In this document: in pieces, positions 1 to 64,000 of the stretch
How the letters are laid out: each line of letters begins with the position of its first letter
Position numbering within the stretch: position 1 is the stretch's first letter
Assembly: GCF_018688375.1 (NCBI RefSeq)
Contig: NZ_CP061318.1
Location: forward strand, 1,798,001 to 1,862,000
Reading direction: 5' to 3'
DNA: 64,000 nt
DNA from: Polynucleobacter sp. AP-Ainpum-60-G11
Lineage (GTDB): Bacteria; Pseudomonadota; Gammaproteobacteria; Burkholderiales; Burkholderiaceae
Made by a program: the position numbers and the translations under genes
The notes under the pieces: model-generated
Told to the model about the DNA's origin: nothing
What the model saw: only the letters and a program-made list of their open reading frames with translations
Databases searched by the model: none

Positions 1-214
1 GAATCTTTTTAATCTCTGAGAAGCGGGAATTTCCGGAAGCAGCTTTTACTCGAATCCAATCGGGCTTTTTGAGCACTTGCTCCAAAGGAACAATCTTGAT
101 CGGAATGCGTGCAGTTTTCTCACTCGACTTCTGCTTACGTGAAGCATCGTAATTAAGATCCTGGCGACTATTACTAGTAGCAGTGATATCGAGGTCCGGC
201 TTATTGGTAGTCAT
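1..214 (-). CDS. lipA: Lipoyl synthase LipA, N-terminal part (cut by window edge)
   Basis: This is the first 71 codons of a minus-strand gene that runs off the window. The translation ends in [10 protein letters not shown] followed by a RFSEIKKI segment, which matches the region just before the first cysteine cluster of lipoyl synthase. LipA is a radical-SAM enzyme that inserts two sulfurs into octanoyl groups on lipoyl domains. The radical-SAM CxxxCxxC motif lies outside the window, so it cannot be checked. The ATG at 214 overlaps the TGA of lipB in an ATGA arrangement, so the two are probably translationally coupled. The first 35 or so residues are polar and look disordered. Identity rests on this short match and the lipB neighbour. 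Confidence 0.88.
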
Positions 215-855
215 GATGGAATCAATTGCTTTTGCAAATGCCCTAAAAGGGTTTGGCTAATAATGTCTATATTGTCCTTGATCCCAAGGGTTTGCATATC
301 CACCGTCCTTAAGCCCTCGTACCCACATGGATGAATGCGGGCAAAAGCGGTCAAATCGGTCGATACATTCAAGGCAAGCCCATGATAGGAACACCCCTTG
401 GAGACTTTGAGGCCCAAAGCAGCGATCTTCGCCCCCTGATGCTCCAATGGCATTGCACTCTCTTGGGCAATATAGATTCCAGGCGCACCAGCATGTCTTT
501 CTGCCTGAACGCCAAAATCCGCGAGGGTATCAATCAAAGCCTGCTCGATTCGGGAGACGAGCTCTTTTACAAAAATCCCCAAACGCCTCAGATCAAGCAG
601 CAGATACACCACGATTTGCCCTGGCCCGTGATAAGTGATCTCACCGCCACGATCAACCTGCACTAAGGGAATTTGATTGCTTGGAGAATGTAGGTTACTG
701 ACATCTCCTGCCAAACCTAAGGTGAATACTGGGGGATGCTCCAGAACCCAAATTTCATCTGGAGTGTCGCCATCTCGCTGCTGCGTGAAATCCCGCATCG
801 CTTGGTAGCTTGACTCGTAGTCAGCTATCCCCAAATGTTTTACTAAAAAACTCAT
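211..855 (-). CDS. lipB: Octanoyl-[acyl-carrier-protein]:protein N-octanoyltransferase LipB
   Basis: LipB moves an octanoyl group from acyl carrier protein to lipoyl domains of dehydrogenase complexes, the step before LipA. The 214-residue protein has the family signature [12 protein letters not shown] at about residues 69-80. The expected catalytic pair is present: a lysine in GAKIAALG near residue 143 and a cysteine in IHPCG near residue 177. Length is typical of the family. It sits between ybeD (9 bases upstream) and lipA (ATGA overlap), the same order as in many proteobacteria, and is probably cotranscribed with both. Acts in the cytoplasm. Confidence 0.97.
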
Positions 856-864
856 GCTAATAAT

Positions 865-1134
865 TTAGAGAACAACGCTCACCAAGGGATGTGTCGATAA
901 GGTGCGATACAACTCGTCTAACTGCTCACGGCTGGTCGCCGTAATTGGTAAAGTGATGCCGAGATAATTACCATCTTTAGAAGGTCGTTGCTCAACCTTG
1001 CTCTCATCTAGCGTAGGGTCAAATTGACGGGCAATGTGCAAGATTGCAGGCAGGTACTCTGGATTTGTTTTTCCCATCACCTTAATTGGAAACTCAGATG
1101 GATATTCAATAAGAGATTTTCTATCTTCAGTCAT
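865..1134 (-). CDS. ybeD: YbeD/DUF493 family protein
   Basis: An 89-residue protein of the YbeD (DUF493) family, small ferredoxin-fold proteins commonly encoded beside lipB. The sequence has the family pattern: an IEYPSEFPIKVMG start, a middle stretch on spreading errors over small residues, and a YRTLSTHPLVSVVL end. The name 'lipoate regulatory protein' is often used, but the molecular role is not established. Here it ends 9 bases before lipB and likely starts the ybeD-lipB-lipA unit. Start ATG at 1134; no stronger upstream start in frame was seen. Confidence 0.9.
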   Translation of the reverse strand: MTEDRKSLIEYPSEFPIKVMGKTNPEYLPAILHIARQFDPTLDESKVEQRPSKDGNYLGITLPITATSREQLDELYRTLSTHPLVSVVL

Positions 1135-1167
1135 GGGTTCTTATCTTTCTTAATTTTCTTTTTTACT

Positions 1168-1884
1168 TTATTGATTGCGGTGATCGGGCATACCCAACCA
1201 AGCGCCTGTGATGATGTTACGAATGCAATGCAAACGTCGATGGAAAAAGTGATCTGCCCCTGGGACCACTTGAACCGTTAATTCTTGAGGGCGCGCCCAA
1301 TCCAAAACATCAACCAGTGGAATAGTTTCATCCACTTCACCATGAATCAAAATTGTGTCAGTAGGGACGGGTGCTAAGACCCACTTACCCGCTGCGCTAC
1401 CCACCATCACGAGTCGTTCAGCTGGGCGACCCAGCTCTGCTAAGCGCTGAACTAAATGAGTGCCAACAAAACTTCCAAATGAAAATCCAGAAACTACTAA
1501 GGGCAAGGTATTTGCAGCTTGCACCCACGCTTGTTGTGAAGTCGCCTCGAATTGATTCCAGCTTGAAGGAGTGCGCATCCAATCAGTCACATGCAGCAGG
1601 TCTTCCATCTCGCCAATGCCGTCATCATGGACACCAGCAGTGGCTCCAACTCCGCGAAAATTGGGGCGCACACTGACGTAGCCCAATTGATTGAAAGCAC
1701 GCGCCATAGTTTGTGCAACCTTGTTATCCATTGTTCCACCCATGAGCGGATGTGGATGTGCAACCAAGGCCAAACCCCTCACTATGAAATCAGGGTTATT
1801 TTTTAATTCATCAGGAAGATCAATCGACATTTCAATTTGACCCACAACACCATCAATATGAATTATTTTTGTACGGCTATTCAT
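1168..1884 (-). CDS. Alpha/beta hydrolase (COG2945-like)
   Basis: A 238-residue alpha/beta-fold hydrolase. The nucleophile elbow is GFSFG with Ser135, the probable acid is Asp185 in HGEVDE, and the base is His212 in GADHFF, so the catalytic triad is complete. The N-terminal ALVAHPHPLMGGTMDNK segment and RPNFRGVGATAG are typical of a group of small bacterial hydrolases of unknown natural substrate (COG2945 type). No signal peptide is seen, so it is cytoplasmic. It lies 22 bases after the ferredoxin gene and 33 bases before ybeD, so an operon is possible. The substrate cannot be read from sequence. The ATG at 1884 lacks a strong Shine-Dalgarno sequence. Confidence 0.85.
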   Translation of the reverse strand: MNSRTKIIHIDGVVGQIEMSIDLPDELKNNPDFIVRGLALVAHPHPLMGGTMDNKVAQTMARAFNQLGYVSVRPNFRGVGATAGVHDDGIGEMEDLLHVTDWMRTPSSWNQFEATSQQAWVQAANTLPLVVSGFSFGSFVGTHLVQRLAELGRPAERLVMVGSAAGKWVLAPVPTDTILIHGEVDETIPLVDVLDWARPQELTVQVVPGADHFFHRRLHCIRNIITGAWLGMPDHRNQ

Positions 1885-1906
1885 AGGAGAAACTTTCTGA
1901 AATCTT

Positions 1907-2215
1907 TTAAGCTAACTGCAGGCGCCCTACCGGGCGCCCTTGAACTAGGTGAGACTGAATAATTTCTTCGATATCTTCAGTATCTACAAAGGTGTACCAA
2001 ATGCCTTCTGGATAAATCACTGCTACCGGACCATCAGCACAACGATCCAAACATCCTGCTTTATTGATACGAATTTTTCCTGGGCCAGATAGACCCAACT
2101 CTTTCACACGATTTTTTGCATATTCAAACAATGCAAATGCATTGTGGCGATCGCAACAATCTTCGCCATTGCTGCGTTGATTTAGACAGAAAAAAACATG
2201 GTGTTTAAAGCTCAT
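1907..2215 (-). CDS. Thioredoxin-like [2Fe-2S] ferredoxin domain protein
   Basis: A roughly 102-residue protein of the thioredoxin-like (2Fe-2S) ferredoxin family. A cysteine in HHVFFC, a pair in GEDCCD, and the downstream AGCLDRCADGP motif provide the usual four cluster ligands. A longer reading begins at a TTG at 2227, but the ATG at 2215 has GAG about seven bases upstream and gives the family-typical MSFKHHVFFC start, so I prefer it. It follows the VanZ-like gene within 13 bases. These small ferredoxins probably carry electrons in the cytoplasm; the partner is unknown. Confidence 0.87.
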   Translation of the reverse strand: MSFKHHVFFCLNQRSNGEDCCDRHNAFALFEYAKNRVKELGLSGPGKIRINKAGCLDRCADGPVAVIYPEGIWYTFVDTEDIEEIIQSHLVQGRPVGRLQLA

Positions 2216-2227
2216 ACGTAATCTCAA

Positions 2228-3322
2228 TCAAGTATTTGAATTAAAGGTGGCTCTATTTCGGACTATCCAAAATAAAGCTAATGGCAACCATACTACGGAA
2301 ACCCATTGCATCAATTCATTAAAGTGTAATAGCCGACCTTGGTACCAGTGTCGCAATGTCAGTATGAAATACGGATTGTCCGGCAAGAGATTAATTGCCA
2401 GTGTGGCGCTAACCAAGCATGCGATTGCCAACCAAGCTTTGCTGGCTGCAGAAAATTGGAGGGTCCATCTCAATAAAAGACTTCCCAGCACCATCCCCCA
2501 AATAGCCCCTGCGGTAAGCCACAGCAAACTAAATTCTGCCCCGAATTGCAATGCCGTAAAGGCAATCTTGACCAAAACAGTGAAGCAAAGCAGGCTATTT
2601 AAAATCTTCCACTGGGGCGCTTTTGCACGCATCCCCAGGGATAGCAAGAGCCCAGTGCCTAGCCAGCAGACCGCAGTAATGATGGATTCTTGGATAAGAT
2701 GATTTACCACCATGGTGCCCCAATCAACCGAGGCAAAAATCGTATGCCCCCATACCCCCGTTCCCAACCAAGAGCTTTGGGGATAGATCTGAGCCCAAGG
2801 AAAGAGCAGAAATAAGGCGCAAGCAGCCCAGTTCAAACCAAACCACTGGTCAAAACGACGGCGCATTGCACTACCAGAGAGCCACTGGGGACCCAAGGGG
2901 ATCGCCAATAAGCCGCCCATCAGCCCACCCAAGACATTTGCCCACCAATCCATTTGACTCGGTATCCGAGTGGGTAACCAGGTTTGCAGTGACTCGACAC
3001 TAAAAGCCAATACCGCACTAAAACTTAAGGCAATACCTAGCGCAACGAAATTACGCCAGCGCGGGTAACAAGCAAAAACCAACAAAAACCCTAAGGGGAT
3101 ATAGGCCAAGATATTCACTGAGACGTCAAAGAGCGTAATAAAGCGGGGTAAAGGCGCATCTAACCACGCCCATGCTGCAATCCCGTTATCAAAATTGAAG
3201 TCAAAGGGGTTGAGGCTGACATAAACGATCAATAGGGCATAGCTCAAGCTAATAGCCCTGGCCAAAGGCATTGCCTGCAGAGGCCATACAAACTTGCGAG
3301 GACGTTGATCTTCGGGGTGCAT
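2228..3322 (-). CDS. VanZ-family integral membrane protein with long C-terminal extension
   Basis: A 364-residue hydrophobic protein. The first 140 residues fit the VanZ-like domain: the LYVSLNPFDF-like motif after TM1, a helix with NILAYIPLGFLL, and SVESLQTWLPTRIPSQMDWWANVLGG. VanZ-like proteins are named after a teicoplanin resistance factor, but most bacterial members have no assigned role. The domain is usually about 130-170 residues. Here it is followed by about 200 residues with several further membrane segments, giving perhaps nine or ten in all. It starts the minus-strand run that includes the ferredoxin gene and lies divergent from birA. Confidence 0.82.
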   Translation of the reverse strand: MHPEDQRPRKFVWPLQAMPLARAISLSYALLIVYVSLNPFDFNFDNGIAAWAWLDAPLPRFITLFDVSVNILAYIPLGFLLVFACYPRWRNFVALGIALSFSAVLAFSVESLQTWLPTRIPSQMDWWANVLGGLMGGLLAIPLGPQWLSGSAMRRRFDQWFGLNWAACALFLLFPWAQIYPQSSWLGTGVWGHTIFASVDWGTMVVNHLIQESIITAVCWLGTGLLLSLGMRAKAPQWKILNSLLCFTVLVKIAFTALQFGAEFSLLWLTAGAIWGMVLGSLLLRWTLQFSAASKAWLAIACLVSATLAINLLPDNPYFILTLRHWYQGRLLHFNELMQWVSVVWLPLALFWIVRNRATFNSNT

Positions 3323-3368
3323 TCCATCATTCTAGGTCAGCCTGGTGAGATCTTTCTACAATAGGAAA

Positions 3369-4169
3369 ATGAGTTCGAATTGCATTCTGGAGCGCGTTGC
3401 CACCACCAAATCAACTAATGATGATTTATTGGCCCGTTGGCGCGCCGGGGAATTAATTGATCCTGTAGCGCGCATTGCCCAAGAGCAGACTAACGGCAAG
3501 GGTCGGGCAGGAAGAGTTTGGCTCTCTAAGCCCGAAGACACTCTGTGCTTTTCCTTAGCCTACCCATTCCGAAAGCGGCCCAACGAACTAAGCGGCCTGA
3601 GTCTAGTCATTGGATTAGCAGTCATTGCTGGTATTGCCGCAGCCCTCGGAACCAGTGAAGCTGCCCTCCATCAACAAGGCCTACGACTGAAGTGGCCTAA
3701 CGATTTACTCCTGAACAATGCCAAACTTGGCGGCATCTTGATTGAAGGCGGACAAAGCAACCCAAACTCACCCACTTGGATGGTGATTGGATTAGGTCTG
3801 AACTTACGCAATGCAGCATTAATGGAAAAGAGTTTGGACAGCAAATCCTCATTCGGAGTTGTCTCATTGGATCAGCTGATGACCCTCCAAAAATCCATTC
3901 CTGATACTGAGTTTATTTGGCTAAAACTGATCGAGTCGTTTGAAAAGCATTTAACTCAATTTGAACAACATGGGTTTGGCTACTTTCAAAGTTCTTGGGA
4001 GCATTGGGATGCCTTTAATGATCAGTTAGTTTGTATATCAGGTACAGGTAAAGACCCCATCATTGGAATTTCTGCCGGAGTTGATGACACTGGTGCGCTT
4101 CTCCTAAAACAGCATGACAAATTGATTGCCATTCATGCAGGCGATGTCTCTTTGCGAGTGCAATCATGA
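3369..4169 (+). CDS. birA: Biotin--[acetyl-CoA-carboxylase] ligase BirA (no DNA-binding domain)
   Basis: BirA activates biotin as biotinyl-AMP and attaches it to the carboxylase carrier protein. The protein has the early STND motif, the biotin/ATP loop NGKGRAGRVWLS, KWPNDLL and the KLGGILIEG segment containing the catalytic lysine, followed by a small C-terminal domain. At about 266 residues it lacks the N-terminal helix-turn-helix of E. coli BirA, so it should not be a biotin repressor. The reading frame extends back to a GTG at 3345, but the ATG at 3369 gives the usual N-terminus shortly before the TxSTND motif. Its TGA overlaps the coaX ATG. Confidence 0.94.
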   Translation: MSSNCILERVATTKSTNDDLLARWRAGELIDPVARIAQEQTNGKGRAGRVWLSKPEDTLCFSLAYPFRKRPNELSGLSLVIGLAVIAGIAAALGTSEAALHQQGLRLKWPNDLLLNNAKLGGILIEGGQSNPNSPTWMVIGLGLNLRNAALMEKSLDSKSSFGVVSLDQLMTLQKSIPDTEFIWLKLIESFEKHLTQFEQHGFGYFQSSWEHWDAFNDQLVCISGTGKDPIIGISAGVDDTGALLLKQHDKLIAIHAGDVSLRVQS

Positions 4170-4987
4170 GTCTGTATTTAGTATTTGATCTTGGTAATAC
4201 TCGGCTGAAATGGGCGGCTGTTGAGTCCACGCAAAATATTTCAGACCGTAATAAAAAACTGTGGGCATATTCTGGATCAATCAGTACTAAATCTTTCCAG
4301 TCACCTGAGCTACGCGCCGAGTTATCTGACTATATTTCTAAAACATTGCCCAAGCCAGATGCAATTGCATTTTGCTGTGTAGCAGGTGATGCTGCCATTG
4401 GAAATCTACGCAGTCTCTTTCCGCAATGGCAAGATCTTGAATGGAAGCAATTCACTGGTAGCAGTACTTATGAAGGTGTTAGGACGCTCTATCAAGACCC
4501 AAGTAAGCTGGGGGCTGATCGATGGGCTGCGCTGATTGGTGCAAGAGCGCTCTCAAATACCAACACGTTGGTAATGAATGCTGGGACAGCCACAACCATT
4601 GACTTGCTGGGCAGCAACGGCGTTCATTATGGCGGCTGGATCATGCCTGGCCTGGGTCTCATGCAAGAAAGTCTGCAACAAAATACAGCTCAGCTGCCAT
4701 TAGCAGTGCGCGTCAGCAAGCCTGTAGCTGAAGCGGGCTTTGGCACAACAACGGATGAAGCAATTACTGGTGGTTGTGATGCAGCCCAAATAGGCGCAAT
4801 ACTGCGTGCCGCTCTTCTAGCCAAAGCAATGAATCATCCTGTCGAGCGAATTTGGCTTGATGGTGGTAATGCAAAAATTTTGGCAAATGAAATCAAGCAA
4901 TTTCCAGAGCTGGCCGTACTACCTATTGAACCTATTGAAGGTTTGGTGCTGCGTGGACTTTGGGCTTGGCTCTTACAAAATCTTTAA
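4166..4987 (+). CDS. coaX: Type III pantothenate kinase CoaX
   Basis: CoaX phosphorylates pantothenate, the first step of coenzyme A synthesis. The 273-residue protein has the N-terminal phosphate motif DLGNTRLKW (Asp8), the GADRWAALIGAR motif, and NAGTATTIDLL, all diagnostic of the type III (ASKHA-fold) enzyme. Near the end is LDGGNAKIL, also family-typical. It overlaps birA by four bases (ATGA). The birA-coaX pair is common in betaproteobacteria and points to coupled translation of two cofactor genes. Cytoplasmic. Confidence 0.96.
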   Translation: MSLYLVFDLGNTRLKWAAVESTQNISDRNKKLWAYSGSISTKSFQSPELRAELSDYISKTLPKPDAIAFCCVAGDAAIGNLRSLFPQWQDLEWKQFTGSSTYEGVRTLYQDPSKLGADRWAALIGARALSNTNTLVMNAGTATTIDLLGSNGVHYGGWIMPGLGLMQESLQQNTAQLPLAVRVSKPVAEAGFGTTTDEAITGGCDAAQIGAILRAALLAKAMNHPVERIWLDGGNAKILANEIKQFPELAVLPIEPIEGLVLRGLWAWLLQNL

Positions 4988-5014
4988 GTGCTAGCCTGCA
5001 TGAATTAGCGGGGC

Positions 5015-5506
5015 TTAGCTAGTGCGAATCCTACCCAATAGGGTTGTTGTAGAGCGCTCATATAAAAAAGGAATGGCAACCGCTTTACCACCCCAAGTTT
5101 TCACCAAGCGTGTTTCCTCAAGGGTATCGATTTCATAATCTCCACCCTTAACGTAGATGTCTGGATGAACTTTGGCAATCAGATTCACTGGAGTCTGCTC
5201 AGTAAATATGACCGCCAAATCTACACTCTCTAGTGCTGCCAATAGGGCTAAGCGATCAGCCTCGGTATTGATGGGCCTATCATCCCCCTTGCCCAACATC
5301 TTGACCGAAGAATCTGAGTTCACGCCAACCACTAAACTAGCGCCCAATGCTCGCGCTTGCGCTAAATAACTAGCATGTCCACGATGCAAAATATCGAAGA
5401 CGCCATTCGTAAACACCAGAGGTCTTGGAAGTGCAGCAATACGAGCTTCCAGCTCTGCCGGGGCACAGACTTTAGACTCAAATGAAGGTAAAGGTAGAGA
5501 GCTCAT
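5015..5506 (-). CDS. rfaE2: D-glycero-beta-D-manno-heptose 1-phosphate adenylyltransferase
   Basis: This nucleotidyltransferase makes ADP-heptose for the lipopolysaccharide inner core. The 163-residue protein contains the cytidylyltransferase-fold signature GVFDILHRGH at residues 35-44, the VKGGDY motif, and the ERSTTTLLGRI ending typical of the HldE C-terminal domain. The kinase half found in the fused E. coli HldE is absent here, so it must be encoded elsewhere. It is convergent with coaX (27 bases between stops) and divergent from the glutathione peroxidase gene. Alternative symbol hldC. Confidence 0.94.
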   Translation of the reverse strand: MSSLPLPSFESKVCAPAELEARIAALPRPLVFTNGVFDILHRGHASYLAQARALGASLVVGVNSDSSVKMLGKGDDRPINTEADRLALLAALESVDLAVIFTEQTPVNLIAKVHPDIYVKGGDYEIDTLEETRLVKTWGGKAVAIPFLYERSTTTLLGRIRTS

Positions 5507-5595
5507 AGCGTCATATTAATGGCATTGCGCTAGGCTCAACGATATTTGCCAGAATGTCTTAGACTTGGGCATCTCAGTCCCACTCAAGGTTCAAA

Positions 5596-6174
5596 ATGAT
5601 TCGCAATATACCGAGCTACTTACTAGCGCTACTTTTGCTACTGCCGGTAATGCCATTCGCCAATGCAGCTCCTCCAGCTGCAGCCGGCTGCAGCCCCCTC
5701 CTATCCCACACCTTCCCTAGATTGCAGGATGAGGCGCCTCAAAACCTCTGTCAATACCAAGGCAAGGTCATTCTGGTCGTTAATACAGCCAGTTTTTGTG
5801 GTTTCACTAGCCAATACGAAGGCCTGGAAAAGTTATATGCCAAGTACAAGGATCGTGGTTTAGTTGTATTAGGGTTTCCATCTAATGACTTTGGACAGCA
5901 AGAACCCGGCAGCAACAAAGATATTGCCGACTTCTGTAAAAATACCTATGACGTAAAGTTCCCGATGTTTGCCAAGAGCTCAGTTAGCGGCAGCAATCCC
6001 AATCCTTTATTTAAAATGTTAATTGCCAAAACCGGGACAACTCCCAAATGGAACTTTTACAAATACCTTATTGATCGCAACGGCAATGTAGTAGATGCAT
6101 TTGGCAGCATGACTAAACCAACGAGTAGCAGTATTACTGGCGATATAGAGAAACTTCTTGGAGAGAAAATTTAG
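5596..6174 (+). CDS. Glutathione peroxidase, exported
   Basis: A 192-residue member of the glutathione peroxidase family that reduces peroxides with glutathione or thioredoxin. The peroxidatic cysteine is Cys68 in NTASFCGFT; the active-site glutamine is Gln102 in FGQQEPG, and the tryptophan is Trp152 in KWNFYKYL. The usual asparagine-glutamine before FG is ND here. Residues 1-25 form a signal peptide (hydrophobic LLALLLLLPVMP, then FANAA), so the enzyme acts in the periplasm. AAGG-like ribosome site lies just upstream of the ATG. It shares one base with the next gene and so appears to head the lipid-modification operon. Confidence 0.94.
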   Translation: MIRNIPSYLLALLLLLPVMPFANAAPPAAAGCSPLLSHTFPRLQDEAPQNLCQYQGKVILVVNTASFCGFTSQYEGLEKLYAKYKDRGLVVLGFPSNDFGQQEPGSNKDIADFCKNTYDVKFPMFAKSSVSGSNPNPLFKMLIAKTGTTPKWNFYKYLIDRNGNVVDAFGSMTKPTSSSITGDIEKLLGEKI

Positions 6175-7562
6175 TGGGTAAGAAAAAAGTTGCCATTATT
6201 GGAGCCGGTATATCCGGCTTAGGTTGTGCCTATGCATTAAGACAGCACCCAGATTTAGAAATTACTATATTCGAAGGCGGGAACCATATTGGAGGTCACA
6301 GCAATACAGTTGATCTCACCCTAGAAACTACCGATGGAAAAGTGACTCATGGAGTCGATACTGGATTTTTAGTATTTAACCGTAAAACCTACCCTCGCCT
6401 AGTCCGTCTTTTTGAAGAAATTCAAGTTCCAATTGCACCCTCAGAAATGTCTTTTTCTGTATCGATCGATGCAGGTGAAAAAACAGGTTCCAGCAAAAAG
6501 ATTGAGTGGGCCGGCAATGATCTCAATTCTTTCTTCGGCCAGAGATCTAATATATTCTCGCCATCATTTTGGAGAATGGCTTATGACATCTTGCGCTTCA
6601 ATCGTCTCGCCACTCGACTGGCAGAGGAGCAAATTACTTCAAAGCTTGAATATTCAGAGCCCGATGAGAGAATCAAAGACTTTTTAGATCGCAATCGTTT
6701 CAGCTCTAGCTTTAGAGAAAATTATTTTCTACCAATGATCGGTGCCATTTGGTCATGCTCCGTTGAGCAAATGCTAGAGTTCCCAATTCAGACTATGGTT
6801 CGCTTTTGTCACAACCACGGCCTTTTACAAATTCAAAATCGACCACAGTGGCTTACAGTTAAGGGCGGCTCACGAGAATACGTAAGGCTGCTAGTGGCCA
6901 ACTTGGAGAAGCATCAAGTCCAATTTGTGCGTGAACCGGTTTCTCGTGTGAATGCGAGTAAAGCCGAAAAATCTCCGGTTGAAGTAATTACCGCCTCAGG
7001 ATCCCACCAGTTTGATGAAGTGGTAATGGCATGTCATAGTGATCAAACCCTAGATTTAGTTCATGGTATTGGCCAAGATGCCCGTAATATTTTGGCCTCA
7101 GTTCCATATCAAAAAAATCGTGCAATTTTGCATACTGATGTGAATTTTTTACCAACCACTGAACGCTGTTGGGCGGCCTGGAACTACACGGCAAAATCTG
7201 GCGCAACGCCGACCGCGCAACAACATGTTAGCGTCAATTATTTAATCAATCGCTTACAGCCTCTGCCTGAAGCATTCAAAAACACCCAGATTATTGTGAG
7301 CTTAAATCCACTGACTGATCCTAGTCCAGACTTGATACATGAAGAAATTCATTACTCACATCCAGTCTTTGATATGCGCGCAGTGCAGGCACAGAAAGAA
7401 CTGCCTTTAATTCAGGGTAATTCTTCAATTTGGTATTGCGGTGCATGGACTGGCTTTGGTTTTCATGAAGATGGGCTGCGTTCGGGTGAATTGGTGGCGC
7501 TGGATCTTATGGAAAGCATCTTTCATCGCGCAAAATCAAGCTCCATTAAAGATGTTCAGTAA
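6174..7562 (+). CDS. FAD-dependent oxidoreductase (amine-oxidase-like, COG2907)
   Basis: A 462-residue flavoprotein. The N-terminus VAIIGAGISGLGCAYAL is an FAD-binding Rossmann motif (Gly10, Gly12, Gly15), followed by GHSNTVDL and, near the end, the FAD-contacting YCGAWTGFGFHEDGLRSG region. It belongs to the group of predicted NAD/FAD-binding proteins that are nearly always encoded beside a DUF1365 gene and a cyclopropane-synthase-like methyltransferase. The GTG start at 6174 overlaps the stop of the peroxidase gene by one base. The likely substrate is an acyl chain of a phospholipid, but this is inferred from context only. Confidence 0.88.
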   Translation: MGKKKVAIIGAGISGLGCAYALRQHPDLEITIFEGGNHIGGHSNTVDLTLETTDGKVTHGVDTGFLVFNRKTYPRLVRLFEEIQVPIAPSEMSFSVSIDAGEKTGSSKKIEWAGNDLNSFFGQRSNIFSPSFWRMAYDILRFNRLATRLAEEQITSKLEYSEPDERIKDFLDRNRFSSSFRENYFLPMIGAIWSCSVEQMLEFPIQTMVRFCHNHGLLQIQNRPQWLTVKGGSREYVRLLVANLEKHQVQFVREPVSRVNASKAEKSPVEVITASGSHQFDEVVMACHSDQTLDLVHGIGQDARNILASVPYQKNRAILHTDVNFLPTTERCWAAWNYTAKSGATPTAQQHVSVNYLINRLQPLPEAFKNTQIIVSLNPLTDPSPDLIHEEIHYSHPVFDMRAVQAQKELPLIQGNSSIWYCGAWTGFGFHEDGLRSGELVALDLMESIFHRAKSSSIKDVQ

Positions 7563-8348
7563 ATGAATTTACCAACGATTAATTTCGGAGCGGTGAAGCA
7601 TCGGCGTTTTCGTCCCGCTAAGAATGCGTTTGGCTATGGCGTTTTTACTTTATCCATCCCAATGCGTGCGCGCAAGGGTAATCCAAACTTACTGAGCAAG
7701 CATAGCCTCAGAGATAACCAGTTTGGAATGTTTTCATTCTTCGATCAAGATCATGGATTAGGAACTCAAGATAGCCTCTCCTGGATCGAGAAGATTCTTG
7801 CTGAAAATTATATTCAAAATGTTGATGGTGAAATTTGGCTACAGACATTCCCGCGAGTACTCGGCTACGTTTTTAATCCTGTCAGTTTTTGGATTTGTAC
7901 CCAAGCCAATGGTCAAGTTCAAGCTGTATTAGCCGAAGTGAATAATACCTTTGGCGAACGTCATTGCTACTTACTCCATCATGACTCTGGTAAAGCCTTG
8001 CGGTCTGGAGAGACTCTGGTGAGCAAGAAGGTATTTCATGTTTCACCTTTCTGTGATGTACGCGGGGAGTACCATTTCCGTTTTTTATTCCCACAAGATA
8101 GTCTTTCAAAACGCAATCTTGTTTGTCGGATTGAGCTCCACGAAGATGGCGCCCCATTGATAAACACCAGCATTAGTGGCTTGTCTCAACCACTGAGTAA
8201 AAGTGCCCTGTACCTCGCTTTTCTGCGCTACCCCCTTATGAGTCTAGGAGTAATTGGTCGGATTCACTGGCAAGCATTGAAATTATGGTTAAAAGGTGTA
8301 CCCTTTCATTCAAAGCCTAAACCTCCAGAACTAGAAATTACTCGATGA
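7563..8348 (+). CDS. DUF1365 domain-containing protein
   Basis: A 261-residue protein of the DUF1365 (COG3496) family. Recognisable family parts are the early VKHRRFRPAKNAFGYGVF, FPRVLGYVFNPVSFWIC and VFHVSPFCDVRGEYHF stretches. The biochemical role is unknown; the family occurs almost only next to the FAD oxidoreductase and cyclopropane-synthase-like genes, as here. It starts directly after the stop of the oxidoreductase gene and its TGA overlaps the ATG of the next gene, so translation is coupled. No signal peptide is seen. Confidence 0.9.
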   Translation: MNLPTINFGAVKHRRFRPAKNAFGYGVFTLSIPMRARKGNPNLLSKHSLRDNQFGMFSFFDQDHGLGTQDSLSWIEKILAENYIQNVDGEIWLQTFPRVLGYVFNPVSFWICTQANGQVQAVLAEVNNTFGERHCYLLHHDSGKALRSGETLVSKKVFHVSPFCDVRGEYHFRFLFPQDSLSKRNLVCRIELHEDGAPLINTSISGLSQPLSKSALYLAFLRYPLMSLGVIGRIHWQALKLWLKGVPFHSKPKPPELEITR

Positions 8349-9640
8349 ATCGCCCCGGTCAATCCTTGCTGTCTCGACTTACATTCTCCCGACCGGAGAA
8401 GCGAGAATCTAAACAGCAACAATATCGTGCAAGCACGCAAACCTTATTAGGGCTTTTGGCGAAATTGCGCGGCGGTCATTTAGTGCTCACACTCCCAAAT
8501 AATGAAGTCAGAGAGTTTGGTAACCGTGTCGACCAACTGCATGCCGAAATTCAAGTGCTAGATTGGTCCGTATTTAAACAAGTGTTATCTCACGGTGATA
8601 TTGGCTTTGCTGAAAGTTACATAAGAGGTGAATGGAATACGCCGGACCTCAAGGCAGTTCTGGAGCTGGCCATTCGGAATCGCACACTCCTCGAAAAAGC
8701 GATCTATGGGAGCTGGTTGGGCTCGCTGGCGTATCGCTTAAGACATTGGTTTAGAGATAACTCCAAATCCGGAAGTCGTAAAAATATTCACGCGCACTAT
8801 GACCTAGGAAACGCCTTCTATGCCCTGTGGTTAGATCCCACCATGAGCTATTCAAGCGCCTGGTTCTCTGAGGGTGACAAGCAATCACTAATGGATGCGC
8901 AACGCGCCAAGATCCAACGTATTCTGAACTCAATCCATGCCAAATCAGGCGACCAACTCCTCGAGATTGGTTGTGGTTGGGGTGGCTTTATGGAGGAGGC
9001 TCTACGAAACGGCAATCAGGTTACTGGCCTGACTTTATCGACTGAGCAAAAAACCTTTGCGGACAGTAGACTTCAAAAGGTCGCAGCAGAGGCAAAAAAT
9101 GAGCAGAAATTTGAGGTGCGTCTGCAAGACTATCGCGACTGCGCAAAACAATTTGATGGCATTGCCTCCATTGAAATGTTTGAAGCGGTTGGCGAGAACC
9201 ATTGGGGTGAATACTTCCAAACAGTTGCGAAGCGACTCAAAGCGGGTGGCCGAGCCTGCATCCAAACTATTGTCATTGCAGAAGATCTGTTTGAGCGCTA
9301 TCGTCACAGCACCGACTTTATTCAACAATACGTTTTCCCCGGAGGTATGCTGCCATCACCAAGTAAATTCAAGGCTGCTGCAGCTAATGCTGGTTTAGAG
9401 ATTGAGGCAGAGTTTGCCTTTGGTGATGACTATGCCAAAACCTTATGCCTATGGCGCGATAGCTTTAATCAGAAGATTGAAGAGATTTATCGTCTTGGTT
9501 TTGATGAGGCCTTCATTCGGCTCTGGAATTTCTATCTCATGTATTGCGCTGCTGGATTTTCAGAAAAGAATATTGATGTCGTGCAATACACCCTTAAGCA
9601 CTCAAATGTCATTCACTCAAACGACGCCTTACGCCCATGA
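8345..9640 (+). CDS. Cyclopropane-fatty-acyl-phospholipid synthase-like methyltransferase
   Basis: A 431-residue SAM-dependent methyltransferase of the CFA synthase family, which adds a methylene or methyl group to double bonds of phospholipid acyl chains. It has an N-terminal lipid-binding region, HAHYDLGNAFYALWLD (about residues 149-164), the SAM motif LLEIGCGWGG (205-214), and the late QYVFPGGMLPS segment, all typical. The length matches the family. It overlaps both neighbours by four bases. Whether it forms cyclopropane rings or methylates unsaturated chains (as in furan fatty acid synthesis) cannot be told from sequence; I therefore give no symbol. Confidence 0.92.
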   Translation: MNRPGQSLLSRLTFSRPEKRESKQQQYRASTQTLLGLLAKLRGGHLVLTLPNNEVREFGNRVDQLHAEIQVLDWSVFKQVLSHGDIGFAESYIRGEWNTPDLKAVLELAIRNRTLLEKAIYGSWLGSLAYRLRHWFRDNSKSGSRKNIHAHYDLGNAFYALWLDPTMSYSSAWFSEGDKQSLMDAQRAKIQRILNSIHAKSGDQLLEIGCGWGGFMEEALRNGNQVTGLTLSTEQKTFADSRLQKVAAEAKNEQKFEVRLQDYRDCAKQFDGIASIEMFEAVGENHWGEYFQTVAKRLKAGGRACIQTIVIAEDLFERYRHSTDFIQQYVFPGGMLPSPSKFKAAAANAGLEIEAEFAFGDDYAKTLCLWRDSFNQKIEEIYRLGFDEAFIRLWNFYLMYCAAGFSEKNIDVVQYTLKHSNVIHSNDALRP

Positions 9641-10413
9641 AACAAAAAGGAATTGATTCATTTGTAAATCAACGGGTATGGATCATTGGTGCTTCCAGCG
9701 GAATTGGTGAAGCCTGTACACAAGCTTTTATCAAGGCTGGTGCAAAAGTCGCCCTTTCTAGTCGTCGCGCTGAGAAGCTTGATGCCATTGCTCAATCTGC
9801 ACAGTCAGGGCAATTCTTAGTGCTGCCACTGGATGTCACCCAGCAAGATCAACTCAGCTCAGCCTATCAAAGCATTTCAGATAGCTGGGGAGGCTTAGAT
9901 CTACTGCTATTCGTTTCGGGCGTATACACCCCCTTACGCGCTGATAATTTTGACTTTGGCATTGCGCATAAAACAATTGACGCCAATCTGCTTGGCCCAA
10001 TGCGGGCAGTCAGCCTTGTTTTGCCGAATATGCTCAAAGAACATGCTGGTCATATTGCTATCGTAGGTAGCGTAGCTGGATACAGCGGATTACCAAAGGC
10101 GCTAGCCTATGGGCCGAGCAAAGCTGGAATTATTAATTTTTGTGAAACCCTGTATTACGACTTACTGCCTCAGGGTGTGAGCGTGCACATGATTTCACCA
10201 GGGTTTGTGGCAACAGAAGCGACAGCACAAAATGATTTTGAGATGCCCGCCCTCATCACTGCCGACGAAGCTGCAAAAGAAATTTTGGCAGGTATTCAGG
10301 CTGGTGAATTTGATATTCACTTTCCTAAGCGGTTTTCAGGGTTCTTAAAATTCCTCAGAATCCTGCCTTACCCACTTTACTTCTGGATCGTTCGACGCTT
10401 CGTCAAAATCTAA
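9637..10413 (+). CDS. Short-chain dehydrogenase/reductase
   Basis: A 258-residue classical SDR. The cofactor motif is GASSGIG (residues 18-24), and the catalytic residues Ser145, Tyr158 and Lys162 are in place (AYGPSK). It is the last gene of the peroxidase-oxidoreductase-DUF1365-CFA run, overlapping the methyltransferase gene by four bases (ATGA). A role in the same lipid modification is plausible, but the substrate is unknown. The C-terminal FLRILPYPLYFWIVRRF stretch is hydrophobic and basic and may associate with the membrane. Convergent with dsbA, nine bases apart. Confidence 0.9.
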   Translation: MKQKGIDSFVNQRVWIIGASSGIGEACTQAFIKAGAKVALSSRRAEKLDAIAQSAQSGQFLVLPLDVTQQDQLSSAYQSISDSWGGLDLLLFVSGVYTPLRADNFDFGIAHKTIDANLLGPMRAVSLVLPNMLKEHAGHIAIVGSVAGYSGLPKALAYGPSKAGIINFCETLYYDLLPQGVSVHMISPGFVATEATAQNDFEMPALITADEAAKEILAGIQAGEFDIHFPKRFSGFLKFLRILPYPLYFWIVRRFVKI

Positions 10414-10422
10414 GACCCTAAA

Positions 10423-11085
10423 TTACTTGTACTTATCCTTGCGGATTTTTTGTTCTAAGTAGTCCATCACCGCAATCGCCTTAGCTTTGGTTCCAGCGAT
10501 CGATGGTGAAGTCACATAGCGACCCTGCATCACAATGGTTGGAACGCCATCGATGCGATAAGCATCTGCCATCTGTCTTGCGGCACGGGCTTTAGATACA
10601 ACAGCAAATGAACGATAGGTGGCCAAGAAAGTATTGCGATCAATCCCTTGGGATGCAACCCAATCCGCAATCTCATTTTCTGTCATGAGGCGCTTATTCT
10701 CTTTGTGCATGGCATACATGACTTTGTCATTCATCGCTTCGCCCTTGCCCATGGCCTCTAAGGCATAGAACAGTTGGCTGTGCGGCATGAAGTCATCACG
10801 GAAAGCAACCGGCACTTTGCGGAATGTCACATCCTTTGGTTGACGCTTTAGCCACGCATTGAGCTCTGGCTCAAAGTCATAGCAATGTGGGCATCCGTAC
10901 CAAAAAAACTCGATGACCTCGACCTTACCTTTAACTTCAACTGGCTGAGGTGTTGGCAGAATACGATAATCAAATCCCTCTTCAATCTTAGGGCTTTGCG
11001 CAGCAAGCAAGCCTGAAAAAGAAAATGCCAAGCCAACAATTGCAGCAGATAAAAAGGCTCTCTTAGACTTAGATAATGTCATCAT
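10423..11085 (-). CDS. dsbA: Thiol:disulfide interchange protein DsbA
   Basis: A 220-residue periplasmic oxidase that introduces disulfide bonds into exported proteins. The active site is Cys65-Pro-His-Cys68 in WYGCPHCYDFE, within a thioredoxin fold with a DsbA helical insertion, and the cis-proline is in DGVPTIV. Residues 1-30 are a signal peptide (basic start, AAIVGLAFSFSGLLAA). Its ATG overlaps the stop of the upstream SPOR-domain gene by four bases. Both genes belong to the argS-SPOR-dsbA minus-strand run that is common in Burkholderiales. Confidence 0.95.
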   Translation of the reverse strand: MMTLSKSKRAFLSAAIVGLAFSFSGLLAAQSPKIEEGFDYRILPTPQPVEVKGKVEVIEFFWYGCPHCYDFEPELNAWLKRQPKDVTFRKVPVAFRDDFMPHSQLFYALEAMGKGEAMNDKVMYAMHKENKRLMTENEIADWVASQGIDRNTFLATYRSFAVVSKARAARQMADAYRIDGVPTIVMQGRYVTSPSIAGTKAKAIAVMDYLEQKIRKDKYK

Positions 11086-11696
11086 GATTTGCTAGATTTA
11101 ATAACGCTTGGTTTAATGCCCATGCCATTTAACTTATCTCGCACGGGGGTGCTTTCTTCAACACTGTTGTAGGGGCCTACACGAACACGCCACAGCGTAT
11201 TGCCCTCACTCGTGATCTCACTTAATTGAGACTGAATACCCTGAATGGCCAAATTTGCTTTTTGAGCATCTGCGTCAGCACGTTTATTGAAGGCGCCTAC
11301 TTGTAAGAAATAAATAGCATCGGATTTTGCTGTAGGGACTGGGGCTGCATCTACTGGCTTTTTGCCATTAACCAAATCAGCAATTGGGTCTAGCGCACTA
11401 GCGGCAGGCGCTGTCGACTTGCCATGCAGCGGTTTGTTCAGGTCTAGAGCCTCCGCTGGAGCAGCGGCTTCACCTTCGGTGGGTGTTGGTCCTGGTTTAA
11501 TTGTTAACGGGAGATTGGGTGCTCTGACTCCAGGACGCTCTTGAGGTGTGTTTTTAGAAAGATAGAAAGCAATCACAAAAGCAACGCCTAGACCAACACC
11601 AAGCCCTAAGATAAAGCCAAGAATAGTACCGCCATACTCTGGACTCGAAGACTGTGTCTTTGAATCCAAGCTGTCGTATTGATTGTTATTTTTCAT
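11082..11696 (-). CDS. SPOR domain-containing protein (FtsN-like)
   Basis: A 204-residue bitopic membrane protein: a short cytoplasmic start, one membrane helix at about residues 24-46 (rich in Gly, Leu and Val), a proline/alanine-rich periplasmic linker, and a C-terminal SPOR domain from about residue 128 (FLQVGAFNKRADADAQKANL, then WRVRVGPY). SPOR domains bind denuded peptidoglycan at the septum, as in FtsN. The conserved E domain of FtsN cannot be clearly placed, so I do not name it ftsN. It lies between argS and dsbA, about 50 bases after argS. Confidence 0.9.
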   Translation of the reverse strand: MKNNNQYDSLDSKTQSSSPEYGGTILGFILGLGVGLGVAFVIAFYLSKNTPQERPGVRAPNLPLTIKPGPTPTEGEAAAPAEALDLNKPLHGKSTAPAASALDPIADLVNGKKPVDAAPVPTAKSDAIYFLQVGAFNKRADADAQKANLAIQGIQSQLSEITSEGNTLWRVRVGPYNSVEESTPVRDKLNGMGIKPSVIKSSKS

Positions 11697-11746
11697 CGTG
11701 TCCCCATCCTTCTTTTTACTGCTTAAGCGCTGACAAGTAAAACAAC

Positions 11747-13474
11747 TTACATCTTAGCGGGTGCTGAAACACCTAATACCTTTAATCCATTTTCAAGCAC
11801 TTGGCGTGTTGCTGAGAGTAATGCTAAACGAGCCAATTTCAATGCAGGGTCATCTACTAAAACACGATCTGCATTATAGAAAGTATGGAAGTCTCCGGCT
11901 AAATCACGCAAGTAGAAAGCTAAAGCATGTGGGGCTAAGTCTGCTGCTGCATCTGTAAGCATTTCTGGATACTCAGCTAAACGACGCAATAGATGATCAG
12001 ATGCCTTGCTTTGCAATAAGGAAAGATCTGCATCCTTCAGATCGGAAACTTGTCCGCCCCATTGAGTCAAGATTGAGCAAATACGAGCATGGGCATATTG
12101 CACGTAGAACACGGGGTTCTCATCATTCTGCTGTAAGGCTAAATCAATATCAAATACAAATTCGGTATCGGCTTTACGAGAGATCAGGAAGAAACGCACA
12201 GCATCGCGTCCGCGCTGAAGCGCTAACTCGCGCTCATCAGCAGTCATCTCTGACGTAATACCACCAGACCACTCAACCAAATCACGCACAGTCACATAAG
12301 AGCCTGCACGTTTAGAAATTTTGACTTCTTCGCCATGACGCATCACCGTCACCATCTTGTGCAATACATAGTCAGGATAGGTTTTTGGAATATCCCAACC
12401 GCGCTTCTGTGCTACGCCTTGCAAGCCTGAGCGTACACGGGCGATCGTGCCATGGTGATCACTGCCTTGGACGTTGATTACCTTTTGAAAGCCGCGATTC
12501 CATTTGCTGGTGTGATAGGCAACATCAGGAACAAAATAGGTGAAGCTGCCATCAGACTTACGCATGACACGATCTTTATCGTCACCATCATCCGTTGTCT
12601 TCAGCCAAAGCGCACCTTCAGATTCATAAGTTTTGCCAATGCTTTGTAACTCCTCAACAATTTTGGCAACACTACCATCGGTGTACAAAGAAGACTCTAA
12701 GTAGTAGCAATCAAACTTCACGCCAAATGTTTTTAAATCGATGTCTTGTTCATTACGTAAATACGCAACGGCAAATTGACGAATGGCTTCAAGATCATCC
12801 TGATATTCAGGAGAAGCCTTGAACGTAGTCGCAATCTCAGCAATATACTCGCCGTTATAAGCGCTCTCTGGCCAAGTGGCATCACCTGGTTTGAGGCCAT
12901 TTAATCGAGCCTGTACTGAGAGCGCTAAGTTTGCAATCTGCACCCCAGCATCGTTGTAATAAAACTCGCGGTGAACCTTGATGCCCTGAGTCGCCAATAA
13001 GTTTGCCAAGGCATCGCCAAGTGCTGCTTGACGACCATGACCAACATGCAGTGGGCCAGTGGGATTAGCGGAAACAAACTCAATCATGGCACTGGAGACC
13101 GGGGCTGCTTCTGCAGCTAGCTGACCAAACTGGGCTCCCGCATTGAGAACCTCTTGAACCACTGCGGTTTTGGCGGTATTACTTAGACGAAAATTAATAA
13201 ATCCAGGGCCCGCGATTTCGCATGAAGCAATGAGGTCGCCATAGCCAGGCTGTTGCTCCAGACGCTCAACCAGCGCCTGCGCTAATTCTCTAGGATTTAG
13301 CTTCCAAGCCTTAGAAAGTTGGAGGGCAATATTGCAAGCAACATCACCATGGTCTACCGCTTTAGGGCGCTCCAAGCGAGGTGCAGACGTCTCACCCAAA
13401 CCACGCTCCTGAGCCAGACCCTGAAGGGCTGCGCTCAACATTGCAATTAAACGATTTTTATTAGTTAACAACAT
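11747..13474 (-). CDS. argS: Arginine--tRNA ligase
   Basis: ArgRS charges tRNA-Arg with arginine. The 575-residue protein starts with an additional N-terminal domain (residues 1-120), has the class I HIGH motif as HVGH at 143-146 within [12 protein letters not shown], and the KMSKS position as KISKR in [15 protein letters not shown]. The C-terminal DALR anticodon-binding domain begins near residue 450 ([13 protein letters not shown]). Length matches bacterial ArgRS. Divergent from the DUF1840 gene, with only 35 bases between starts. Confidence 0.97.
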
Positions 13475-13509
13475 AGATAAGTGAGTTTATCAGGTGGTAA
13501 GCTATCGAA

Positions 13510-13827
13510 ATGATCTATCAATTTCGCTCCAAGGCGGGTCCTGACGTCATCATGCTGGCTGATTTGACCCAGCGAATTTTCGATATTCTGGGTCGGCCAT
13601 TAGAGCCCAGAGGGATTTTGACGGTTGAGCAACTACCAGCCCTCATCATCGCCCTAGAAACCGCCATTCTGAAAGACTTGGAAGATCGAGCTAAGAGCAA
13701 TACAGCAGATCAAGAAAATACTGAAAAACCAAAGCTTGCCGATAGACTGGGGCAGCGTGCCTACCCCTTCTTAGAGCTTATGAAGCAGGCCAGAGCCAAA
13801 GATGAACCCGTGATGTGGGGCGTTTAA
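13510..13827 (+). CDS. DUF1840 domain-containing protein
   Basis: A 105-residue cytoplasmic protein of the DUF1840 family, which is found mainly in beta- and gammaproteobacteria and has no known role. Family features are the MIYQFRSKAGPDVIML start, GILTVEQLPALI in the middle, and FLELMKQARAKDEPVMWGV at the end. It is divergent from argS and convergent with metH, so it is probably transcribed alone. The segment between residues 65 and 80 is charged and likely flexible. Confidence 0.85.
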   Translation: MIYQFRSKAGPDVIMLADLTQRIFDILGRPLEPRGILTVEQLPALIIALETAILKDLEDRAKSNTADQENTEKPKLADRLGQRAYPFLELMKQARAKDEPVMWGV

Positions 13828-13856
13828 AGCCACTGCCCCAATCAGATAGACCCAGA

Positions 13857-16604
13857 TTAGTCGATTGAACTCGCCAGCTGACGGCGGATATCTTCAACGG
13901 ACTCATTACGGCGCTTAGCAAGATCCTCAATCTGGTCCGTTGATAACTTACCCACATTGAAGTAACGGGCATCCGGATGAGCCAAATAAAACCCGCTCAC
14001 ACTGGAAGCAGGGTTCATGGCCATCGATTCGGTTAAAGTCATGCCAATATCTTCAGAGCCAATAACGCGCAATAAATCTTTTTTCACTTCATGTGCAGGG
14101 CAAGCTGGGTAACCTGGCGCTGGACGGATGCCGCGGTATTCCTCATTGATCATTTGATCATTCGTCAAGATCTCATCAGTTGCGTAACCCCACAGATCAG
14201 TACGAACGCGGTGATGCATTAACTCTGCAAATGCCTCTGCCAGACGATCAGCTAAGGATTGCAACATGATTGCACTGTAGTCATCATGCTTTGCATGAAA
14301 CTCAGCGACTTTTTTCTCAACACCATGACCTGTCGTCACAGCAAAGCAGCCGAGATAATCAGCAACCTTAGAATCTTTTGGCGCCACATAATCTGCCAAA
14401 CAACGATTCGGTCGACGAACGCCATCCACTATAGGACGCTCAGACTGCTGACGTAAGTTGTGCCAAACAAATACTGGATGTTCACGAGATTCATCGCTAT
14501 ATAAAACGATGTCATCGCCTATGGTATTTGCTGGATAGAAGGCCACTATAGCGTCGGCTTGTAACCACTGACCTTTGATCAACTTATCCAATAGCGCTTG
14601 GCCATCTTCAAATACCTTGCGCGCCTCTACACCAACGATCTCATCATCCAAGATTGCTGGGAACTTACCAGCCAAGTCCCAAGTCTGGAAGAATGGTGTC
14701 CAATCAATGTATTTAGCAATATCGTTTAAAGAGAAATTCTTGAAAACACGGCGCCCAATAAACTTAGGCTTCTCAGGCACATAACTAGACCAATCAATCA
14801 GCTCGCGATTCTTGCGGGCAGCTTCTAATGAAATTGTTGGGGACGCTTTTTTATTGGCATGCTGCTCACGAATGCGCACATAGTCATCGCGCAGATCTTG
14901 AATAAACTTTTTAGCACTTTCATCTGATAACAAACTGGATGCTACCGATACAGAGCGAGAAGCATCAGGTACATAGACTACGGGGCCATCGTAATGCGGT
15001 GCAATCTTCACTGCAGTATGCACACGAGAGGTGGTAGCGCCACCAATCATTAATGGAATTTGACGCTCACGGAAATAGTCATCACGCTGCATCTCTTGGG
15101 CAACGTAGGTCATTTCTTCCAAGGATGGCGTAATCAATCCAGATAGGCCAACAATATCTGCTTTTTCTTCTTTAGCGCGCTTCAGAATTTCTGCACAAGG
15201 TACCATCACACCCATATTGGCAACTTCAAAGTTATTACATTGCAGCACTACCGTCACAATGTTTTTGCCAATATCGTGCACGTCACCTTTAACAGTGGCC
15301 ATCACAATTTTGCCTTTAGCTTTAGCTTCACCGCCAGCTGCAATATGTAAGCGCTTCTCTTCTTCAATGTAAGGAATCAGAATCGCTACCGCTTGCTTCA
15401 TCACACGCGCACTCTTAACCACTTGAGGCAAGAACATCTTACCGGCGCCAAACAAATCGCCAACGACATTCATTCCATCCATCAGTGGGCCTTCAATGAC
15501 CTCAATTGGACGACCGCCCGCACCCATAATTTGTGCACGTAGCTCTTCGGTATCTTCCTCAATAAAGGTAGTAATGCCATGTACTAAAGCATGGGTTAAA
15601 CGTTCACGCACAGGAGCTTCACGCCACACCAAATTTTCAACTTGCTTTGAGCCACCGCCCTTAAATTGGTCGGCAATATCCAATAAGCGCTCAGTTGGTG
15701 TTTTGCCATCTTTTTCTTTAAAGCGGTTGAGCACAACATCTTCAACACGCTCACGCAATTCCGGATCTAAGTCTGCGTAGACACCAAGCTGGCCAGCATT
15801 AACAATGCCCATATCCATACCTGCCTGAATCGCGTGATACAGGAATACCGTATGAATGGCTTCACGCACGCGATCATTACCGCGGAAAGAGAAGCTGACA
15901 TTAGAGACGCCGCCACTCACTTTCGCGCCTGGCAGATTTTCTTTAATCCAGCGGGTCGCATTAATGAAATCTACTGCATAGTTATCATGCTCTTCAATAC
16001 CAGTAGCAATAGCAAAGATATTCGGATCAAAAATAATGTCTTCTGCAGGAAAACCAATCTCGTTAACCAGAATTTGATAACAGCGCTGGCAGATTTCCGT
16101 CTTGCGCTTAAAAGTATCTGCTTGACCCACTTCGTCAAAGGCCATCACTACAGAAGCAGCACCATAACGACGGATCAAGCGCGCTTGTTTTCTGAAGGGC
16201 TCTTCACCCTCTTTAAGAGAGATCGAGTTAACAATCGACTTACCTTGAATACATTTCAGACCCGCCTCAATCACACTCCATTTTGAAGAGTCGATCATGA
16301 TAGGCACACGGGCAATGTCTGGTTCTGAAGCAATTAAATTTAGGAAGCGCGTCATCGCCGCTTCAGAATCCAACATCGCTTCGTCCATATTGATGTCAAT
16401 GACTTGAGCGCCATTCTCAACTTGCTGTCTTGCAACTACCAAGGCTTCATCAAATTGATTATTCAAAATCATGCGCGCAAAAGCTTTGGAACCCGTAACG
16501 TTAGTACGCTCACCAATATTCACAAAACCCACTTCAGGTGTGACATTAAAAGGTTCTAAGCCCGAGAGCTTCATTGGCGGCATTGTTTTTGCAGTCTTAC
16601 TCAT
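13857..16604 (-). CDS. metH: Methionine synthase, folate/cobalamin/activation part (split MetH)
   Basis: This 915-residue protein is the C-terminal three quarters of cobalamin-dependent methionine synthase. In order it has the methyl-tetrahydrofolate (pterin) binding domain (about 20-290), the cobalamin cap helices (about 305-425), the B12-binding domain with DVHDIGKN (His443 as lower axial ligand), and the SAM-binding reactivation domain with [10 protein letters not shown] near residue 820. The homocysteine-binding module is encoded separately just upstream. The ATG at 16604 overlaps the TGA of that gene. The two together give 1269 residues, close to E. coli MetH (1227), and the break falls at the natural linker between the homocysteine and folate modules. 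Confidence 0.95.
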
Positions 16605-17665
16605 GCTGATGCCTCCGCGCTCTCGCGATAGAATGCACGCGGCTTACGCTTGGCAACCGCATTAGCAATCGCACGAATATGGTCTGGCGTCGTTCCACAG
16701 CAGCCACCTACGAGATTGACTAAGCCATCTTTTGCAAAGCCATCGACAAGGCTGGATGTAATTTCTGGGGTCTCATCAAAGCCAGTGTCACTCATTGGGT
16801 TAGGTAAGCCTGCATTGGGATAACAAGATACAGCGGCATCGCAAATGCGCGCAAGCTCAGCAATGTAGGGGCGCATTAGTGCAGCACCTAAGGCGCAGTT
16901 CAAGCCAAAAGTTAATGGCTTAATGTGGCGCAAGCTGTTCCAAAAGGCTTCCACCGTTTGACCCGACAAGATACGACCAGAAGCGTCGGTGACTGTTCCC
17001 GAAATCATCACCGGCAAACGCTCACCGGTTTCCTCAAAGAATTCATCTAAGGCGAACAATGCAGCTTTGGCATTGAGCGTATCGAAAATAGTTTCCACTA
17101 AAAATAAATCGACGCCACCTTCAAAGAGGCCTTCAATCTGCTCACGATAAGAAGCTCGTAATGCATCAAATGTCACATTGCGTGCACCCGGATCATTTAC
17201 ATCCGGAGAAATACTGGCTGTCTTTGGAGTAGGTCCAATTGCGCCTGCTGCAAAACGTGGTTTGTCTGGCGTAGAGTATTTTTCACAAGCAGCGCGCGCT
17301 AGTTGAGCAGAGACGATGTTCATCTCCCGTGCCAAGCCCGCCATTTTGTAATCTTCTTGCGCAACAGAAGTGGCGCCAAAAGTATTGGTCTCAATAATGT
17401 CTGCACCCGCATCCAAATACTGCTCATGAATCCTGCTAATGATTTGAGGCTGAGTGAGAACGAGGAGTTCGTTATTTCCCTTAATGTCACCAGGGTGGGC
17501 CTCAAAACGCTTGCTGGCAGGTAATCCACGGTAATCCGCCTCATTGAGCTTGTATTGCTGAATCATGGTGCCCATTGCGCCATCCAAAATCAGAATGCGC
17601 TGCTTCAGTAGCTCAGGTAGTACCTGACCACGGGTGTAAGGCTGGGATAAACCATTAGATTGCAT
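16601..17665 (-). CDS. Methionine synthase, homocysteine-binding part (split MetH)
   Basis: A 354-residue protein equal to the N-terminal homocysteine S-methyltransferase module of MetH. It begins with [13 protein letters not shown], has [10 protein letters not shown], and supplies the three zinc-binding cysteines: Cys257 in GLNCALGA and Cys322-Cys323 in GGCCGTTP. Zinc activates the homocysteine thiol for methyl transfer from methylcobalamin. It must act with the product of the overlapping downstream gene (ATGA at 16601-16604), and the overlap should keep the two parts in equal amounts. Divergent from phaM, 78 bases between starts. Confidence 0.94.
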
Positions 17666-17743
17666 TGCTTAACCGGGATTAATCTCTAGAATCTCTTATT
17701 GTATTGGCATTAAGCCACTTTTATCTGACCCGGAGCTCGCCCT

Positions 17744-18193
17744 ATGTTTGGAACTATCCCTGAATTCAATCAAAGTCTTGAAATGATGAAAACCATGTGG
17801 GGCCAAGGGGCAGGTGGATCGACGCCAGGGCAATTCCCCTTCACTACAGACGCCTCGAAAGCTGCCGGGGGTTTCGGCTCAGCATTCCCAGGACTGGATA
17901 CCGATGAGCTAGAAAAGCGCATCAAGGACCTCAAAAGCGTTGAAAACTGGCTTAACCTCAACCTCAATATCCTGAAGTCCACCATTCAAGGTCTTGAAGT
18001 GCAACATGCCACCATGATGGCCCTCAAATCCTTTGGGGATGCCGTTTCAGCAACTGCTGCTGCCGCTACTGGCGGATCTACTGAAGAGTCCGGAACAAAG
18101 GCTTCTAAACCACGCAAAACCGCAACACGCCGTCATCGCAAAGCTGGCGACTCAACTTTCCTCGACGAAGTAGGTAATTCAGATGAGCAATAG
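17744..18193 (+). CDS. phaM: PhaM-type polyhydroxyalkanoate granule protein
   Basis: A 149-residue protein that resembles PhaM of Cupriavidus necator, which binds PHB synthase and DNA and distributes granules between daughter cells. Supporting features are the start MFGTIPEFNQSLEMMKTMW, the central LEKRIKDLKSVENWLNLNLNILKSTIQGLEVQ helix region, and a basic tail (KPRKTATRRHRK) suited to DNA contact. It is clearly shorter than the C. necator protein, whose tail carries long Lys/Ala repeats. No PHB synthase gene is in the window. Its last 89 bases overlap the 3' end of the convergent hydrolase gene. Confidence 0.8.
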   Translation: MFGTIPEFNQSLEMMKTMWGQGAGGSTPGQFPFTTDASKAAGGFGSAFPGLDTDELEKRIKDLKSVENWLNLNLNILKSTIQGLEVQHATMMALKSFGDAVSATAAAATGGSTEESGTKASKPRKTATRRHRKAGDSTFLDEVGNSDEQ

Positions 18194-19190
18194 CCTCACC
18201 CATAGCAAATGTCATTTGGTGAATATCTAATTCACGCCTAAATAAAACCGGCACTATCTCACGAGCAGTTGCCGGTTTTTTACAGGCTCCAAGTGTTTCT
18301 GCCAAGCGCTCATCGTGATGCGCTTTTAACTGATCAATCCGTGGTTTCATTCCTGTAAATGGCTTGCCATGCGATGGCAGTACGAGAGTGTCATCGGGTA
18401 GCGGTAGATATCGATCCAGAGAACTCAGATATAAACCTAAAGGATCTGCATCGGGCTCTGCATCGTAGACGCTGACATTCGTAGAAATGCGCGGCAACAA
18501 CATATCTCCAGAAATTAATATGCCAAGATCTTTACAAAATAGCGAGGCATGCTCGGGCGCATGACCAAATCCCATAATTACTTGCCACTCATGTCCACCA
18601 ATCAAAATCATTTCGCCATCGATGATGCGACGATATTGTCTGGGTACACCGGGAACCATATTGCTGTAGTAATTAGAGCGCGCTCGGATTTTTTCTAAAT
18701 CTTCTGCTGCAACTAGTCCATGCTTCTGAAAATGGTCTGCAGAACCGCCACCGCCAGCACGTGCACCAACTGCAGCACCGCCCTCTTTGTGACTCAGCCA
18801 TTGCGCAGTTAAATAATCCGTCATTGAAATCCACAGGGGTGCATTCCATTTTTCACAAAGCCATTGAGAGAGTCCCACGTGATCTGGATGCATGTGAGTC
18901 ACGATCACCCTGAGCACCGGCAAGTCCTCTAGCTGAGTAGCAAAGATCTGATCCCAAGCTGCTTTTGTCTCATCATTCGCAATACCGCAATCCACGATGG
19001 TCCAGCCCTGAACGCCTTCAAACTCATCACGTAGCAGCCACAGATTGATGTGGTCTAAAGCAAACGGCAGGCGCATCCGCAACCAACGCACGCCAGGCGC
19101 GACTTCCATTGAGCTACCGACTTCCGGTAAAGCATCGGCTAAGGGATAATGAATAGAACTAAGATCGTTGGCTTGGTTTTTGGTATTCAT
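18105..19190 (-). CDS. MBL-fold metallo-hydrolase
   Basis: A 361-residue metallo-beta-lactamase-fold protein. The metal site is THMHPDHVG (His99, His101, Asp103, His104), with the later FGHAPEHASLF and ILISGDMLLPRIS motifs, and PSHGKPF near residue 275. A C-terminal winged-helix-like region (about 300-361, with AHLNYLLRRGKL) is typical of LACTB2-like members, some of which are thiolesterases or nucleases. The substrate is not evident. Its 3' end lies inside phaM on the other strand. The ATG at 19190 is 22 bases from the divergent DUF1289 start. Confidence 0.88.
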   Translation of the reverse strand: MNTKNQANDLSSIHYPLADALPEVGSSMEVAPGVRWLRMRLPFALDHINLWLLRDEFEGVQGWTIVDCGIANDETKAAWDQIFATQLEDLPVLRVIVTHMHPDHVGLSQWLCEKWNAPLWISMTDYLTAQWLSHKEGGAAVGARAGGGGSADHFQKHGLVAAEDLEKIRARSNYYSNMVPGVPRQYRRIIDGEMILIGGHEWQVIMGFGHAPEHASLFCKDLGILISGDMLLPRISTNVSVYDAEPDADPLGLYLSSLDRYLPLPDDTLVLPSHGKPFTGMKPRIDQLKAHHDERLAETLGACKKPATAREIVPVLFRRELDIHQMTFAMGEAIAHLNYLLRRGKLSRQLCDDGVLRFCVV

Positions 19191-19212
19191 CTATTTCTAT
19201 TCTAGGTTTACT

Positions 19213-19389
19213 TTGACAACAGTTCCATCACCTTGCATCAACTGGTGCGACATCAACCCTGAAAATGGTTTTTGTCGTGGCTGCTATCGTACGCTATCGG
19301 AGATTGCTGACTGGTCTGAACTTTCTAACTCTGACAAGCTTGAGGTGTGGGCAAAACTGGAAACACGCAAACCTCAAGCACCACAGTAA
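19213..19389 (+). CDS. DUF1289 family small cysteine-rich protein
   Basis: A 58-residue protein of the DUF1289 (YdhL-like) family: VPSPCINWCDINPENGFCRGCYR has the four conserved cysteines that probably bind a metal, followed by EIADWSELSNSDKLEVW. An open frame runs back to a TTG at 19168, which would place the start inside the divergent hydrolase gene. The TTG at 19213 has AGG six bases upstream and gives the normal short N-terminus, so I chose it. The role of the family is unknown. It ends seven bases from the convergent acuI-like gene. Confidence 0.82.
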   Translation: MTTVPSPCINWCDINPENGFCRGCYRTLSEIADWSELSNSDKLEVWAKLETRKPQAPQ

Positions 19390-19396
19390 GCATTGC

Positions 19397-20380
19397 TTAT
19401 TGATTGACATCCACAATTAAGCGGCCGCGCACATTACCCGCCATCAGCTCTGCCGCATATTTAATGGAATCTTCTAAAGTAATTTCGTGAGAAATCTCCT
19501 CTAAAGTTTTGAGATCAACTAACTTACTCAATTGTTCATAAGCGGCAATACGTTTTGCTTTTGGCACTGTCACGCTATTGATGCCATATAAAGTTACACC
19601 ACGCAAAATGAATGGCGCAACTGTCGATGGAAAATCCATTCCCTGGGCTAAGCCACAAGCAGCAACTGCGCCATCACTCTTAGTTTGCGCGCAGGCATTT
19701 GCCAAAGTATGACTGCCAACGCTATCGACTACTGCCGCCCAACGCTCTTTAGCTAAAGGCTTGCCGGGAGCCGAAAGTGCAGCACGATCAATCACCTCGC
19801 TTGCGCCCAATTTCTTCAAATAATCAGCTTCAGACATGCGTCCGGTGCTAGCAACAACCGTAAATCCCAATTTGCTCAGAAGAGTAATAGCAAAGCTACC
19901 CACTCCACCCGCAGCCCCAGTTACCAATACCTCGCCATCGCTTGGCTTCAAGCCATGCTTTTGCAAAGCCATCACGCACAGCATTGCTGTGTAGCCAGCA
20001 GTGCCAATTGCTAAGGCTTGCTTAGCGGTAAATCCCTTTGGCAAGGGAATGAGCCATTCTGACTTCACGCGCGCTTGTTGCGCTAGTCCGCCCCAATGAC
20101 CTTCACCAACGCCCCAACCATTCAGTAGCACCATATCGCCAACCTTAAATTCTGGGCTAGCACTCTCCAAGACCTCCCCCGCAAAATCAATTCCAGGAAC
20201 CATAGGAAAGCTGCGCACCACTGGACCCTTGCCAGTAATTGCTAAACCATCTTTGTAATTCAGTGTGGAATAGTGCACCTTGACCCTGACATCGCCTTCG
20301 GGCAGGCTAGTCTCATCGACCTGAGAAAGCTCAGCTCGATAACCTTGATCATCTTTATTTACCAAAATAGCCTTAAACAT
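19397..20380 (-). CDS. YhdH/AcuI-type NADPH-dependent oxidoreductase (acrylyl-CoA reductase family)
   Basis: A 327-residue medium-chain dehydrogenase/reductase without the zinc-binding cysteines, of the YhdH/AcuI group. AcuI reduces acryloyl-CoA to propionyl-CoA. Features are the N-terminal MFKAILVNKDDQGY, YSTLNYKDGLAITGKGPV, the NADP Rossmann motif GAAGGVGSFAITLLSKLGF, and a CGLAQGMDFPSTVAPFILRGVTLYGI segment that is highly typical. The frame extends 11 codons upstream to 20413, but the ATG at 20380 has a strong AGGAAGAG ribosome site and the family-typical start. The true substrate in this organism is unproven. Confidence 0.9.
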   Translation of the reverse strand: MFKAILVNKDDQGYRAELSQVDETSLPEGDVRVKVHYSTLNYKDGLAITGKGPVVRSFPMVPGIDFAGEVLESASPEFKVGDMVLLNGWGVGEGHWGGLAQQARVKSEWLIPLPKGFTAKQALAIGTAGYTAMLCVMALQKHGLKPSDGEVLVTGAAGGVGSFAITLLSKLGFTVVASTGRMSEADYLKKLGASEVIDRAALSAPGKPLAKERWAAVVDSVGSHTLANACAQTKSDGAVAACGLAQGMDFPSTVAPFILRGVTLYGINSVTVPKAKRIAAYEQLSKLVDLKTLEEISHEITLEDSIKYAAELMAGNVRGRLIVDVNQ

Positions 20381-20467
20381 GTCTCTTCCTTTTAAATGCG
20401 CTGCATTCTCCACAGCAAATACGTAATGGGTTTATCCTAACGAGCATTGCTGATTATGGAGGTTTCC

Positions 20468-20770
20468 ATGAAAAAAATTCTACTATTAACTACGATTTCT
20501 GGCTTAGCGCTAGTCGGATGCTCCTCAAGCCAAATTAATATGTCTATGGGCAATATGCGCCTCATCACCTCCAGCGCAGCACCGCAAGACGTCATGAATT
20601 TTGCCAATGCAGCCTGTAAGAATGATTTTTATCAGGGCGCCAGCTTCCTTTCAAAGGCAGGCAAGGAATATCGCTTTAAATGCGTTAAAGCAGAAGAAAA
20701 TGAAATCCTGACCCCGATTCCAGGCACAACGCTTTCCGCCGATACCTCTGCGCAAACTGCATCAAAGTAA
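20468..20770 (+). CDS. Small predicted lipoprotein, function unknown
   Basis: A 100-residue protein with a lipoprotein signal peptide: MKKILLLTTISGLALVGC, with the cysteine at residue 18 as the lipidation site. The ATG at 20468 follows a GGAGG ribosome site by five bases, so it is chosen over the ATG at 20447. The mature part has two further cysteines (AACKNDFY and FKCVKAEE), which could form a disulfide. No recognisable domain. It precedes the flavin reductase gene by 26 bases and may be cotranscribed with it. Confidence 0.8.
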   Translation: MKKILLLTTISGLALVGCSSSQINMSMGNMRLITSSAAPQDVMNFANAACKNDFYQGASFLSKAGKEYRFKCVKAEENEILTPIPGTTLSADTSAQTASK

Positions 20771-20796
20771 ACAAACAACTCAATAAGTAAAGCAAG

Positions 20797-21285
20797 ATGA
20801 CCCCATTTACCTCCCAAGAACTCCGCAAAGGCTTTTCCTCCTTTGCCACTGGGGTCACAGTCATTACCTGCTTAGATGCGGGCCAGAATGCTCACGGCAT
20901 TACCATCAGCTCCTTCAATACTGTTTCACTGGAGCCGCCACTCATTTTGTGGAGCCTTAAAAAGCATTCACGCTTAATGCCTAATTTTGAAGTTGGTCAC
21001 AAACAGTTAATTCATGTCTTGGAGCGCTCACAAGAAGCAATGGCAATGCATTTCGCTACGGTCAAAGAAAATCAGTTTGTCAGCGTTCCGCACAAAATTG
21101 CAGCAAGTGGCCTCACGCAAATTGAGGGATGCTGCGCTTACTTTGAATGTGAAACTGTGTCAGTTCATACTGGTGGCGATCACAATATCATCGTTGCTAA
21201 AGTACTCAACCTAAAGCACACCCCAGAAAGTCACCCGCTCATATTTGCACACAGCAAATTTATGGGCTTAGATTCATCACTTTAA
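20797..21285 (+). CDS. Flavin reductase family protein
   Basis: A 162-residue FMN-binding split-barrel protein of the flavin reductase (HpaC/RutF-like) family. The start LRKGFSSFATGVTVITCLD, the AHGITISSFNTVSLEPPLILWSL stretch and GGDHNIIVAKVL near the end are diagnostic. Such proteins supply reduced flavin to a partner monooxygenase or act as flavin reductases on their own; no monooxygenase gene is adjacent. Cytoplasmic. It lies 22 bases before the GST gene. Confidence 0.9.
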   Translation: MTPFTSQELRKGFSSFATGVTVITCLDAGQNAHGITISSFNTVSLEPPLILWSLKKHSRLMPNFEVGHKQLIHVLERSQEAMAMHFATVKENQFVSVPHKIAASGLTQIEGCCAYFECETVSVHTGGDHNIIVAKVLNLKHTPESHPLIFAHSKFMGLDSSL

Positions 21286-21307
21286 AAATACCAAAATAGG
21301 AATTCTC

Positions 21308-21970
21308 ATGATGCGATTATGGGGAAGAACAAGTTCTATCAATGTGCAAAAGGTCTTGTGGTGCCTTGCAGAGCTGGGACTTCAGGAAGGTAAAGATTTT
21401 GAGCGTATTGATGCTGGCCTTCATTTTGGAATAAATCGTACCCCTGAATTCCTAGCGCTTAACCCAAATGGCCTTGTACCTACGCTACAAGATGGCGATC
21501 TTGTACTCTGGGAATCTAATACTATTTTGCGATATCTGGTTCGTCAGTACGATAAGTTGATGCGCTTTCCTGTTGATACTACAAGTCAGTACCAGTCTGA
21601 GAAGTGGATGGATTGGCAACTAGGCACTATGTGGCCACCATTACGCGTTGCATTCCTAGGACTTACTCGCATTCCAGAAGCAGATCGTGACTATGCGTTA
21701 ATTAAGAGTTCATATCAAGAGGCTGATGCATTGCTAGGATTACTTGATCAGACCTTAGAAAAACATGTTTACTGCTCTGGCGAGCAATTCAGTGTCGGAG
21801 ATATTCCCTTAGCGCTGTGTGTAAGTCGATGGCTCCTTTTAGAACAAACCTTCCCCGATAAAACAGGGCCTCGATCGCAATTAAGCAATATTGATAGGTG
21901 GATGAGGCAGATTGAATTAGAGACTAAATACAAAGTCGTGGCACAAAAAGAGCTTAATATTGTGAAGTAA
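21308..21970 (+). CDS. Glutathione S-transferase
   Basis: A 220-residue cytosolic glutathione transferase. The N-terminal thioredoxin-like domain starts MRLWGRTSSINVQKVLWCL, with Ser/Asn near residue 10-13 as the likely glutathione activator, followed by NPNGLVPTLQDG (cis-Pro) and LWESNTILRYL. The all-helical C-terminal domain starts near residue 90. Two ATG codons stand in tandem at 21308; the first follows AGGA by about nine bases. A clear hairpin terminator follows the gene. Substrate unknown. Confidence 0.92.
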   Translation: MMRLWGRTSSINVQKVLWCLAELGLQEGKDFERIDAGLHFGINRTPEFLALNPNGLVPTLQDGDLVLWESNTILRYLVRQYDKLMRFPVDTTSQYQSEKWMDWQLGTMWPPLRVAFLGLTRIPEADRDYALIKSSYQEADALLGLLDQTLEKHVYCSGEQFSVGDIPLALCVSRWLLLEQTFPDKTGPRSQLSNIDRWMRQIELETKYKVVAQKELNIVK

Positions 21971-22010
21971 ACCAGAGAAACTTAGATTCTCTGAATCTAC
22001 AAGCACAAGT

Positions 22011-22039
22011 AAAAAGGGTGAACCAAGTTCACCCTTTTT
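22011..22039. terminator. Bidirectional intrinsic terminator between GST gene and RND pump operon
   Basis: A 13-base arm AAAAAGGGTGAAC and its exact complement GTTCACCCTTTTT enclose a three-base loop. The A-run on one side and T-run on the other give a U-tract in both directions. It lies between the convergent GST gene and the RND permease gene and should end transcription of both. Confidence 0.9.
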
Positions 22040-22061
22040 GTTTAATCATTTGCAGAATACA

Positions 22062-25000
22062 TTACTGTTGCTTAAATTTCTTCTGATGGTGATCGGTGCC
22101 GATAAACAAGTACATGGCCGGCACTACAAAAAGTGTAAACAAGGTGCCAATTGATAAACCAGTAAAGATCACAATCCCCATCGATTGACGACCAGCCGCA
22201 CCTGCACCAGAGGCAATCACGAGAGGCACCACGCCCAGCACCATCGCTGCAGTTGTCATCAAAATCGGACGCAAACGGACGCTACTAGCTTCTACGATGG
22301 CATCTAATTTACTGCGGCCAGCTTCTTGCAACTCATTGGCAAATTCCACAATCAAAATTCCGTGCTTACTAATTAAACCCATTAAGGTCACAAGACCAAC
22401 TTGGGTATAGACATTCAAAGTGGTGAAGCCCAAATTAATAAAGATCAATGCGCCAAATAAAGCGAGTGGTACTGAAACCAAAATGACGATTGGGTCGCGG
22501 AAACTTTCAAACTGTGCAGCTAAGACTAAGAACACGATCAAGATCGCAAAGAACATGGTCACTAAGAAACCACCTGACTCTGCCATGAACTGGCGAGATG
22601 GCCCAGCGTAATCCATGGTGTAACCATTAGGCGCCACCTCTTTTAAAGTTTGACGCATGAACTCGAGCAAATCCGCCTGAGAAATAAATGGTGTACTCAC
22701 ACCAGAGATGGTTGCCGAATTTAACTGCTGAAAGTGATTAATCGATTGCGGCACCACTTTTTGCTTAATCGTCGCAATTGTCCGCGCCTGAATCATCTGT
22801 CCACTAGGGGTGCGTATGTAGTAATCCAAGATCTGATCTGGATTTAAACGATCTACTTGTTTCACTTGTGGAATCACTCGATAAGAGCGGCCCGCAACAG
22901 AGAAGTAATTCACATAACCACCACCTAAAGCAGCAGATAGAGCACTACCCACTTGCTGCTGCGTCATACCCAGTGCAGCTACTTTTTCTCGATCGATTTC
23001 TAATACATCTTGCGGCTTGTCAATCTTCAAGTCGGAGTCCACGAAGAAGAAGTTACCACTGCGGCGTGCTTTATCCAAGACTGCCTGAGATACTTCGTTG
23101 AGCTGCTCGTAAGACTCAGTGGTGTTAATGACTACCTGAACCGGCAAGCCCTGCGCTCCAGGCAAAGCTGGAAACTGGAAGGCTGCTACGCGAGCACCGG
23201 CGATCGTATTCCACTTACTCTGCATATCTTCTTGGAACTTCGTAGCATTACGACTGCGCTGATCCCAATCTTTGAGCAATACACCACCAAAACTACTGGT
23301 TGGACTGGTGATCTGGAACATCTGTTCGTATTCAGGCTCTGCTGCTGATATTTGATAAATCTGATCAGCGTAAGTCTGCATCTGATTAACTGTACTGTTC
23401 GGTGGACCTGAAGCCTGCATCAACACGATACCCTGGTCTTCTGTTGGCGCTAATTCAGCGCGGGCAGTGGCGTACAGATAAGCTACCCCGCCTAATAAAA
23501 TCACACCCATCACAATAATGACCTGCCATGTACTCAAGAGATCGCGCAAAGTAGTTTGATAACTATGGTGTACTTTTTCAAAAATACGATCAATCTTTTG
23601 TACAAAAGAAGAAGCCTCTTGTTCTTCGGTAAAGATACGAGAGCACATCATTGGCGAAAGCGTTAACGCAATCAAGCCCGATACCGCGACCGCACTAGCC
23701 AAAGTAAAAGCAAACTCGGTAAACAACGCGCCCGTTAAACCACCTTGAAAGCCAATCGGAATATATACCGCGATCAACACAATGGTCATCGCCAAAATAG
23801 GGCCACCCAACTCGCGCGCCGCAATTAAAGAGGCTTCTAAAGGCGACTTGCCTTCCTTCATATGGCGATCAACGTTCTCAACCACAATAATGGCATCGTC
23901 AACTACTAAACCAATCGCCAAAACTAATGCAAGCAGTGTCAGCAAATTAATCGAGTAACCCAAAATCTGCATTAAGAAGAATGTGCCAATTAAAGAGAGT
24001 GGCATCGCAATCACAGGTACGGCAACCGCGCGTGCACTTCCTAAGAAGAGATAGATCACCACCGTCACAATCAATAGCGCCTCTAGGAGAGTTGCGACCA
24101 CCTCATCGATCGAAGTCGTTATGAACTTGGTCGAGTCATAAACCACCTTGCCTGACATACCAGTGGGTAACTGCTTCTGAATATCTGGAACGGCTGCACG
24201 AACACGCTCAGCAACATCAAGCAAGTTCGCTTGGGGCGCTACCTTAATGGCAATAAATACTGATTTCTTGCCGCTAAAGGCAACATTGGTGTTGTAGTCT
24301 TCGGAGCCCATGCTCACTGTGGCTACTTGATCCAAATACACAATATTAATGCCATCTTTTTTGACAACCAATTTGCGGAACTCATCAAGGGTATGCAGAT
24401 CTGTACCGGCCACCAAGTCCACGGCAACCATGTCACCTTTGGTGCTACCTACTGCTGATAAGTAATTATTTGCGGCCATGGCGCTATAAACATCATCCGC
24501 GCCCACACCAAGACCAGCCATCTTCTCGCGATCGAGCCAAGCGCGTAGAGCAAATTTTCTACCACCAGTGATTTCAGCGTTTTGAACTCCATCTACAGCA
24601 TCTAGTTTTGGCTTTACTACCCGCAACAAGTAATCGGTAATGGCGTTGTTCGGAATGTCATCGCTATAAAAGCCCATATACATCGCCGCAGTGGACTGTC
24701 CAATCTGTACATTCAGTACGGGCTGCTGAGCTTGTGGTGGGAGTTGATTCTTGACCGAGCTTATTTGCGTCTGGATTTGCGTCAATGCCGCATTGGAGTC
24801 ATAGTTCAGCTTCAGGGTGGCAGTAATTGTCGAGAGACCACTTACGCTCATTGATGACAAATAGTCAATCCCTTGAGACTGAGCAATTGCCGTTTCTAAT
24901 GGCTGCGTAATAAATCCGGCAATCGTTTCTGGATCAGCACCATAGTAAGCAGTCGTAATCGTCACAAGCGCATTTTGCGTTTGTGGATACTGATTGACAG

Positions 25001-25097
25001 GCAAGGAACCAACAGCCTTCAAACCAAATACCAAGACCAGTGCGCTCACCACCAGTGAGAGCACTGGTCTACGAATAAATATGTCAGTCCAGTTCAT
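22062..25097 (-). CDS. RND multidrug efflux pump, inner-membrane permease (HAE1 family)
   Basis: A 1011-residue proton-driven drug exporter subunit. The start MNWTDIFIRRPVLSLVVSAL is TM1. TM2-6 follow near residue 335-490 and the second half repeats the pattern from about 525. The proton-relay aspartates are in GLVVDDAIIVVENV (TM4 region), and two large periplasmic loops lie between TM1-2 and TM7-8. The sequence is close to the MexF/MdtB type rather than heavy-metal CusA (no metal methionines seen). It is the last gene of the tripartite operon, seven bases after the adaptor gene. Drug range cannot be told from sequence. Confidence 0.94.
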   Translation of the reverse strand: MNWTDIFIRRPVLSLVVSALVLVFGLKAVGSLPVNQYPQTQNALVTITTAYYGADPETIAGFITQPLETAIAQSQGIDYLSSMSVSGLSTITATLKLNYDSNAALTQIQTQISSVKNQLPPQAQQPVLNVQIGQSTAAMYMGFYSDDIPNNAITDYLLRVVKPKLDAVDGVQNAEITGGRKFALRAWLDREKMAGLGVGADDVYSAMAANNYLSAVGSTKGDMVAVDLVAGTDLHTLDEFRKLVVKKDGINIVYLDQVATVSMGSEDYNTNVAFSGKKSVFIAIKVAPQANLLDVAERVRAAVPDIQKQLPTGMSGKVVYDSTKFITTSIDEVVATLLEALLIVTVVIYLFLGSARAVAVPVIAMPLSLIGTFFLMQILGYSINLLTLLALVLAIGLVVDDAIIVVENVDRHMKEGKSPLEASLIAARELGGPILAMTIVLIAVYIPIGFQGGLTGALFTEFAFTLASAVAVSGLIALTLSPMMCSRIFTEEQEASSFVQKIDRIFEKVHHSYQTTLRDLLSTWQVIIVMGVILLGGVAYLYATARAELAPTEDQGIVLMQASGPPNSTVNQMQTYADQIYQISAAEPEYEQMFQITSPTSSFGGVLLKDWDQRSRNATKFQEDMQSKWNTIAGARVAAFQFPALPGAQGLPVQVVINTTESYEQLNEVSQAVLDKARRSGNFFFVDSDLKIDKPQDVLEIDREKVAALGMTQQQVGSALSAALGGGYVNYFSVAGRSYRVIPQVKQVDRLNPDQILDYYIRTPSGQMIQARTIATIKQKVVPQSINHFQQLNSATISGVSTPFISQADLLEFMRQTLKEVAPNGYTMDYAGPSRQFMAESGGFLVTMFFAILIVFLVLAAQFESFRDPIVILVSVPLALFGALIFINLGFTTLNVYTQVGLVTLMGLISKHGILIVEFANELQEAGRSKLDAIVEASSVRLRPILMTTAAMVLGVVPLVIASGAGAAGRQSMGIVIFTGLSIGTLFTLFVVPAMYLFIGTDHHQKKFKQQ

Positions 25098-25104
25098 CTA
25101 GGAC

Positions 25105-26436
25105 TTATTCCTGTGGCTTTGGATTTGAGGAATTCGAAGGCAACACTTTGTTATTCACAATCAGCGGAGTTCCATTCTTCAGCTTGAGCTGGCCACTAGT
25201 AACCACCGTGACACCCTCGTCTATCCCCTTGAGAATTGCCACCTGATCACCACGCGTTGGTCCTGTTGTCACAAAGACTTGCTGAGCCTCAAGAGCAGGC
25301 TTACCCTGCTTATCTTTTTTACCAGTTGGCTTAGCAATAAAGACTGTTGAGCCATACGGGTTATAGGTCACAGCAGTTTGTGGCAGAGTGAGCATCTTCA
25401 TCTCACTACCCAACTTAATATTCACATTGGCAAACATGCCCGGCAAAATCTTCTTATCCGGATTAGCCAACTGAGCTTCAACCTGAATATTGCGGGTATT
25501 TGTATCCACCTTAGGACTAACAGCAGTAACCTTACCTGTAAAGCTCGCATCTTTGAAAGCGTCCGTGGTCACCACAATTTCTTGCCCAACCTGAATCTGC
25601 TCAGCATTACTTTGCGGAAGATTGAAATCTACAAAAATAGGATCTAGGGTTTGCAGGGTGAGCAACTTATCACCAGGATTAACAAACTGGCCAGGGTTGA
25701 TCATCACGATACCGACACGACCACTAAAGGGAGCCTTTAAATTCTTCTTAGCGACTAAGGCTGTTTGTTGCTCTACCTGAGCCTGCTTGGAAGCAGCATC
25801 AGCTTTACTGGTATCAAAGACATTCTTACTAATAGCCTGAATTTCTAACTGCTGCCTATCGCGCTCATTAATCACCTTAGCTAAGTCCGCCATGGCTTGC
25901 AATGATTTCAGCTGAGCTACATCAGATGCGTCGTTTAACTTAATCAGCAACTCGCCCTCTTTCACATCCATACCGGACTTGATGGGCACAGTTAGAACTA
26001 GTCCACCAATTTCAGTGCTGAGCTCTACACCTCTAAATGCCCGCACATTACCAACGCTAGATAACTTGGGCTGCCATGCTGTTGTTTCCACTACCATCGT
26101 AGAAACTGTTGCAGGCGGCAATCCCATACCTGCAATGAAATGTTTGATCATGAATGTTTTGAGTTGATTAAACCCAAAGATCAAACCGAGCAATAAAAAT
26201 ACACCGCATAACATGATGGTCATGCGTCGACCCAATGGGGTCATAGACTGTAGCTTGGCATTAGCCTTGCTTCGCAAGAATCGTTCACGCAAACGAAGCC
26301 ATACACCTTTTGCTTTTTCCCACAAGGCAATAAGTCTCTCGCGAAGCTTCCACTCAACTACCTTCGCATGCATCCAAGCCCACAAGGCAAGGGCTGCTGC
26401 AGTCGCTTTGGTTTTAATTGTTTCCAGAAGTTTCAT
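25105..26436 (-). CDS. RND efflux periplasmic adaptor with unusual cytoplasmic N-terminus
   Basis: A 443-residue membrane-fusion protein of the tripartite pump. A membrane anchor lies at about residues 72-90 (MTIMLCGVFLLLGLIFGFNQL). The barrel-sandwich halves are around 125-155 and 230-260 (LKAPFSGRVGIVMINPGQFV), with a short helical hairpin between and the beta-barrel and membrane-proximal domains after. About 70 basic, helical residues precede the anchor, which is unusual for the family. An internal start such as the ATG at 26241 would remove them, but it lacks a clear ribosome site. The gene overlaps the end of the outer-membrane factor gene by 23 bases. Confidence 0.88.
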   Translation of the reverse strand: MKLLETIKTKATAAALALWAWMHAKVVEWKLRERLIALWEKAKGVWLRLRERFLRSKANAKLQSMTPLGRRMTIMLCGVFLLLGLIFGFNQLKTFMIKHFIAGMGLPPATVSTMVVETTAWQPKLSSVGNVRAFRGVELSTEIGGLVLTVPIKSGMDVKEGELLIKLNDASDVAQLKSLQAMADLAKVINERDRQQLEIQAISKNVFDTSKADAASKQAQVEQQTALVAKKNLKAPFSGRVGIVMINPGQFVNPGDKLLTLQTLDPIFVDFNLPQSNAEQIQVGQEIVVTTDAFKDASFTGKVTAVSPKVDTNTRNIQVEAQLANPDKKILPGMFANVNIKLGSEMKMLTLPQTAVTYNPYGSTVFIAKPTGKKDKQGKPALEAQQVFVTTGPTRGDQVAILKGIDEGVTVVTSGQLKLKNGTPLIVNNKVLPSNSSNPKPQE

Positions 26437-27949
26437 TTTGATCTTTGTTCGCTATGGCTTTTGGTTGAAAGGCTGGACCGGTGCGATTCCACCAGCCGCC
26501 GCCTAGTGCTGCAAATAATGCTGCTGTGTCTGAGAATCGGGTTGCTTGTGCAGAAACTGATTTGACTTTAGCAATTTGATATTGATTTTGATAATAGAGA
26601 ACGGCCAAGTAACTTGCAGTACCCAGCTTGTATTGCTGCTGTACTAACTCTAAAGTTTCATAAGCGTAGCGCTCAGCATCAGATGCAGATTTCAATGCTT
26701 GAGCGCCAGTCTCTAAGGCGCGCAAAGAATCAGCCACCTCTTGAAATGCCTTGAGTACGGTCGCTTGATATTGGAAAACGGCTTGCTCGTAATTGGCTAT
26801 AGCACCGCGGCGTTGAGCCAATAACTGACCACCTTGAAAGAGTGGCTGAAAGATACCCCCAGCCACTGACCATAAAGCGGCATTAGGTCCAAACAGTGCG
26901 CTACTAGTGAGGGCCGCAGAACCAACGGCGCCCGTAATATTAAATTGTGGCAATAGGTTGGCAGTAGCTACGCCCACCAATGCATTAGTTGCCTTGAGCT
27001 GCGCCTCTGCAGCACGCACATCTGGACGCTGGCGTACTAGGCTAGATGGCACAGACAGCGGTAACTTTTCTGGCAAATGGAGGGACTTCAAATCGAATTT
27101 AGTAATGTTGGCATTACTAGGTAGCTCGCCAACCAAGACCGCCAACTGATTACGAGCAAAAGATAGATTGCGCTCATAAGTAAATAAATCGACTTGTGAG
27201 TTAGACACCAAAGTTCTTTGTGAAGTCACGTCCACTTTAGAGACGGTTCCGATGGCTAATTGCTTTTCGGTCACCTCAGCTAGATTGGTTTGTGCCTTCA
27301 GAATTTCTTCTGTTGCCTGCATCTGCGCACGCAAAGCAGCCTCACGGACTGCACTAGTCACAATATTCGCTGTTAAGGAAAGGTATGCTCCTTCCAACTG
27401 AAACTGCGCAATCTCTGCCTGCGCTCTCGCACCTTCAACTGCGCGACGGGCACCACCAAAAACATCAAGCTTGTAGGTGACGTTTACAGAAGCGTTGTAC
27501 AGGTTGTAGGTATCAGAGCCATAAGGCAAGCCATAAATAGAAGAAGGTTGTAACTGGCGAGTCGCGCCGCCATTTAAACCAATTGCAGGGAAGTACTGCC
27601 CACCAATTTGTACGCTGACATTTTCTTGGCTCGCACGCAGAGCAGCATCAGCTGCACCTAAATTGGGGTTTTGCTGCAACGCTCTTTTGATCAATACATC
27701 AAGTTCTGGAGATTTAAATAACTCCCACCACTGAGCCTCAATATCAGCGCCTTCAATAAACTCTTGATCGGTTCCACCCGGCACTCCAGGTGCAGTAGCT
27801 AATTTCTTAGAGAGCGTTGACTCGGTATATGAAGAGGTATTGGGCGCATCTGGCTGCTTAAAGTCTGGTCCTACCGCGCATGCAGAGAGAAGCCCCGCAG
27901 ATAACAAGGGAAGGTAACGCAAAATAAAGAACTCTTTTGAACCAAACAT
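26414..27949 (-). CDS. RND efflux outer-membrane factor lipoprotein (NodT family)
   Basis: A 511-residue TolC-like outer-membrane channel of the NodT family. The lipoprotein signal ends in LLSAGLLSACAVGPDF, with the cysteine as acylation site, then the family-typical AVGPDFKQPDAP. Two repeated helical regions follow, each with the LEGAYLSLTANIV / AIANYEQAVFQYQATV type pattern. The open frame continues upstream to 28150, into the pirin gene, but the ATG at 27949 gives the correct lipoprotein start, so the first 67 codons are discarded. It opens the pump operon and has its own probable promoter 90-117 bases upstream. Confidence 0.92.
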   Translation of the reverse strand: MFGSKEFFILRYLPLLSAGLLSACAVGPDFKQPDAPNTSSYTESTLSKKLATAPGVPGGTDQEFIEGADIEAQWWELFKSPELDVLIKRALQQNPNLGAADAALRASQENVSVQIGGQYFPAIGLNGGATRQLQPSSIYGLPYGSDTYNLYNASVNVTYKLDVFGGARRAVEGARAQAEIAQFQLEGAYLSLTANIVTSAVREAALRAQMQATEEILKAQTNLAEVTEKQLAIGTVSKVDVTSQRTLVSNSQVDLFTYERNLSFARNQLAVLVGELPSNANITKFDLKSLHLPEKLPLSVPSSLVRQRPDVRAAEAQLKATNALVGVATANLLPQFNITGAVGSAALTSSALFGPNAALWSVAGGIFQPLFQGGQLLAQRRGAIANYEQAVFQYQATVLKAFQEVADSLRALETGAQALKSASDAERYAYETLELVQQQYKLGTASYLAVLYYQNQYQIAKVKSVSAQATRFSDTAALFAALGGGWWNRTGPAFQPKAIANKDQNETSGNN

Positions 27950-28038
27950 GTACTGTGACAAATATCCTCTTCTACAGCAGATATTTGAACACACTTTTCT
28001 AATCCAGTCTGTGTAACACCTTGATTTGAATAATAAAT

Positions 28039-28066
28039 TTTGTACACAACTAAAAATAGAAGTCAA
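28039..28066 (-). promoter_or_regulatory. Probable sigma-70 promoter of the RND pump operon
   Basis: On the minus strand a -35 box TTGACT (28066-28061) is followed after 16 bases by TACAAA (28044-28039). The -35 matches five of six consensus bases, the -10 four of six. It lies in the 133-base gap between the pirin gene and the outer-membrane factor start, giving a leader of about 80 bases. This suggests the pump can be transcribed separately from the MarR-WrbA-pirin genes. Confidence 0.5.
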
Positions 28067-28082
28067 ACGGAATTTTTCCAAT

Positions 28083-28958
28083 TCATGCAGATTCTGAATG
28101 GGTAATTTTTCCAAAGCTGCCACTATTGAAATCTTGCATTGCCTGAGCAATCTCTTCCTTGGTGTTCATGACAAATGGGCCATATCCAACAATAGATTCA
28201 TTAATGGGTTCGCCACTCAGCAATAAGGCAATTGAGTCCTCCAGCACATTCACTTGAATATCTCGACCTTGATTGCCAAACATCAACATCTGCGCATCTT
28301 TTGCCACCACGCCATCAGCTGCCTCAATGGCACCCTTGAGTATGACAAGAGAAGCGTTCCACCCTTCTGGCACAGGAATAGTGATTTCACCCTTTTTCAG
28401 TTTTAGATCAATCACCTGGAGCGGGGTAAATGTATGTGCTGGCCCGGTATGGCCCTCAAACTCCCCAGCGATGATGCGCGCTTGCCCCGCGCCATTCTTC
28501 AAATTAATCGCAGGAATCTCTTTATCCAGAATGGCTTGGTAGCCTGGCTTGGTCATTTTGAGTTTTGCTGGGAGATTTACCCATAACTGCACCATATTTA
28601 GAGTTCCGCCTTTTTTGGCAAAGCCTTCAGAATGAAACTCCTCATGCAAAATGCCAGAGCCAGCGGTCATCCACTGGACATCACCAGGACCAATCACACC
28701 ACCCTGGCCTGTTGAATCTTTATGAGCCACCTCGCCTTCGTAAACGATGGTGACCGTTTCAAAACCACGATGCGGATGTGAGCCGACACCCTTACGCTCA
28801 GTTGTCGGGAGAAATTCTGCTGGACCTGCGTAGTCCAGCATCAAGAATGGGCTCATTTGCCTGCCCAGGTCTTGATAGAAGAATAAGGTGCGAACAGGAA
28901 AACCATCGCCCACCCAGTGACCTCGATCATTGCCTCGCAAACCAATGAGTTTTTTCAT
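28083..28958 (-). CDS. Pirin family protein
   Basis: A 291-residue bicupin of the pirin family. The N-terminal cupin has the metal-binding pattern in GVGSHPHRGFETVTIVYEGEVAHKDS with histidines at about residues 60-64, a downstream histidine in HEEFH, and the pirin-typical LQLWVNLPAKLKMTKPGYQ-like segment. Some pirins are quercetin dioxygenases or sense redox state; the role here is unknown. It follows the WrbA-like gene by 31 bases and probably belongs to the MarR-controlled unit. Confidence 0.92.
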   Translation of the reverse strand: MKKLIGLRGNDRGHWVGDGFPVRTLFFYQDLGRQMSPFLMLDYAGPAEFLPTTERKGVGSHPHRGFETVTIVYEGEVAHKDSTGQGGVIGPGDVQWMTAGSGILHEEFHSEGFAKKGGTLNMVQLWVNLPAKLKMTKPGYQAILDKEIPAINLKNGAGQARIIAGEFEGHTGPAHTFTPLQVIDLKLKKGEITIPVPEGWNASLVILKGAIEAADGVVAKDAQMLMFGNQGRDIQVNVLEDSIALLLSGEPINESIVGYGPFVMNTKEEIAQAMQDFNSGSFGKITHSESA

Positions 28959-28989
28959 GATTCTCCCGATTACTTTCGGATATATATGC

Positions 28990-29547
28990 TTACTTGGTTT
29001 TTAGTTCACCAGCAATCTTGGCAATACGCTCACCATAGAGACGTGCAGTCTCTATGTCGCCTGGATTGACTTCATCAGCACTTGCATCTGAGGGTGTCTG
29101 CATCATGGCGCCAGCAGATGAACCCACATAGTTCACATCATCACGCTTGGCAGCTTTGGAATTGGATGGCATCAAACCAGTACCCACCCAAATACCCGAA
29201 TGCTGCATGGCTAGAGTGAAAAAATAATGCAAAGTGGAATGCTTATCACCATTCATGGTGGCAGAGTTTGTGAAGCCACCGAATACTTTATCTTTCCACT
29301 GCTGTGAAAACCATTGCTTTGAACTGGCATCAGCGAACTTCTTAAACTGCCAACTGACTGAACCCATATAGGTTGGTGATCCAAATACGATCGCATCAGC
29401 AGTGTTTAGTATTTCCCACTGAGCATCAGTGATATTACCTTCAGCATCAATAGCTACTAGGGTGGCATTTGCACCTTTGGCGAGGGCTTCAGCTTGCTTA
29501 ACAGTGTGGCCATAACCACTATGAAATACAACCGCTACTTTTGTCAT
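28990..29547 (-). CDS. WrbA-like flavodoxin-fold NAD(P)H:quinone oxidoreductase
   Basis: A 185-residue flavodoxin-fold protein. The FMN phosphate loop is HSGYGHTVKQAEALAKGA near residues 9-26, followed by FGSPTYMGSVSWQFKKFAD and GFTNSATMNGDKHSTL, which are typical of WrbA and related NAD(P)H:quinone reductases that make two-electron reductions and avoid semiquinones. It lies 19 bases downstream of the marR-type gene, so the two are surely cotranscribed. Gene context (MarR, pirin, efflux pump) suggests protection from electrophiles or quinones. Confidence 0.88.
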   Translation of the reverse strand: MTKVAVVFHSGYGHTVKQAEALAKGANATLVAIDAEGNITDAQWEILNTADAIVFGSPTYMGSVSWQFKKFADASSKQWFSQQWKDKVFGGFTNSATMNGDKHSTLHYFFTLAMQHSGIWVGTGLMPSNSKAAKRDDVNYVGSSAGAMMQTPSDASADEVNPGDIETARLYGERIAKIAGELKTK

Positions 29548-29566
29548 GATTTTTCCTTTTAATAAT

Positions 29567-29983
29567 TTATTTAAAAATAGTTTTTACTTCTCTTAAAACT
29601 GTCACAGCATGTTCAATTTCTTTTTTGCTCAATTTGCCAATCGACTTACCTAAATACTCAACATGTTCCGGAAATACCCTCTTAAATAGTCTGTCACCAC
29701 TTTTGGATAAACCAATCTTGTAGCTACGGCCATCGTTGGCATTCATAAACTTTTCAATCAAGCCCTTAGCCTCAAGTCTTTCGAGCACTCCGGTCATGGT
29801 TCCTTTAGAAACCAGCGTCTTCTCACCTAACTCTTTACAGGTCATGGGGGGCTGATTACCTAAGGTCGCCACAATATCGAACTGGGTAGTTGTTAAACCC
29901 ATCTCTTTGATGTGGGCGCCTGAGTGCATCTCAAATGCCTGATAAGCCTGAACTAATTCCTTTACAAGTAAAAGGTGATACAT
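29567..29983 (-). CDS. MarR-family transcriptional regulator
   Basis: A 138-residue winged-helix regulator. The helix-turn-helix and wing lie at about residues 50-100 (CKELGEKTLVSKGTMTGVLERLEAKGLIEKF, then DGRSYKIGLSKSGDRLF), and N- and C-terminal helices give the dimer interface. MarR proteins usually repress their own operon and are released by phenolic or oxidising compounds. The ATG at 29983 is preceded by GGAG. Directly upstream is a good promoter whose spacer is filled by inverted repeats, a likely operator. The first gene of the MarR-WrbA-pirin unit. Confidence 0.92.
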   Translation of the reverse strand: MYHLLLVKELVQAYQAFEMHSGAHIKEMGLTTTQFDIVATLGNQPPMTCKELGEKTLVSKGTMTGVLERLEAKGLIEKFMNANDGRSYKIGLSKSGDRLFKRVFPEHVEYLGKSIGKLSKKEIEHAVTVLREVKTIFK

Positions 29984-30010
29984 TCAATGAGCTCCATTTA
30001 GTCTGTATGC

Positions 30011-30044
30011 GTACTATATTAGTACTAGATCGTACTAATTGCAA
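30011..30044 (-). promoter_or_regulatory. Promoter with inverted-repeat operator for the MarR operon
   Basis: On the minus strand TTGCAA (30044-30039) and TAATAT (30021-30016) are 17 bases apart, a good sigma-70 promoter. The spacer and -10 carry three related half-sites: TTAGTAC at 30019-30025 pairs with GTACTAA at 30032-30038 (perfect, six-base gap), and GTACTA at 30011-30016 pairs with TAGTAC at 30020-30025 (three-base gap). A MarR dimer bound here would block RNA polymerase. Binding by the adjacent regulator is inferred from position. Confidence 0.72.
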
Positions 30045-30073
30045 AGGCTTACTAATTTTGAGGGTATTAATAC

Positions 30074-30092
30074 AGGGGCATAGGATGCCCCT
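30074..30092 (-). terminator. Possible terminator after glmS
   Basis: AGGGGCAT and its exact complement ATGCCCCT are separated by three bases, nine bases after the glmS stop. On the minus strand it is followed by TGTATTAATACC, not a clean U-run, so termination may be weak. A further ten-base palindrome, GTATTAATAC, lies directly after it at 30064-30073. Confidence 0.45.
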
Positions 30093-30100
30093 CCGAGGAA

Positions 30101-31933
30101 TTACTCGACGGTAACGCTCTTTGCAAGGTTGCGTGGCTTGTCGACATCGGTGCCTAGAGCACAAGCGGTGTGATACGCCAAGAGTTGAAGCGGAACTACA
30201 TGCAGAATTGGAGAGAGATTGCCGTAGTGCTCGGGCAGACGAATCACATTAATACCATCACTACTGGTAATTTCAGTATCCTGATCTGCAAATACATATA
30301 GCTTGCCACCGCGAGCTTTCACTTCCTGCATATTGGACTTGAGTTTTTCCAGTAAGTCATCTTTAGGGGCTACTGTCACCACTGGCATCTTTTCAGTAAC
30401 CAAGGCGAGCGGTCCATGCTTTAACTCACCGGCTGGATAGGCTTCAGCATGAATATATGAAATCTCTTTTAACTTGAGAGCGCCTTCAAGGGCGATGGGG
30501 TAATGCATGCCGCGCCCCAGAAATAAAGCGTTTTCACACTTAGCAAATGCAGTGCTCCAGGCCATGATCTGTGGCTCAAGCGCTAAAACAGCATGCAGTG
30601 CTTTTGGTAGATGGCGCAAATCACGCAAGAGCTCTTTTTCTCTCTCAGGACTCACTTTGCCTGCACGCTTAGCCAATGAAACAGCCAAGAGATATAGCGC
30701 AACCAATTGAGTTGTAAATGCTTTAGTAGAGGCTACTCCAATCTCAGTCCCAGCCTTAGTTAAGAAATTCCAATTGGTTTCGCGAACCATGGCACTGGAA
30801 GCTACGTTACAAATCGCGAGAGTGTATTGATGCCCTAGCGCTTGCGCATGACGTAATGCCGCCAAAGTATCAGCAGTCTCACCAGACTGCGAAACCACCA
30901 CAATTAATGTATTCGGATTGGGAACAGTTGTGCGATAGCGATATTCGCTAGCAATCTCAACCTGAGTCGGGATGTTGGCCAAATCTTCTAACCAGTATTT
31001 AGCAACACAGGCAGAGTAGTAACTGGTTCCACAAGCTAAGATCAAAATTTGATCAAAGTTTTTCCACTGCTCAGGATCGGCATTAAAGAGTTCCGGGCCA
31101 AAGCTAGCAATGTTGGCAAGCGTGTCACCAATTGCTCTTGGCTGCTCAAAAATCTCTTTTTGCATATAGTGCTGATAAGGACCTAGATCGACTGAGTCAG
31201 CTTGAGCAGGCATAGGCTTTTGCTCACGCTGTGCCGTCTTGCCCGTCTGGTCAATGATCTCCACTCCATCTGCCTTGAGAATAGCAACATCGCCTTCTTC
31301 AAGGTACATCATCGAATGAGCGCGACCAGCCAAAGCTAGTGCATCAGATGCAAGGAAGTTTTCATTTTCGCCAAGAGCCACAACCAATGGAGAGCCAATG
31401 CGCGCACCCACCAAAACATTTGGGCGATCTTGTGCAATCACGCCAATCGCATAGGCTCCATGAAGACGCGGTAACACCGATCGAACGGAAGCCACTAAAT
31501 CTACTTGCTTGCTAGACACATATGCTTGATGAATTAAATGCGCGATCACTTCAGTATCTGTTTCTGAAGAAAATACATAACCTGCAGATTTCAGTTCAGC
31601 ACGCAGTGTTTCGTAGTTTTCAATAATGCCGTTATGAACAACCGCAATCAATCCACCGGAGATATGGGGATGTGCATTTTGCGTATCCGGCTTACCGTGA
31701 GTTGCCCAGCGAGTATGCGCAATGCCTAGGGTGCCATGAAAATCCTTACCCTGCTCAGCCAACTCAGAAACACGAGCAGTAGTGCGAGCACGTTCAATCG
31801 GATGCTTTACATCATCGCCATTAATTACAGCAAAACCACATGAGTCATAACCGCGATATTCAAGGCGGCGCAAGCCTTCAATCAAGACTTCAACAATATT
31901 CTTACGCGATGCTGCGCCAACAATTCCGCACAT
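30101..31933 (-). CDS. glmS: Glutamine--fructose-6-phosphate aminotransferase (isomerizing) GlmS
   Basis: GlmS makes glucosamine-6-phosphate from fructose-6-phosphate and glutamine, the entry to peptidoglycan and LPS amino sugars. The 610-residue protein starts [11 protein letters not shown] with the Cys nucleophile directly after Met, has the glutaminase domain to about residue 240 ([10 protein letters not shown]), and two SIS sugar-isomerase domains after it ([21 protein letters not shown]), ending in the usual [11 protein letters not shown]. The ATG overlaps the TAA of glmU by one base, so the two steps of UDP-GlcNAc synthesis are coupled. No glmS ribozyme-like leader is evident. Confidence 0.98.
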
Positions 31934-33393
31934 TATTTTTTAGCCTTCACGGATTTTTTAGTGGCGACTTTCTTAATTGCCGCTTTCTTTTCCTTCTTAA
32001 TAGGGCGCTGCCACTGTGAAGAGATTTGCTTCGCTCGTGACACGGTAAGTTGATTAGGTGGCGCATCTTTCGTCAGAGTCGTACCAGCACCCAATGTCGC
32101 ACCACGACCAACCCGCACCGGTGCAACCAACTGAGTATCAGAACCAATAAAGACGTCGTCCTCGATGATAGTTTGGTGCTTATTTACACCGTCGTAGTTG
32201 CAAGTAATCGTACCGGCGCCAATATTGACTCTGGAGCCGACGATCGAATCACCCACATAGGCTAAATGATTGGCTTTGCTATTAGCGGCGATCTTGCTAT
32301 TCTTTACTTCGACAAAGTTGCCGATATGGACATCGTTTGCCAAGTCGGCACCAGGGCGTAAACGAGCATAAGGTCCGATCAGTGAACTAGCACCAACTTT
32401 TGCACCGTCTATATGACTATATGGATGAATGGTCACATTCTTACCAATCACGCTATTGCGAATCATGCAGTACGGGCCTACTTTTGTCCCGGCTGCTAAA
32501 GTCACACAACCTTCAAATACGCAGCCGACATCAATAAATACATCGGTGCCACACTCCAAGGTTCCACGAATATCAATCCGCGCTGGATCAGCTAAAGAAA
32601 CGCCGGCATCCATTAATGCATTTGCCTGATTGAGCTGATATACGCGCTCTAATGCAGCTAACTGATCACGACTATTAACGCCAACAGTTTCATATTCAGC
32701 ATCGGCTTGCGCAGTGCGAATAGGCACGCCATCCTTCACTGCCATCGCAATGACATCAGTTAAGTAGTATTCACCTTGAGCATTGCTGGCTCGCAAAGCC
32801 TTCAACCACCCCTTCAGCGAGTTGGTTGGCAGCACCATGATCCCAGTGTTAATTTCGTGAATACACTTTTGCGCAGGGCTTGCATCTTTCTCTTCAACAA
32901 TTTCTTTTACTGAGCCATCAATGTCGCGCACGATACGGCCATATCCTGTTGGATTGCTCAGATTTTGGGTTAGCAGCGCTAACGCAGAATCTTGACCACG
33001 CACCCCATCAGCTAATTTGGCTAATTTAGAAAGTGTCTTTTTGCTGGTAAGCGGTACATCGCCATACAGAACTAAAGTAGGCTCGTTTACATCCAGCTTT
33101 GGCAGGGCTTGCAATAAAGCATGGCCAGTTCCTTTTTGTTCAGCCTGTAGTGCTGTACTTACCTTGCTGAAGTGAGAATCCTGCTCGCTAGCAATCTGAA
33201 GAAATTGCTTCACATCCGCAGCGCCATGACCAACTACAACGGTGGGGCCAGCTTTAGCGCTTTTACCCTGTAGATCTAGGGCCGTATTAAGAACGTGCTG
33301 GAGAAGGGGTTTCCCAGCCAAGGTTTGGAGAACCTTGGGTAACGCGGACTTCATCCGCTTTCCCTGCCCAGCAGCCAAAATAACGATGTTCAT
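31933..33393 (-). CDS. glmU: Bifunctional UDP-N-acetylglucosamine pyrophosphorylase / glucosamine-1-phosphate N-acetyltransferase GlmU
   Basis: GlmU acetylates glucosamine-1-phosphate and couples it to UTP, giving UDP-GlcNAc. The N-terminal domain begins with [18 protein letters not shown] and has LVLYGDVPL. The C-terminal left-handed beta-helix holds hexapeptide repeats, with [11 protein letters not shown] and HLAYVGDS at the acetyltransferase site. At 486 residues it is about 30 longer than usual: the last 22 residues are a lysine/alanine-rich tail ([16 protein letters not shown]). It overlaps ttcA by four bases and glmS by one. Confidence 0.97.
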
Positions 33394-34298
33394 AAAGAAG
33401 GATTATAAGACCCCTGAATCAGCGTTCCGCAGGCTATTTCATCAATTTCTGTCTCGTCAATTGCCTTATCACCAGCTGATCTAGCGGCAATGCCCGATAG
33501 TTCCGTAGAAATCTCGAGATTCTTAAAATCAAAAGCTTCGCTATCCATTAAATGGGATGGCACGATGTGATGCATGGAGCGGAATAGATTCTCGACACGC
33601 CCTGGGTACTTTTTCTCCCACTCGCGCAACATCTCTTTCATAGCGCCACGCTGTAGATTGGGTTGACTCCCACATAGATTGCATGAAATGATTGGGAAGT
33701 TCATATCCACTGCATAGCGCTCCAATAACTTTTCAGGAACGTAGGCGAGAGGACGAATCACTATATGCTTACCGTCATCAGACCGCAGCTTGGGTGGCAT
33801 ACCCTTGAGCTTGCCAGCAAAGAACATATTGAGCATCAAGGTTTCCAAGATGTCATCGCGATGATGACCCAATGCAATCTTAGTCGCACCTAATTCATCA
33901 GCCACACGATACAAAATTCCACGACGTAAGCGAGAGCAAAGACCGCAAGTCGTTTTTCCTTCAGGAACTACACGCTTGACGATGCTATAGGTATCTTGAT
34001 TTTCGATATGGTACTGAACACCCAAAGACTGTAAATAGTTTGGCAAAATTTCTGCTGGAAATCCTGGCTGCTTTTGATCCAAGTTGACAGCAATAATTTC
34101 AAAATCAATTGGAGCGCGCTCACGCAACTTGAGAAGAATATCGAGCATGGCATAACTATCCTTACCACCCGACAGACAAACCATTACTTTGTCACCATCT
34201 TCGACCATCCCAAAGTCGCCAATTGCTTGGCCAACTAAACGGCACAGCTTTTTCTCAAGCTTGTTTTCTTCGAAGACAACTTTACGGATATCACTCAT
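33390..34298 (-). CDS. ttcA: tRNA 2-thiocytidine(32) synthetase TtcA
   Basis: TtcA puts sulfur on cytidine 32 of certain tRNAs with an iron-sulfur cluster. The 302-residue protein has the PP-loop SGGKDS at residues 43-48, the central CGLC pair (Cys118, Cys121) that holds the cluster, and CNLCG (Cys206, Cys209). Length is typical. It is placed between folB and glmU and overlaps glmU by four bases, although the pathways are unrelated. Cytoplasmic. Confidence 0.96.
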
Positions 34299-34324
34299 AG
34301 CTACTGAATTTTTCTGGGTCTTCT

Positions 34325-34720
34325 TTAAATTGGCTTCATCCGAAATACTTCAACGCCAACAGAGTGGCAATCTGGATAGACATCTGGCTTAGCGGTACTA
34401 ACGCGAGCAGCAATAACCTTAGGATGCAAAAGCATCGCAGTCACGATGTCGTCGCAGAAAGTTTCCTGTAAATGGATATGGCCCTGGGAAGACCGCGCCT
34501 TAATGGTTTCACGCATGAAGTCGTAATCTACAACTTCTTCTAACAAGTCTTTGGAGGGAGTATTTAAACCAAGCGGAACATACAAATCAACATTCAAAAT
34601 AACGCGCTGTTCAGCCTTCTTTTCGAAATCATGCACACCGATGTTGATATAGATTTCATAGTCACGCAAAAATAAGCGGCGGCAATCAACTAAGGCAGGA
34701 TGAGAAAGAATGGCGTGCAT
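34325..34720 (-). CDS. folB: Dihydroneopterin aldolase FolB
   Basis: FolB cleaves dihydroneopterin to 6-hydroxymethyl-dihydropterin in folate synthesis. The 131-residue protein has the family start [31 protein letters not shown] (cited here as its parts LFLRDYEI and [12 protein letters not shown]), then DYDFMRETI and [10 protein letters not shown] with the glutamate of the active site, and the [15 protein letters not shown] end with the catalytic lysine region. It follows the pteridine-reductase-like SDR gene by 44 bases, supporting a shared pterin pathway. Confidence 0.93.
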
Positions 34721-34764
34721 AAATTGTATTAACTCTTCTGAATTTTTTATTCTGTATTAAATGC

Positions 34765-35586
34765 TTAATTTGTTTTGAACATCACATCACGTGATGACGG
34801 TAATAGATGTTGCCCGCCATCCACATATAAGGTGGTACCTGTAATTGCATTCGAGCTAGCTAAAAATACGGCTGCTTTTGCAATATCGCTTGGTGTTGAT
34901 GACTTACCTAAGGGCGTCATTTGATGTGCTTTGGTAAAACCAGATTCAGTTTGATCGCCCGAAGTCAGCGTAATACCGGGAGCCAAACCAATCACTCGCA
35001 AGTGCGGAGCAAAATCCACTGCCAGCATTGCAACGGAAGTGAGCAATGCGGCCTTCGATAATGTATATGAAAAATAATCTGGATTGAGGTTTATTAATTT
35101 TTGATCGAGCAGCTGAATCACCGAGGGGATAGATGATGAATCCTCGCCTGGACTCTCTGAACTATTTTTTTGATATTCAAACATCAACTGAGATAGCAGA
35201 ATGGGAGCCGTTAAATTCACCTGCATGTGGTCTTGCAGACTTTTACTGCTGGCAGGGGTATCTGAGTTGGCGCGATCATATTCAAAGATCGAAGCGCTAT
35301 TCACGAGACACTCAAGGTCTTGAAACTCAGCAACAACAGCGGCAAATAGAGAATGAATTTCTGCTTCGCTAGCGAGATCAGCCTTAAATGCCACGGCCTT
35401 GCGCTCTAAGCCCCGGATTTCCGCAACGGTAGCCTGAGCGTCTGATGCAGACTGGCCATAATGAACAGCTACATCCCAGCCCTGACGAGCAAATTCCAAG
35501 GCAATTTCACGACCAAGACGCTTTGCTGCGCCGGTCACTAAAACCGCTTTATTTTGCCGAGGTTGTGGGTTTGAACTCAAGTTCAC
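34765..35586 (-). CDS. SDR oxidoreductase, pteridine-reductase-like (FolM/PTR1 type)
   Basis: A 273-residue short-chain dehydrogenase. The cofactor motif VLVTGAAKRLGREIALEFA has the TGxxKRxG form typical of pteridine and dihydromonapterin reductases, and NSAS and YTLSKAALL supply Asn, Tyr and Lys of the active site. The end, GTTLYVDGGQHL, is standard. The position directly before folB suggests it reduces dihydropterins or dihydrofolate (FolM-like), but this is inferred; a general SDR activity cannot be excluded. It is divergent from the midA-like gene by 25 bases. Confidence 0.83.
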   Translation of the reverse strand: MNLSSNPQPRQNKAVLVTGAAKRLGREIALEFARQGWDVAVHYGQSASDAQATVAEIRGLERKAVAFKADLASEAEIHSLFAAVVAEFQDLECLVNSASIFEYDRANSDTPASSKSLQDHMQVNLTAPILLSQLMFEYQKNSSESPGEDSSSIPSVIQLLDQKLINLNPDYFSYTLSKAALLTSVAMLAVDFAPHLRVIGLAPGITLTSGDQTESGFTKAHQMTPLGKSSTPSDIAKAAVFLASSNAITGTTLYVDGGQHLLPSSRDVMFKTN

Positions 35587-35611
35587 TTAAATTCTCTTAG
35601 ACTAGCGAGCT

Positions 35612-36799
35612 ATGGATATTACCTTGACCAGCCTTGAAACGGCTCATACCGAGCTCCTGTGCCAAAAAATAATGGCAGAAATCGCCTCCAATGGTGGTTG
35701 GATGCCCTTTTCAAGGTATATGGAAATGGCTTTATACGAGCCAGGCATGGGTTATTACAGTGCTGGGGCCCATAAATTGGGTTCTGGCGGTGATTTCACG
35801 ACCGCACCGGAGCTATCCCCCTTGTTTGGTGCCGCCATTGTGGAAACGCTTCTACCCATTCTAGAGGGACTTCAGGCTCAAGGACTTCCCACACAGATTC
35901 TGGAGTTTGGCGCCGGCACCGGAAAACTGGCTGAATCCATTCTTACCCGACTGCACGATCTTGAGTTTTCCCTGGATCGCTACGACATCATTGAAATCTC
36001 GCCAGACCTAGCTCAAAGACAAGATGAGCGCCTCAAGAAACTTGCCGAGAAACTAACCCTATCTACTCAATGCAGTTGGTTAAGCTCATTACCCAACAAC
36101 TTCAAAGGCATTATTTTGGCCAATGAAGTCATTGATGCAATCCCTTGTGACGTCATCATTTTTAATAATGGATTTTGGTATCAACAAGGAGTTGCTGTAA
36201 TTGATGGCAAGCTTGCTTGGTCGATAGGACAACCCGTTGAGCAGTCACTACTTCCAGAGGCCTTACTCACTGGCAACTTTTCTGAGGGCTACGTTACTGA
36301 ATTACATGCGCCAGCAAATGCTTGGATGCGTCAGGTAGCAAATCACCTCGATATAGGACTCTTCCTCACTTTTGATTACGGCTTTCCGGAGAGTGAGTAC
36401 TATCACGCGCAACGTCTTGAGGGGACTTTGATGGCGCATCATCGCCATCATGCAATTCAAGATCCATTTCATCTTCCGGGATTGTGTGATTTAACAACGC
36501 ACGTTGATTGGTCACAAATTGCGCGCAGCGCATTGGAGGAACAAGTTGATGATGTCTATCTCAGCAATCAGGCATCTTACTTACTAGACGCCGGTATTGG
36601 CGATATCGCTTTAGAGATTGGTGATCCGAGCAATCCAGAAACCTTCCTACCCATTTCGAATGCTTTACAAAAACTATTATCCGAAGCGGAGATGGGTGAA
36701 CTGTTTAAGGTGTTTGCATTCTCAAAGAAACTATCTGAAGTATTGCCAGATCATGCCTTGGAAGACTTGCCTGGCCTTCGAGGCAGAAACAGGCTGTAA
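35612..36799 (+). CDS. MidA/NDUFAF7-family SAM-dependent methyltransferase
   Basis: A 395-residue member of the COG1565 (MidA/NDUFAF7) family. Family features are the start NGGWMPFSRYMEMALYEPG, the YYSAGAHKLGSGGDFTTAPELSPLFG stretch (quoted in part), the SAM motif ILEFGAGTGKLAESIL, and ANEVIDAIPCD. The mitochondrial relative methylates an arginine of complex I subunit NDUFS2; the bacterial substrate is unknown. Interestingly, a gene for a complex I NDUFA9-like protein lies close by. Convergent with cca, four bases between stops. Confidence 0.9.
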   Translation: MDITLTSLETAHTELLCQKIMAEIASNGGWMPFSRYMEMALYEPGMGYYSAGAHKLGSGGDFTTAPELSPLFGAAIVETLLPILEGLQAQGLPTQILEFGAGTGKLAESILTRLHDLEFSLDRYDIIEISPDLAQRQDERLKKLAEKLTLSTQCSWLSSLPNNFKGIILANEVIDAIPCDVIIFNNGFWYQQGVAVIDGKLAWSIGQPVEQSLLPEALLTGNFSEGYVTELHAPANAWMRQVANHLDIGLFLTFDYGFPESEYYHAQRLEGTLMAHHRHHAIQDPFHLPGLCDLTTHVDWSQIARSALEEQVDDVYLSNQASYLLDAGIGDIALEIGDPSNPETFLPISNALQKLLSEAEMGELFKVFAFSKKLSEVLPDHALEDLPGLRGRNRL

Positions 36800-36803
36800 G
36801 TTT

Positions 36804-37943
36804 TTAAATACTCACGGCCGCAGTAATAGCTAAGAGTCTCGCAGCATCTACTGCACGGCGAATACTTTCACCATTGGATCGCTCTTCTGGCGAAACACAT
36901 TCAATAATTTCAGCTGTATTGAGCGATTGAGCGCTTTCCATTGCCAAAATTAAAGGGCCGACATTGAGGCCAATCCGCTTGGCCAAATCTAACAATGCCT
37001 GTACACGTTCAGGCTTACGCCAAACATCTGCACGATTAAACCAGATCAATACATCTGCAGGCTGATAGCTAACAGCCACATCGTTGACTGATTTCGCGAT
37101 GAGTGCATTGAGCTCACTAAATATTTCACTGAAATCACGCACCTCATTTGGCATCTTGACGCACTCCGCCCATAAGCGAATTTCACTAGCGGGTAAATAC
37201 ATGAGTGTGACGGCGCACCGATCTTCTAGGCGATTGTCTGCTGCATGCAAATGTGCAATGAGCTGCTCGCGGAATTCTTCTTGAGCCAAATACGATGTCA
37301 GTCTTGACGGTAGTAATGTCTTGGCTGCATCAGTATCTAGCAAAACCTGAAACATGCGCACTGGCTTATTGGCAGTCAAACCTCTAGCTAACTCCTGCCA
37401 GATTCTCTCAGCCGAGAGCGCGTTTAATTCATTCGACTCAACAATAACCTGCAAAGCATCCATGGTTTCTGGCGCAACTGTAAATTCAGGGAAGCGTGCT
37501 GCAAAGCGAGCGATGCGCAATAAGCGCAATGGGTCTTCCGCAAACGCATCTGAGACATGACGAAACACTCTAGCCGCTAAATCTTGTTGGCCGTTGTATG
37601 GGTCCAATATAGGCCCCACCCATTTGCCATCAGCACTCACCTCTTGTGCCATTGCATTAATGGTGAGATCGCGGCGCTCTAAGTCTTGCTCTAGCGTGAC
37701 AGTCGGATCGGCATAAAACAAGAAGCCTTTGTAGCCTTTACCCGTTTTACGCTCTGTACGCGCCAAGGCATATTCAGCTTGAGTCTCTGGATGCAAGAAC
37801 ACTGGAAAATCTTTGCCTACTGGACGATAGCCCTGGGCAATCATCTCTTCCACACTTGAGCCCACAACTACATAGTCGATGTCATGCACTGGTAAACCCA
37901 TCAGGGTATCCCGAATAGCGCCACCAACCGCATAGATCTTCAT
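36804..37943 (-). CDS. cca: CCA-adding tRNA nucleotidyltransferase without a functional HD domain
   Basis: Cca builds or repairs the 3' CCA end of tRNA. The 379-residue protein has the class II signature [25 protein letters not shown] with the metal-binding Asp21 and Asp23, [10 protein letters not shown] and [16 protein letters not shown]. coli Cca (412 residues) has a C-terminal HD phosphohydrolase domain with a HD...G motif; here the corresponding stretch reads [14 protein letters not shown] and the His-Asp pair is missing, so phosphatase and phosphodiesterase activity is probably lost. Follows the NDUFA9-like gene by four bases. Confidence 0.94.
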
Positions 37944-37947
37944 CGAC

Positions 37948-38856
37948 TTATTTCATGCCTTCGAGAGTACGACGGCTAATCCCAAAAACCTTAGTCAATG
38001 CATCTAACCCATTGAGTCGGAGAATGTTAGGCAACTGCATAGATGCAATATTGTCACGCGACATTAAAGTTGGGACAGGCAGAAACTCAAAAGCCAAAGC
38101 CTGCAGATGCCCAACAAAGTCAGGGACAGGAATAATGGCACATTTGGTATTGGCCTTGCGCGCAGCAAATTCCACAATCTCTTTCATGGTGTAAACGGTC
38201 GGTCCCACCAAATCATAAGATTGATGAATGGTCGATGGCATTTTTAAAGACTTGGTAAATGCACTAGCTACATCATCCACGCTCACTGGCTGAAATTGCG
38301 CACCTGAATTTGCCAAAGGCATTGCAGGAAATAACTTTGTCAACTTGGCAAACAAATTAATAAATTGATCTTGAGCGCCAAAAATGACTGAAGGTCTAAA
38401 AATAGTCCAGTCAAGATTGCTGGCCTTTACTGCAGCCTCGCCATCACCTTTGCTGCGCTGATACATCGAGGGACCATTAGAATCAGCTCCCAATGCACTC
38501 ATATGCAAATAGCGCTTGAGTCCATGCATTTGCATAGCCGTCATGATGTTTTTTGGGAGCTCTACATGAGCCGCTTCAAATACTTTCCCGTAAGGCTGAG
38601 CAGGCTTGTCATGCAACACACCCACTAAATTAATGACTGCACCACCAGGCTTGATTCTTGAGCAAAGCTCCTGCAATGCATCAAATTCATGTACATCACC
38701 GTCCTCTAAATGTACTTTCGGCAACATGCGTAAATCACGTGCAGATGCTAAGTGTCTAGTTGGTAATAAAACAGAATACCCCTCAGCTTGCAACTGAGCA
38801 GCCAAAACTCTACCTACAAAACCGTTGCCGCCAATTAGCAGAATGTCATATTTCAT
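37948..38856 (-). CDS. Complex I NDUFA9-subunit family protein (atypical SDR)
   Basis: A 302-residue extended/atypical SDR. The N-terminus [18 protein letters not shown] binds NAD(P), with [26 protein letters not shown] and [13 protein letters not shown] following, as in bacterial relatives of mitochondrial NDUFA9. The canonical Tyr-x-x-x-Lys is present in a modified form (YQRSKGDGE). Its role in bacteria is not established; it may be an accessory of respiratory complex I or an unrelated reductase. It lies 23 bases after the transglycosylase gene and just before cca. Confidence 0.88.
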
Positions 38857-38879
38857 AAAACTCCAATGTAATTGAAATA

Positions 38880-40838
38880 CTAAGGTAGCTCAGATGCGTT
38901 TGCCGCTTTAGGAGTAATCACACCTAAACGCTGCTTTAAGGACTGTGTCTGCCCATGCATCACGGATGAATAATACGTCGCATTGGCTAAAACGTTTTTC
39001 ACGTAAGTTCGTGTTTCATTAAATGGGATTGTTTCCGCAAAGATTGCGCCTTCAGTAGGGCTAGTGAGTTTTTCTCGCCAAGTTTTAGAGCGTGATGGGC
39101 CAGCGTTATAGGCCGCAGATGCAAGGACCCAAGAACCATCTAAGTCTACTAAGACCATATTCAAGTAATTACTACCTAAAGTGAGGTTGGTATTGGTGTC
39201 AGCAAGCTTGTCATTGGTATAAGAGGTCATACCAATCTTCTTGGCGACATACTTCGCTGTATTTGGCATTACTTGCATTAATCCTGAAGCGCCAACTGAC
39301 GAAGAGGCGTTCATGATGAAGCGCGATTCTTGACGAATCAATCCATAGGCCCAAGCTAAATTCAAATCAATTTGCTTAGCAATTGGTGATAGTTCATCAC
39401 GATAAGGCGTTGGGTAACGCAAGCTAAAGTCGTGCTCTTGCTTAGTACGATCCGCGGTATTCACAACGCGGTCATATAAGCCAATGCGCTTAGCATACTC
39501 AGCTGCTGCGAGTAACTGCTTATCACTCATATTACGCAACTCCCAATTCCAATCGCGGTTACCTTCAAAACGTAAATTCATGGCATAAAAGCGTTCGCCC
39601 CGAATAAAGCCTTTACGTTGCGACATGGCCTCGATTTCTGCATCGCTCACTTTAGTGCGTGCAGGCGCATGATTGGACTTACCTAAATCTTCTCGTGCAA
39701 GCTGTCCATAAAAGTTGTACTGGTCAGAAACAAGCTCGAGGTTTTCGCGGGCTTTCTCATTTTGGCCCTCTACTTTTAAGGCACGCGCATACCAATAAGT
39801 CCAAGCAGGGTCTTTACTACGTACTGTGGGATTCATGCCCTCAATTGCATTCTTTACTAGTGTCCAATCCTTAGCGCGCAAGCCTGCGCGCACCTTCCAC
39901 TCTTGACCCTCTACTGAAAGAAGCTCGTTGTATCCCAGCTCCTGCTGAAAACGATACGCATCATCCGCATTGGGATCTAACTTCTTTGCAAGGAATTGCC
40001 CAATCACACCCCAAGCTACCGCTTGATTCTCTTTGCTATAGCGAGATGCATTTTGTGAAAATTCTTTAAATGCTTTTGCAGGATCCGCTTTAGCAGCCTT
40101 CACAATCTCAGCAATCGGATCTTCACCACCCAAGCGACGTGACATGGTGTCAAAACCCATCTCACTAGCAGCGCGGCCGATTGCTTTAGCCTCACTCGGC
40201 GTCATTCCCCCAGCAACAACTAGGGCGGGTACCAATTCTTGGCAAGCCTGACCAAAATTACGCGGGTCTAATAGTATTGCGCGGGCATCGATTGCCACTT
40301 TAGTTGGGTTCTCCCCTTGCGCCAATTTTGACTGCAACGAATAACATTTCACCTGAGTGTCGTCATCCAAAACAAACTTGGGGTATTCGACATCAAAGCG
40401 TGACCAGTCTTTACGTTTGCCTAAAACAAGCAACCAATCATTGCGCATCCGATCAGCCAGTGCAGTGCCTTGGTATTGATTTAGAAAAGCCTGCACCTGG
40501 GAGTCTGCATTGGTCTCGGCCCGCGCACCACCAGCGCTATCAAATAGCTGCGGTTTAATCCGGAAATAGGCTACATAGTCTTCATACGGGTAATTTGATA
40601 GGCTAGCCGCTAATGTTTGCGCACGGGCAACATCATTTCGTTTAGCGGCCTCACGCAACTCAATAAAGGTCCGATCGCCCTCGGTAATTTCAAAGGCTGA
40701 GATTCTACTTTCTTTAACAGGGGTAGTTTTCTTAGCCTTCTCTGCAGAAATACTGGGTGCAGCAACTGCCAGAGCGAGAAATAAAATTCCAGCCACTGTT
40801 TTTTGCCAAGCACCAAAAACATCAAACCTCTTTTTCAC
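38880..40838 (-). CDS. slt: Soluble-type lytic murein transglycosylase
   Basis: A 652-residue periplasmic enzyme that cleaves the glycan chain of peptidoglycan and leaves 1,6-anhydromuramic ends. A signal peptide lies at residues 1-32 (TVAGILFLALAVAAPSISA). A long superhelical alpha-solenoid domain follows to about residue 470. The C-terminal lysozyme-like domain carries the catalytic glutamate (near residue 504) in IRQESRF, then SSVGASGLMQVMPNTA and AAYNAGPSR. This order is that of Slt70. Its anhydro-muropeptide products would be imported by AmpG, encoded 9 kb away. Confidence 0.93.
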   Translation of the reverse strand: MKKRFDVFGAWQKTVAGILFLALAVAAPSISAEKAKKTTPVKESRISAFEITEGDRTFIELREAAKRNDVARAQTLAASLSNYPYEDYVAYFRIKPQLFDSAGGARAETNADSQVQAFLNQYQGTALADRMRNDWLLVLGKRKDWSRFDVEYPKFVLDDDTQVKCYSLQSKLAQGENPTKVAIDARAILLDPRNFGQACQELVPALVVAGGMTPSEAKAIGRAASEMGFDTMSRRLGGEDPIAEIVKAAKADPAKAFKEFSQNASRYSKENQAVAWGVIGQFLAKKLDPNADDAYRFQQELGYNELLSVEGQEWKVRAGLRAKDWTLVKNAIEGMNPTVRSKDPAWTYWYARALKVEGQNEKARENLELVSDQYNFYGQLAREDLGKSNHAPARTKVSDAEIEAMSQRKGFIRGERFYAMNLRFEGNRDWNWELRNMSDKQLLAAAEYAKRIGLYDRVVNTADRTKQEHDFSLRYPTPYRDELSPIAKQIDLNLAWAYGLIRQESRFIMNASSSVGASGLMQVMPNTAKYVAKKIGMTSYTNDKLADTNTNLTLGSNYLNMVLVDLDGSWVLASAAYNAGPSRSKTWREKLTSPTEGAIFAETIPFNETRTYVKNVLANATYYSSVMHGQTQSLKQRLGVITPKAANASELP

Positions 40839-40884
40839 CGTATTGCCTTATCGATTTACTATATCCCTTAATTTTCGCCTGATA

Positions 40885-41517
40885 ATGGTCGATATGCACG
40901 GCAATTCTCCAAAATCGCTTCGACAGGACTTACTGGCCCAAAGGAAAGAGTTTGCGGCCAGCTCAAGCCATCCCATGGCACAAGAAGCTATTTTGGCTGG
41001 CTTAGCCAGTTTTCTGGCTACCTATGACACTCAAATTCAATCTATTGCCCTGTATTGCCCCATACAAGATGAATTGGATGTGAGACCTAGCCTATTGGCC
41101 TGGGCCCACAATAAAGCCGGCAAAATACTCGCGCTCCCTTTCGCGCGGCAAGATAAGCATTTGGATTTTTATGCCTGGCAAGAAAATGATCTGCTAATTC
41201 CGAGCCGCCACGGTGTACCAGAGCCCGACCCTAATAACCCCCGTAGACCTCAAGTCACTCCAGACTGCATCTTGATTCCTTGCGTAGGTTGGTCAGAATC
41301 CAGAATGGGTGATAAAGCACACTATTGGCGTTTAGGATATGGGGGAGGCTACTTTGACCGCACCTTGGCTCAATTACGCAAAGCTAAGCCAAACCTACTA
41401 TGCGTAGGCATCGGTTTTGATTGGCAAAAATTAGATAATGCGCAGTGGGAGGCTCAAACACATGATGAGCCTTTAGATGCCATGCTGACTGAGTCAGGCT
41501 TATTAATTACCTATTAA
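40885..41517 (+). CDS. 5-formyltetrahydrofolate cyclo-ligase
   Basis: This enzyme converts 5-formyl-THF to 5,10-methenyl-THF with ATP, returning stored folate to the one-carbon pool. The protein (about 210 residues) starts near SLRQDLLAQRKEF, has IALYCPIQDELDVRPSL, and the diagnostic late motif RLGYGGGYFDRTLAQL. The frame extends back to a TTG at 40843; the ATG at 40885 is preferred, and an ATG at 40894 is an alternative. Its end overlaps the end of convergent metF by 11 bases, and the two products act on neighbouring folate forms. Confidence 0.92.
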   Translation: MVDMHGNSPKSLRQDLLAQRKEFAASSSHPMAQEAILAGLASFLATYDTQIQSIALYCPIQDELDVRPSLLAWAHNKAGKILALPFARQDKHLDFYAWQENDLLIPSRHGVPEPDPNNPRRPQVTPDCILIPCVGWSESRMGDKAHYWRLGYGGGYFDRTLAQLRKAKPNLLCVGIGFDWQKLDNAQWEAQTHDEPLDAMLTESGLLITY

Positions 41518-42337
41518 GACTAAGATTATCTGCAATCGCTAAAACAGCATCTGCCTGATTCAATGAATAGAAGTGCAACCCTGGAGCGCCAGCAGTTAAA
41601 AGCTGATCGCAAAGATCGGTAACCACCTCTTCACCAAACGCACGAATCGAAGCGGTGTCATCGCCATAAGACTGCAAACGCAAACGAATCCAACGCGGAA
41701 TCTCTGCGCCACAAGCATCTGAAAAACGCAGCAATTGAGTGCTATTGGTAATCGGCATAATTCCAGCGATCACTGGCTGAGTAACACCCAAGTCATAGGC
41801 TTCGTCAACAAAACGAAAATACGCATCGCTGTTGTAGAAATACTGAGTTACTGCTGAATTAGCTCCAGCCTTCATCTTCTGTACAAAGAAATCCACATCT
41901 GTTGCTGGCGACTTGGCCTGGGGATGACTCTCTGGATATGCCGCCACATCAATGTGAAACCAGTCATCAGTTTCTGCACGAATAAATTCCACTAATTCAT
42001 TGGCGTGATGGAACTCACCATACTGGCCCATGCCAGATGGTAAGTCGCCACGCAAAGCTACGATACGTTTAACGCCTAAAGCTTGATATTGCTTCAACAT
42101 GTCGCGCACACTTTCACGCGAGCTACCAACACAAGATAAGTGTGGGGCAACGGCTGCTCCCGCAGCATGAATATCGCTCACTACTTTTAATGTGCCAGAT
42201 TGAGTAGATCCACCGGCACCAAAAGTCACAGAATAAAAAGCGGGCTTAAGCGTTTTACTAAAACGCTCGCGCACGAGATGCAGCTTGCTCTCACCTTCAG
42301 GTGTTTTTGGAGGGAAGAATTCAACGCTTAATTCCAT
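41507..42337 (-). CDS. metF: 5,10-methylenetetrahydrofolate reductase MetF
   Basis: MetF reduces methylene-THF to methyl-THF with NADH and FAD, supplying the methyl donor of methionine synthase. The 276-residue TIM-barrel protein starts MELSVEFFPPKTPEGESKL (catalytic Glu region), has SVTFGAGGSTQSGTL, ALRGDLP, and PVIAGIMPITNS, as in E. coli MetF. It lies 55 bases downstream of ahcY on the same strand. The ahcY-metF pair is a classic betaproteobacterial unit, and both genes may respond to the SAH riboswitch upstream of ahcY. Confidence 0.97.
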   Translation of the reverse strand: MELSVEFFPPKTPEGESKLHLVRERFSKTLKPAFYSVTFGAGGSTQSGTLKVVSDIHAAGAAVAPHLSCVGSSRESVRDMLKQYQALGVKRIVALRGDLPSGMGQYGEFHHANELVEFIRAETDDWFHIDVAAYPESHPQAKSPATDVDFFVQKMKAGANSAVTQYFYNSDAYFRFVDEAYDLGVTQPVIAGIMPITNSTQLLRFSDACGAEIPRWIRLRLQSYGDDTASIRAFGEEVVTDLCDQLLTAGAPGLHFYSLNQADAVLAIADNLSLNR

Positions 42338-42392
42338 AGTCTTGGGCCTATATCTCTATTTCTCTATTGAACAATATCTAGCTATAAGCAGA

Positions 42393-43838
42393 TTAATAAC
42401 GATAGTGGTCAGCCTTATAAGGACCTTCCTTCGTTACGCCAATGTAAGAAGCTTGCTGATCTGACAATACAGTTAACTGTGCATTCAATGTCTTGAGCTG
42501 CAAACGCGCAACTTTCTCATCCAAATGCTTAGGCAATGTGTAAACACCAACTGGGTATTTATCTGTGCCAACTGCATTCCACAATTCGATCTGCGCAATC
42601 ACTTGGTTCGCAAATGAAGAGCTCATGACATAAGATGGGTGACCTGTACCGCAACCGAGGTTAACCAAACGACCTTTAGCCAAAATGATGATGCGCTTCT
42701 CAGGATTGCCATTAGCAGCTGGGAAAATCACATGGTCAACTTGCGGCTTGATTTCTTCCCACTTGTATTTCTCAATACCAGCAACATCAATCTCGTTATC
42801 GAAGTGACCTATGTTACAAACGATGGCTTGATTCTTCATCTTCACCATATGGTCATGTGTAATCACATGGTAGTTACCAGTTGCTGAAACAAAGATGTCT
42901 GCTTTATCTGCAGCGTAGTCCATTGTGACAACACGATAGCCTTCCATGGCCGCTTGCAATGCGCAGATTGGATCAACTTCAGTCACCCAAACTTGAGCGG
43001 ACAAAGCGCGCAAGGCTTGAGCTGATCCCTTACCTACGTCGCCGTAACCACAAACCACGGCAACTTTACCGGCAACCATTACGTCAGTAGCGCGCTTGAT
43101 TGCATCAACCAAAGACTCGCGGCAACCATAGAGGTTGTCGAACTTGCTCTTCGTAACAGAGTCATTCACGTTAATTGCGGGGAACTTCAAATCACCTTTG
43201 GCAAACATCTGATAGAGACGATGTACACCAGTAGTGGTTTCTTCGGTTACACCTTTTACTTTTTCTAAACGTGTGGAATACCAAGTTGGATCTTGCGCCA
43301 ATTTCTTTTTAATAGCCGCAAATAAAATGGTTTCCTCTTCACTTGTTGGATGATTTAAGCAAGCTTGATCTTTTTCAGCACGTGCACCGAGGTGCAATAA
43401 CAAAGTAGCATCGCCACCGTCATCCAAAATCATATTGGTAAAGCCACCATCGGCCCATTCAAAAATGCGGTGGGTGTAATCCCAATACTGCTCAAGGGTT
43501 TCACCCTTGATCGCAAACACTGGTGTGCCGTTAGCGGCAATCGCTGCAGCAGCGTGATCTTGTGTAGAGAAAATATTGCAAGATGCCCACTGCACTTCCG
43601 CGCCGAGCGCTTCAAGCGTCTCGATCAATACCGCAGTTTGAATGGTCATGTGCAATGAACCAGTAATGCGTGCGCCACGCAATGGCTGCTGTGATGCGAA
43701 CTCGTCACGAATGGCGATCAGCCCTGGCATTTCAGTTTCAGCAATGGCGATTTCTTTACGGCCAAAGTCAGCCAAAGAAATATCGGCAATAGCGCAACGG
43801 GTTGCTACAAAGTTGTTTAAATCGGAAACGGTACTCAT
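42393..43838 (-). CDS. ahcY: Adenosylhomocysteinase AhcY
   Basis: AhcY splits S-adenosylhomocysteine into adenosine and homocysteine, removing this inhibitor of methyltransferases. The 481-residue protein has [19 protein letters not shown], the NAD-binding [35 protein letters not shown] and the C-terminal KADHYRY that reaches into the neighbouring subunit. The frame extends 20 codons upstream to 43898, into riboswitch sequence; the ATG at 43838 has a GGAG ribosome site five bases upstream and gives the normal N-terminus. That ribosome site lies in a hairpin of the expression platform. Confidence 0.98.
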
Positions 43839-43843
43839 GAATG

Positions 43844-44010
43844 CTCCAGCTAAATACGATCCAATGCTGGAGTAGAAACTCGCTAGCCATTGAATCATGG
43901 GTTAGCGAGCGCAGTTGCAATTAGCAAACTCTGGGGTTACCTAGGAGTCCACTCCCTTCAAGCCTGGGGAAACGCTGGTTCACAGCATTCCTTGCAACGC
44001 TCCTTGAAGG
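43844..44010 (-). promoter_or_regulatory. S-adenosylhomocysteine (SAH) riboswitch of ahcY
   Basis: On the minus strand, stem P1 is CCTTCAAG (44010-44003) with CTTGAAGG (43962-43955). Inside are GAGCGTTGCAAG and CCAGG, the conserved SAH aptamer segments, around a nine-pair P2 hairpin. The pseudoknot partner GCGCTC (43912-43907) pairs with GAGCGT. The expression platform has three overlapping hairpins: CTCGCTA (43909-43903) with TAGCGAG (43885-43879); GAGT with ACTC (43881-43870); and CTCCAGC (43872-43866) with GCTGGAG (43850-43844), which hides the ahcY ribosome site. The layout fits an 'on' switch with SAH. Element 43907-44010 is the aptamer. Confidence 0.9.
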
Positions 44011-44040
44011 TATGGCGAAATTGTAATCAATTTCGCCATA
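44011..44040 (-). repeat. Perfect 13-base inverted repeat between metK and SAH aptamer
   Basis: TATGGCGAAATTG and its exact complement CAATTTCGCCATA enclose a four-base loop, directly 5' of stem P1 of the SAH aptamer. A further copy of GGCGAAAT lies just outside at 44040-44048. There is no U-tract on the minus strand, so it is not a standard terminator of metK. It could slow or end readthrough from metK, protect an RNA end, or bind a protein. Confidence 0.7.
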
Positions 44041-44090
44041 TTTCGCCTCAATACAACTAGATACTGCAAATTTACTACCTAGAAAGCAGA

Positions 44091-45257
44091 TTACAAGCCG
44101 GCTGCTGCACGTAAGGCAGGCGCCTTATCGCACTGCTCCCAAGTAAATTCTGGCTCTTCACGACCAAAGTGACCATAAGCAGCAGTCTTACGATAAATCG
44201 GACGTAATAGGTTCAGCATCTTGACGATGCCTTTTGGACGCAAGTCAAAGTGCTCAGATACCAATTGCGCAATCTTCTCGTCAGAGATCTTGCCAGTACC
44301 ATATGTGCTCACCATCACTGAGGTTGGTTTAGCAACACCAATCGCATAAGAGATCTGGATCAAGCACTTGCTTGCTAAGCCTGCGGCAACTACGTTCTTT
44401 GCTACATAACGACCAGCATAGGCAGCTGAACGGTCAACCTTGGATGGATCCTTACCAGAGAATGCCCCACCACCGTGAGGAGCTGCACCGCCGTAGGTGT
44501 CCACAATGATCTTGCGACCTGTCAGACCGCAATCGCCTTGCGGGCCGCCGATTACAAATCGACCGGTTGGGTTTACCAAGAAGTTAATCGCACCTTTGAT
44601 CAAATGCTTTGGCAACACTGGTTTGATAATTTCTTCGATCACTGCTTCGCGCAATTTCTCGAGAGAAATTTCTTCATCATGCTGTGTAGAGAGAACTACG
44701 GTGTCGATTGAGTCAGGCTTGCCATCCACGTAACGCAGGGTCACTTGTGACTTTGCATCTGGACGCAACCAGTTCAAGCGGCCATCACGGCGCAGTTGAG
44801 ATTGACGTTCTACTAAGCGGTGTGACAAGTGAATTGGCAAAGGCATAAGCTCTGCAGTCTCGTCACAGGCGTAACCAAACATCAAACCTTGGTCACCAGC
44901 ACCTTGATCTAGACCATCGTCATGTGCCTTGTCAACGCCCTGAGCGATATCAGGACTTTGCTTGTCATAAGCAACCAGCACGGCACAACCCTTGTAATCA
45001 ATACCGTAATCAGTGTTGTCGTAACCAATTTCACGCAAAGTATTACGTGCTACTTGAATGTAATCCACATTGGCATTCGTTGTAATCTCACCAGCCAATA
45101 CTACTAAGCCGGTATTACACAAAGTTTCCGCAGCAACACGTGCAGTTGGGTCCTGAGCCAGGATTGAGTCCAGGATGGCATCAGAGATTTGGTCTGCTAC
45201 TTTATCGGGGTGACCTTCAGAAACTGATTCTGAGGTAAAGAAGTAATCATTAGCCAT
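44091..45257 (-). CDS. metK: S-adenosylmethionine synthetase MetK
   Basis: MetK makes SAM from methionine and ATP. The 388-residue protein starts [26 protein letters not shown] (quoted as its parts [11 protein letters not shown] and [11 protein letters not shown]), has [14 protein letters not shown], the phosphate loop [22 protein letters not shown] and ends with [12 protein letters not shown]. All active-site motifs are intact. The ATG at 45257 has AAAGGA seven bases upstream. A leader with a SAM-II-like aptamer precedes it. ahcY lies 252 bases downstream on the same strand. Confidence 0.98.
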
Positions 45258-45320
45258 TGCATATTCCTTTAAAAAATTAACACGATCAAATGGACAACTC
45301 GACGTGCCAGGAATTTCAAC

Positions 45321-45376
45321 GGCGACGCTTTAGCAGAATTTATGAATCGCCCTGCAAGTTGCCTTAACTCAGCGAT
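45321..45376 (-). promoter_or_regulatory. SAM-II-like riboswitch candidate upstream of metK
   Basis: Read on the minus strand, ATCGCT (45376-45371) pairs with GGCGAT (45351-45346) as P1. The loop holds GAGTTAA and TTGCAG, and the 3' strand holds CATAAAT and GCTAAA. In the same order these are the conserved segments of the SAM-II aptamer as I recall it (TGATTTAA, TTGCA, GATAAAT, GCTAAA). GCAG (45355-45352) can pair with CTGC (45336-45333) as the pseudoknot helix P2. GGCGA (45351-45347) can instead pair with TCGCC (45325-45321), which excludes P1. ATTCC (45314-45310) can pair with GGAAT (45267-45263) at the metK ribosome site. Confidence 0.7.
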
Positions 45377-45461
45377 GGATGAATTCTATCCGAAAAACAC
45401 CTTATTCATCAAGCCAAACAAGAAATTTGGCCCTATCCCCAGCATTGAATATCATTAGAGG

Positions 45462-46322
45462 GTGCGTAAATACCTTCTCAAGCTAACCCTCGCTGCAATA
45501 GCGGTATTACCCTTATTCCTTGTTCAGGTGATTGGGGCTGCTTTAGGGGCTCTGGCTTATGTGGGCTCCAAGCAATATCGATCACTTTTTCGCCCTCAAT
45601 ACGAAGCAGCTATTAAAAGTCATCATTTACCCCTGCAAATCTGGCATGCTGCTGCCGCTTCAGGACAACTCTTCTCGGACAGTTTGTGGATTTGGCGCAA
45701 TCCATCAAAGGCGCTTAAGCTAGTCGAGGTCCAGGACTGGGATCTGGTTGAGGAAGCTATTAACGAGGGTCATGGCTTAGTCATGCTGACTCCACACCTC
45801 GGTGGTTTTGAAATCATTCCCCGGGTCTTAGCTCAGCACTTTCCTGCGACCATTCTTTATCGCCCGTCTCGCCAAGAATGGCTTAACGAAGTGGTGGAAG
45901 AGGGTCGCGCTTATCCCAATATGCATTTTGTACCAACCAACCTCAATGGCGTTCGCCAAATGACACGCGCCCTCACTCGCGGAGAAGCCATTGGCATTCT
46001 TCCAGATCAAGTACCTAGCGGCGGTGAAGGTGTTTGGGTACCCTTTTTCGGGCGCCCTGCCTATACGACCCCACTTCCCGCTCGCTTAGCTAATCGCAAT
46101 AACACGCCGGTTGTGATGTTTACCGCTAAACGCAAAGGTCTTGGTAAGGGCTGGCTCATGCAAGCCAAGAGACTAGAACCGCTGTCTGAAGACTCCACAG
46201 CTGCTGCCACCGAACTCAATGTCGCAATTGAAAATGCGATCCTAGTTGCACCCAATCAATTTATTTGGGCCTATAACCGCTACAAACATCCTAGCGGGGC
46301 AGAATTACCACCGAGCAATTAG
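45462..46322 (+). CDS. Lysophospholipid/lipid A acyltransferase, LpxL family (first copy)
   Basis: A 286-residue inner-membrane acyltransferase of the LpxL/HtrB family, which adds secondary acyl chains to lipid A. An N-terminal membrane helix (about 6-30) precedes the catalytic HLGGFE (His-x4-Glu, in LTPHLGGFEII), then ILYRPSRQ, ILPDQVPSGGEGVWVPFFG and the closing FIWAYNRYKHP. The only usable start is GTG at 45462, with AGAGG immediately upstream, so initiation may be weak. A second member follows 25 bases later; the two probably add different chains. Confidence 0.9.
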   Translation: MRKYLLKLTLAAIAVLPLFLVQVIGAALGALAYVGSKQYRSLFRPQYEAAIKSHHLPLQIWHAAAASGQLFSDSLWIWRNPSKALKLVEVQDWDLVEEAINEGHGLVMLTPHLGGFEIIPRVLAQHFPATILYRPSRQEWLNEVVEEGRAYPNMHFVPTNLNGVRQMTRALTRGEAIGILPDQVPSGGEGVWVPFFGRPAYTTPLPARLANRNNTPVVMFTAKRKGLGKGWLMQAKRLEPLSEDSTAAATELNVAIENAILVAPNQFIWAYNRYKHPSGAELPPSN

Positions 46323-46347
46323 TTAATAAATTTATAATTTATTCGAC

Positions 46348-47247
46348 ATGGTCTGCTTACAAAACGTTTTTAATTTTCTAGCACTGAACTTGCTACGACT
46401 ATTTGCATTTCTGCCTTATGCCCTGACCATCTACATTGGCTACGGGCTTGGATGGATGGCTGCCCACATTCCCAATGAACGTGCCAAGGTAGTTAAAACT
46501 AACTTACGCCTTTGCTTTCCCAATCTGAGCGAAGATGAAATTCATTCGCTTGCATCAGAACATTGGAAGTTATTCGGACGCAGCGTCATCGAGAGAAGTC
46601 GTATTTGGCTTGGAAGCGGAAAACAGATCACCGACATCGTCAGTATCAATTCTGAGATTACGCTGGGAGATCGCAAGCCACGACTCTTAATCAACCCTCA
46701 CTTTGTTGGACTTGAGGGCGGCTTCATGGCACTTTCTGTTTTGGCTAGTCAGCACGATTGGCCACGTGGTGCCGGTCTCTACCAAAATATGAAGAACCCA
46801 TTCTTTAATCAAAAAATGATTGAATGGAGAAATCGTTTTGGTGGTAAATCGATTGAGCGTCAAAGTCGCTTGCGTGATTTGATTCGCGAAATTCAAACGG
46901 GTAACTTTATTTTCATTGCGCCTGATATTGATCTTGGGCCACGCGACTCCGTTTTTGTCCCCTTCTTTGGAATCCAAACCAATACGATCACTTCAGTCTC
47001 GCGCTTAGCCAAGCTGAGTGGTGCAGAGGTCTGCCTCATGACTACGACTTTAGACCCCGATCGCAAAGCCTATATTTGCAATATCAGCGCCCCACTTCCC
47101 AACTTTCCGACGGATGATGTTGAAGCTGATACTGCACGACTAAACAAATACATCGAAGACCTTGTTCGCGAAAGGCCGGCAGAGTACTATTGGGTACACA
47201 AGCGCTTTAAGCATAGGCCGCCTGGCGAGCCTAGCCTTTACAACTAA
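46348..47247 (+). CDS. Lipid A acyltransferase, LpxL family (second copy)
   Basis: A 299-residue relative of the preceding protein, with an N-terminal membrane helix, [20 protein letters not shown] (typical of LpxL), HFVGLEG as catalytic His-x4-Glu, [18 protein letters not shown], and the end [19 protein letters not shown]. It is more like canonical LpxL than the first copy. Both likely act at the inner face of the cytoplasmic membrane on Kdo-lipid A. It ends 11 bases before dapF. Which chain it adds cannot be told. Confidence 0.92.
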
Positions 47248-47258
47248 TTGGAATTCTT

Positions 47259-48161
47259 TTGAGCACGAATTTAAATAAGCCTGCACGCACATTACGCTTC
47301 ACCAAAATGCATGGTGCTGGCAATGATTTCATTGTGCTCAATGGGATTGATCAAGATCTCAGCAATATCACTCGTGAAGAGTGGCATAAGCTTGCTCATC
47401 GCCAGTTTGGTATTGGTGCCGATCAAATTCTGCTGGTTGAAAAAGCTACGCGCCCTGATGCCGATTTTCGTTATCGCATCTTTAATGCTGATGGTGGTGA
47501 GGTGGAGCAATGCGGCAATGGTTCACGCTGCTTCGTTCGCTTTGTTCTCGACCAAGGTCTTTCCACGAAAAATCCTTTGCGCGTAGAAGTAGCGCATACT
47601 GTTCTCACCCTGAGATCTCATGATGATGGCCAAGTGGAAGTGGATATGGGCGCGCCGATTTTTGAGCACAGCCAAATTCCATTTAATCCAAGTGGCCTAG
47701 CAAGTAAGCAAGAGTTTCATGAGATGCTCTACGCACTGCCTATTGCTAAACCTGCGATGCACGATAGTTTGGTCGGTGTCTTATCGATGGGCAATCCCCA
47801 TGCAGTTCAAGTGGTGGGTGATGTTGACAGCGCACCCGTTCTCGAAGAAGGTCCATCAATCGAGAGAGATCCGGCATTTCCAAAAAGAGTTAATGCAGGC
47901 TATATGCAAGTCTTGAATCGCAATGCAATTAAGTTGCGCGTCTATGAGCGCGGCGCTGGCGAGACGCTCGCTTGTGGCACTGGCGCATGCGCTGCAGTAG
48001 TCTCCGGCATTCGTCGTGGCTTACTTGACTCCCCCGTCAAAGTGCGCACCCGTGGCGGTGATTTGCAAATTGCCTGGGGTGGCATGATCAATGAAGTGGC
48101 TCAGAGCGTCATCATGACTGGGCCAGCCATCACCGTGTTCGAAGGCGAAACGAAGATCTAA
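47259..48161 (+). CDS. dapF: Diaminopimelate epimerase DapF
   Basis: DapF converts LL- to meso-diaminopimelate for lysine and peptidoglycan. The 300-residue protein has [16 protein letters not shown] near the start, the first active-site cysteine in EQCGNGSRC and the second in [14 protein letters not shown]. The start is a TTG at 47259 with GGA about seven bases upstream; the next ATG lies within the conserved KMHG motif and would remove needed residues. Cotranscribed with the two acyltransferase genes. Confidence 0.96.
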
Positions 48162-48206
48162 AGAGCGGAAGCGCTGCAAGTACGGTTGCCGCCACTATTC
48201 TTTAGA

Positions 48207-48875
48207 TTAAATCCCGTACTTCTCGCGATAGGCTTTTACTGCTGGTAAATAGTTTGTTAGATCGGCATTACTGGAGCCAGTTAAGAAAGCCATCAAGTCT
48301 GCCAAGTTTGCAATAGCCACTACCGGCAAGCCAAACTCTTGTTCAACAGCTTGTACTGCGGACTTGTCGCCAATCTCTGTAGCGGTTCCTGACTTCTCCA
48401 TACGATCCAAAGCAATTAATACCGCTGCTGGCTCAGCACCTGCATCGCGAATCAACTTCACAGACTCGCGTACCGATGTCCCTGCCGAAATCACATCATC
48501 GATGATGACCACTTTGCCTTTAACTGGAGCGCCCACCAATGAGCCTCCCTCGCCATGATCTTTGGCTTCCTTGCGATTGTAGGCATAAGGCACATTATGA
48601 CCAGCATCAGCTAAAGCGATTGCAGTGGCAGCGGCCAAGGTGATGCCTTTATAAGCGGGGCCATAAAGCATGTCGTATTGCAGGCCAGACTCTTGCAAAG
48701 CCTTGGCGTAGTAACGACCCAAGGCGCTTAAGCGTGCGCCATCATTAAATCCACCTGCATTAAAGAAATAAGGAGAATGGCGTCCTGCTTTAGTTTTAAA
48801 CTCCCCAAACGACAAAACATTTGCCTCTAAGGCAAATTGAATAAAGTTATCTTGATTTGAATTTTTTGAGCTCAT
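48207..48875 (-). CDS. pyrE: Orotate phosphoribosyltransferase PyrE
   Basis: PyrE joins orotate to PRPP to give orotidine monophosphate in pyrimidine synthesis. The 222-residue protein has the start FIQFALEANVLSFGEFKTKAGR, SPYFFNAGGFNDG, YGPAYKGI, the flexible-loop NRKEAKDHGEGG, and the PRPP motif VVIIDDVISAGTS. Length is typical. It starts only eight bases from the divergent xthA start, so the promoters of the two genes must lie within each other's coding region or overlap. Confidence 0.97.
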   Translation of the reverse strand: MSSKNSNQDNFIQFALEANVLSFGEFKTKAGRHSPYFFNAGGFNDGARLSALGRYYAKALQESGLQYDMLYGPAYKGITLAAATAIALADAGHNVPYAYNRKEAKDHGEGGSLVGAPVKGKVVIIDDVISAGTSVRESVKLIRDAGAEPAAVLIALDRMEKSGTATEIGDKSAVQAVEQEFGLPVVAIANLADLMAFLTGSSNADLTNYLPAVKAYREKYGI

Positions 48876-48883
48876 AGGCCTAT
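48874..48883. promoter_or_regulatory. Ten-base palindrome between divergent pyrE and xthA starts
   Basis: ATAGGCCTAT is a perfect palindrome that fills the gap between two divergent start codons and overlaps the pyrE ATG. Its AGG core can serve as a short ribosome site for either gene (five bases from the xthA ATG, three from the pyrE ATG). No room is left for a normal leader and promoter on either side. Confidence 0.6.
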
Positions 48884-49666
48884 ATGTTACGCATCATTTC
48901 TGCCAACCTCAACGGTATCCGCTCCGCGGTCAAAAAAGGCTTTATGCCATGGGTTGTGAAGCAAAAGGCGGACTTTGTCTGCATGCAGGAGCTCAAGGCT
49001 CAGCAAGACGATTTAGAAGATGCCATTCTCAATCCAGATGGTCTGCATGGCTTCTTTCACCATGCTGAGAAAAAGGGCTACAGCGGCTGCGGCATCTACA
49101 CCCCACATAAGCCGGATGAGGTGCTCTACGGCTATGGCAATGAGGAGTTCGATGCCGAGGGTCGCTATGTCGAGGCTCGATTCAAAAAGCTCTCTGTCAT
49201 CTCGGTGTATATGCCATCAGGCTCTAGCTCGCCAGAAAGGCAAGAGGCAAAGTATCGCTATCTCGATTCTTTTTTGCCACACCTAATTGACCTTAAGAAA
49301 TCAGGGCGAGAAATTGTGCTGTGCGGCGACGTGAATATTGCCCACAATGAGATTGACCTCAAAAACTGGAAAGGCAATCTCAAAAACTCAGGATTTTTAC
49401 CAGAAGAGCGTGCCTGGCTAACAAACCTATTTAGTCAAGTTGGTTACGTAGACGTTTATAGAAAGCTAGAGCCTGAAGCGACTGATACCTGCTACACCTG
49501 GTGGAGTAATCGCGGTCAAGCGTATGCAAAGAACGTGGGCTGGCGCATTGACTATCACATCACCACTCCGGGGATTGCAGCAAGCGCAAAGAATACTGCC
49601 ATATATAAAGATGAACGCTTCTCAGACCACGCGCCACTGACAGTAGATTACGACTGGTCTATTTAG
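48884..49666 (+). CDS. xthA: Exodeoxyribonuclease III family protein XthA
   Basis: An apurinic/apyrimidinic endonuclease and 3'-5' exonuclease for base-excision repair. The 260-residue protein has the start LRIISANLNGIRSAVKKG, the metal-binding CMQELKAQ, SGCGIYTPHKP, LCGDVNIAHNEIDLKNW, and the catalytic end DERFSDHAPLTVDY. All motifs are intact. It overlaps the end of convergent ampG by eight bases. Symbol may also be given as exoA in some betaproteobacteria. Confidence 0.95.
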   Translation: MLRIISANLNGIRSAVKKGFMPWVVKQKADFVCMQELKAQQDDLEDAILNPDGLHGFFHHAEKKGYSGCGIYTPHKPDEVLYGYGNEEFDAEGRYVEARFKKLSVISVYMPSGSSSPERQEAKYRYLDSFLPHLIDLKKSGREIVLCGDVNIAHNEIDLKNWKGNLKNSGFLPEERAWLTNLFSQVGYVDVYRKLEPEATDTCYTWWSNRGQAYAKNVGWRIDYHITTPGIAASAKNTAIYKDERFSDHAPLTVDYDWSI

Positions 49667-50993
49667 CAATCTCAGCGTCGTGTTTTTTAAACTCGACAAC
49701 CTTAAGGTGGATTGTGAGCCAAATCAGAATTAATACTGGCGCACCAATAATTGCGGTGCTAATAAAAAAGTTTGAGTAGCCAAAGTGATTGACAAAGACG
49801 CCTGAAAATCCTGCTAACCACTTTGGCAATAAGAGCATCATCGAACTAAACAAGGCGTACTGCGTTGCAGAGTACTGAATATTTGTCAAAGCCGATAGGA
49901 ATGCAATAAACGCGGCCGTAGCAATCCCCGAGCTTAAGTTGTCAGCAGAGATTACCCAGATCAAGCCATGTAAGTCGTGGCCTTGTGTAGCAAGCCAAGC
50001 AAACAATAAATTACTCACGGCCGATAAAATAGCGCCCAAGAATAAAATTCGCATCACACCATAGCGCAAGGTGAGAACACCACCAAGGAAGGCGCCCACC
50101 AATGTCATCACGACACCAAACACCTTGCTGACTGCTGCAACCTCATCCTTGGTATAACCCATATCCACATAAAATGGATTGGCCATAATACCCATCACCA
50201 CATCACTAATACGATAGATGGCAATTAAGGACAAAATCAAAATAGCATGCCATCCGTAACGCTTAATAAAATCTGCAAATGGCTCAATCAAAGTTTGGTG
50301 CAGCCATGCTTTTGCATTGCGGGCTTTTGCTAACTCAATGCGCACTGGCTCTTTACTAAACAGGGTAGTGACCACACCCACACCAATCGAGAGCGCCATA
50401 CAGAGATAGGCAAATTGCCAGGCAGCTGGATCGTAACCTGTGGCGCCTGATTCAGCACGGGCGGCCAACCAAAGAACGCCTGCACCAGACCAAATTAAAG
50501 CCAGTCGATAGCCTGTTTGATAGGTAGCAGCTAAAGCTGCTTGATGATCACTATCTGCAGACTCAATCCGAAAAGCATCTAAAGCAATGTCTTGCGTTGC
50601 AGAGCCAAAGGCAACCAGGAGCGCGCACCACACAATTGGCGTGAGTTGAACTTTGGGGTCAATGCTGGCCATACCCACAAGACCAAGCACAATCAGTAAC
50701 TGTGCAAAAAGAAGCCAACTACGCCGTCTGCCAAAAAATCTTGATAACAAGGGAATAGATAGTCGATCTACCAAAGGCGCCCACATCCACTTAAACGCAT
50801 AGATCAAGCCAACCCAAGTGAGATAACCAATCGTGCTGCGGTCAATGCCGGCCTCTCTTAGCCAAAAGCTGAGAGTTCCTAAAATTAGTAGTAGAGGTAG
50901 ACCTGCAGAGAAGCCCAAGAAGAGCATTCGGAGACAAGGCCATTCGAGATAAACCCGAAAATCTTTCAGCCAGGACTCAATCGTACTAAGCAC
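49659..50993 (-). CDS. ampG: AmpG-family muropeptide permease (MFS)
   Basis: A 444-residue membrane transporter with about twelve to fourteen helices, of the AmpG branch of the major facilitator family, which imports GlcNAc-anhydromuramyl peptides for cell-wall recycling. Typical parts are LFLGFSAGLPLLLILGTLSFWLREAG (N-terminus, quoted in part as GFSAGLPLLL), GLIYAFKWMWAPLVDR, FGSATQDIALDAFRIE and YSATQYALFSSMMLLLPKW. It fits with the transglycosylase in this window. It overlaps metW by eight bases and xthA by eight bases at the other end. Confidence 0.92.
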   Translation of the reverse strand: MLSTIESWLKDFRVYLEWPCLRMLFLGFSAGLPLLLILGTLSFWLREAGIDRSTIGYLTWVGLIYAFKWMWAPLVDRLSIPLLSRFFGRRRSWLLFAQLLIVLGLVGMASIDPKVQLTPIVWCALLVAFGSATQDIALDAFRIESADSDHQAALAATYQTGYRLALIWSGAGVLWLAARAESGATGYDPAAWQFAYLCMALSIGVGVVTTLFSKEPVRIELAKARNAKAWLHQTLIEPFADFIKRYGWHAILILSLIAIYRISDVVMGIMANPFYVDMGYTKDEVAAVSKVFGVVMTLVGAFLGGVLTLRYGVMRILFLGAILSAVSNLLFAWLATQGHDLHGLIWVISADNLSSGIATAAFIAFLSALTNIQYSATQYALFSSMMLLLPKWLAGFSGVFVNHFGYSNFFISTAIIGAPVLILIWLTIHLKVVEFKKHDAEIAK

Positions 50994-51567
50994 GTCGAAC
51001 GCGGAACAGCGCTAGGCTTCCAAAAAGATTGGGCATCAAGGTAACCTGACGGCCCTCGTGCAAGATACATTGATCCAAAATTTGCAAACCTAAGCTCGAA
51101 GCCAACTTTTCAAAATCAGCGACCGTGAGAACACGCACGTTAGGTGTGTTGTACCACTGGTATGGCAGGCTCTTAGAGACGGGCATGCGGCCAAAGCCAA
51201 CCGACAGGCGATGAGACCAATGGCCAAAGTTTGGGAAAGAAACAATTGACTCTTTGCCAACTCGAACTACTTCACGCAAGATCTTTTCAGTTTCATGAAT
51301 GGTCTGCAATGTCTGTGAGAGCACTACCGTATCAAAGCTATTGTTCTCAAAGAGCGCTAAGCCCCCTTCAAGATTTTGCTGAATGACATTCAATCCTTTT
51401 TGCACGCATGAAAGCACACGTGCATCATCAATCTCTACGCCGTAGGCATGAACCGGTTTTTTCTTTTGCAAATACTCTAAGAAGCTGCCATCACCGCAAC
51501 CGAGATCTAGCACTTCACTATTAGGCGCTATCCAGTTCGCTATTGCGGCAAAGTCTGCGCGCTTCAT
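50986..51567 (-). CDS. metW: MetW, methyltransferase-fold partner of MetX
   Basis: A 193-residue class I SAM-binding-fold protein. The motif [18 protein letters not shown] is followed by [17 protein letters not shown] and [19 protein letters not shown], then [11 protein letters not shown] and QWYNTPNVR, all typical of MetW. MetW acts with MetX in methionine synthesis; in several bacteria it is needed for full homoserine acyltransferase activity. The ATG at 51567 overlaps the TGA of metX by four bases, as expected for the metX-metW pair. Confidence 0.96.
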
Positions 51568-52703
51568 GATTTAGCCTCTAGCATTTGTTCAAAATAAGCA
51601 CGAATCAGATTGTGATAACGAGGGTCATCTAACAAGAAAGCATCATGCCCGTGTGGCGCATCAATCTCTGCATAACTTACTTCACTCTTGTTGCTGAGTA
51701 AAGATTCCACAATCTCGCGACTACGATTGGGTGGAAAACGCCAATCGGTTGAAAAGCTCACTACCAAAAACTTAGCCTGCACTTCCGCTAAAGCACGATT
51801 GAGGCTACCCTCATAACGACGGGAAGGGTCAAAATAATCTAATGCTCTGGTGATCAGCAAATAGGTGTTGGCATCAAAGTACGTGGAGAACTTATCGCCT
51901 TGATGACGCAAATAACTCTCTACCTCAAATTCGACATCAAAACTAAAACGATAGTCTTGAGATTCACCGTAAGGTCGTTGTAATTCGCGCCCAAACTTTT
52001 CTGCCATGTCATCGTCAGATAAGTACGTAATATGTCCAACCATACGAGCCAACTTTAGACCGCGCTTTGGCACCACGCCATGCTCGTAATAATTACCACC
52101 ATGAAAATCAGGGTCAGACAAAATAGCGTTTCGCGCCACTTCATTAAATGCAATATTTTGTGCGCTTAACTTTGGTGTTGAGGCGATTACCAAGCAATGC
52201 GCGAGGCGTCTAGGAAACTGAATTGACCAAGCCAATGCTTGCATACCACCCAAGCTTCCGCCCATCACCGCAGCAAAACGGCGAATACCCAACTTATCAG
52301 CCAAGCGCGCCTGGGTGTTTACCCAATCTTCTACTGTGATGACCGGGAAATCGGCGCCATAAGGCTTGCCAGTAGCGGGATTAATGCTCATCGGCCCAGT
52401 AGACCCAAAGCAAGAGCCCAAGTTATTAACGCCAATGACAAAGAAGTGGTTCGTATCTACCGGCTTGCCTGGCCCAATCATGTTGTCCCACCAACCAATA
52501 TCGCTTGCATCATCGGGGTTGGGACCGGCTACATGGTGCGATGCATTGAGCGCATGGCAAACCAGCACAGCATTACTTTTATCGGCATTGAGCTTGCCGT
52601 AAGTTTCAATAACTAAATCGTAGCCCGATAAGATGGCGCCACTTTGCAAAGGCAAGGGCTCGGCAAAGTGGATCGTGTTTCTAGAGAGGTGCAGCTCGCT
52701 CAT
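51564..52703 (-). CDS. metX: Homoserine O-acyltransferase MetX
   Basis: MetX activates homoserine by acylation, the first specific step of methionine synthesis. The 379-residue alpha/beta hydrolase-fold protein has [12 protein letters not shown], the nucleophile Ser in [11 protein letters not shown], and Asp/His in [11 protein letters not shown] and [11 protein letters not shown]. Many betaproteobacterial MetX enzymes use succinyl-CoA rather than acetyl-CoA; I cannot settle the donor by eye. It overlaps slmA by four bases and metW by four bases. Confidence 0.94.
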
Positions 52704-53356
52704 TCGGACAGAAGAATGCGTAGGCTAATATCAGACGCTTCGGTTGGCAACTTTTTAAAGCCGCTTCGTGCAAATCGATGCCAGCGCCCAAGAACGCAAC
52801 TCATCAACATAGCTGCGCGGACACTTACTTCATCTTGACTTACATTTGCCCAAGCCCCACCTTGTGTTTGAGCGATACGTAAAGACTGCTTGAGGGATGC
52901 CTCCACGCGATCGAGTACTTGTGTAATACGTTCCTGCAGGCGATCATCCTCTTGCAACAACGCATCGCCTAAAAGAACACGAGTCATGCCAGGGTTCTTT
53001 TCTGCAAAGAATAAAAGCATCTGCAAAATACCGCGAGCTTGTGCGAGGCCAGACTCTTCTTTTTGATTAATTTGATTAATCAGACCAAAAACTGTTTGCT
53101 CGATAAAAGAAATCAAACCTTCAAACATCTGCGCTTTACTGGCGAAATGTCGATAGAGTGCTGCTTCTGAAACTTGAATTTTTGCTGCTAGAGCCGCAGT
53201 CGTAACGCGTTCCGCCTTCGGATTTTGCAACATCTCAGCCAACACTTGCAAGATCTGTAAACGGCGCTCGCCTGGGCGAGGACGCTTACGCGTCTTACCC
53301 TCTTCGGCAACTGTTGCCTCGATCTCTGATGCAGTAGGGGCTAAGGAATCACGCAT
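52700..53356 (-). CDS. slmA: TetR-family nucleoid occlusion factor SlmA-like
   Basis: A TetR-fold DNA-binding protein of about 218 residues. The basic [20 protein letters not shown] and the helix-turn-helix [32 protein letters not shown] (in part) match SlmA, which binds chromosomal sites and stops FtsZ assembly over the nucleoid. The frame extends to a TTG at 53374, but the ATG at 53356 is preferred. It lies 21 bases from argB and overlaps metX by four bases. A different TetR regulator role is possible. Confidence 0.85.
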
Positions 53357-53377
53357 ATCTCTATCTCTTATCAACTC

Positions 53378-54280
53378 TTAGCGCGAGCGAATCATCGTTC
53401 CAAAAGCTTGTTCAGTCAAAATTTCAAGCAATAGTGAGTGCTCAATTCGACCATCAATGATGTGCACAGAATTCACACCACTCTTTGCTGCATCTAAAGC
53501 CGAAGAAATCTTTGGCAGCATTCCACCAGAAATTGTTCCGTCAGCAAAGAGGCCGTCAATCTCACGCGCAGTTAAGTCTGTTAAGAGCGTGCCATTTTTA
53601 TCCATCACGCCAGGAATGTTGGTCATCATGACTAACTTCTCAGCATGCAGAATTTCTGCCATCTTGCCAGCCACTAAGTCGGCATTAATGTTGTAAGCTT
53701 GACCTTCTTCGCTAAATCCAATTGGGGAGATCACCGGAATAAAGGCATCGTCTTGTAATGCTTTGACAACCGCAGGATTAATTGCCTCAATCTCGCCTAC
53801 AAAACCTAAATCAATAGTTCCGCCAACTTTCTTTTCATCGGCAACAAACATCTTCTTTGCGCGGATCAAGCCACCATCTTTACCAGTCAAGCCAACAGCC
53901 TGCCCGCCAAAGTGGTTGATCAACATCACGATATCTTGCTGCACTTCGCCACCGAGAACCCACTCCACTACTTCCATGGTTTCTTCGTCGGTTACGCGCA
54001 TGCCCTGAATAAAAGTACCGGTCTTACCAATCTTCTTAAGGGCCTCATCAATTTGTGGGCCACCACCATGCACTACTACTGGATTCATACCAACCAGCTT
54101 TAGCAAAATGACATCGCGCGCAAAACTTTCTTTGAGGCGCTGTTCAACCATCGCATTTCCGCCGTACTTAATCACAATAGTCTTACCGTGATACGCACGA
54201 ATATAAGGCAAGGCTTCGGCCAAAATCTCCGCCTTGAGTAAAGGAGAGATCTCGCTAATAGATGGGGATTGCTTAGTCAT
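53378..54280 (-). CDS. argB: Acetylglutamate kinase ArgB
   Basis: ArgB phosphorylates N-acetylglutamate in arginine synthesis. The 300-residue amino acid kinase-fold protein has [38 protein letters not shown] and [23 protein letters not shown] (quoted in part), with all binding motifs intact. The N-terminal helix ([20 protein letters not shown]) is of the kind seen in arginine-inhibited hexameric enzymes, so feedback control is plausible. Lies 25 bases after dksA. Confidence 0.97.
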
Positions 54281-54305
54281 TGCTACTTTTTATTGGATCT
54301 GCAAA

Positions 54306-54794
54306 TTAATCGCCAAACAACTTTTGACGAAGTTCACGGCGCTCTTGCGCCTCGAGTGAAAGGTTGGCTGTTGGGCGCGCAATTAAACGATTCAAGCCAA
54401 TCGGCTCGCCAGTCTCTTCACACCAACCATAATCACCAGACTCAATACGAGCCAAGGCCTGCTCTACTTTTTTCAAGAGCTTGCGTTCACGATCACGTGT
54501 GCGCAGCTCCAGTGCATGCTCTTCCTCAATCGTTGCACGGTCAGCAGGATCAGGAACCAAAATGTTTTCACGCAAATGCTCTGTAGTTTCAGAAGCATTT
54601 TTCAAAATATCGTCTTTTAGGGTCAGAAGCTTTTGACGGAAAAAATCAAGCTGAGCCGCATTCATATAGTCCTTTTCGGACATCTTAAGCAATTCAACTT
54701 CTGTTAAAGGAGCACCTTTAGCAGCTTTAGCACTTGCAGCCTTACTAGGTGCTTTTGGTGTAGCTGTAGATTTTGTTGGTGTTTTTACCGTCAT
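54306..54794 (-). CDS. dksA: RNA polymerase-binding transcription factor DksA, zinc-free type
   Basis: DksA binds in the secondary channel of RNA polymerase and, with ppGpp, alters transcription of rRNA and amino acid genes. The 162-residue protein has a low-complexity Lys/Ala/Thr start (1-30), a coiled coil with the tip motif PDPADRA (Asp82, Asp85, Ala87 as in E. coli), and the globular end. Of the four zinc cysteines only Cys125 remains; Thr128, Ser146 and Ala149 replace the others, so zinc binding is unlikely. It lies downstream of a putative metal chaperone gene. Confidence 0.95.
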   Translation of the reverse strand: MTVKTPTKSTATPKAPSKAASAKAAKGAPLTEVELLKMSEKDYMNAAQLDFFRQKLLTLKDDILKNASETTEHLRENILVPDPADRATIEEEHALELRTRDRERKLLKKVEQALARIESGDYGWCEETGEPIGLNRLIARPTANLSLEAQERRELRQKLFGD

Positions 54795-54907
54795 TTCGTT
54801 CTTTCCATGGATCTAAACCATTATTACTTCATTCTGCCAAACTTTTATTAACCTTTTGCCAATATTTACCAATATTGACCGTGGCGCCGGATTGTACTTG
54901 ATATTTG

Positions 54908-55972
54908 CTAGGCCAAGCACCCCTCAAGCCCAGCCAGCAGGGTGTCTTTAGGTAAATCGATGCCAATAAAGACCATCCGAGTTTGCTTTGGTTCGGCGCC
55001 CCAAACACCTGCTAAATCGCTCCCCATCATCTGATGGACGCCCTGGAACACGACTTTTCGGTTACTACCCTTCACATAGAGGACGCCTTTATAGCGCAGC
55101 ATCTTCTCTCCAAAGACCTCCAAAATGCCTCCCAGAAAGTCTTCTAATTTTTTATGATCAAAGGGTTTATCACTACGAAAAACAAAGGATTGGATGCGGT
55201 CCGTATGGCCTGCATGCCCATGGTGATCGTGGCTATGGTCGTGACCGCAAGTGCTGTGATCATGGTGGTCATGACTGTGATCATGGCCACAAGTTGCATG
55301 GTCATGATCCTCTTGCCCTAGGAAATGAGGGTCAATATCTAATTTGGCATTCAAATTAAAGCCCTTGAGGTCCAAAACGGCATCCAGAGGAACCACCCCT
55401 TTAGAGATGCCCTGAATTGGCGCGCGGGGATTCATGTGCATCAAACGATTACGCAAGGCATCGACTTCCGCAGGGGTCACTAAATCAGTCTTCGTAATGA
55501 AGATTTGATCTGCAAAGCCTACCTGGCGCTGCGCCTCTTCGTGCTCTGTCAATTGTTTTGGACCGTGCTTAGCGTCTACAAGCGTTACCACCGCATCCAA
55601 TACGTAATGATCTGCAACGTCATCATCCATAAAGAATGTTTGGGCCACTGGGCCTGGATTGGCAACACCAGTGGTCTCGATGACTACACGATCAAAACTA
55701 ATTTTTTTATCCTTACGCTGCTCCCAGAGCGAATTGAGCGCCTCAACCAAGTCACCTCGAATCGTGCAGCAAATACAACCATTGCTCATTTGCACAATAT
55801 TTTCTTGATTGTCTTGAACCAAGATGTCGTTATCAATATTCTCTTCACCGAACTCGTTTTCAATCACGGCAATTTTTTTGCCATGATCTTCAGTCAAGAT
55901 GTGTTTGAGTAAAGTGGTTTTGCCGCTACCCAAGAAGCCTGTGAGAATTGTTACTGGAATTAACGCCATCAT
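54908..55972 (-). CDS. CobW/COG0523-family GTP-dependent metal chaperone
   Basis: A 354-residue G3E GTPase. The Walker A motif is [11 protein letters not shown], followed by the metal-binding CICC (Cys66, Cys68, Cys69 in [12 protein letters not shown]), TKTD as guanine-specificity motif, and a C-terminal CobW domain. Between them, about residues 222-260, is a histidine-rich stretch with repeated [10 protein letters not shown] units, suited to holding zinc or another metal. The frame opens at a TTG at 55984; the ATG at 55972 is preferred, with 55969 also possible. It lies 113 bases upstream of the zinc-free dksA. Confidence 0.92.
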
Positions 55973-56035
55973 TGATCCATTCAAAATCTATAAATACATT
56001 TCCCAAGCGGGAAACCTTCTATCTTACCGAGTTCC

Positions 56036-57037
56036 TCAAGCTTTGCCAGCCTTTGCGCGAGGATGGGCTTTATCGTATGCCTGCGCTAGGTGCTGAAAAT
56101 CGAGAGACGTATAAATCTGTGTACTAGCAATGCTGGCATGCCCCAGCATCTCCTGTACTGCCCTCAAATCCTGAGAGGACTGTAAAACATGACTAGCGAA
56201 GCTATGACGCATCATGTGCGGGTGAACATGAGTTGGCAAACCAGCCCTCATTGCCAAAGTGCGTAAGCGCGCTTGTACTGTTCTTGGAGATAAACGAGCG
56301 CCGGTAGCCGAGATAAATAAGGCAATCGAGGCATCCGCATGCTCAGACTGATCTCGCAGCGCTCGCCAAATTTTGAGCGAGTTCATGGCCGGTCCACCGA
56401 TGGGAACTGAGCGGCGTTTTCCGCCCTTCCCCAAAACCGTTACTTCTGCAGCATCCCAATCTAACCAGCCCGCTGACTCCTGTTGGCGATCTTTGCTTTG
56501 CAGCACATCGATACCTAAAAGCTCTGATAGTCGTAGACCTGATGAATACAGCAAATCAATGATCGCCGCATCACGCACCGCCTCCAGATCTTTTTTTTCT
56601 TCAGCCTCTTTTACTGCTTGATTTACCAAAGAGAGTGCCTGCTCAACCGAGAGTGCCTTAGGCAAGGATTTCAGGCGCTTTGGCGCTTTCACATCATCCA
56701 CTGGATTAGCAATCAAGTTTGCGGTAATTCGTCCCGCCTGGGAATCACGTCGCGCATCTTTTTCAGTAAGCCAGTCATACCAGCCACGCCAAGCAGAAAG
56801 TGCTCTAGCAATAGTGCGTGATGACTTTCCTTTAGAGTGCAAACGACCAGCCCAGCGACGTACATGCGCATTCGTTACTTTTAACAACTCAACAGCATCA
56901 TCTGTTGCCAACTCCTGAAGCTCGCCAAGATCCATGCGATACGCTTTGAGCGTATGGGGTGAGAGCTGCCTTAAAACATGCAGCTCGTGCAAATACTCTT
57001 GCACTAAGGGATGAAGGTCAACTGGTGCTTGGCTCAT
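56036..57037 (-). CDS. xerC: Tyrosine recombinase XerC
   Basis: XerC resolves chromosome dimers at dif with XerD and FtsK. The roughly 333-residue protein has the SAM-like core-binding domain (about 10-100, with LRQLSPHTLKAYRMDL) and the catalytic domain with Arg in SSGLRLSELLG, Lys in VLGKGGKRR, HPHMMRHSFASHVL, HASIASTQIY and the Tyr nucleophile in TQIYTSL. The frame continues 55 codons upstream to 57202, inside the DUF484 gene, but the ATG at 57037 gives the usual MSQAPVDLHPLVQEYL start. It then overlaps DUF484 by 20 bases. Confidence 0.94.
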   Translation of the reverse strand: MSQAPVDLHPLVQEYLHELHVLRQLSPHTLKAYRMDLGELQELATDDAVELLKVTNAHVRRWAGRLHSKGKSSRTIARALSAWRGWYDWLTEKDARRDSQAGRITANLIANPVDDVKAPKRLKSLPKALSVEQALSLVNQAVKEAEEKKDLEAVRDAAIIDLLYSSGLRLSELLGIDVLQSKDRQQESAGWLDWDAAEVTVLGKGGKRRSVPIGGPAMNSLKIWRALRDQSEHADASIALFISATGARLSPRTVQARLRTLAMRAGLPTHVHPHMMRHSFASHVLQSSQDLRAVQEMLGHASIASTQIYTSLDFQHLAQAYDKAHPRAKAGKA

Positions 57038-57692
57038 AAGCCTGGATACGATCCAAAGCTGCAGCAGTGAGTTCGGCAATCTGACGTAAATAGAATGCGC
57101 CCATGTCTGCCGTAAATCGGGTTTCATCCTTGCTTGCCAAAAGAAGCACTGCCGGCGACTGTACGGCGCCAATACTTTTACCCAATGGCAGGCCGATGGC
57201 AACCATGCTTTGCCATTCAGGGTCGATGCTCACTTGGGTTGCCAACAAATCCACACTAGCCGCAGCTAGCTCTTTAGCAGAGCCACAGAGTGGCGTATCA
57301 ATCCATGGGCCAAATGCGGTATTGGGCGATAGAAGTTGCGCTGACTCAACCTCAAACACTTCTGCCAAGCCCGAGGTCACTGCCGACTCTACATCTGCTT
57401 TGGTATTGGCACGCATCAGGCGTAATAACCAAGCCACTAGGCTCTGTTGAGTTTTGTCATTGCGACTACCAAAGTGCAGCATCTCACTGAGACGACGATT
57501 AAGTTCTTGGTTCTGCGTACGCAATAAAGTCATCTGACGTTCTTGCAATGAAATAGCGCGATCTTCATGCGGATGCTTCAAGCGAATTTCATTTAAGAGA
57601 TTGGCATAGCGCTCAAAGAAACCTGGGGTAGCACGCAACCACTCCGCCACCAATTCTTCTTGTTCAGCTTGCTTAGGATCAATTGCGCTCAT
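57018..57692 (-). CDS. DUF484 family protein
   Basis: A 224-residue protein of the DUF484 family, GAF-like proteins commonly encoded just before xerC. The start AEWLRATPGFFERYANLLNEI, the ERQMTLLRTQNQELNRRLSEML helix and a C-terminal GAF-like fold (about 90-220, with GLPLGKSIGAVQSPAVLLLASKDETRF in part) fit the family. Function is not known. It overlaps xerC by 20 bases and lies 35 bases after gatB. Confidence 0.9.
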   Translation of the reverse strand: MSAIDPKQAEQEELVAEWLRATPGFFERYANLLNEIRLKHPHEDRAISLQERQMTLLRTQNQELNRRLSEMLHFGSRNDKTQQSLVAWLLRLMRANTKADVESAVTSGLAEVFEVESAQLLSPNTAFGPWIDTPLCGSAKELAAASVDLLATQVSIDPEWQSMVAIGLPLGKSIGAVQSPAVLLLASKDETRFTADMGAFYLRQIAELTAAALDRIQAYEPSTS

Positions 57693-57727
57693 CTATGTCT
57701 TTCTCGCTTATTTTCTGATTTCACTTG

Positions 57728-59200
57728 TTAGCCTAACTTGTTACGCAGCAGCTCGTTGACCTGACCTGGATTCGCTTTGCCCTGTGAGGCTTTCATGATC
57801 TGGCCTACCAAGGCATTAAATGCCTTTTCCTTGCCAGAGCGGAACTCCTCAACAGACTTTTCATTGGCCGCCAACACTTTATCGATCATGGCTTCTAGCT
57901 CACCGCTGTCGCTAATTTGCTTCAAACCTTTTGCCTCAATGACTTGATCTACAGTGCTAATGGCTTTACCAGCAACAGCCTCTTCCCACAAAATCGCAAA
58001 GATATCCTTTGCAATCTTGTTGGAGATGGTGCCGTCTGCCACGCGAGTTAACAGTGGCGCTAAATGCTCTGCTTTTAAGGGAGCATCTGCGGTCGCAATG
58101 CCAGCACGATTCAGCGAAGAAGCAAGCTCACCTGCAATCAGGTTGGCCGCGGCTTTTGCCAAAGGCTTGCCAACAATTGCAAGCAACTCTTCAAATACTT
58201 TGGCAGTGTCACGATCTTGTGTGAGTAATTGCGCATCGTATGGGCTTAAGCCGAATTCACTTTGCCACTGCTCACGAAGCTGTGCTGGCAAGGCCGGCAT
58301 CTTGCTGCGCACATCTGCAATCCATGCATCATCAATCACTACCGGCAATAAATCTGGGTCCGGGAAGTAGCGATAGTCGTTTGCATCTTCTTTGCTGCGC
58401 ATGCTACGAGTTTCTTGACGATCAGGATCGTACAGGCGCGTTTCTTGAACGACTGTCCCGCCGTCTTCAATCAACTCAATTTGACGACGCACTTCATATT
58501 GAATCGCTTCTTCTAAAAAACGGAAGGAGTTTAAGTTCTTAATTTCGCAACGAGTACCAAACTCTTTTTGGCCAACAGGGCGAACAGACACGTTCGCATC
58601 GCAACGGAATGAGCCTTCTTGCATATTGCCATCACACACTCCAAGCCAAACAACTAGGGTGTGAAGTGCCTTTGCATAGGCCACTGCTTCAGCAGCACTG
58701 CGCATCACTGGCTCTGTAACAATTTCTAATAATGGTGTACCGGCACGATTGAGATCGATACCGCTCGAAGGTTCGCCATGTGGGCCTAAGAAGCCTTCTT
58801 CATGTACTGACTTACCAGCGTCCTCTTCCATGTGGGCGCGGGTTAGCTCAACCACTTTGACTTGATCGCCAACCAGTATTTCCAAATGGCCACCCACAAC
58901 TACAGGTAGATCCATCTGACTGATCTGATATCCCTTCGGTAAGTCGGGATAAAAATAATTCTTTCGGGCAAAAATACTCGCTGGAGAAATCTTCGCGCCC
59001 ACAGCTAAACCAAAACGAATTGCATGTTCAACAGCTTGACGATTTAATACCGGCAAAACACCCGGTAAGGCTAAATCAACCGCACAGGCCTGTGTATTTG
59101 GGCCTGCACCGAAACGCGTACTTGCCCCACTAAATATTTTGGAATGCGTTTGTAGCTGTGCATGGGTCTCTAGACCAATCACGATTTCCCATTGCATCAT
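57728..59200 (-). CDS. gatB: Aspartyl/glutamyl-tRNA amidotransferase subunit B
   Basis: GatB is the kinase and tRNA-binding part of the GatCAB complex that turns Glu-tRNA-Gln or Asp-tRNA-Asn into the amide form. The 490-residue protein starts [16 protein letters not shown], has the kinase motifs [15 protein letters not shown] and [27 protein letters not shown], and the C-terminal YqeY/tail domain ending [10 protein letters not shown]. The frame opens at 59230, but the ATG at 59200 overlaps the gatA TGA (ATGA) and gives the family start. Confidence 0.97.
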
Positions 59201-60710
59201 GCCACCTCGCTTGCTTGACGCAAATGCCAATCACTGGCTTGCTGATAATGATGAGCCACTTGAAGTAATCGCGCTTCAGAAAAATAATTGCCAATGAGTT
59301 GCATGCCAATCGGTAAATTGCTTGAGTTAAACCCACAAGGAACACTCATTGCCGGGAGTCCTGCCAAGTTAGTTGAGAGCGTGTAAATGTCCTCTAAATA
59401 CATCTGCACTGGATCTTTTGATTTTTCCCCTAAGCGCCAAGCAACATCCGGTGCAACTGGCCCTAAGATCACATCGCATTTTTCAAATGCTGCTTGAAAA
59501 TCGGCTGCAATAATGCGGCGAATTTTTTGAGCCTGTAGGTAATATGCATCGTAATAACCATGGCACAGCACATAGGTGCCAACTAAGATGCGACGCTTCA
59601 CTTCTGCACCAAAACCCTCAGTACGTGATTTCTTATACATATCAGATAAGTCACGATATTCATTCGCTCTGTGTCCGTAGCGCACGCCATCAAAACGACT
59701 CAAATTACTTGATGCTTCTGCGGGAGCTAAAACGTAATACACCGGTATCGATAGCTTGGTTTTTGGCAAGCTAACATCTACAAGTTGTGCACCTAAATCT
59801 TGCAAGGCTTTTGCTGCAGCATTGACCGCATTGGCCACCTCTGGGGCAAGCCCTTCGGCAAAAAATTCTTTTGGTAAACCTACGCGCAGACCTTCCAAAG
59901 GTTTTGCTGGATTTGAGCTGCCCTCTTTCCAAGACTGAGTGAGGTAACGACCATAATCTTCACCAGAGTCTGCCAAGGATGTAGAGTCACGCGGATCATG
60001 GGATGACATTGCTGACAGCAATAAAGCGCAGTCTTCAGCAGATTTACCCATAGGCCCAGCTTGATCCAAGGAAGATGCGTAAGCAATCATTCCGTAACGG
60101 GATACGCGGCCATAACTAGGCTTGATTCCAGTTAGTCCACAAAAAGCAGCCGGCTGACGAATAGAGCCGCCTGTATCTGTACCTGTTGCAATCGGGGCCA
60201 ATCCTGCAGCTACTGCAGCCGCTGAACCCCCAGACGAGCCGCCCGCTACATATTCTGAATTCCAAGGGTTTAAGACTGGTCCATATGCTGAATTTTCATT
60301 GGAGGAGCCCATTGCAAACTCGTCCATATTGGTCTTGCCAAGGCAAACCATGCCGGCAGCAGTTGGGTTCAGCTCATCCGGAATTCCGAGATTCGAAACT
60401 ACCGTTGCATCAAATGGGCTGAGGTAACCCTCAAGCATTTTGGATGCCGCAGTGGACTTCCAGCCGCGCGTCACAAAGACATCTTTGTGTGCGACTGGGA
60501 TGCCTGTCAATTTTCCAGCGTTACCTGAGGCAATGATTTTATCTGCTTTAGATGCTTGATCTAAACTTAAGTGAGCACTTACATCAAGATATGCATTCCA
60601 GTGCTTACCGGCCTCAATACGCCCTAGAAAATACTTTGTTAGCTCGGTACTGGAAACCTCTTTAGAGGCCAAAGCTTTAGCCATGAAGGCAATGGAAGTT
60701 TGATGCCAAC

Positions 60711-60714
<4 letters not shown>
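59197..60714 (-). CDS. gatA: Aspartyl/glutamyl-tRNA amidotransferase subunit A
   Basis: GatA releases ammonia from glutamine (or asparagine) for the GatB reaction. The 505-residue amidase-signature protein has the catalytic Ser-cisSer-Lys triad: Lys77 in VAHKDVF, the [14 protein letters not shown] loop at about 158-171, and Ser184 in [11 protein letters not shown]. The rest is typical, including [19 protein letters not shown]. It overlaps gatC and gatB by four bases each, so the three subunits are made together. Confidence 0.97.
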
Positions 60715-62110
<1,396 letters not shown>

Positions 62111-62135
62111 TTGACTTTAAGTATTCATTCGGGAA

Positions 62136-63065
62136 TTGCAACATAGCGCTCCTCCTCTTTTCAGACAAGGCGTTCCGGCTCTAGTCAAACTGATTGTCTG
62201 TTTATCGATCAGCATCGCATTGATGTTGATCGATTTTCGCTTTAAGGCACTCGACCCCATTCGCAGTAACGTTAACTGGTTACTGCGTCCACTAGAGTAT
62301 GTGATGATGATGCCGCGCAATGTGTATGAGTCCGCATCAGAATATTTTACTAGCCGTGGAACGCTCGATAAAGAGAATCAAGAAATGAAAGTGCGCCAAG
62401 CTGAGCTCTCTCTACTGGCGAATCAATCTGAATTTCTGTTAATTGAAAATCAGAATTTGCGTCAGCTCATTGATTTGCAAAATCAAGTTCCTTTCAAAAC
62501 ATTATCAGTAGAAATTTTATTTAACCCCCCCAATCCAATTTCTCAACGCATCGTAATTAATCGAGGAAGCGCTGACGGACTAAAGCAAGGCAGTCCCATT
62601 GCCAATGACTCTGGCATCTTGGGTCAGGTAGTGCGCCTCTACAATCACTCTGCAGAAGTTTCATTATTAGAAGATCGTGACTTTGCAGTGCCTGTTCAGG
62701 TGGCTCGCAATGGCTTAAGAGCGGCGGTATTTGGGGCTGGGCGCGGCAATCCCTTAGAACTTCGCTACTTACCTGTAGCCAGCGATTTAGAAGTAGGCGA
62801 CGTACTCATTACCTCTGGTATCGACGGTGTTTATCCACCAGGTTTTGCCGTTGCGGTCATCAGTCGCATAGAACGTAACGCCGATAAAAACTCATCGAAT
62901 GTTTTTTGCGTGCCAATTGCCCCCGTCAATCGCTATCGCCAGGCTTTAGCCCTTCTCTATGATCCACAGTGGGATGCCAATGCTTCTACTGCAACCAATA
63001 AGCCAGGTTCGCCAATCATTAATGCTCCGGGTCGCCGTCAAACTCGTGCGCGAGGCATGCAATGA
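62136..63065 (+). CDS. mreC: Rod shape-determining protein MreC
   Basis: MreC is a bitopic protein that links MreB to the periplasmic cell-wall machinery. The 309-residue protein has one membrane helix (about 18-36, LIVCLSISIALMLIDF), a coiled coil (about 75-110, EMKVRQAELSLL to IENQNLRQLI) and two periplasmic beta-barrel domains (NRGSADGLKQGSPI; TSGIDGVYPPGFAVAVI). The start is a TTG at 62136, which gives the LQHSAPPLFRQG N-terminus like other Burkholderiales MreC; the ribosome site (GGGAA) is close and weak. Confidence 0.94.
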   Translation: MQHSAPPLFRQGVPALVKLIVCLSISIALMLIDFRFKALDPIRSNVNWLLRPLEYVMMMPRNVYESASEYFTSRGTLDKENQEMKVRQAELSLLANQSEFLLIENQNLRQLIDLQNQVPFKTLSVEILFNPPNPISQRIVINRGSADGLKQGSPIANDSGILGQVVRLYNHSAEVSLLEDRDFAVPVQVARNGLRAAVFGAGRGNPLELRYLPVASDLEVGDVLITSGIDGVYPPGFAVAVISRIERNADKNSSNVFCVPIAPVNRYRQALALLYDPQWDANASTATNKPGSPIINAPGRRQTRARGMQ

Positions 63066-63586
63066 TCGATTTTCAAAGCGGCTATATTCTTCGGCCGGTC
63101 AATCCGGTCTTCATTTATTTCAGCTTGCTTTGTGCGCTGCTGCTTAACCTGCTGCCAATTGGTAATTACAGTTGGGTTCCTGACTGGCTCATTATTTGTA
63201 TCGTATTTTGGAATATTCACCAACATCGCTTTATTGGAGTGGGCGCCGCATTCTTTCTTGGACTCTTGATGGATGTGCATAACTCCGACCTGCTGGGTTT
63301 GCATGCTTTTAGTTATTCACTAGTCGCCTACCTTGCGATCTCTTGGCATAGACGAATCATTGTTTTGAATGTCCTCACTCAAGCGATGCACTTGCTGCCG
63401 ATCTTTTTGCTAGTTTCATTGTTCCCCGTAATCACACATTGGCTATTGAGCGGGGAAATCTATTGGTGGGCATTAACCGGCGCCATCCAGGCAATAATTG
63501 AGGCAGTGCTATGGCCTGTGGCAACGCAAATTTTGCTTTCACCTCAACGTCGCCCAATTGATGTTGACCACAATCGTCCGCTTTAA
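63062..63586 (+). CDS. mreD: Rod shape-determining protein MreD
   Basis: A 174-residue membrane protein with about five or six helices, the third part of the rod complex. Features are PVNPVFIYFSLLCALLLNLLP, SWVPDWLIICIVFWNIHQHRFIGVGAAFFLGLLMDVHNSDLLGLHAFSYSLVAYL (in part; the conserved GLLMDVHNSDLLG loop). The ATG at 63062 overlaps the end of mreC by four bases. mrdA follows nine bases later. Confidence 0.93.
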   Translation: MIDFQSGYILRPVNPVFIYFSLLCALLLNLLPIGNYSWVPDWLIICIVFWNIHQHRFIGVGAAFFLGLLMDVHNSDLLGLHAFSYSLVAYLAISWHRRIIVLNVLTQAMHLLPIFLLVSLFPVITHWLLSGEIYWWALTGAIQAIIEAVLWPVATQILLSPQRRPIDVDHNRPL

Positions 63587-63594
63587 AGCGCTGC

Positions 63595-64000
63595 ATGGTT
63601 TCATTTAAAAAACCAAATCTCGACTCGTTTCAAGAGCGCATTCATATTGCGACCTTGTTTGTTACCTTTTGCTTCCTCCTGCTCATTACTCGATTGGTAT
63701 GGCTACAACTGGTAAGTCACGGCAAATACGCCCTGTTGGCAGAGAGCAATCGTATTGCCCTAGTTCCCGCACCCGCTAATCGCGGCCTCTTGATTGATCG
63801 AAATGGCATTGTTATTGGCAGAAACTATTCAGCACTGACCTTAGATGTCAATGCTGAAGAGCTAAAAGGTAATGTTGATGAGCTCATTGATGAACTCTCT
63901 CAAATCGTATTGATTTCCCCAAGAGATCGTCGGAATTTCAAGCGCTCACTTGAAGATTCCCGAAAAATGGGCACTTTCCCCCTTAGATCCATGCTTACCG
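63595..64000 (+). CDS. mrdA: Penicillin-binding protein 2 (MrdA), N-terminal part (cut by window edge)
   Basis: The first 135 codons of peptidoglycan transpeptidase PBP2. After a short cytoplasmic start (DSFQERIHIATLFV) comes the membrane helix (about 17-38) and then VSHGKYALLAESNRIALVPAPANRGLLIDRNG (in part), the standard PBP2 linker before the pedestal domain (dimerisation region). The transpeptidase domain lies outside the window. The ATG at 63595 follows mreD by eight bases. Together with mreBCD it completes the elongation operon. Confidence 0.94.
   Translation, partial: MVSFKKPNLDSFQERIHIATLFVTFCFLLLITRLVWLQLVSHGKYALLAESNRIALVPAPANRGLLIDRNGIVIGRNYSALTLDVNAEELKGNVDELIDELSQIVLISPRDRRNFKRSLEDSRKMGTFPLRSMLT

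Follow-up and report, generated by a model that had tools for sequence, protein, structure and literature searches.

What controls metK in the betaproteobacteria? In the accessible text of Leyn et al. (2014; PMC4239095), a search for metK regulators in the beta-Proteobacteria is reported to have failed, and no description of a SAM-type element at betaproteobacterial metK was found in the open-access literature searched, most subscription papers lying outside it; the available portions of PMC12121620 and PMC12452182 contain nothing on such an element. The question is raised by a 64,000-nt stretch of Polynucleobacter sp. AP-Ainpum-60-G11 (contig NZ_CP061318.1; hereafter the window, in whose numbering plain coordinates are given), where a first-pass annotation placed a SAM-II-like riboswitch in the metK leader. 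The comparative data bear out a SAM-II-like pseudoknot ahead of metK, through the covariation of its P1 and pseudoknot helices, and the element, which is real, common and structured, is best read as a translational SAM-II-related variant. It provides a concrete, common and directly testable candidate for metK control in betaproteobacteria, and since the Rfam model scores it low, searches with such models would miss it.

Structure and conservation of the metK leader element

The metK gene of the window (methionine adenosyltransferase, 388 aa; TIGR01034, 611.3 bits) lies at 44091..45257 on the minus strand, as do all the leader features described below. A sigma-70-like promoter at 45383..45412 (TTGATG, an 18-nt spacer and TAGAAT; nine of 12 matches in a consensus scan) ends six bases ahead of P1, and the span 45376-45324 reads as an H-type pseudoknot. 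The 5' strand of P1, ATCGCT (45371..45376), is followed by the first loop strand GAGTTAA (45364..45370), which is the equivalent of SAM-II UGAUUUAA and carries G as its third letter in place of U10; by GGC (45361..45363), the 5' strand of P2a, which reads GAC in most aligned relatives and has its partner at 45326-45324; by the segment AAC; and by TTGCAG (45352..45357), the 5' strand of the pseudoknot (P2 core), in which UU pairs with AA and GCAG with CTGC. The 3' strand of P1, GGCGAT (45346..45351), completes six pairs, one of them U-G, and TCATAAATT stands between it and CTGC (45333..45336), the 3' strand of the pseudoknot; CATAAAT is read at 45344-45338 and GCTAAA at 45334-45329. Conserved in 116, 116, 116 and 115 of 116 aligned elements, the TAAA at 45329..45332 presumably supplies the ligand-contact equivalents of U44, A45, A46 and A47 in SAM-II numbering. 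The dinucleotide GC then leads to GTC (45324..45326), the 3' strand of P2a, and the start codon of metK, 45257, lies 67 nt past its end. The six segments named in the first-pass annotation (ATCGCT, GAGTTAA, TTGCAG, GGCGAT, CATAAAT and GCTAAA) are thus all found on the minus strand in the order given there, and the P1 and GCAG/CTGC helices that it drew both form and covary; the two-base longer loop, taken there as a mark of this element, loses its distinctiveness, as loop length varies across the family.

The alignment from which both P1 strands, CTGC and GTC were assigned by covariation holds 116 elements from 100 loci, all matching at E <= 0.001 a model (R1) built from 15 metK leaders. Its loci were hand-picked to thin near-duplicates, with related loci still counted separately, its restriction to R1 matches makes it lean towards metK-like elements, and the model behind it contained the P1 pairs only. 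P1, the P2 core and P2a together comprise 15 pairs, in which 94.5% of the cells are paired, as against 85.1% after shuffling, and 10 of the pairs show changes on both sides. The covariation score of 0.247 (0.083 when shuffled) was equalled by none of 500 shuffles, and the score falls to 0.015-0.044 when the partners are slid by 1-3 columns. Pairing by helix amounts to 94.4%, 91.4% (helix 2) and 96.1% (helix 3), helix 2 being P2a, where two of the three pairs have changed on both sides. Within the pseudoknot, column pair 49-140 is changed on both sides in 37 of the 116 cells and unpaired in 23, while the weakest pairs are the outermost of P1 (33 of 116 non-standard) and the third of the P2 core (23 of 116). 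A mutual-information scan of columns filled in more than 90 of the 116 rows, with no structure supplied, ranks 4-88 (P1), 15-43, 49-140 (pseudoknot) and 3-90 (P1) as its top four pairs, with the P2a pair 38-153 in eighth place. At this comparative level, the H-type fold predicted for P1 and the pseudoknot is shown by covariation.

Conservation of single bases follows the same outline. The two U after GAG (both T of the window GAGTTAA), the UU and C of UUGC, and GCUAA are present in 116 of 116 elements, and the G of UUGC and the last A of GCUAAA in 115. Using SAM-II position numbers that are presumed to apply here (U10, U11, U21, U44, A45 and A47), the equivalents of U11, U21, U44, A45 and A47 are kept in 116, 116, 116, 116 and 115 of the 116 elements. 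Length is freer. In a relative from the same genus (L012:2719-2793, minus strand), a repeat-like insert of about 10 nt sits in the first aptamer loop with the core strings intact, and inserts of about 15-45 nt between P1 and the last pseudoknot strand occur in several families (L026, L029, L119, L150, L166 and L190). Such long inserts may help to explain missed model matches.

Rfam 15 yielded no SAM-family match in the window metK leader even at E <= 10, a threshold at which SAM-V (RF01826), SAM/SAH (RF01727) and SAM-II long loops (RF01726) each went without a match, and the window element does not reach the 36-bit gathering cut-off of SAM-II (RF00521). Profiles made from the aligned elements behave differently: the element is the top match in the 64 kb window for a profile built without the genus (109 elements; E = 2.7e-16), for one built without elements at most 700 nt from metK (57 elements; E = 4e-15) and for one built from G-G elements only (29 elements; E = 1.2e-11), with match ends at 45376 or 45375 to 45319 or 45318 and runner-up matches at E = 0.27, 0.27 and 0.078, respectively. 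Since all three profiles pick the element first in the window, it stands far above chance. The checks proposed by the first-pass annotation hence gave a divided outcome, in that the SAM-II and SAM-V covariance models find no match whereas relatives display strong conservation and compensatory change. The best RF00521 match elsewhere in the genome (27 bits, G000:C1:223058-223137) falls within an open frame of 167 aa, is matched by neither R1 nor R2 (R2 being a model built from the 116 elements, all of this order) and is taken as chance; the frame itself presumably encodes a Fur-type regulator. Plasmid records searched with the leader gave no match.

The surroundings of metK hold a further sensor of a known class. 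A SAH riboswitch (RF01057, 47.6 bits, gathering 37) lies outside the element at 43900..44011 on the minus strand, between metK and the next gene, ahcY, so that two neighbouring genes of the SAM cycle are equipped with sensor RNAs of different kinds. In the ahcY frame the first ATG (43898) is two bases from the SAH aptamer, and an internal ATG (MSTVSD...) looks the likelier start. On the plus strand, two consecutive frames at 45462-47247, presumably for lysophospholipid acyltransferases, diverge from metK across the leader. The metX gene of the window (51591-52661) follows closely behind another open frame and has no R1 or R2 match ahead of it, the one match of the genome being that at metK.

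Distribution, subtypes and tandem arrangements

The element precedes metK in all 24 genus loci read, from a genus set of 25 genomes of which one, 79% complete, lacked a metK match, and the motif is carried by four of the six loci read in other families (L025, L026, L027 and L029, not L028 and L030). Within the order, R1 matches 292 of 399 sampled genomes (E <= 0.01) and R2 matches 76 of 100 (E <= 0.001). Of these 100 genomes, 28 have an element 42-111 nt ahead of a metK match (28 of 103 metK matches), 72 show no match at metK, and 13 have tandem pairs. At metK the element is thus common in the order and far from universal. Among 299 genomes sampled from the phylum, 50 are matched by R2, of which 19 belong to the order, 15 to the rest of the class and 16 to lineages outside the class. 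A pattern scan of named genomes returned at least 118 stretches; among the 80 matches listed, 63 are at metK, 10 at small-protein/MATE loci and seven at unassigned loci (one a leader cut by a contig end), and the genera represented among these listed matches include Polynucleobacter, Cupriavidus, Pusillimonas, Thauera, Dechloromonas, Accumulibacter, Sutterella, Chromobacterium and Vogesella. For 12 of the 80 matches listed, R1 locates another copy no more than 150 nt away: nine of the 10 small-protein/MATE matches, the tenth ending at the element, three of the seven unassigned ones and none of the 63 at metK. Andreprevotia chitinilytica (L319) has one of the tandem leaders.

The column pair 15-43, second in the mutual-information scan, is A-A in 85 elements, G-G in 29 and another combination in two (114 of 116 homopurine). 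All 59 aligned elements at metK loci are A-A, and their U10 equivalent is G in 54 and T in five, so that the T-to-G change first remarked upon in the window recurs in most of its metK counterparts. At metZ, 11 of the 12 aligned elements are G-G, and the U10 equivalent is T in 11 and G in one. Hairpins that resemble terminators, with a T run, come after 27 of the 29 G-G elements, two of the 85 A-A elements (L025 and L083, both at metK) and neither of the two mixed ones, L110 being scored without a terminator even though one is visible by eye. In the 16 tandem loci of the alignment, several of them related, the upstream copy is G-G in every case and the downstream copy A-A in 15.

Among the targets of the tandems are a protein of about 100 aa that begins with MYDC or MFDC and has a MATE transporter (TIGR00797, L106) behind it, and further small proteins; no Pfam match was obtained for the MYDC, 60-aa and 154-aa proteins scanned. 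Genes of the MYDC/MFDC family stand behind elements, mostly ahead of a MATE transporter, at L087, L090, L093, L095, L106-L109, L124, L127, L144, L161 and L162, and neither of two members scanned matched Pfam or NCBIfam; a SAM-related protein is possible. In L100, L101 and L113 the element has T at its U10 equivalent and is followed by an uncharacterised protein of 60-65 aa, and the next open frame in L100 and L101 is presumably an alanine dehydrogenase. In L252 and L253 (same class, family f55), GATTTA elements with long inserts stand before a protein of 102-106 aa; its second half, in L252, bears a weak likeness to class I methyltransferases or MetW that stays below the cut-off (Pfam E 0.022-0.16) and is perhaps a SAM-binding fragment. 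Tandem leaders precede small genes outside the metK/metZ/MATE set in L088, L285, L292 and L317, and L269 has, instead of a tandem, another element some 690 nt upstream that is terminator-like. The uncharacterised small genes behind these elements may belong to SAM biology.

Tandems that join a terminator-type SAM-II with a translational SAM-V are described from marine bacteria in the accessible parts of PMC6061858 and PMC9481103, the latter cataloguing, in 2022, 44 SAM-II doublets, some with mixed platforms. The tandem arrangement itself is hence not new; for a betaproteobacterial form with the targets given above, no description was found in the open-access literature searched, which leaves most subscription papers outside. 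On balance, and by a slight preponderance, betaproteobacteria would have evolved a two-part SAM-II system of their own, in which a G-G, terminator-type element and an A-A, translation-type element, often with G in the pocket strand, would be used singly on metZ and metK, respectively, and together in fixed-order, dual-level tandems that serve a MATE transporter and small proteins as yet uncharacterised. Such a system would parallel the marine SAM-II/SAM-V pairs, with one purine pair marking the platform. The metK element also suggests that the SAM-II superfamily (SAM-II, SAM-V and the metK type described here) gave rise on more than one occasion to separate transcriptional and translational forms.

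Predicted expression platform and alternative readings

How the element might act on metK can be read from the segment that adjoins it. Minimum free energy (MFE) folds of 11 leaders contain, in 10 cases, a hairpin that starts directly downstream of the aptamer and masks either the ribosome site or the start codon, its sequence differing between genera; the MFE fold of L017 is without it. The window leader has no terminator-like site, and the 5' side of its predicted sequestering hairpin is GCCGTTGAAATTCC (45310..45323), in which GCCGTTG pairs with CAATGGC over the start codon and TTCC with the GGAA of the metK ribosome-binding site, AAAGGAA (45264..45270). The pairing of ATTCC (45314-45310) with the ribosome site, put forward from the window letters, fits this hairpin as predicted across metK leaders. 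In 144 metK leaders chosen for a present core, a start 25-200 nt past it and a distinct 3' region, predicted pairing of the ribosome site to the next 45 nt past the core has a mean p of 0.687 versus 0.406 with that segment shuffled, and p exceeds 0.5 in 126. When ribosome-site segments were swapped between loci in 51 leaders of at least 80 nt, the own segment gave -19.25 and swapped ones -16.19 kcal/mol, and five of the 51 loci beat all swaps, a contrast that is modest partly because the loci are related. CTC occurs in the first 25 nt of 73 of 102 leaders with GGAG/GAGG sites versus five of 42 with other sites, a count that is independent of the core pattern. A ligand-free pairing of G10 with the CTC anti-ribosome-site segment was also considered and is not claimed, since the pattern misread several cores (10 of 144 uncalled, and some Polynucleobacter cores given as A or T).

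The reading preferred here, and held with considerable confidence, is that the metK leader is a SAM-responsive aptamer that descends from, or shares descent with, SAM-II and acts by translational repression, as an A-A subtype beside a G-G terminator subtype found on metZ and in the first halves of tandems. Judging from the promoter-like site, the transcript would start at about the first base of P1. SAM would lie in the pseudoknot helix groove, next to a U:A.U triple and to the U of GCUAAA that never varies, a placement proposed from the matching invariant bases and from the SAM-V structure. Once bound, SAM would hold the outer helix GAC/GUC (P2a) in place, and the adjoining 3' segment would be free to form the hairpin over the ribosome site, which in Polynucleobacter would cover the start codon too, and metK translation would fall when SAM is plentiful, as in a translational OFF switch. 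Bacteria with the metK element therefore probably shut metK off when SAM is sufficient. Within the genus, a possible ligand-free alternative would pair GACAAC or GGCAAC of the aptamer (45363-45358) with its complement GTTGTC downstream (45293..45298), as recognised in the sequences of genus leaders. The second fold proposed in the first-pass annotation, GGCGA with TCGCC, exists in the window and may still form there, but it does not covary in the 116 elements; as a family-wide switch helix it is rejected (one of five pairs changed on both sides; score 0.115 versus 0.117 shuffled), so that any ligand-free state is conjectural.

Other explanations differ from this reading to varying degrees. The element could be an ordinary SAM-II RNA that the Rfam model scores low, with no separate subtype; its fold and invariant bases are alike and the sequence series is continuous, but the identity of the homopurine pair, the U10 base, the terminator state and the tandem order go together, and 18 of 20 further metK loci have no SAM_alpha match even at E <= 10, which leaves this explanation doubtful though worth weighing. 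It is, moreover, no rival in mechanism. A sharper departure would be the same fold with another ligand, the exchange of U10 for G, together with the A-A pair, having retuned the pocket to SAH, to methylthioadenosine or to SAM and SAH alike. The changed pocket-strand base of the metK type (presumably at U10) does count against a SAM-II-like reading, the base divides metK from metZ elements (G in 54 of 59 versus T in 11 of 12), and some A-A elements precede genes without a known SAM role, such as the MATE transporter and the uncharacterised small proteins. Against this, equivalents of the SAM-V sulfonium U:A.U triple are present in 116 of 116 elements, metK is a target that suits SAM feedback, the base is exchanged in both directions (G in one of 12 metZ and T in five of 59 metK elements), and A-A copies stand in tandem behind G-G copies at the same gene; a change of ligand is accordingly thought unlikely.

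The mode of action is the point at issue if the element were to act by transcription termination, or to turn metK on rather than off. Two of the 85 A-A elements do have a terminator-like hairpin, and the MFE fold of L017 departs from that of the other leaders folded; the window leader, however, is without a terminator-like site, predicted hairpins cover the ribosome site instead, and SAM-V, to which the element is closest among translational RNAs, is described as an OFF switch in the accessible text of PMC6061858, so that this possibility, too, is given little credence, and a shade less. Finally, the leader might be a structure sensed by a protein or the ribosome, through attenuation or protein-mediated feedback. 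Small-molecule binding is a prediction here, and a stable sequestering hairpin is predicted to form in the leader unaided, yet the invariant bases agree with the binding pocket of an aptamer class already known, and related elements score above the SAM-II cut-off, which makes such sensing very improbable.

Kinship with SAM-II, SAM-V and other leader RNAs

The preferred reading of the element as a SAM-responsive relative of SAM-II draws on a graded series of matches. Against RF00521, G-G elements fall on both sides of the cut-off: L110 (43.9 bits) and L192 (38.8), both before metZ, and the upstream copy of L088 (36.9) lie above it, and L106 (35.2), L103 (33.3) and L173 (27.4) below. In a search of 16 loci, the upstream copies of L095 and L112 gave no match, nor did the metK loci at E <= 0.5, and the 20 further metK loci gave two sub-threshold matches, correctly placed (22.8 and 20.4 bits). 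In the other direction, R2 hits the same register (E <= 0.01) in 10 of 30 genomes from outside the class that have RF00521 sites (G428, G436, G462, G466, G486, G501, G531, G551, G578 and G597) and misses the site in 20, three of them matching only elsewhere and 17 not at all. A profile of 18 distinct other-class SAM-II sequences fitting a text pattern (from 29 loci, L200-L228, of the same phylum and presumably Alphaproteobacteria) places the window element second at E = 2.8, a failure that counts against simple SAM-II membership, and reaches 10 bits in three of 85 A-A elements, 14 of 29 G-G elements and none of 580 shuffled sequences. Because this profile and R2 largely miss a direct relation, the link runs through the metZ type, and sequence similarity shows a stepwise kinship, from other-class SAM-II to the G-G/metZ type and thence to the metK type. 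With its score under the Rfam cut-off and without the U10 feature, the element is filed as a variant of SAM-II kind rather than as a member of SAM-II.

Published structures and predictions give this series a physical counterpart. In the accessible text of Barrick and Breaker (2007), a G-G or A-A pair is predicted between P1 and the SAM-II pseudoknot strand, and column pair 15-43 would be that homopurine pair. The same text reports SAM-II in beta-Proteobacteria, and some metZ-type elements pass the Rfam cut-off, so that the earlier statement that the class is known mainly from alphaproteobacteria stands only with a qualifier. For SAM-V, the accessible part of PMC6061858 describes the SAM adenine as bound by U47, a U20:A48.U9 triple as facing the sulfonium and A50 as holding the amino acid end, with SAM-II binding virtually identically; the TAAA at 45329..45332 likewise corresponds to U47, A48 and A50, and all these contact bases have equivalents in the aligned elements.

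Several other leader RNAs invite comparison. SAM/SAH (RF01727) is also a pseudoknot and, in the text available, precedes metK in Rhodobacterales, and SAM-II long loops (RF01726) is an enlarged SAM-II. The betaproteobacterial guanidine-gene-associated motifs GGAM-3 and GGAM-5 are set apart by the gene associations described rather than by sequence comparison, GGAM-3 occurring only before sugE and GGAM-5 before various genes with sugE the commonest, according to the accessible text of PMC7736828. Closer at hand is the metXZ element of PMC4239095, a betaproteobacterial leader pseudoknot with a terminator before metX or metZ, for which no ligand is named in the part of that paper available. The metZ-type elements fit this description and would be the same element; the window element differs in standing at metK and in its leader having no terminator-like site.

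With SAM-II (RF00521) the element shares the H-type pseudoknot, the first loop strand GA-x-UU, UUGC, GCUAAA, an A-rich third strand, the A-A or G-G homopurine pair and a methionine-pathway gene. It departs from SAM-II in that the window element and the 20 other metK loci stay under the Rfam cut-off, in the G at the U10 equivalent, in the general lack of a terminator, in metK as its target, in an outer helix of three pairs and, for some members, in long inserts between P1 and the last strand. Unlike SAM-V (RF01826), which comes from marine Alphaproteobacteria and Bacteroidetes, it is found here in betaproteobacteria and has a separate sequestering hairpin 3' of the aptamer. A translational platform like that of SAM-V is predicted for it, and what it has in common with SAM-V is a short outer helix and a place in tandem arrangements: SAM-V is the second member behind a terminator-type SAM-II in the accessible texts of PMC6061858 and PMC9481103, and the A-A copies likewise come second here.
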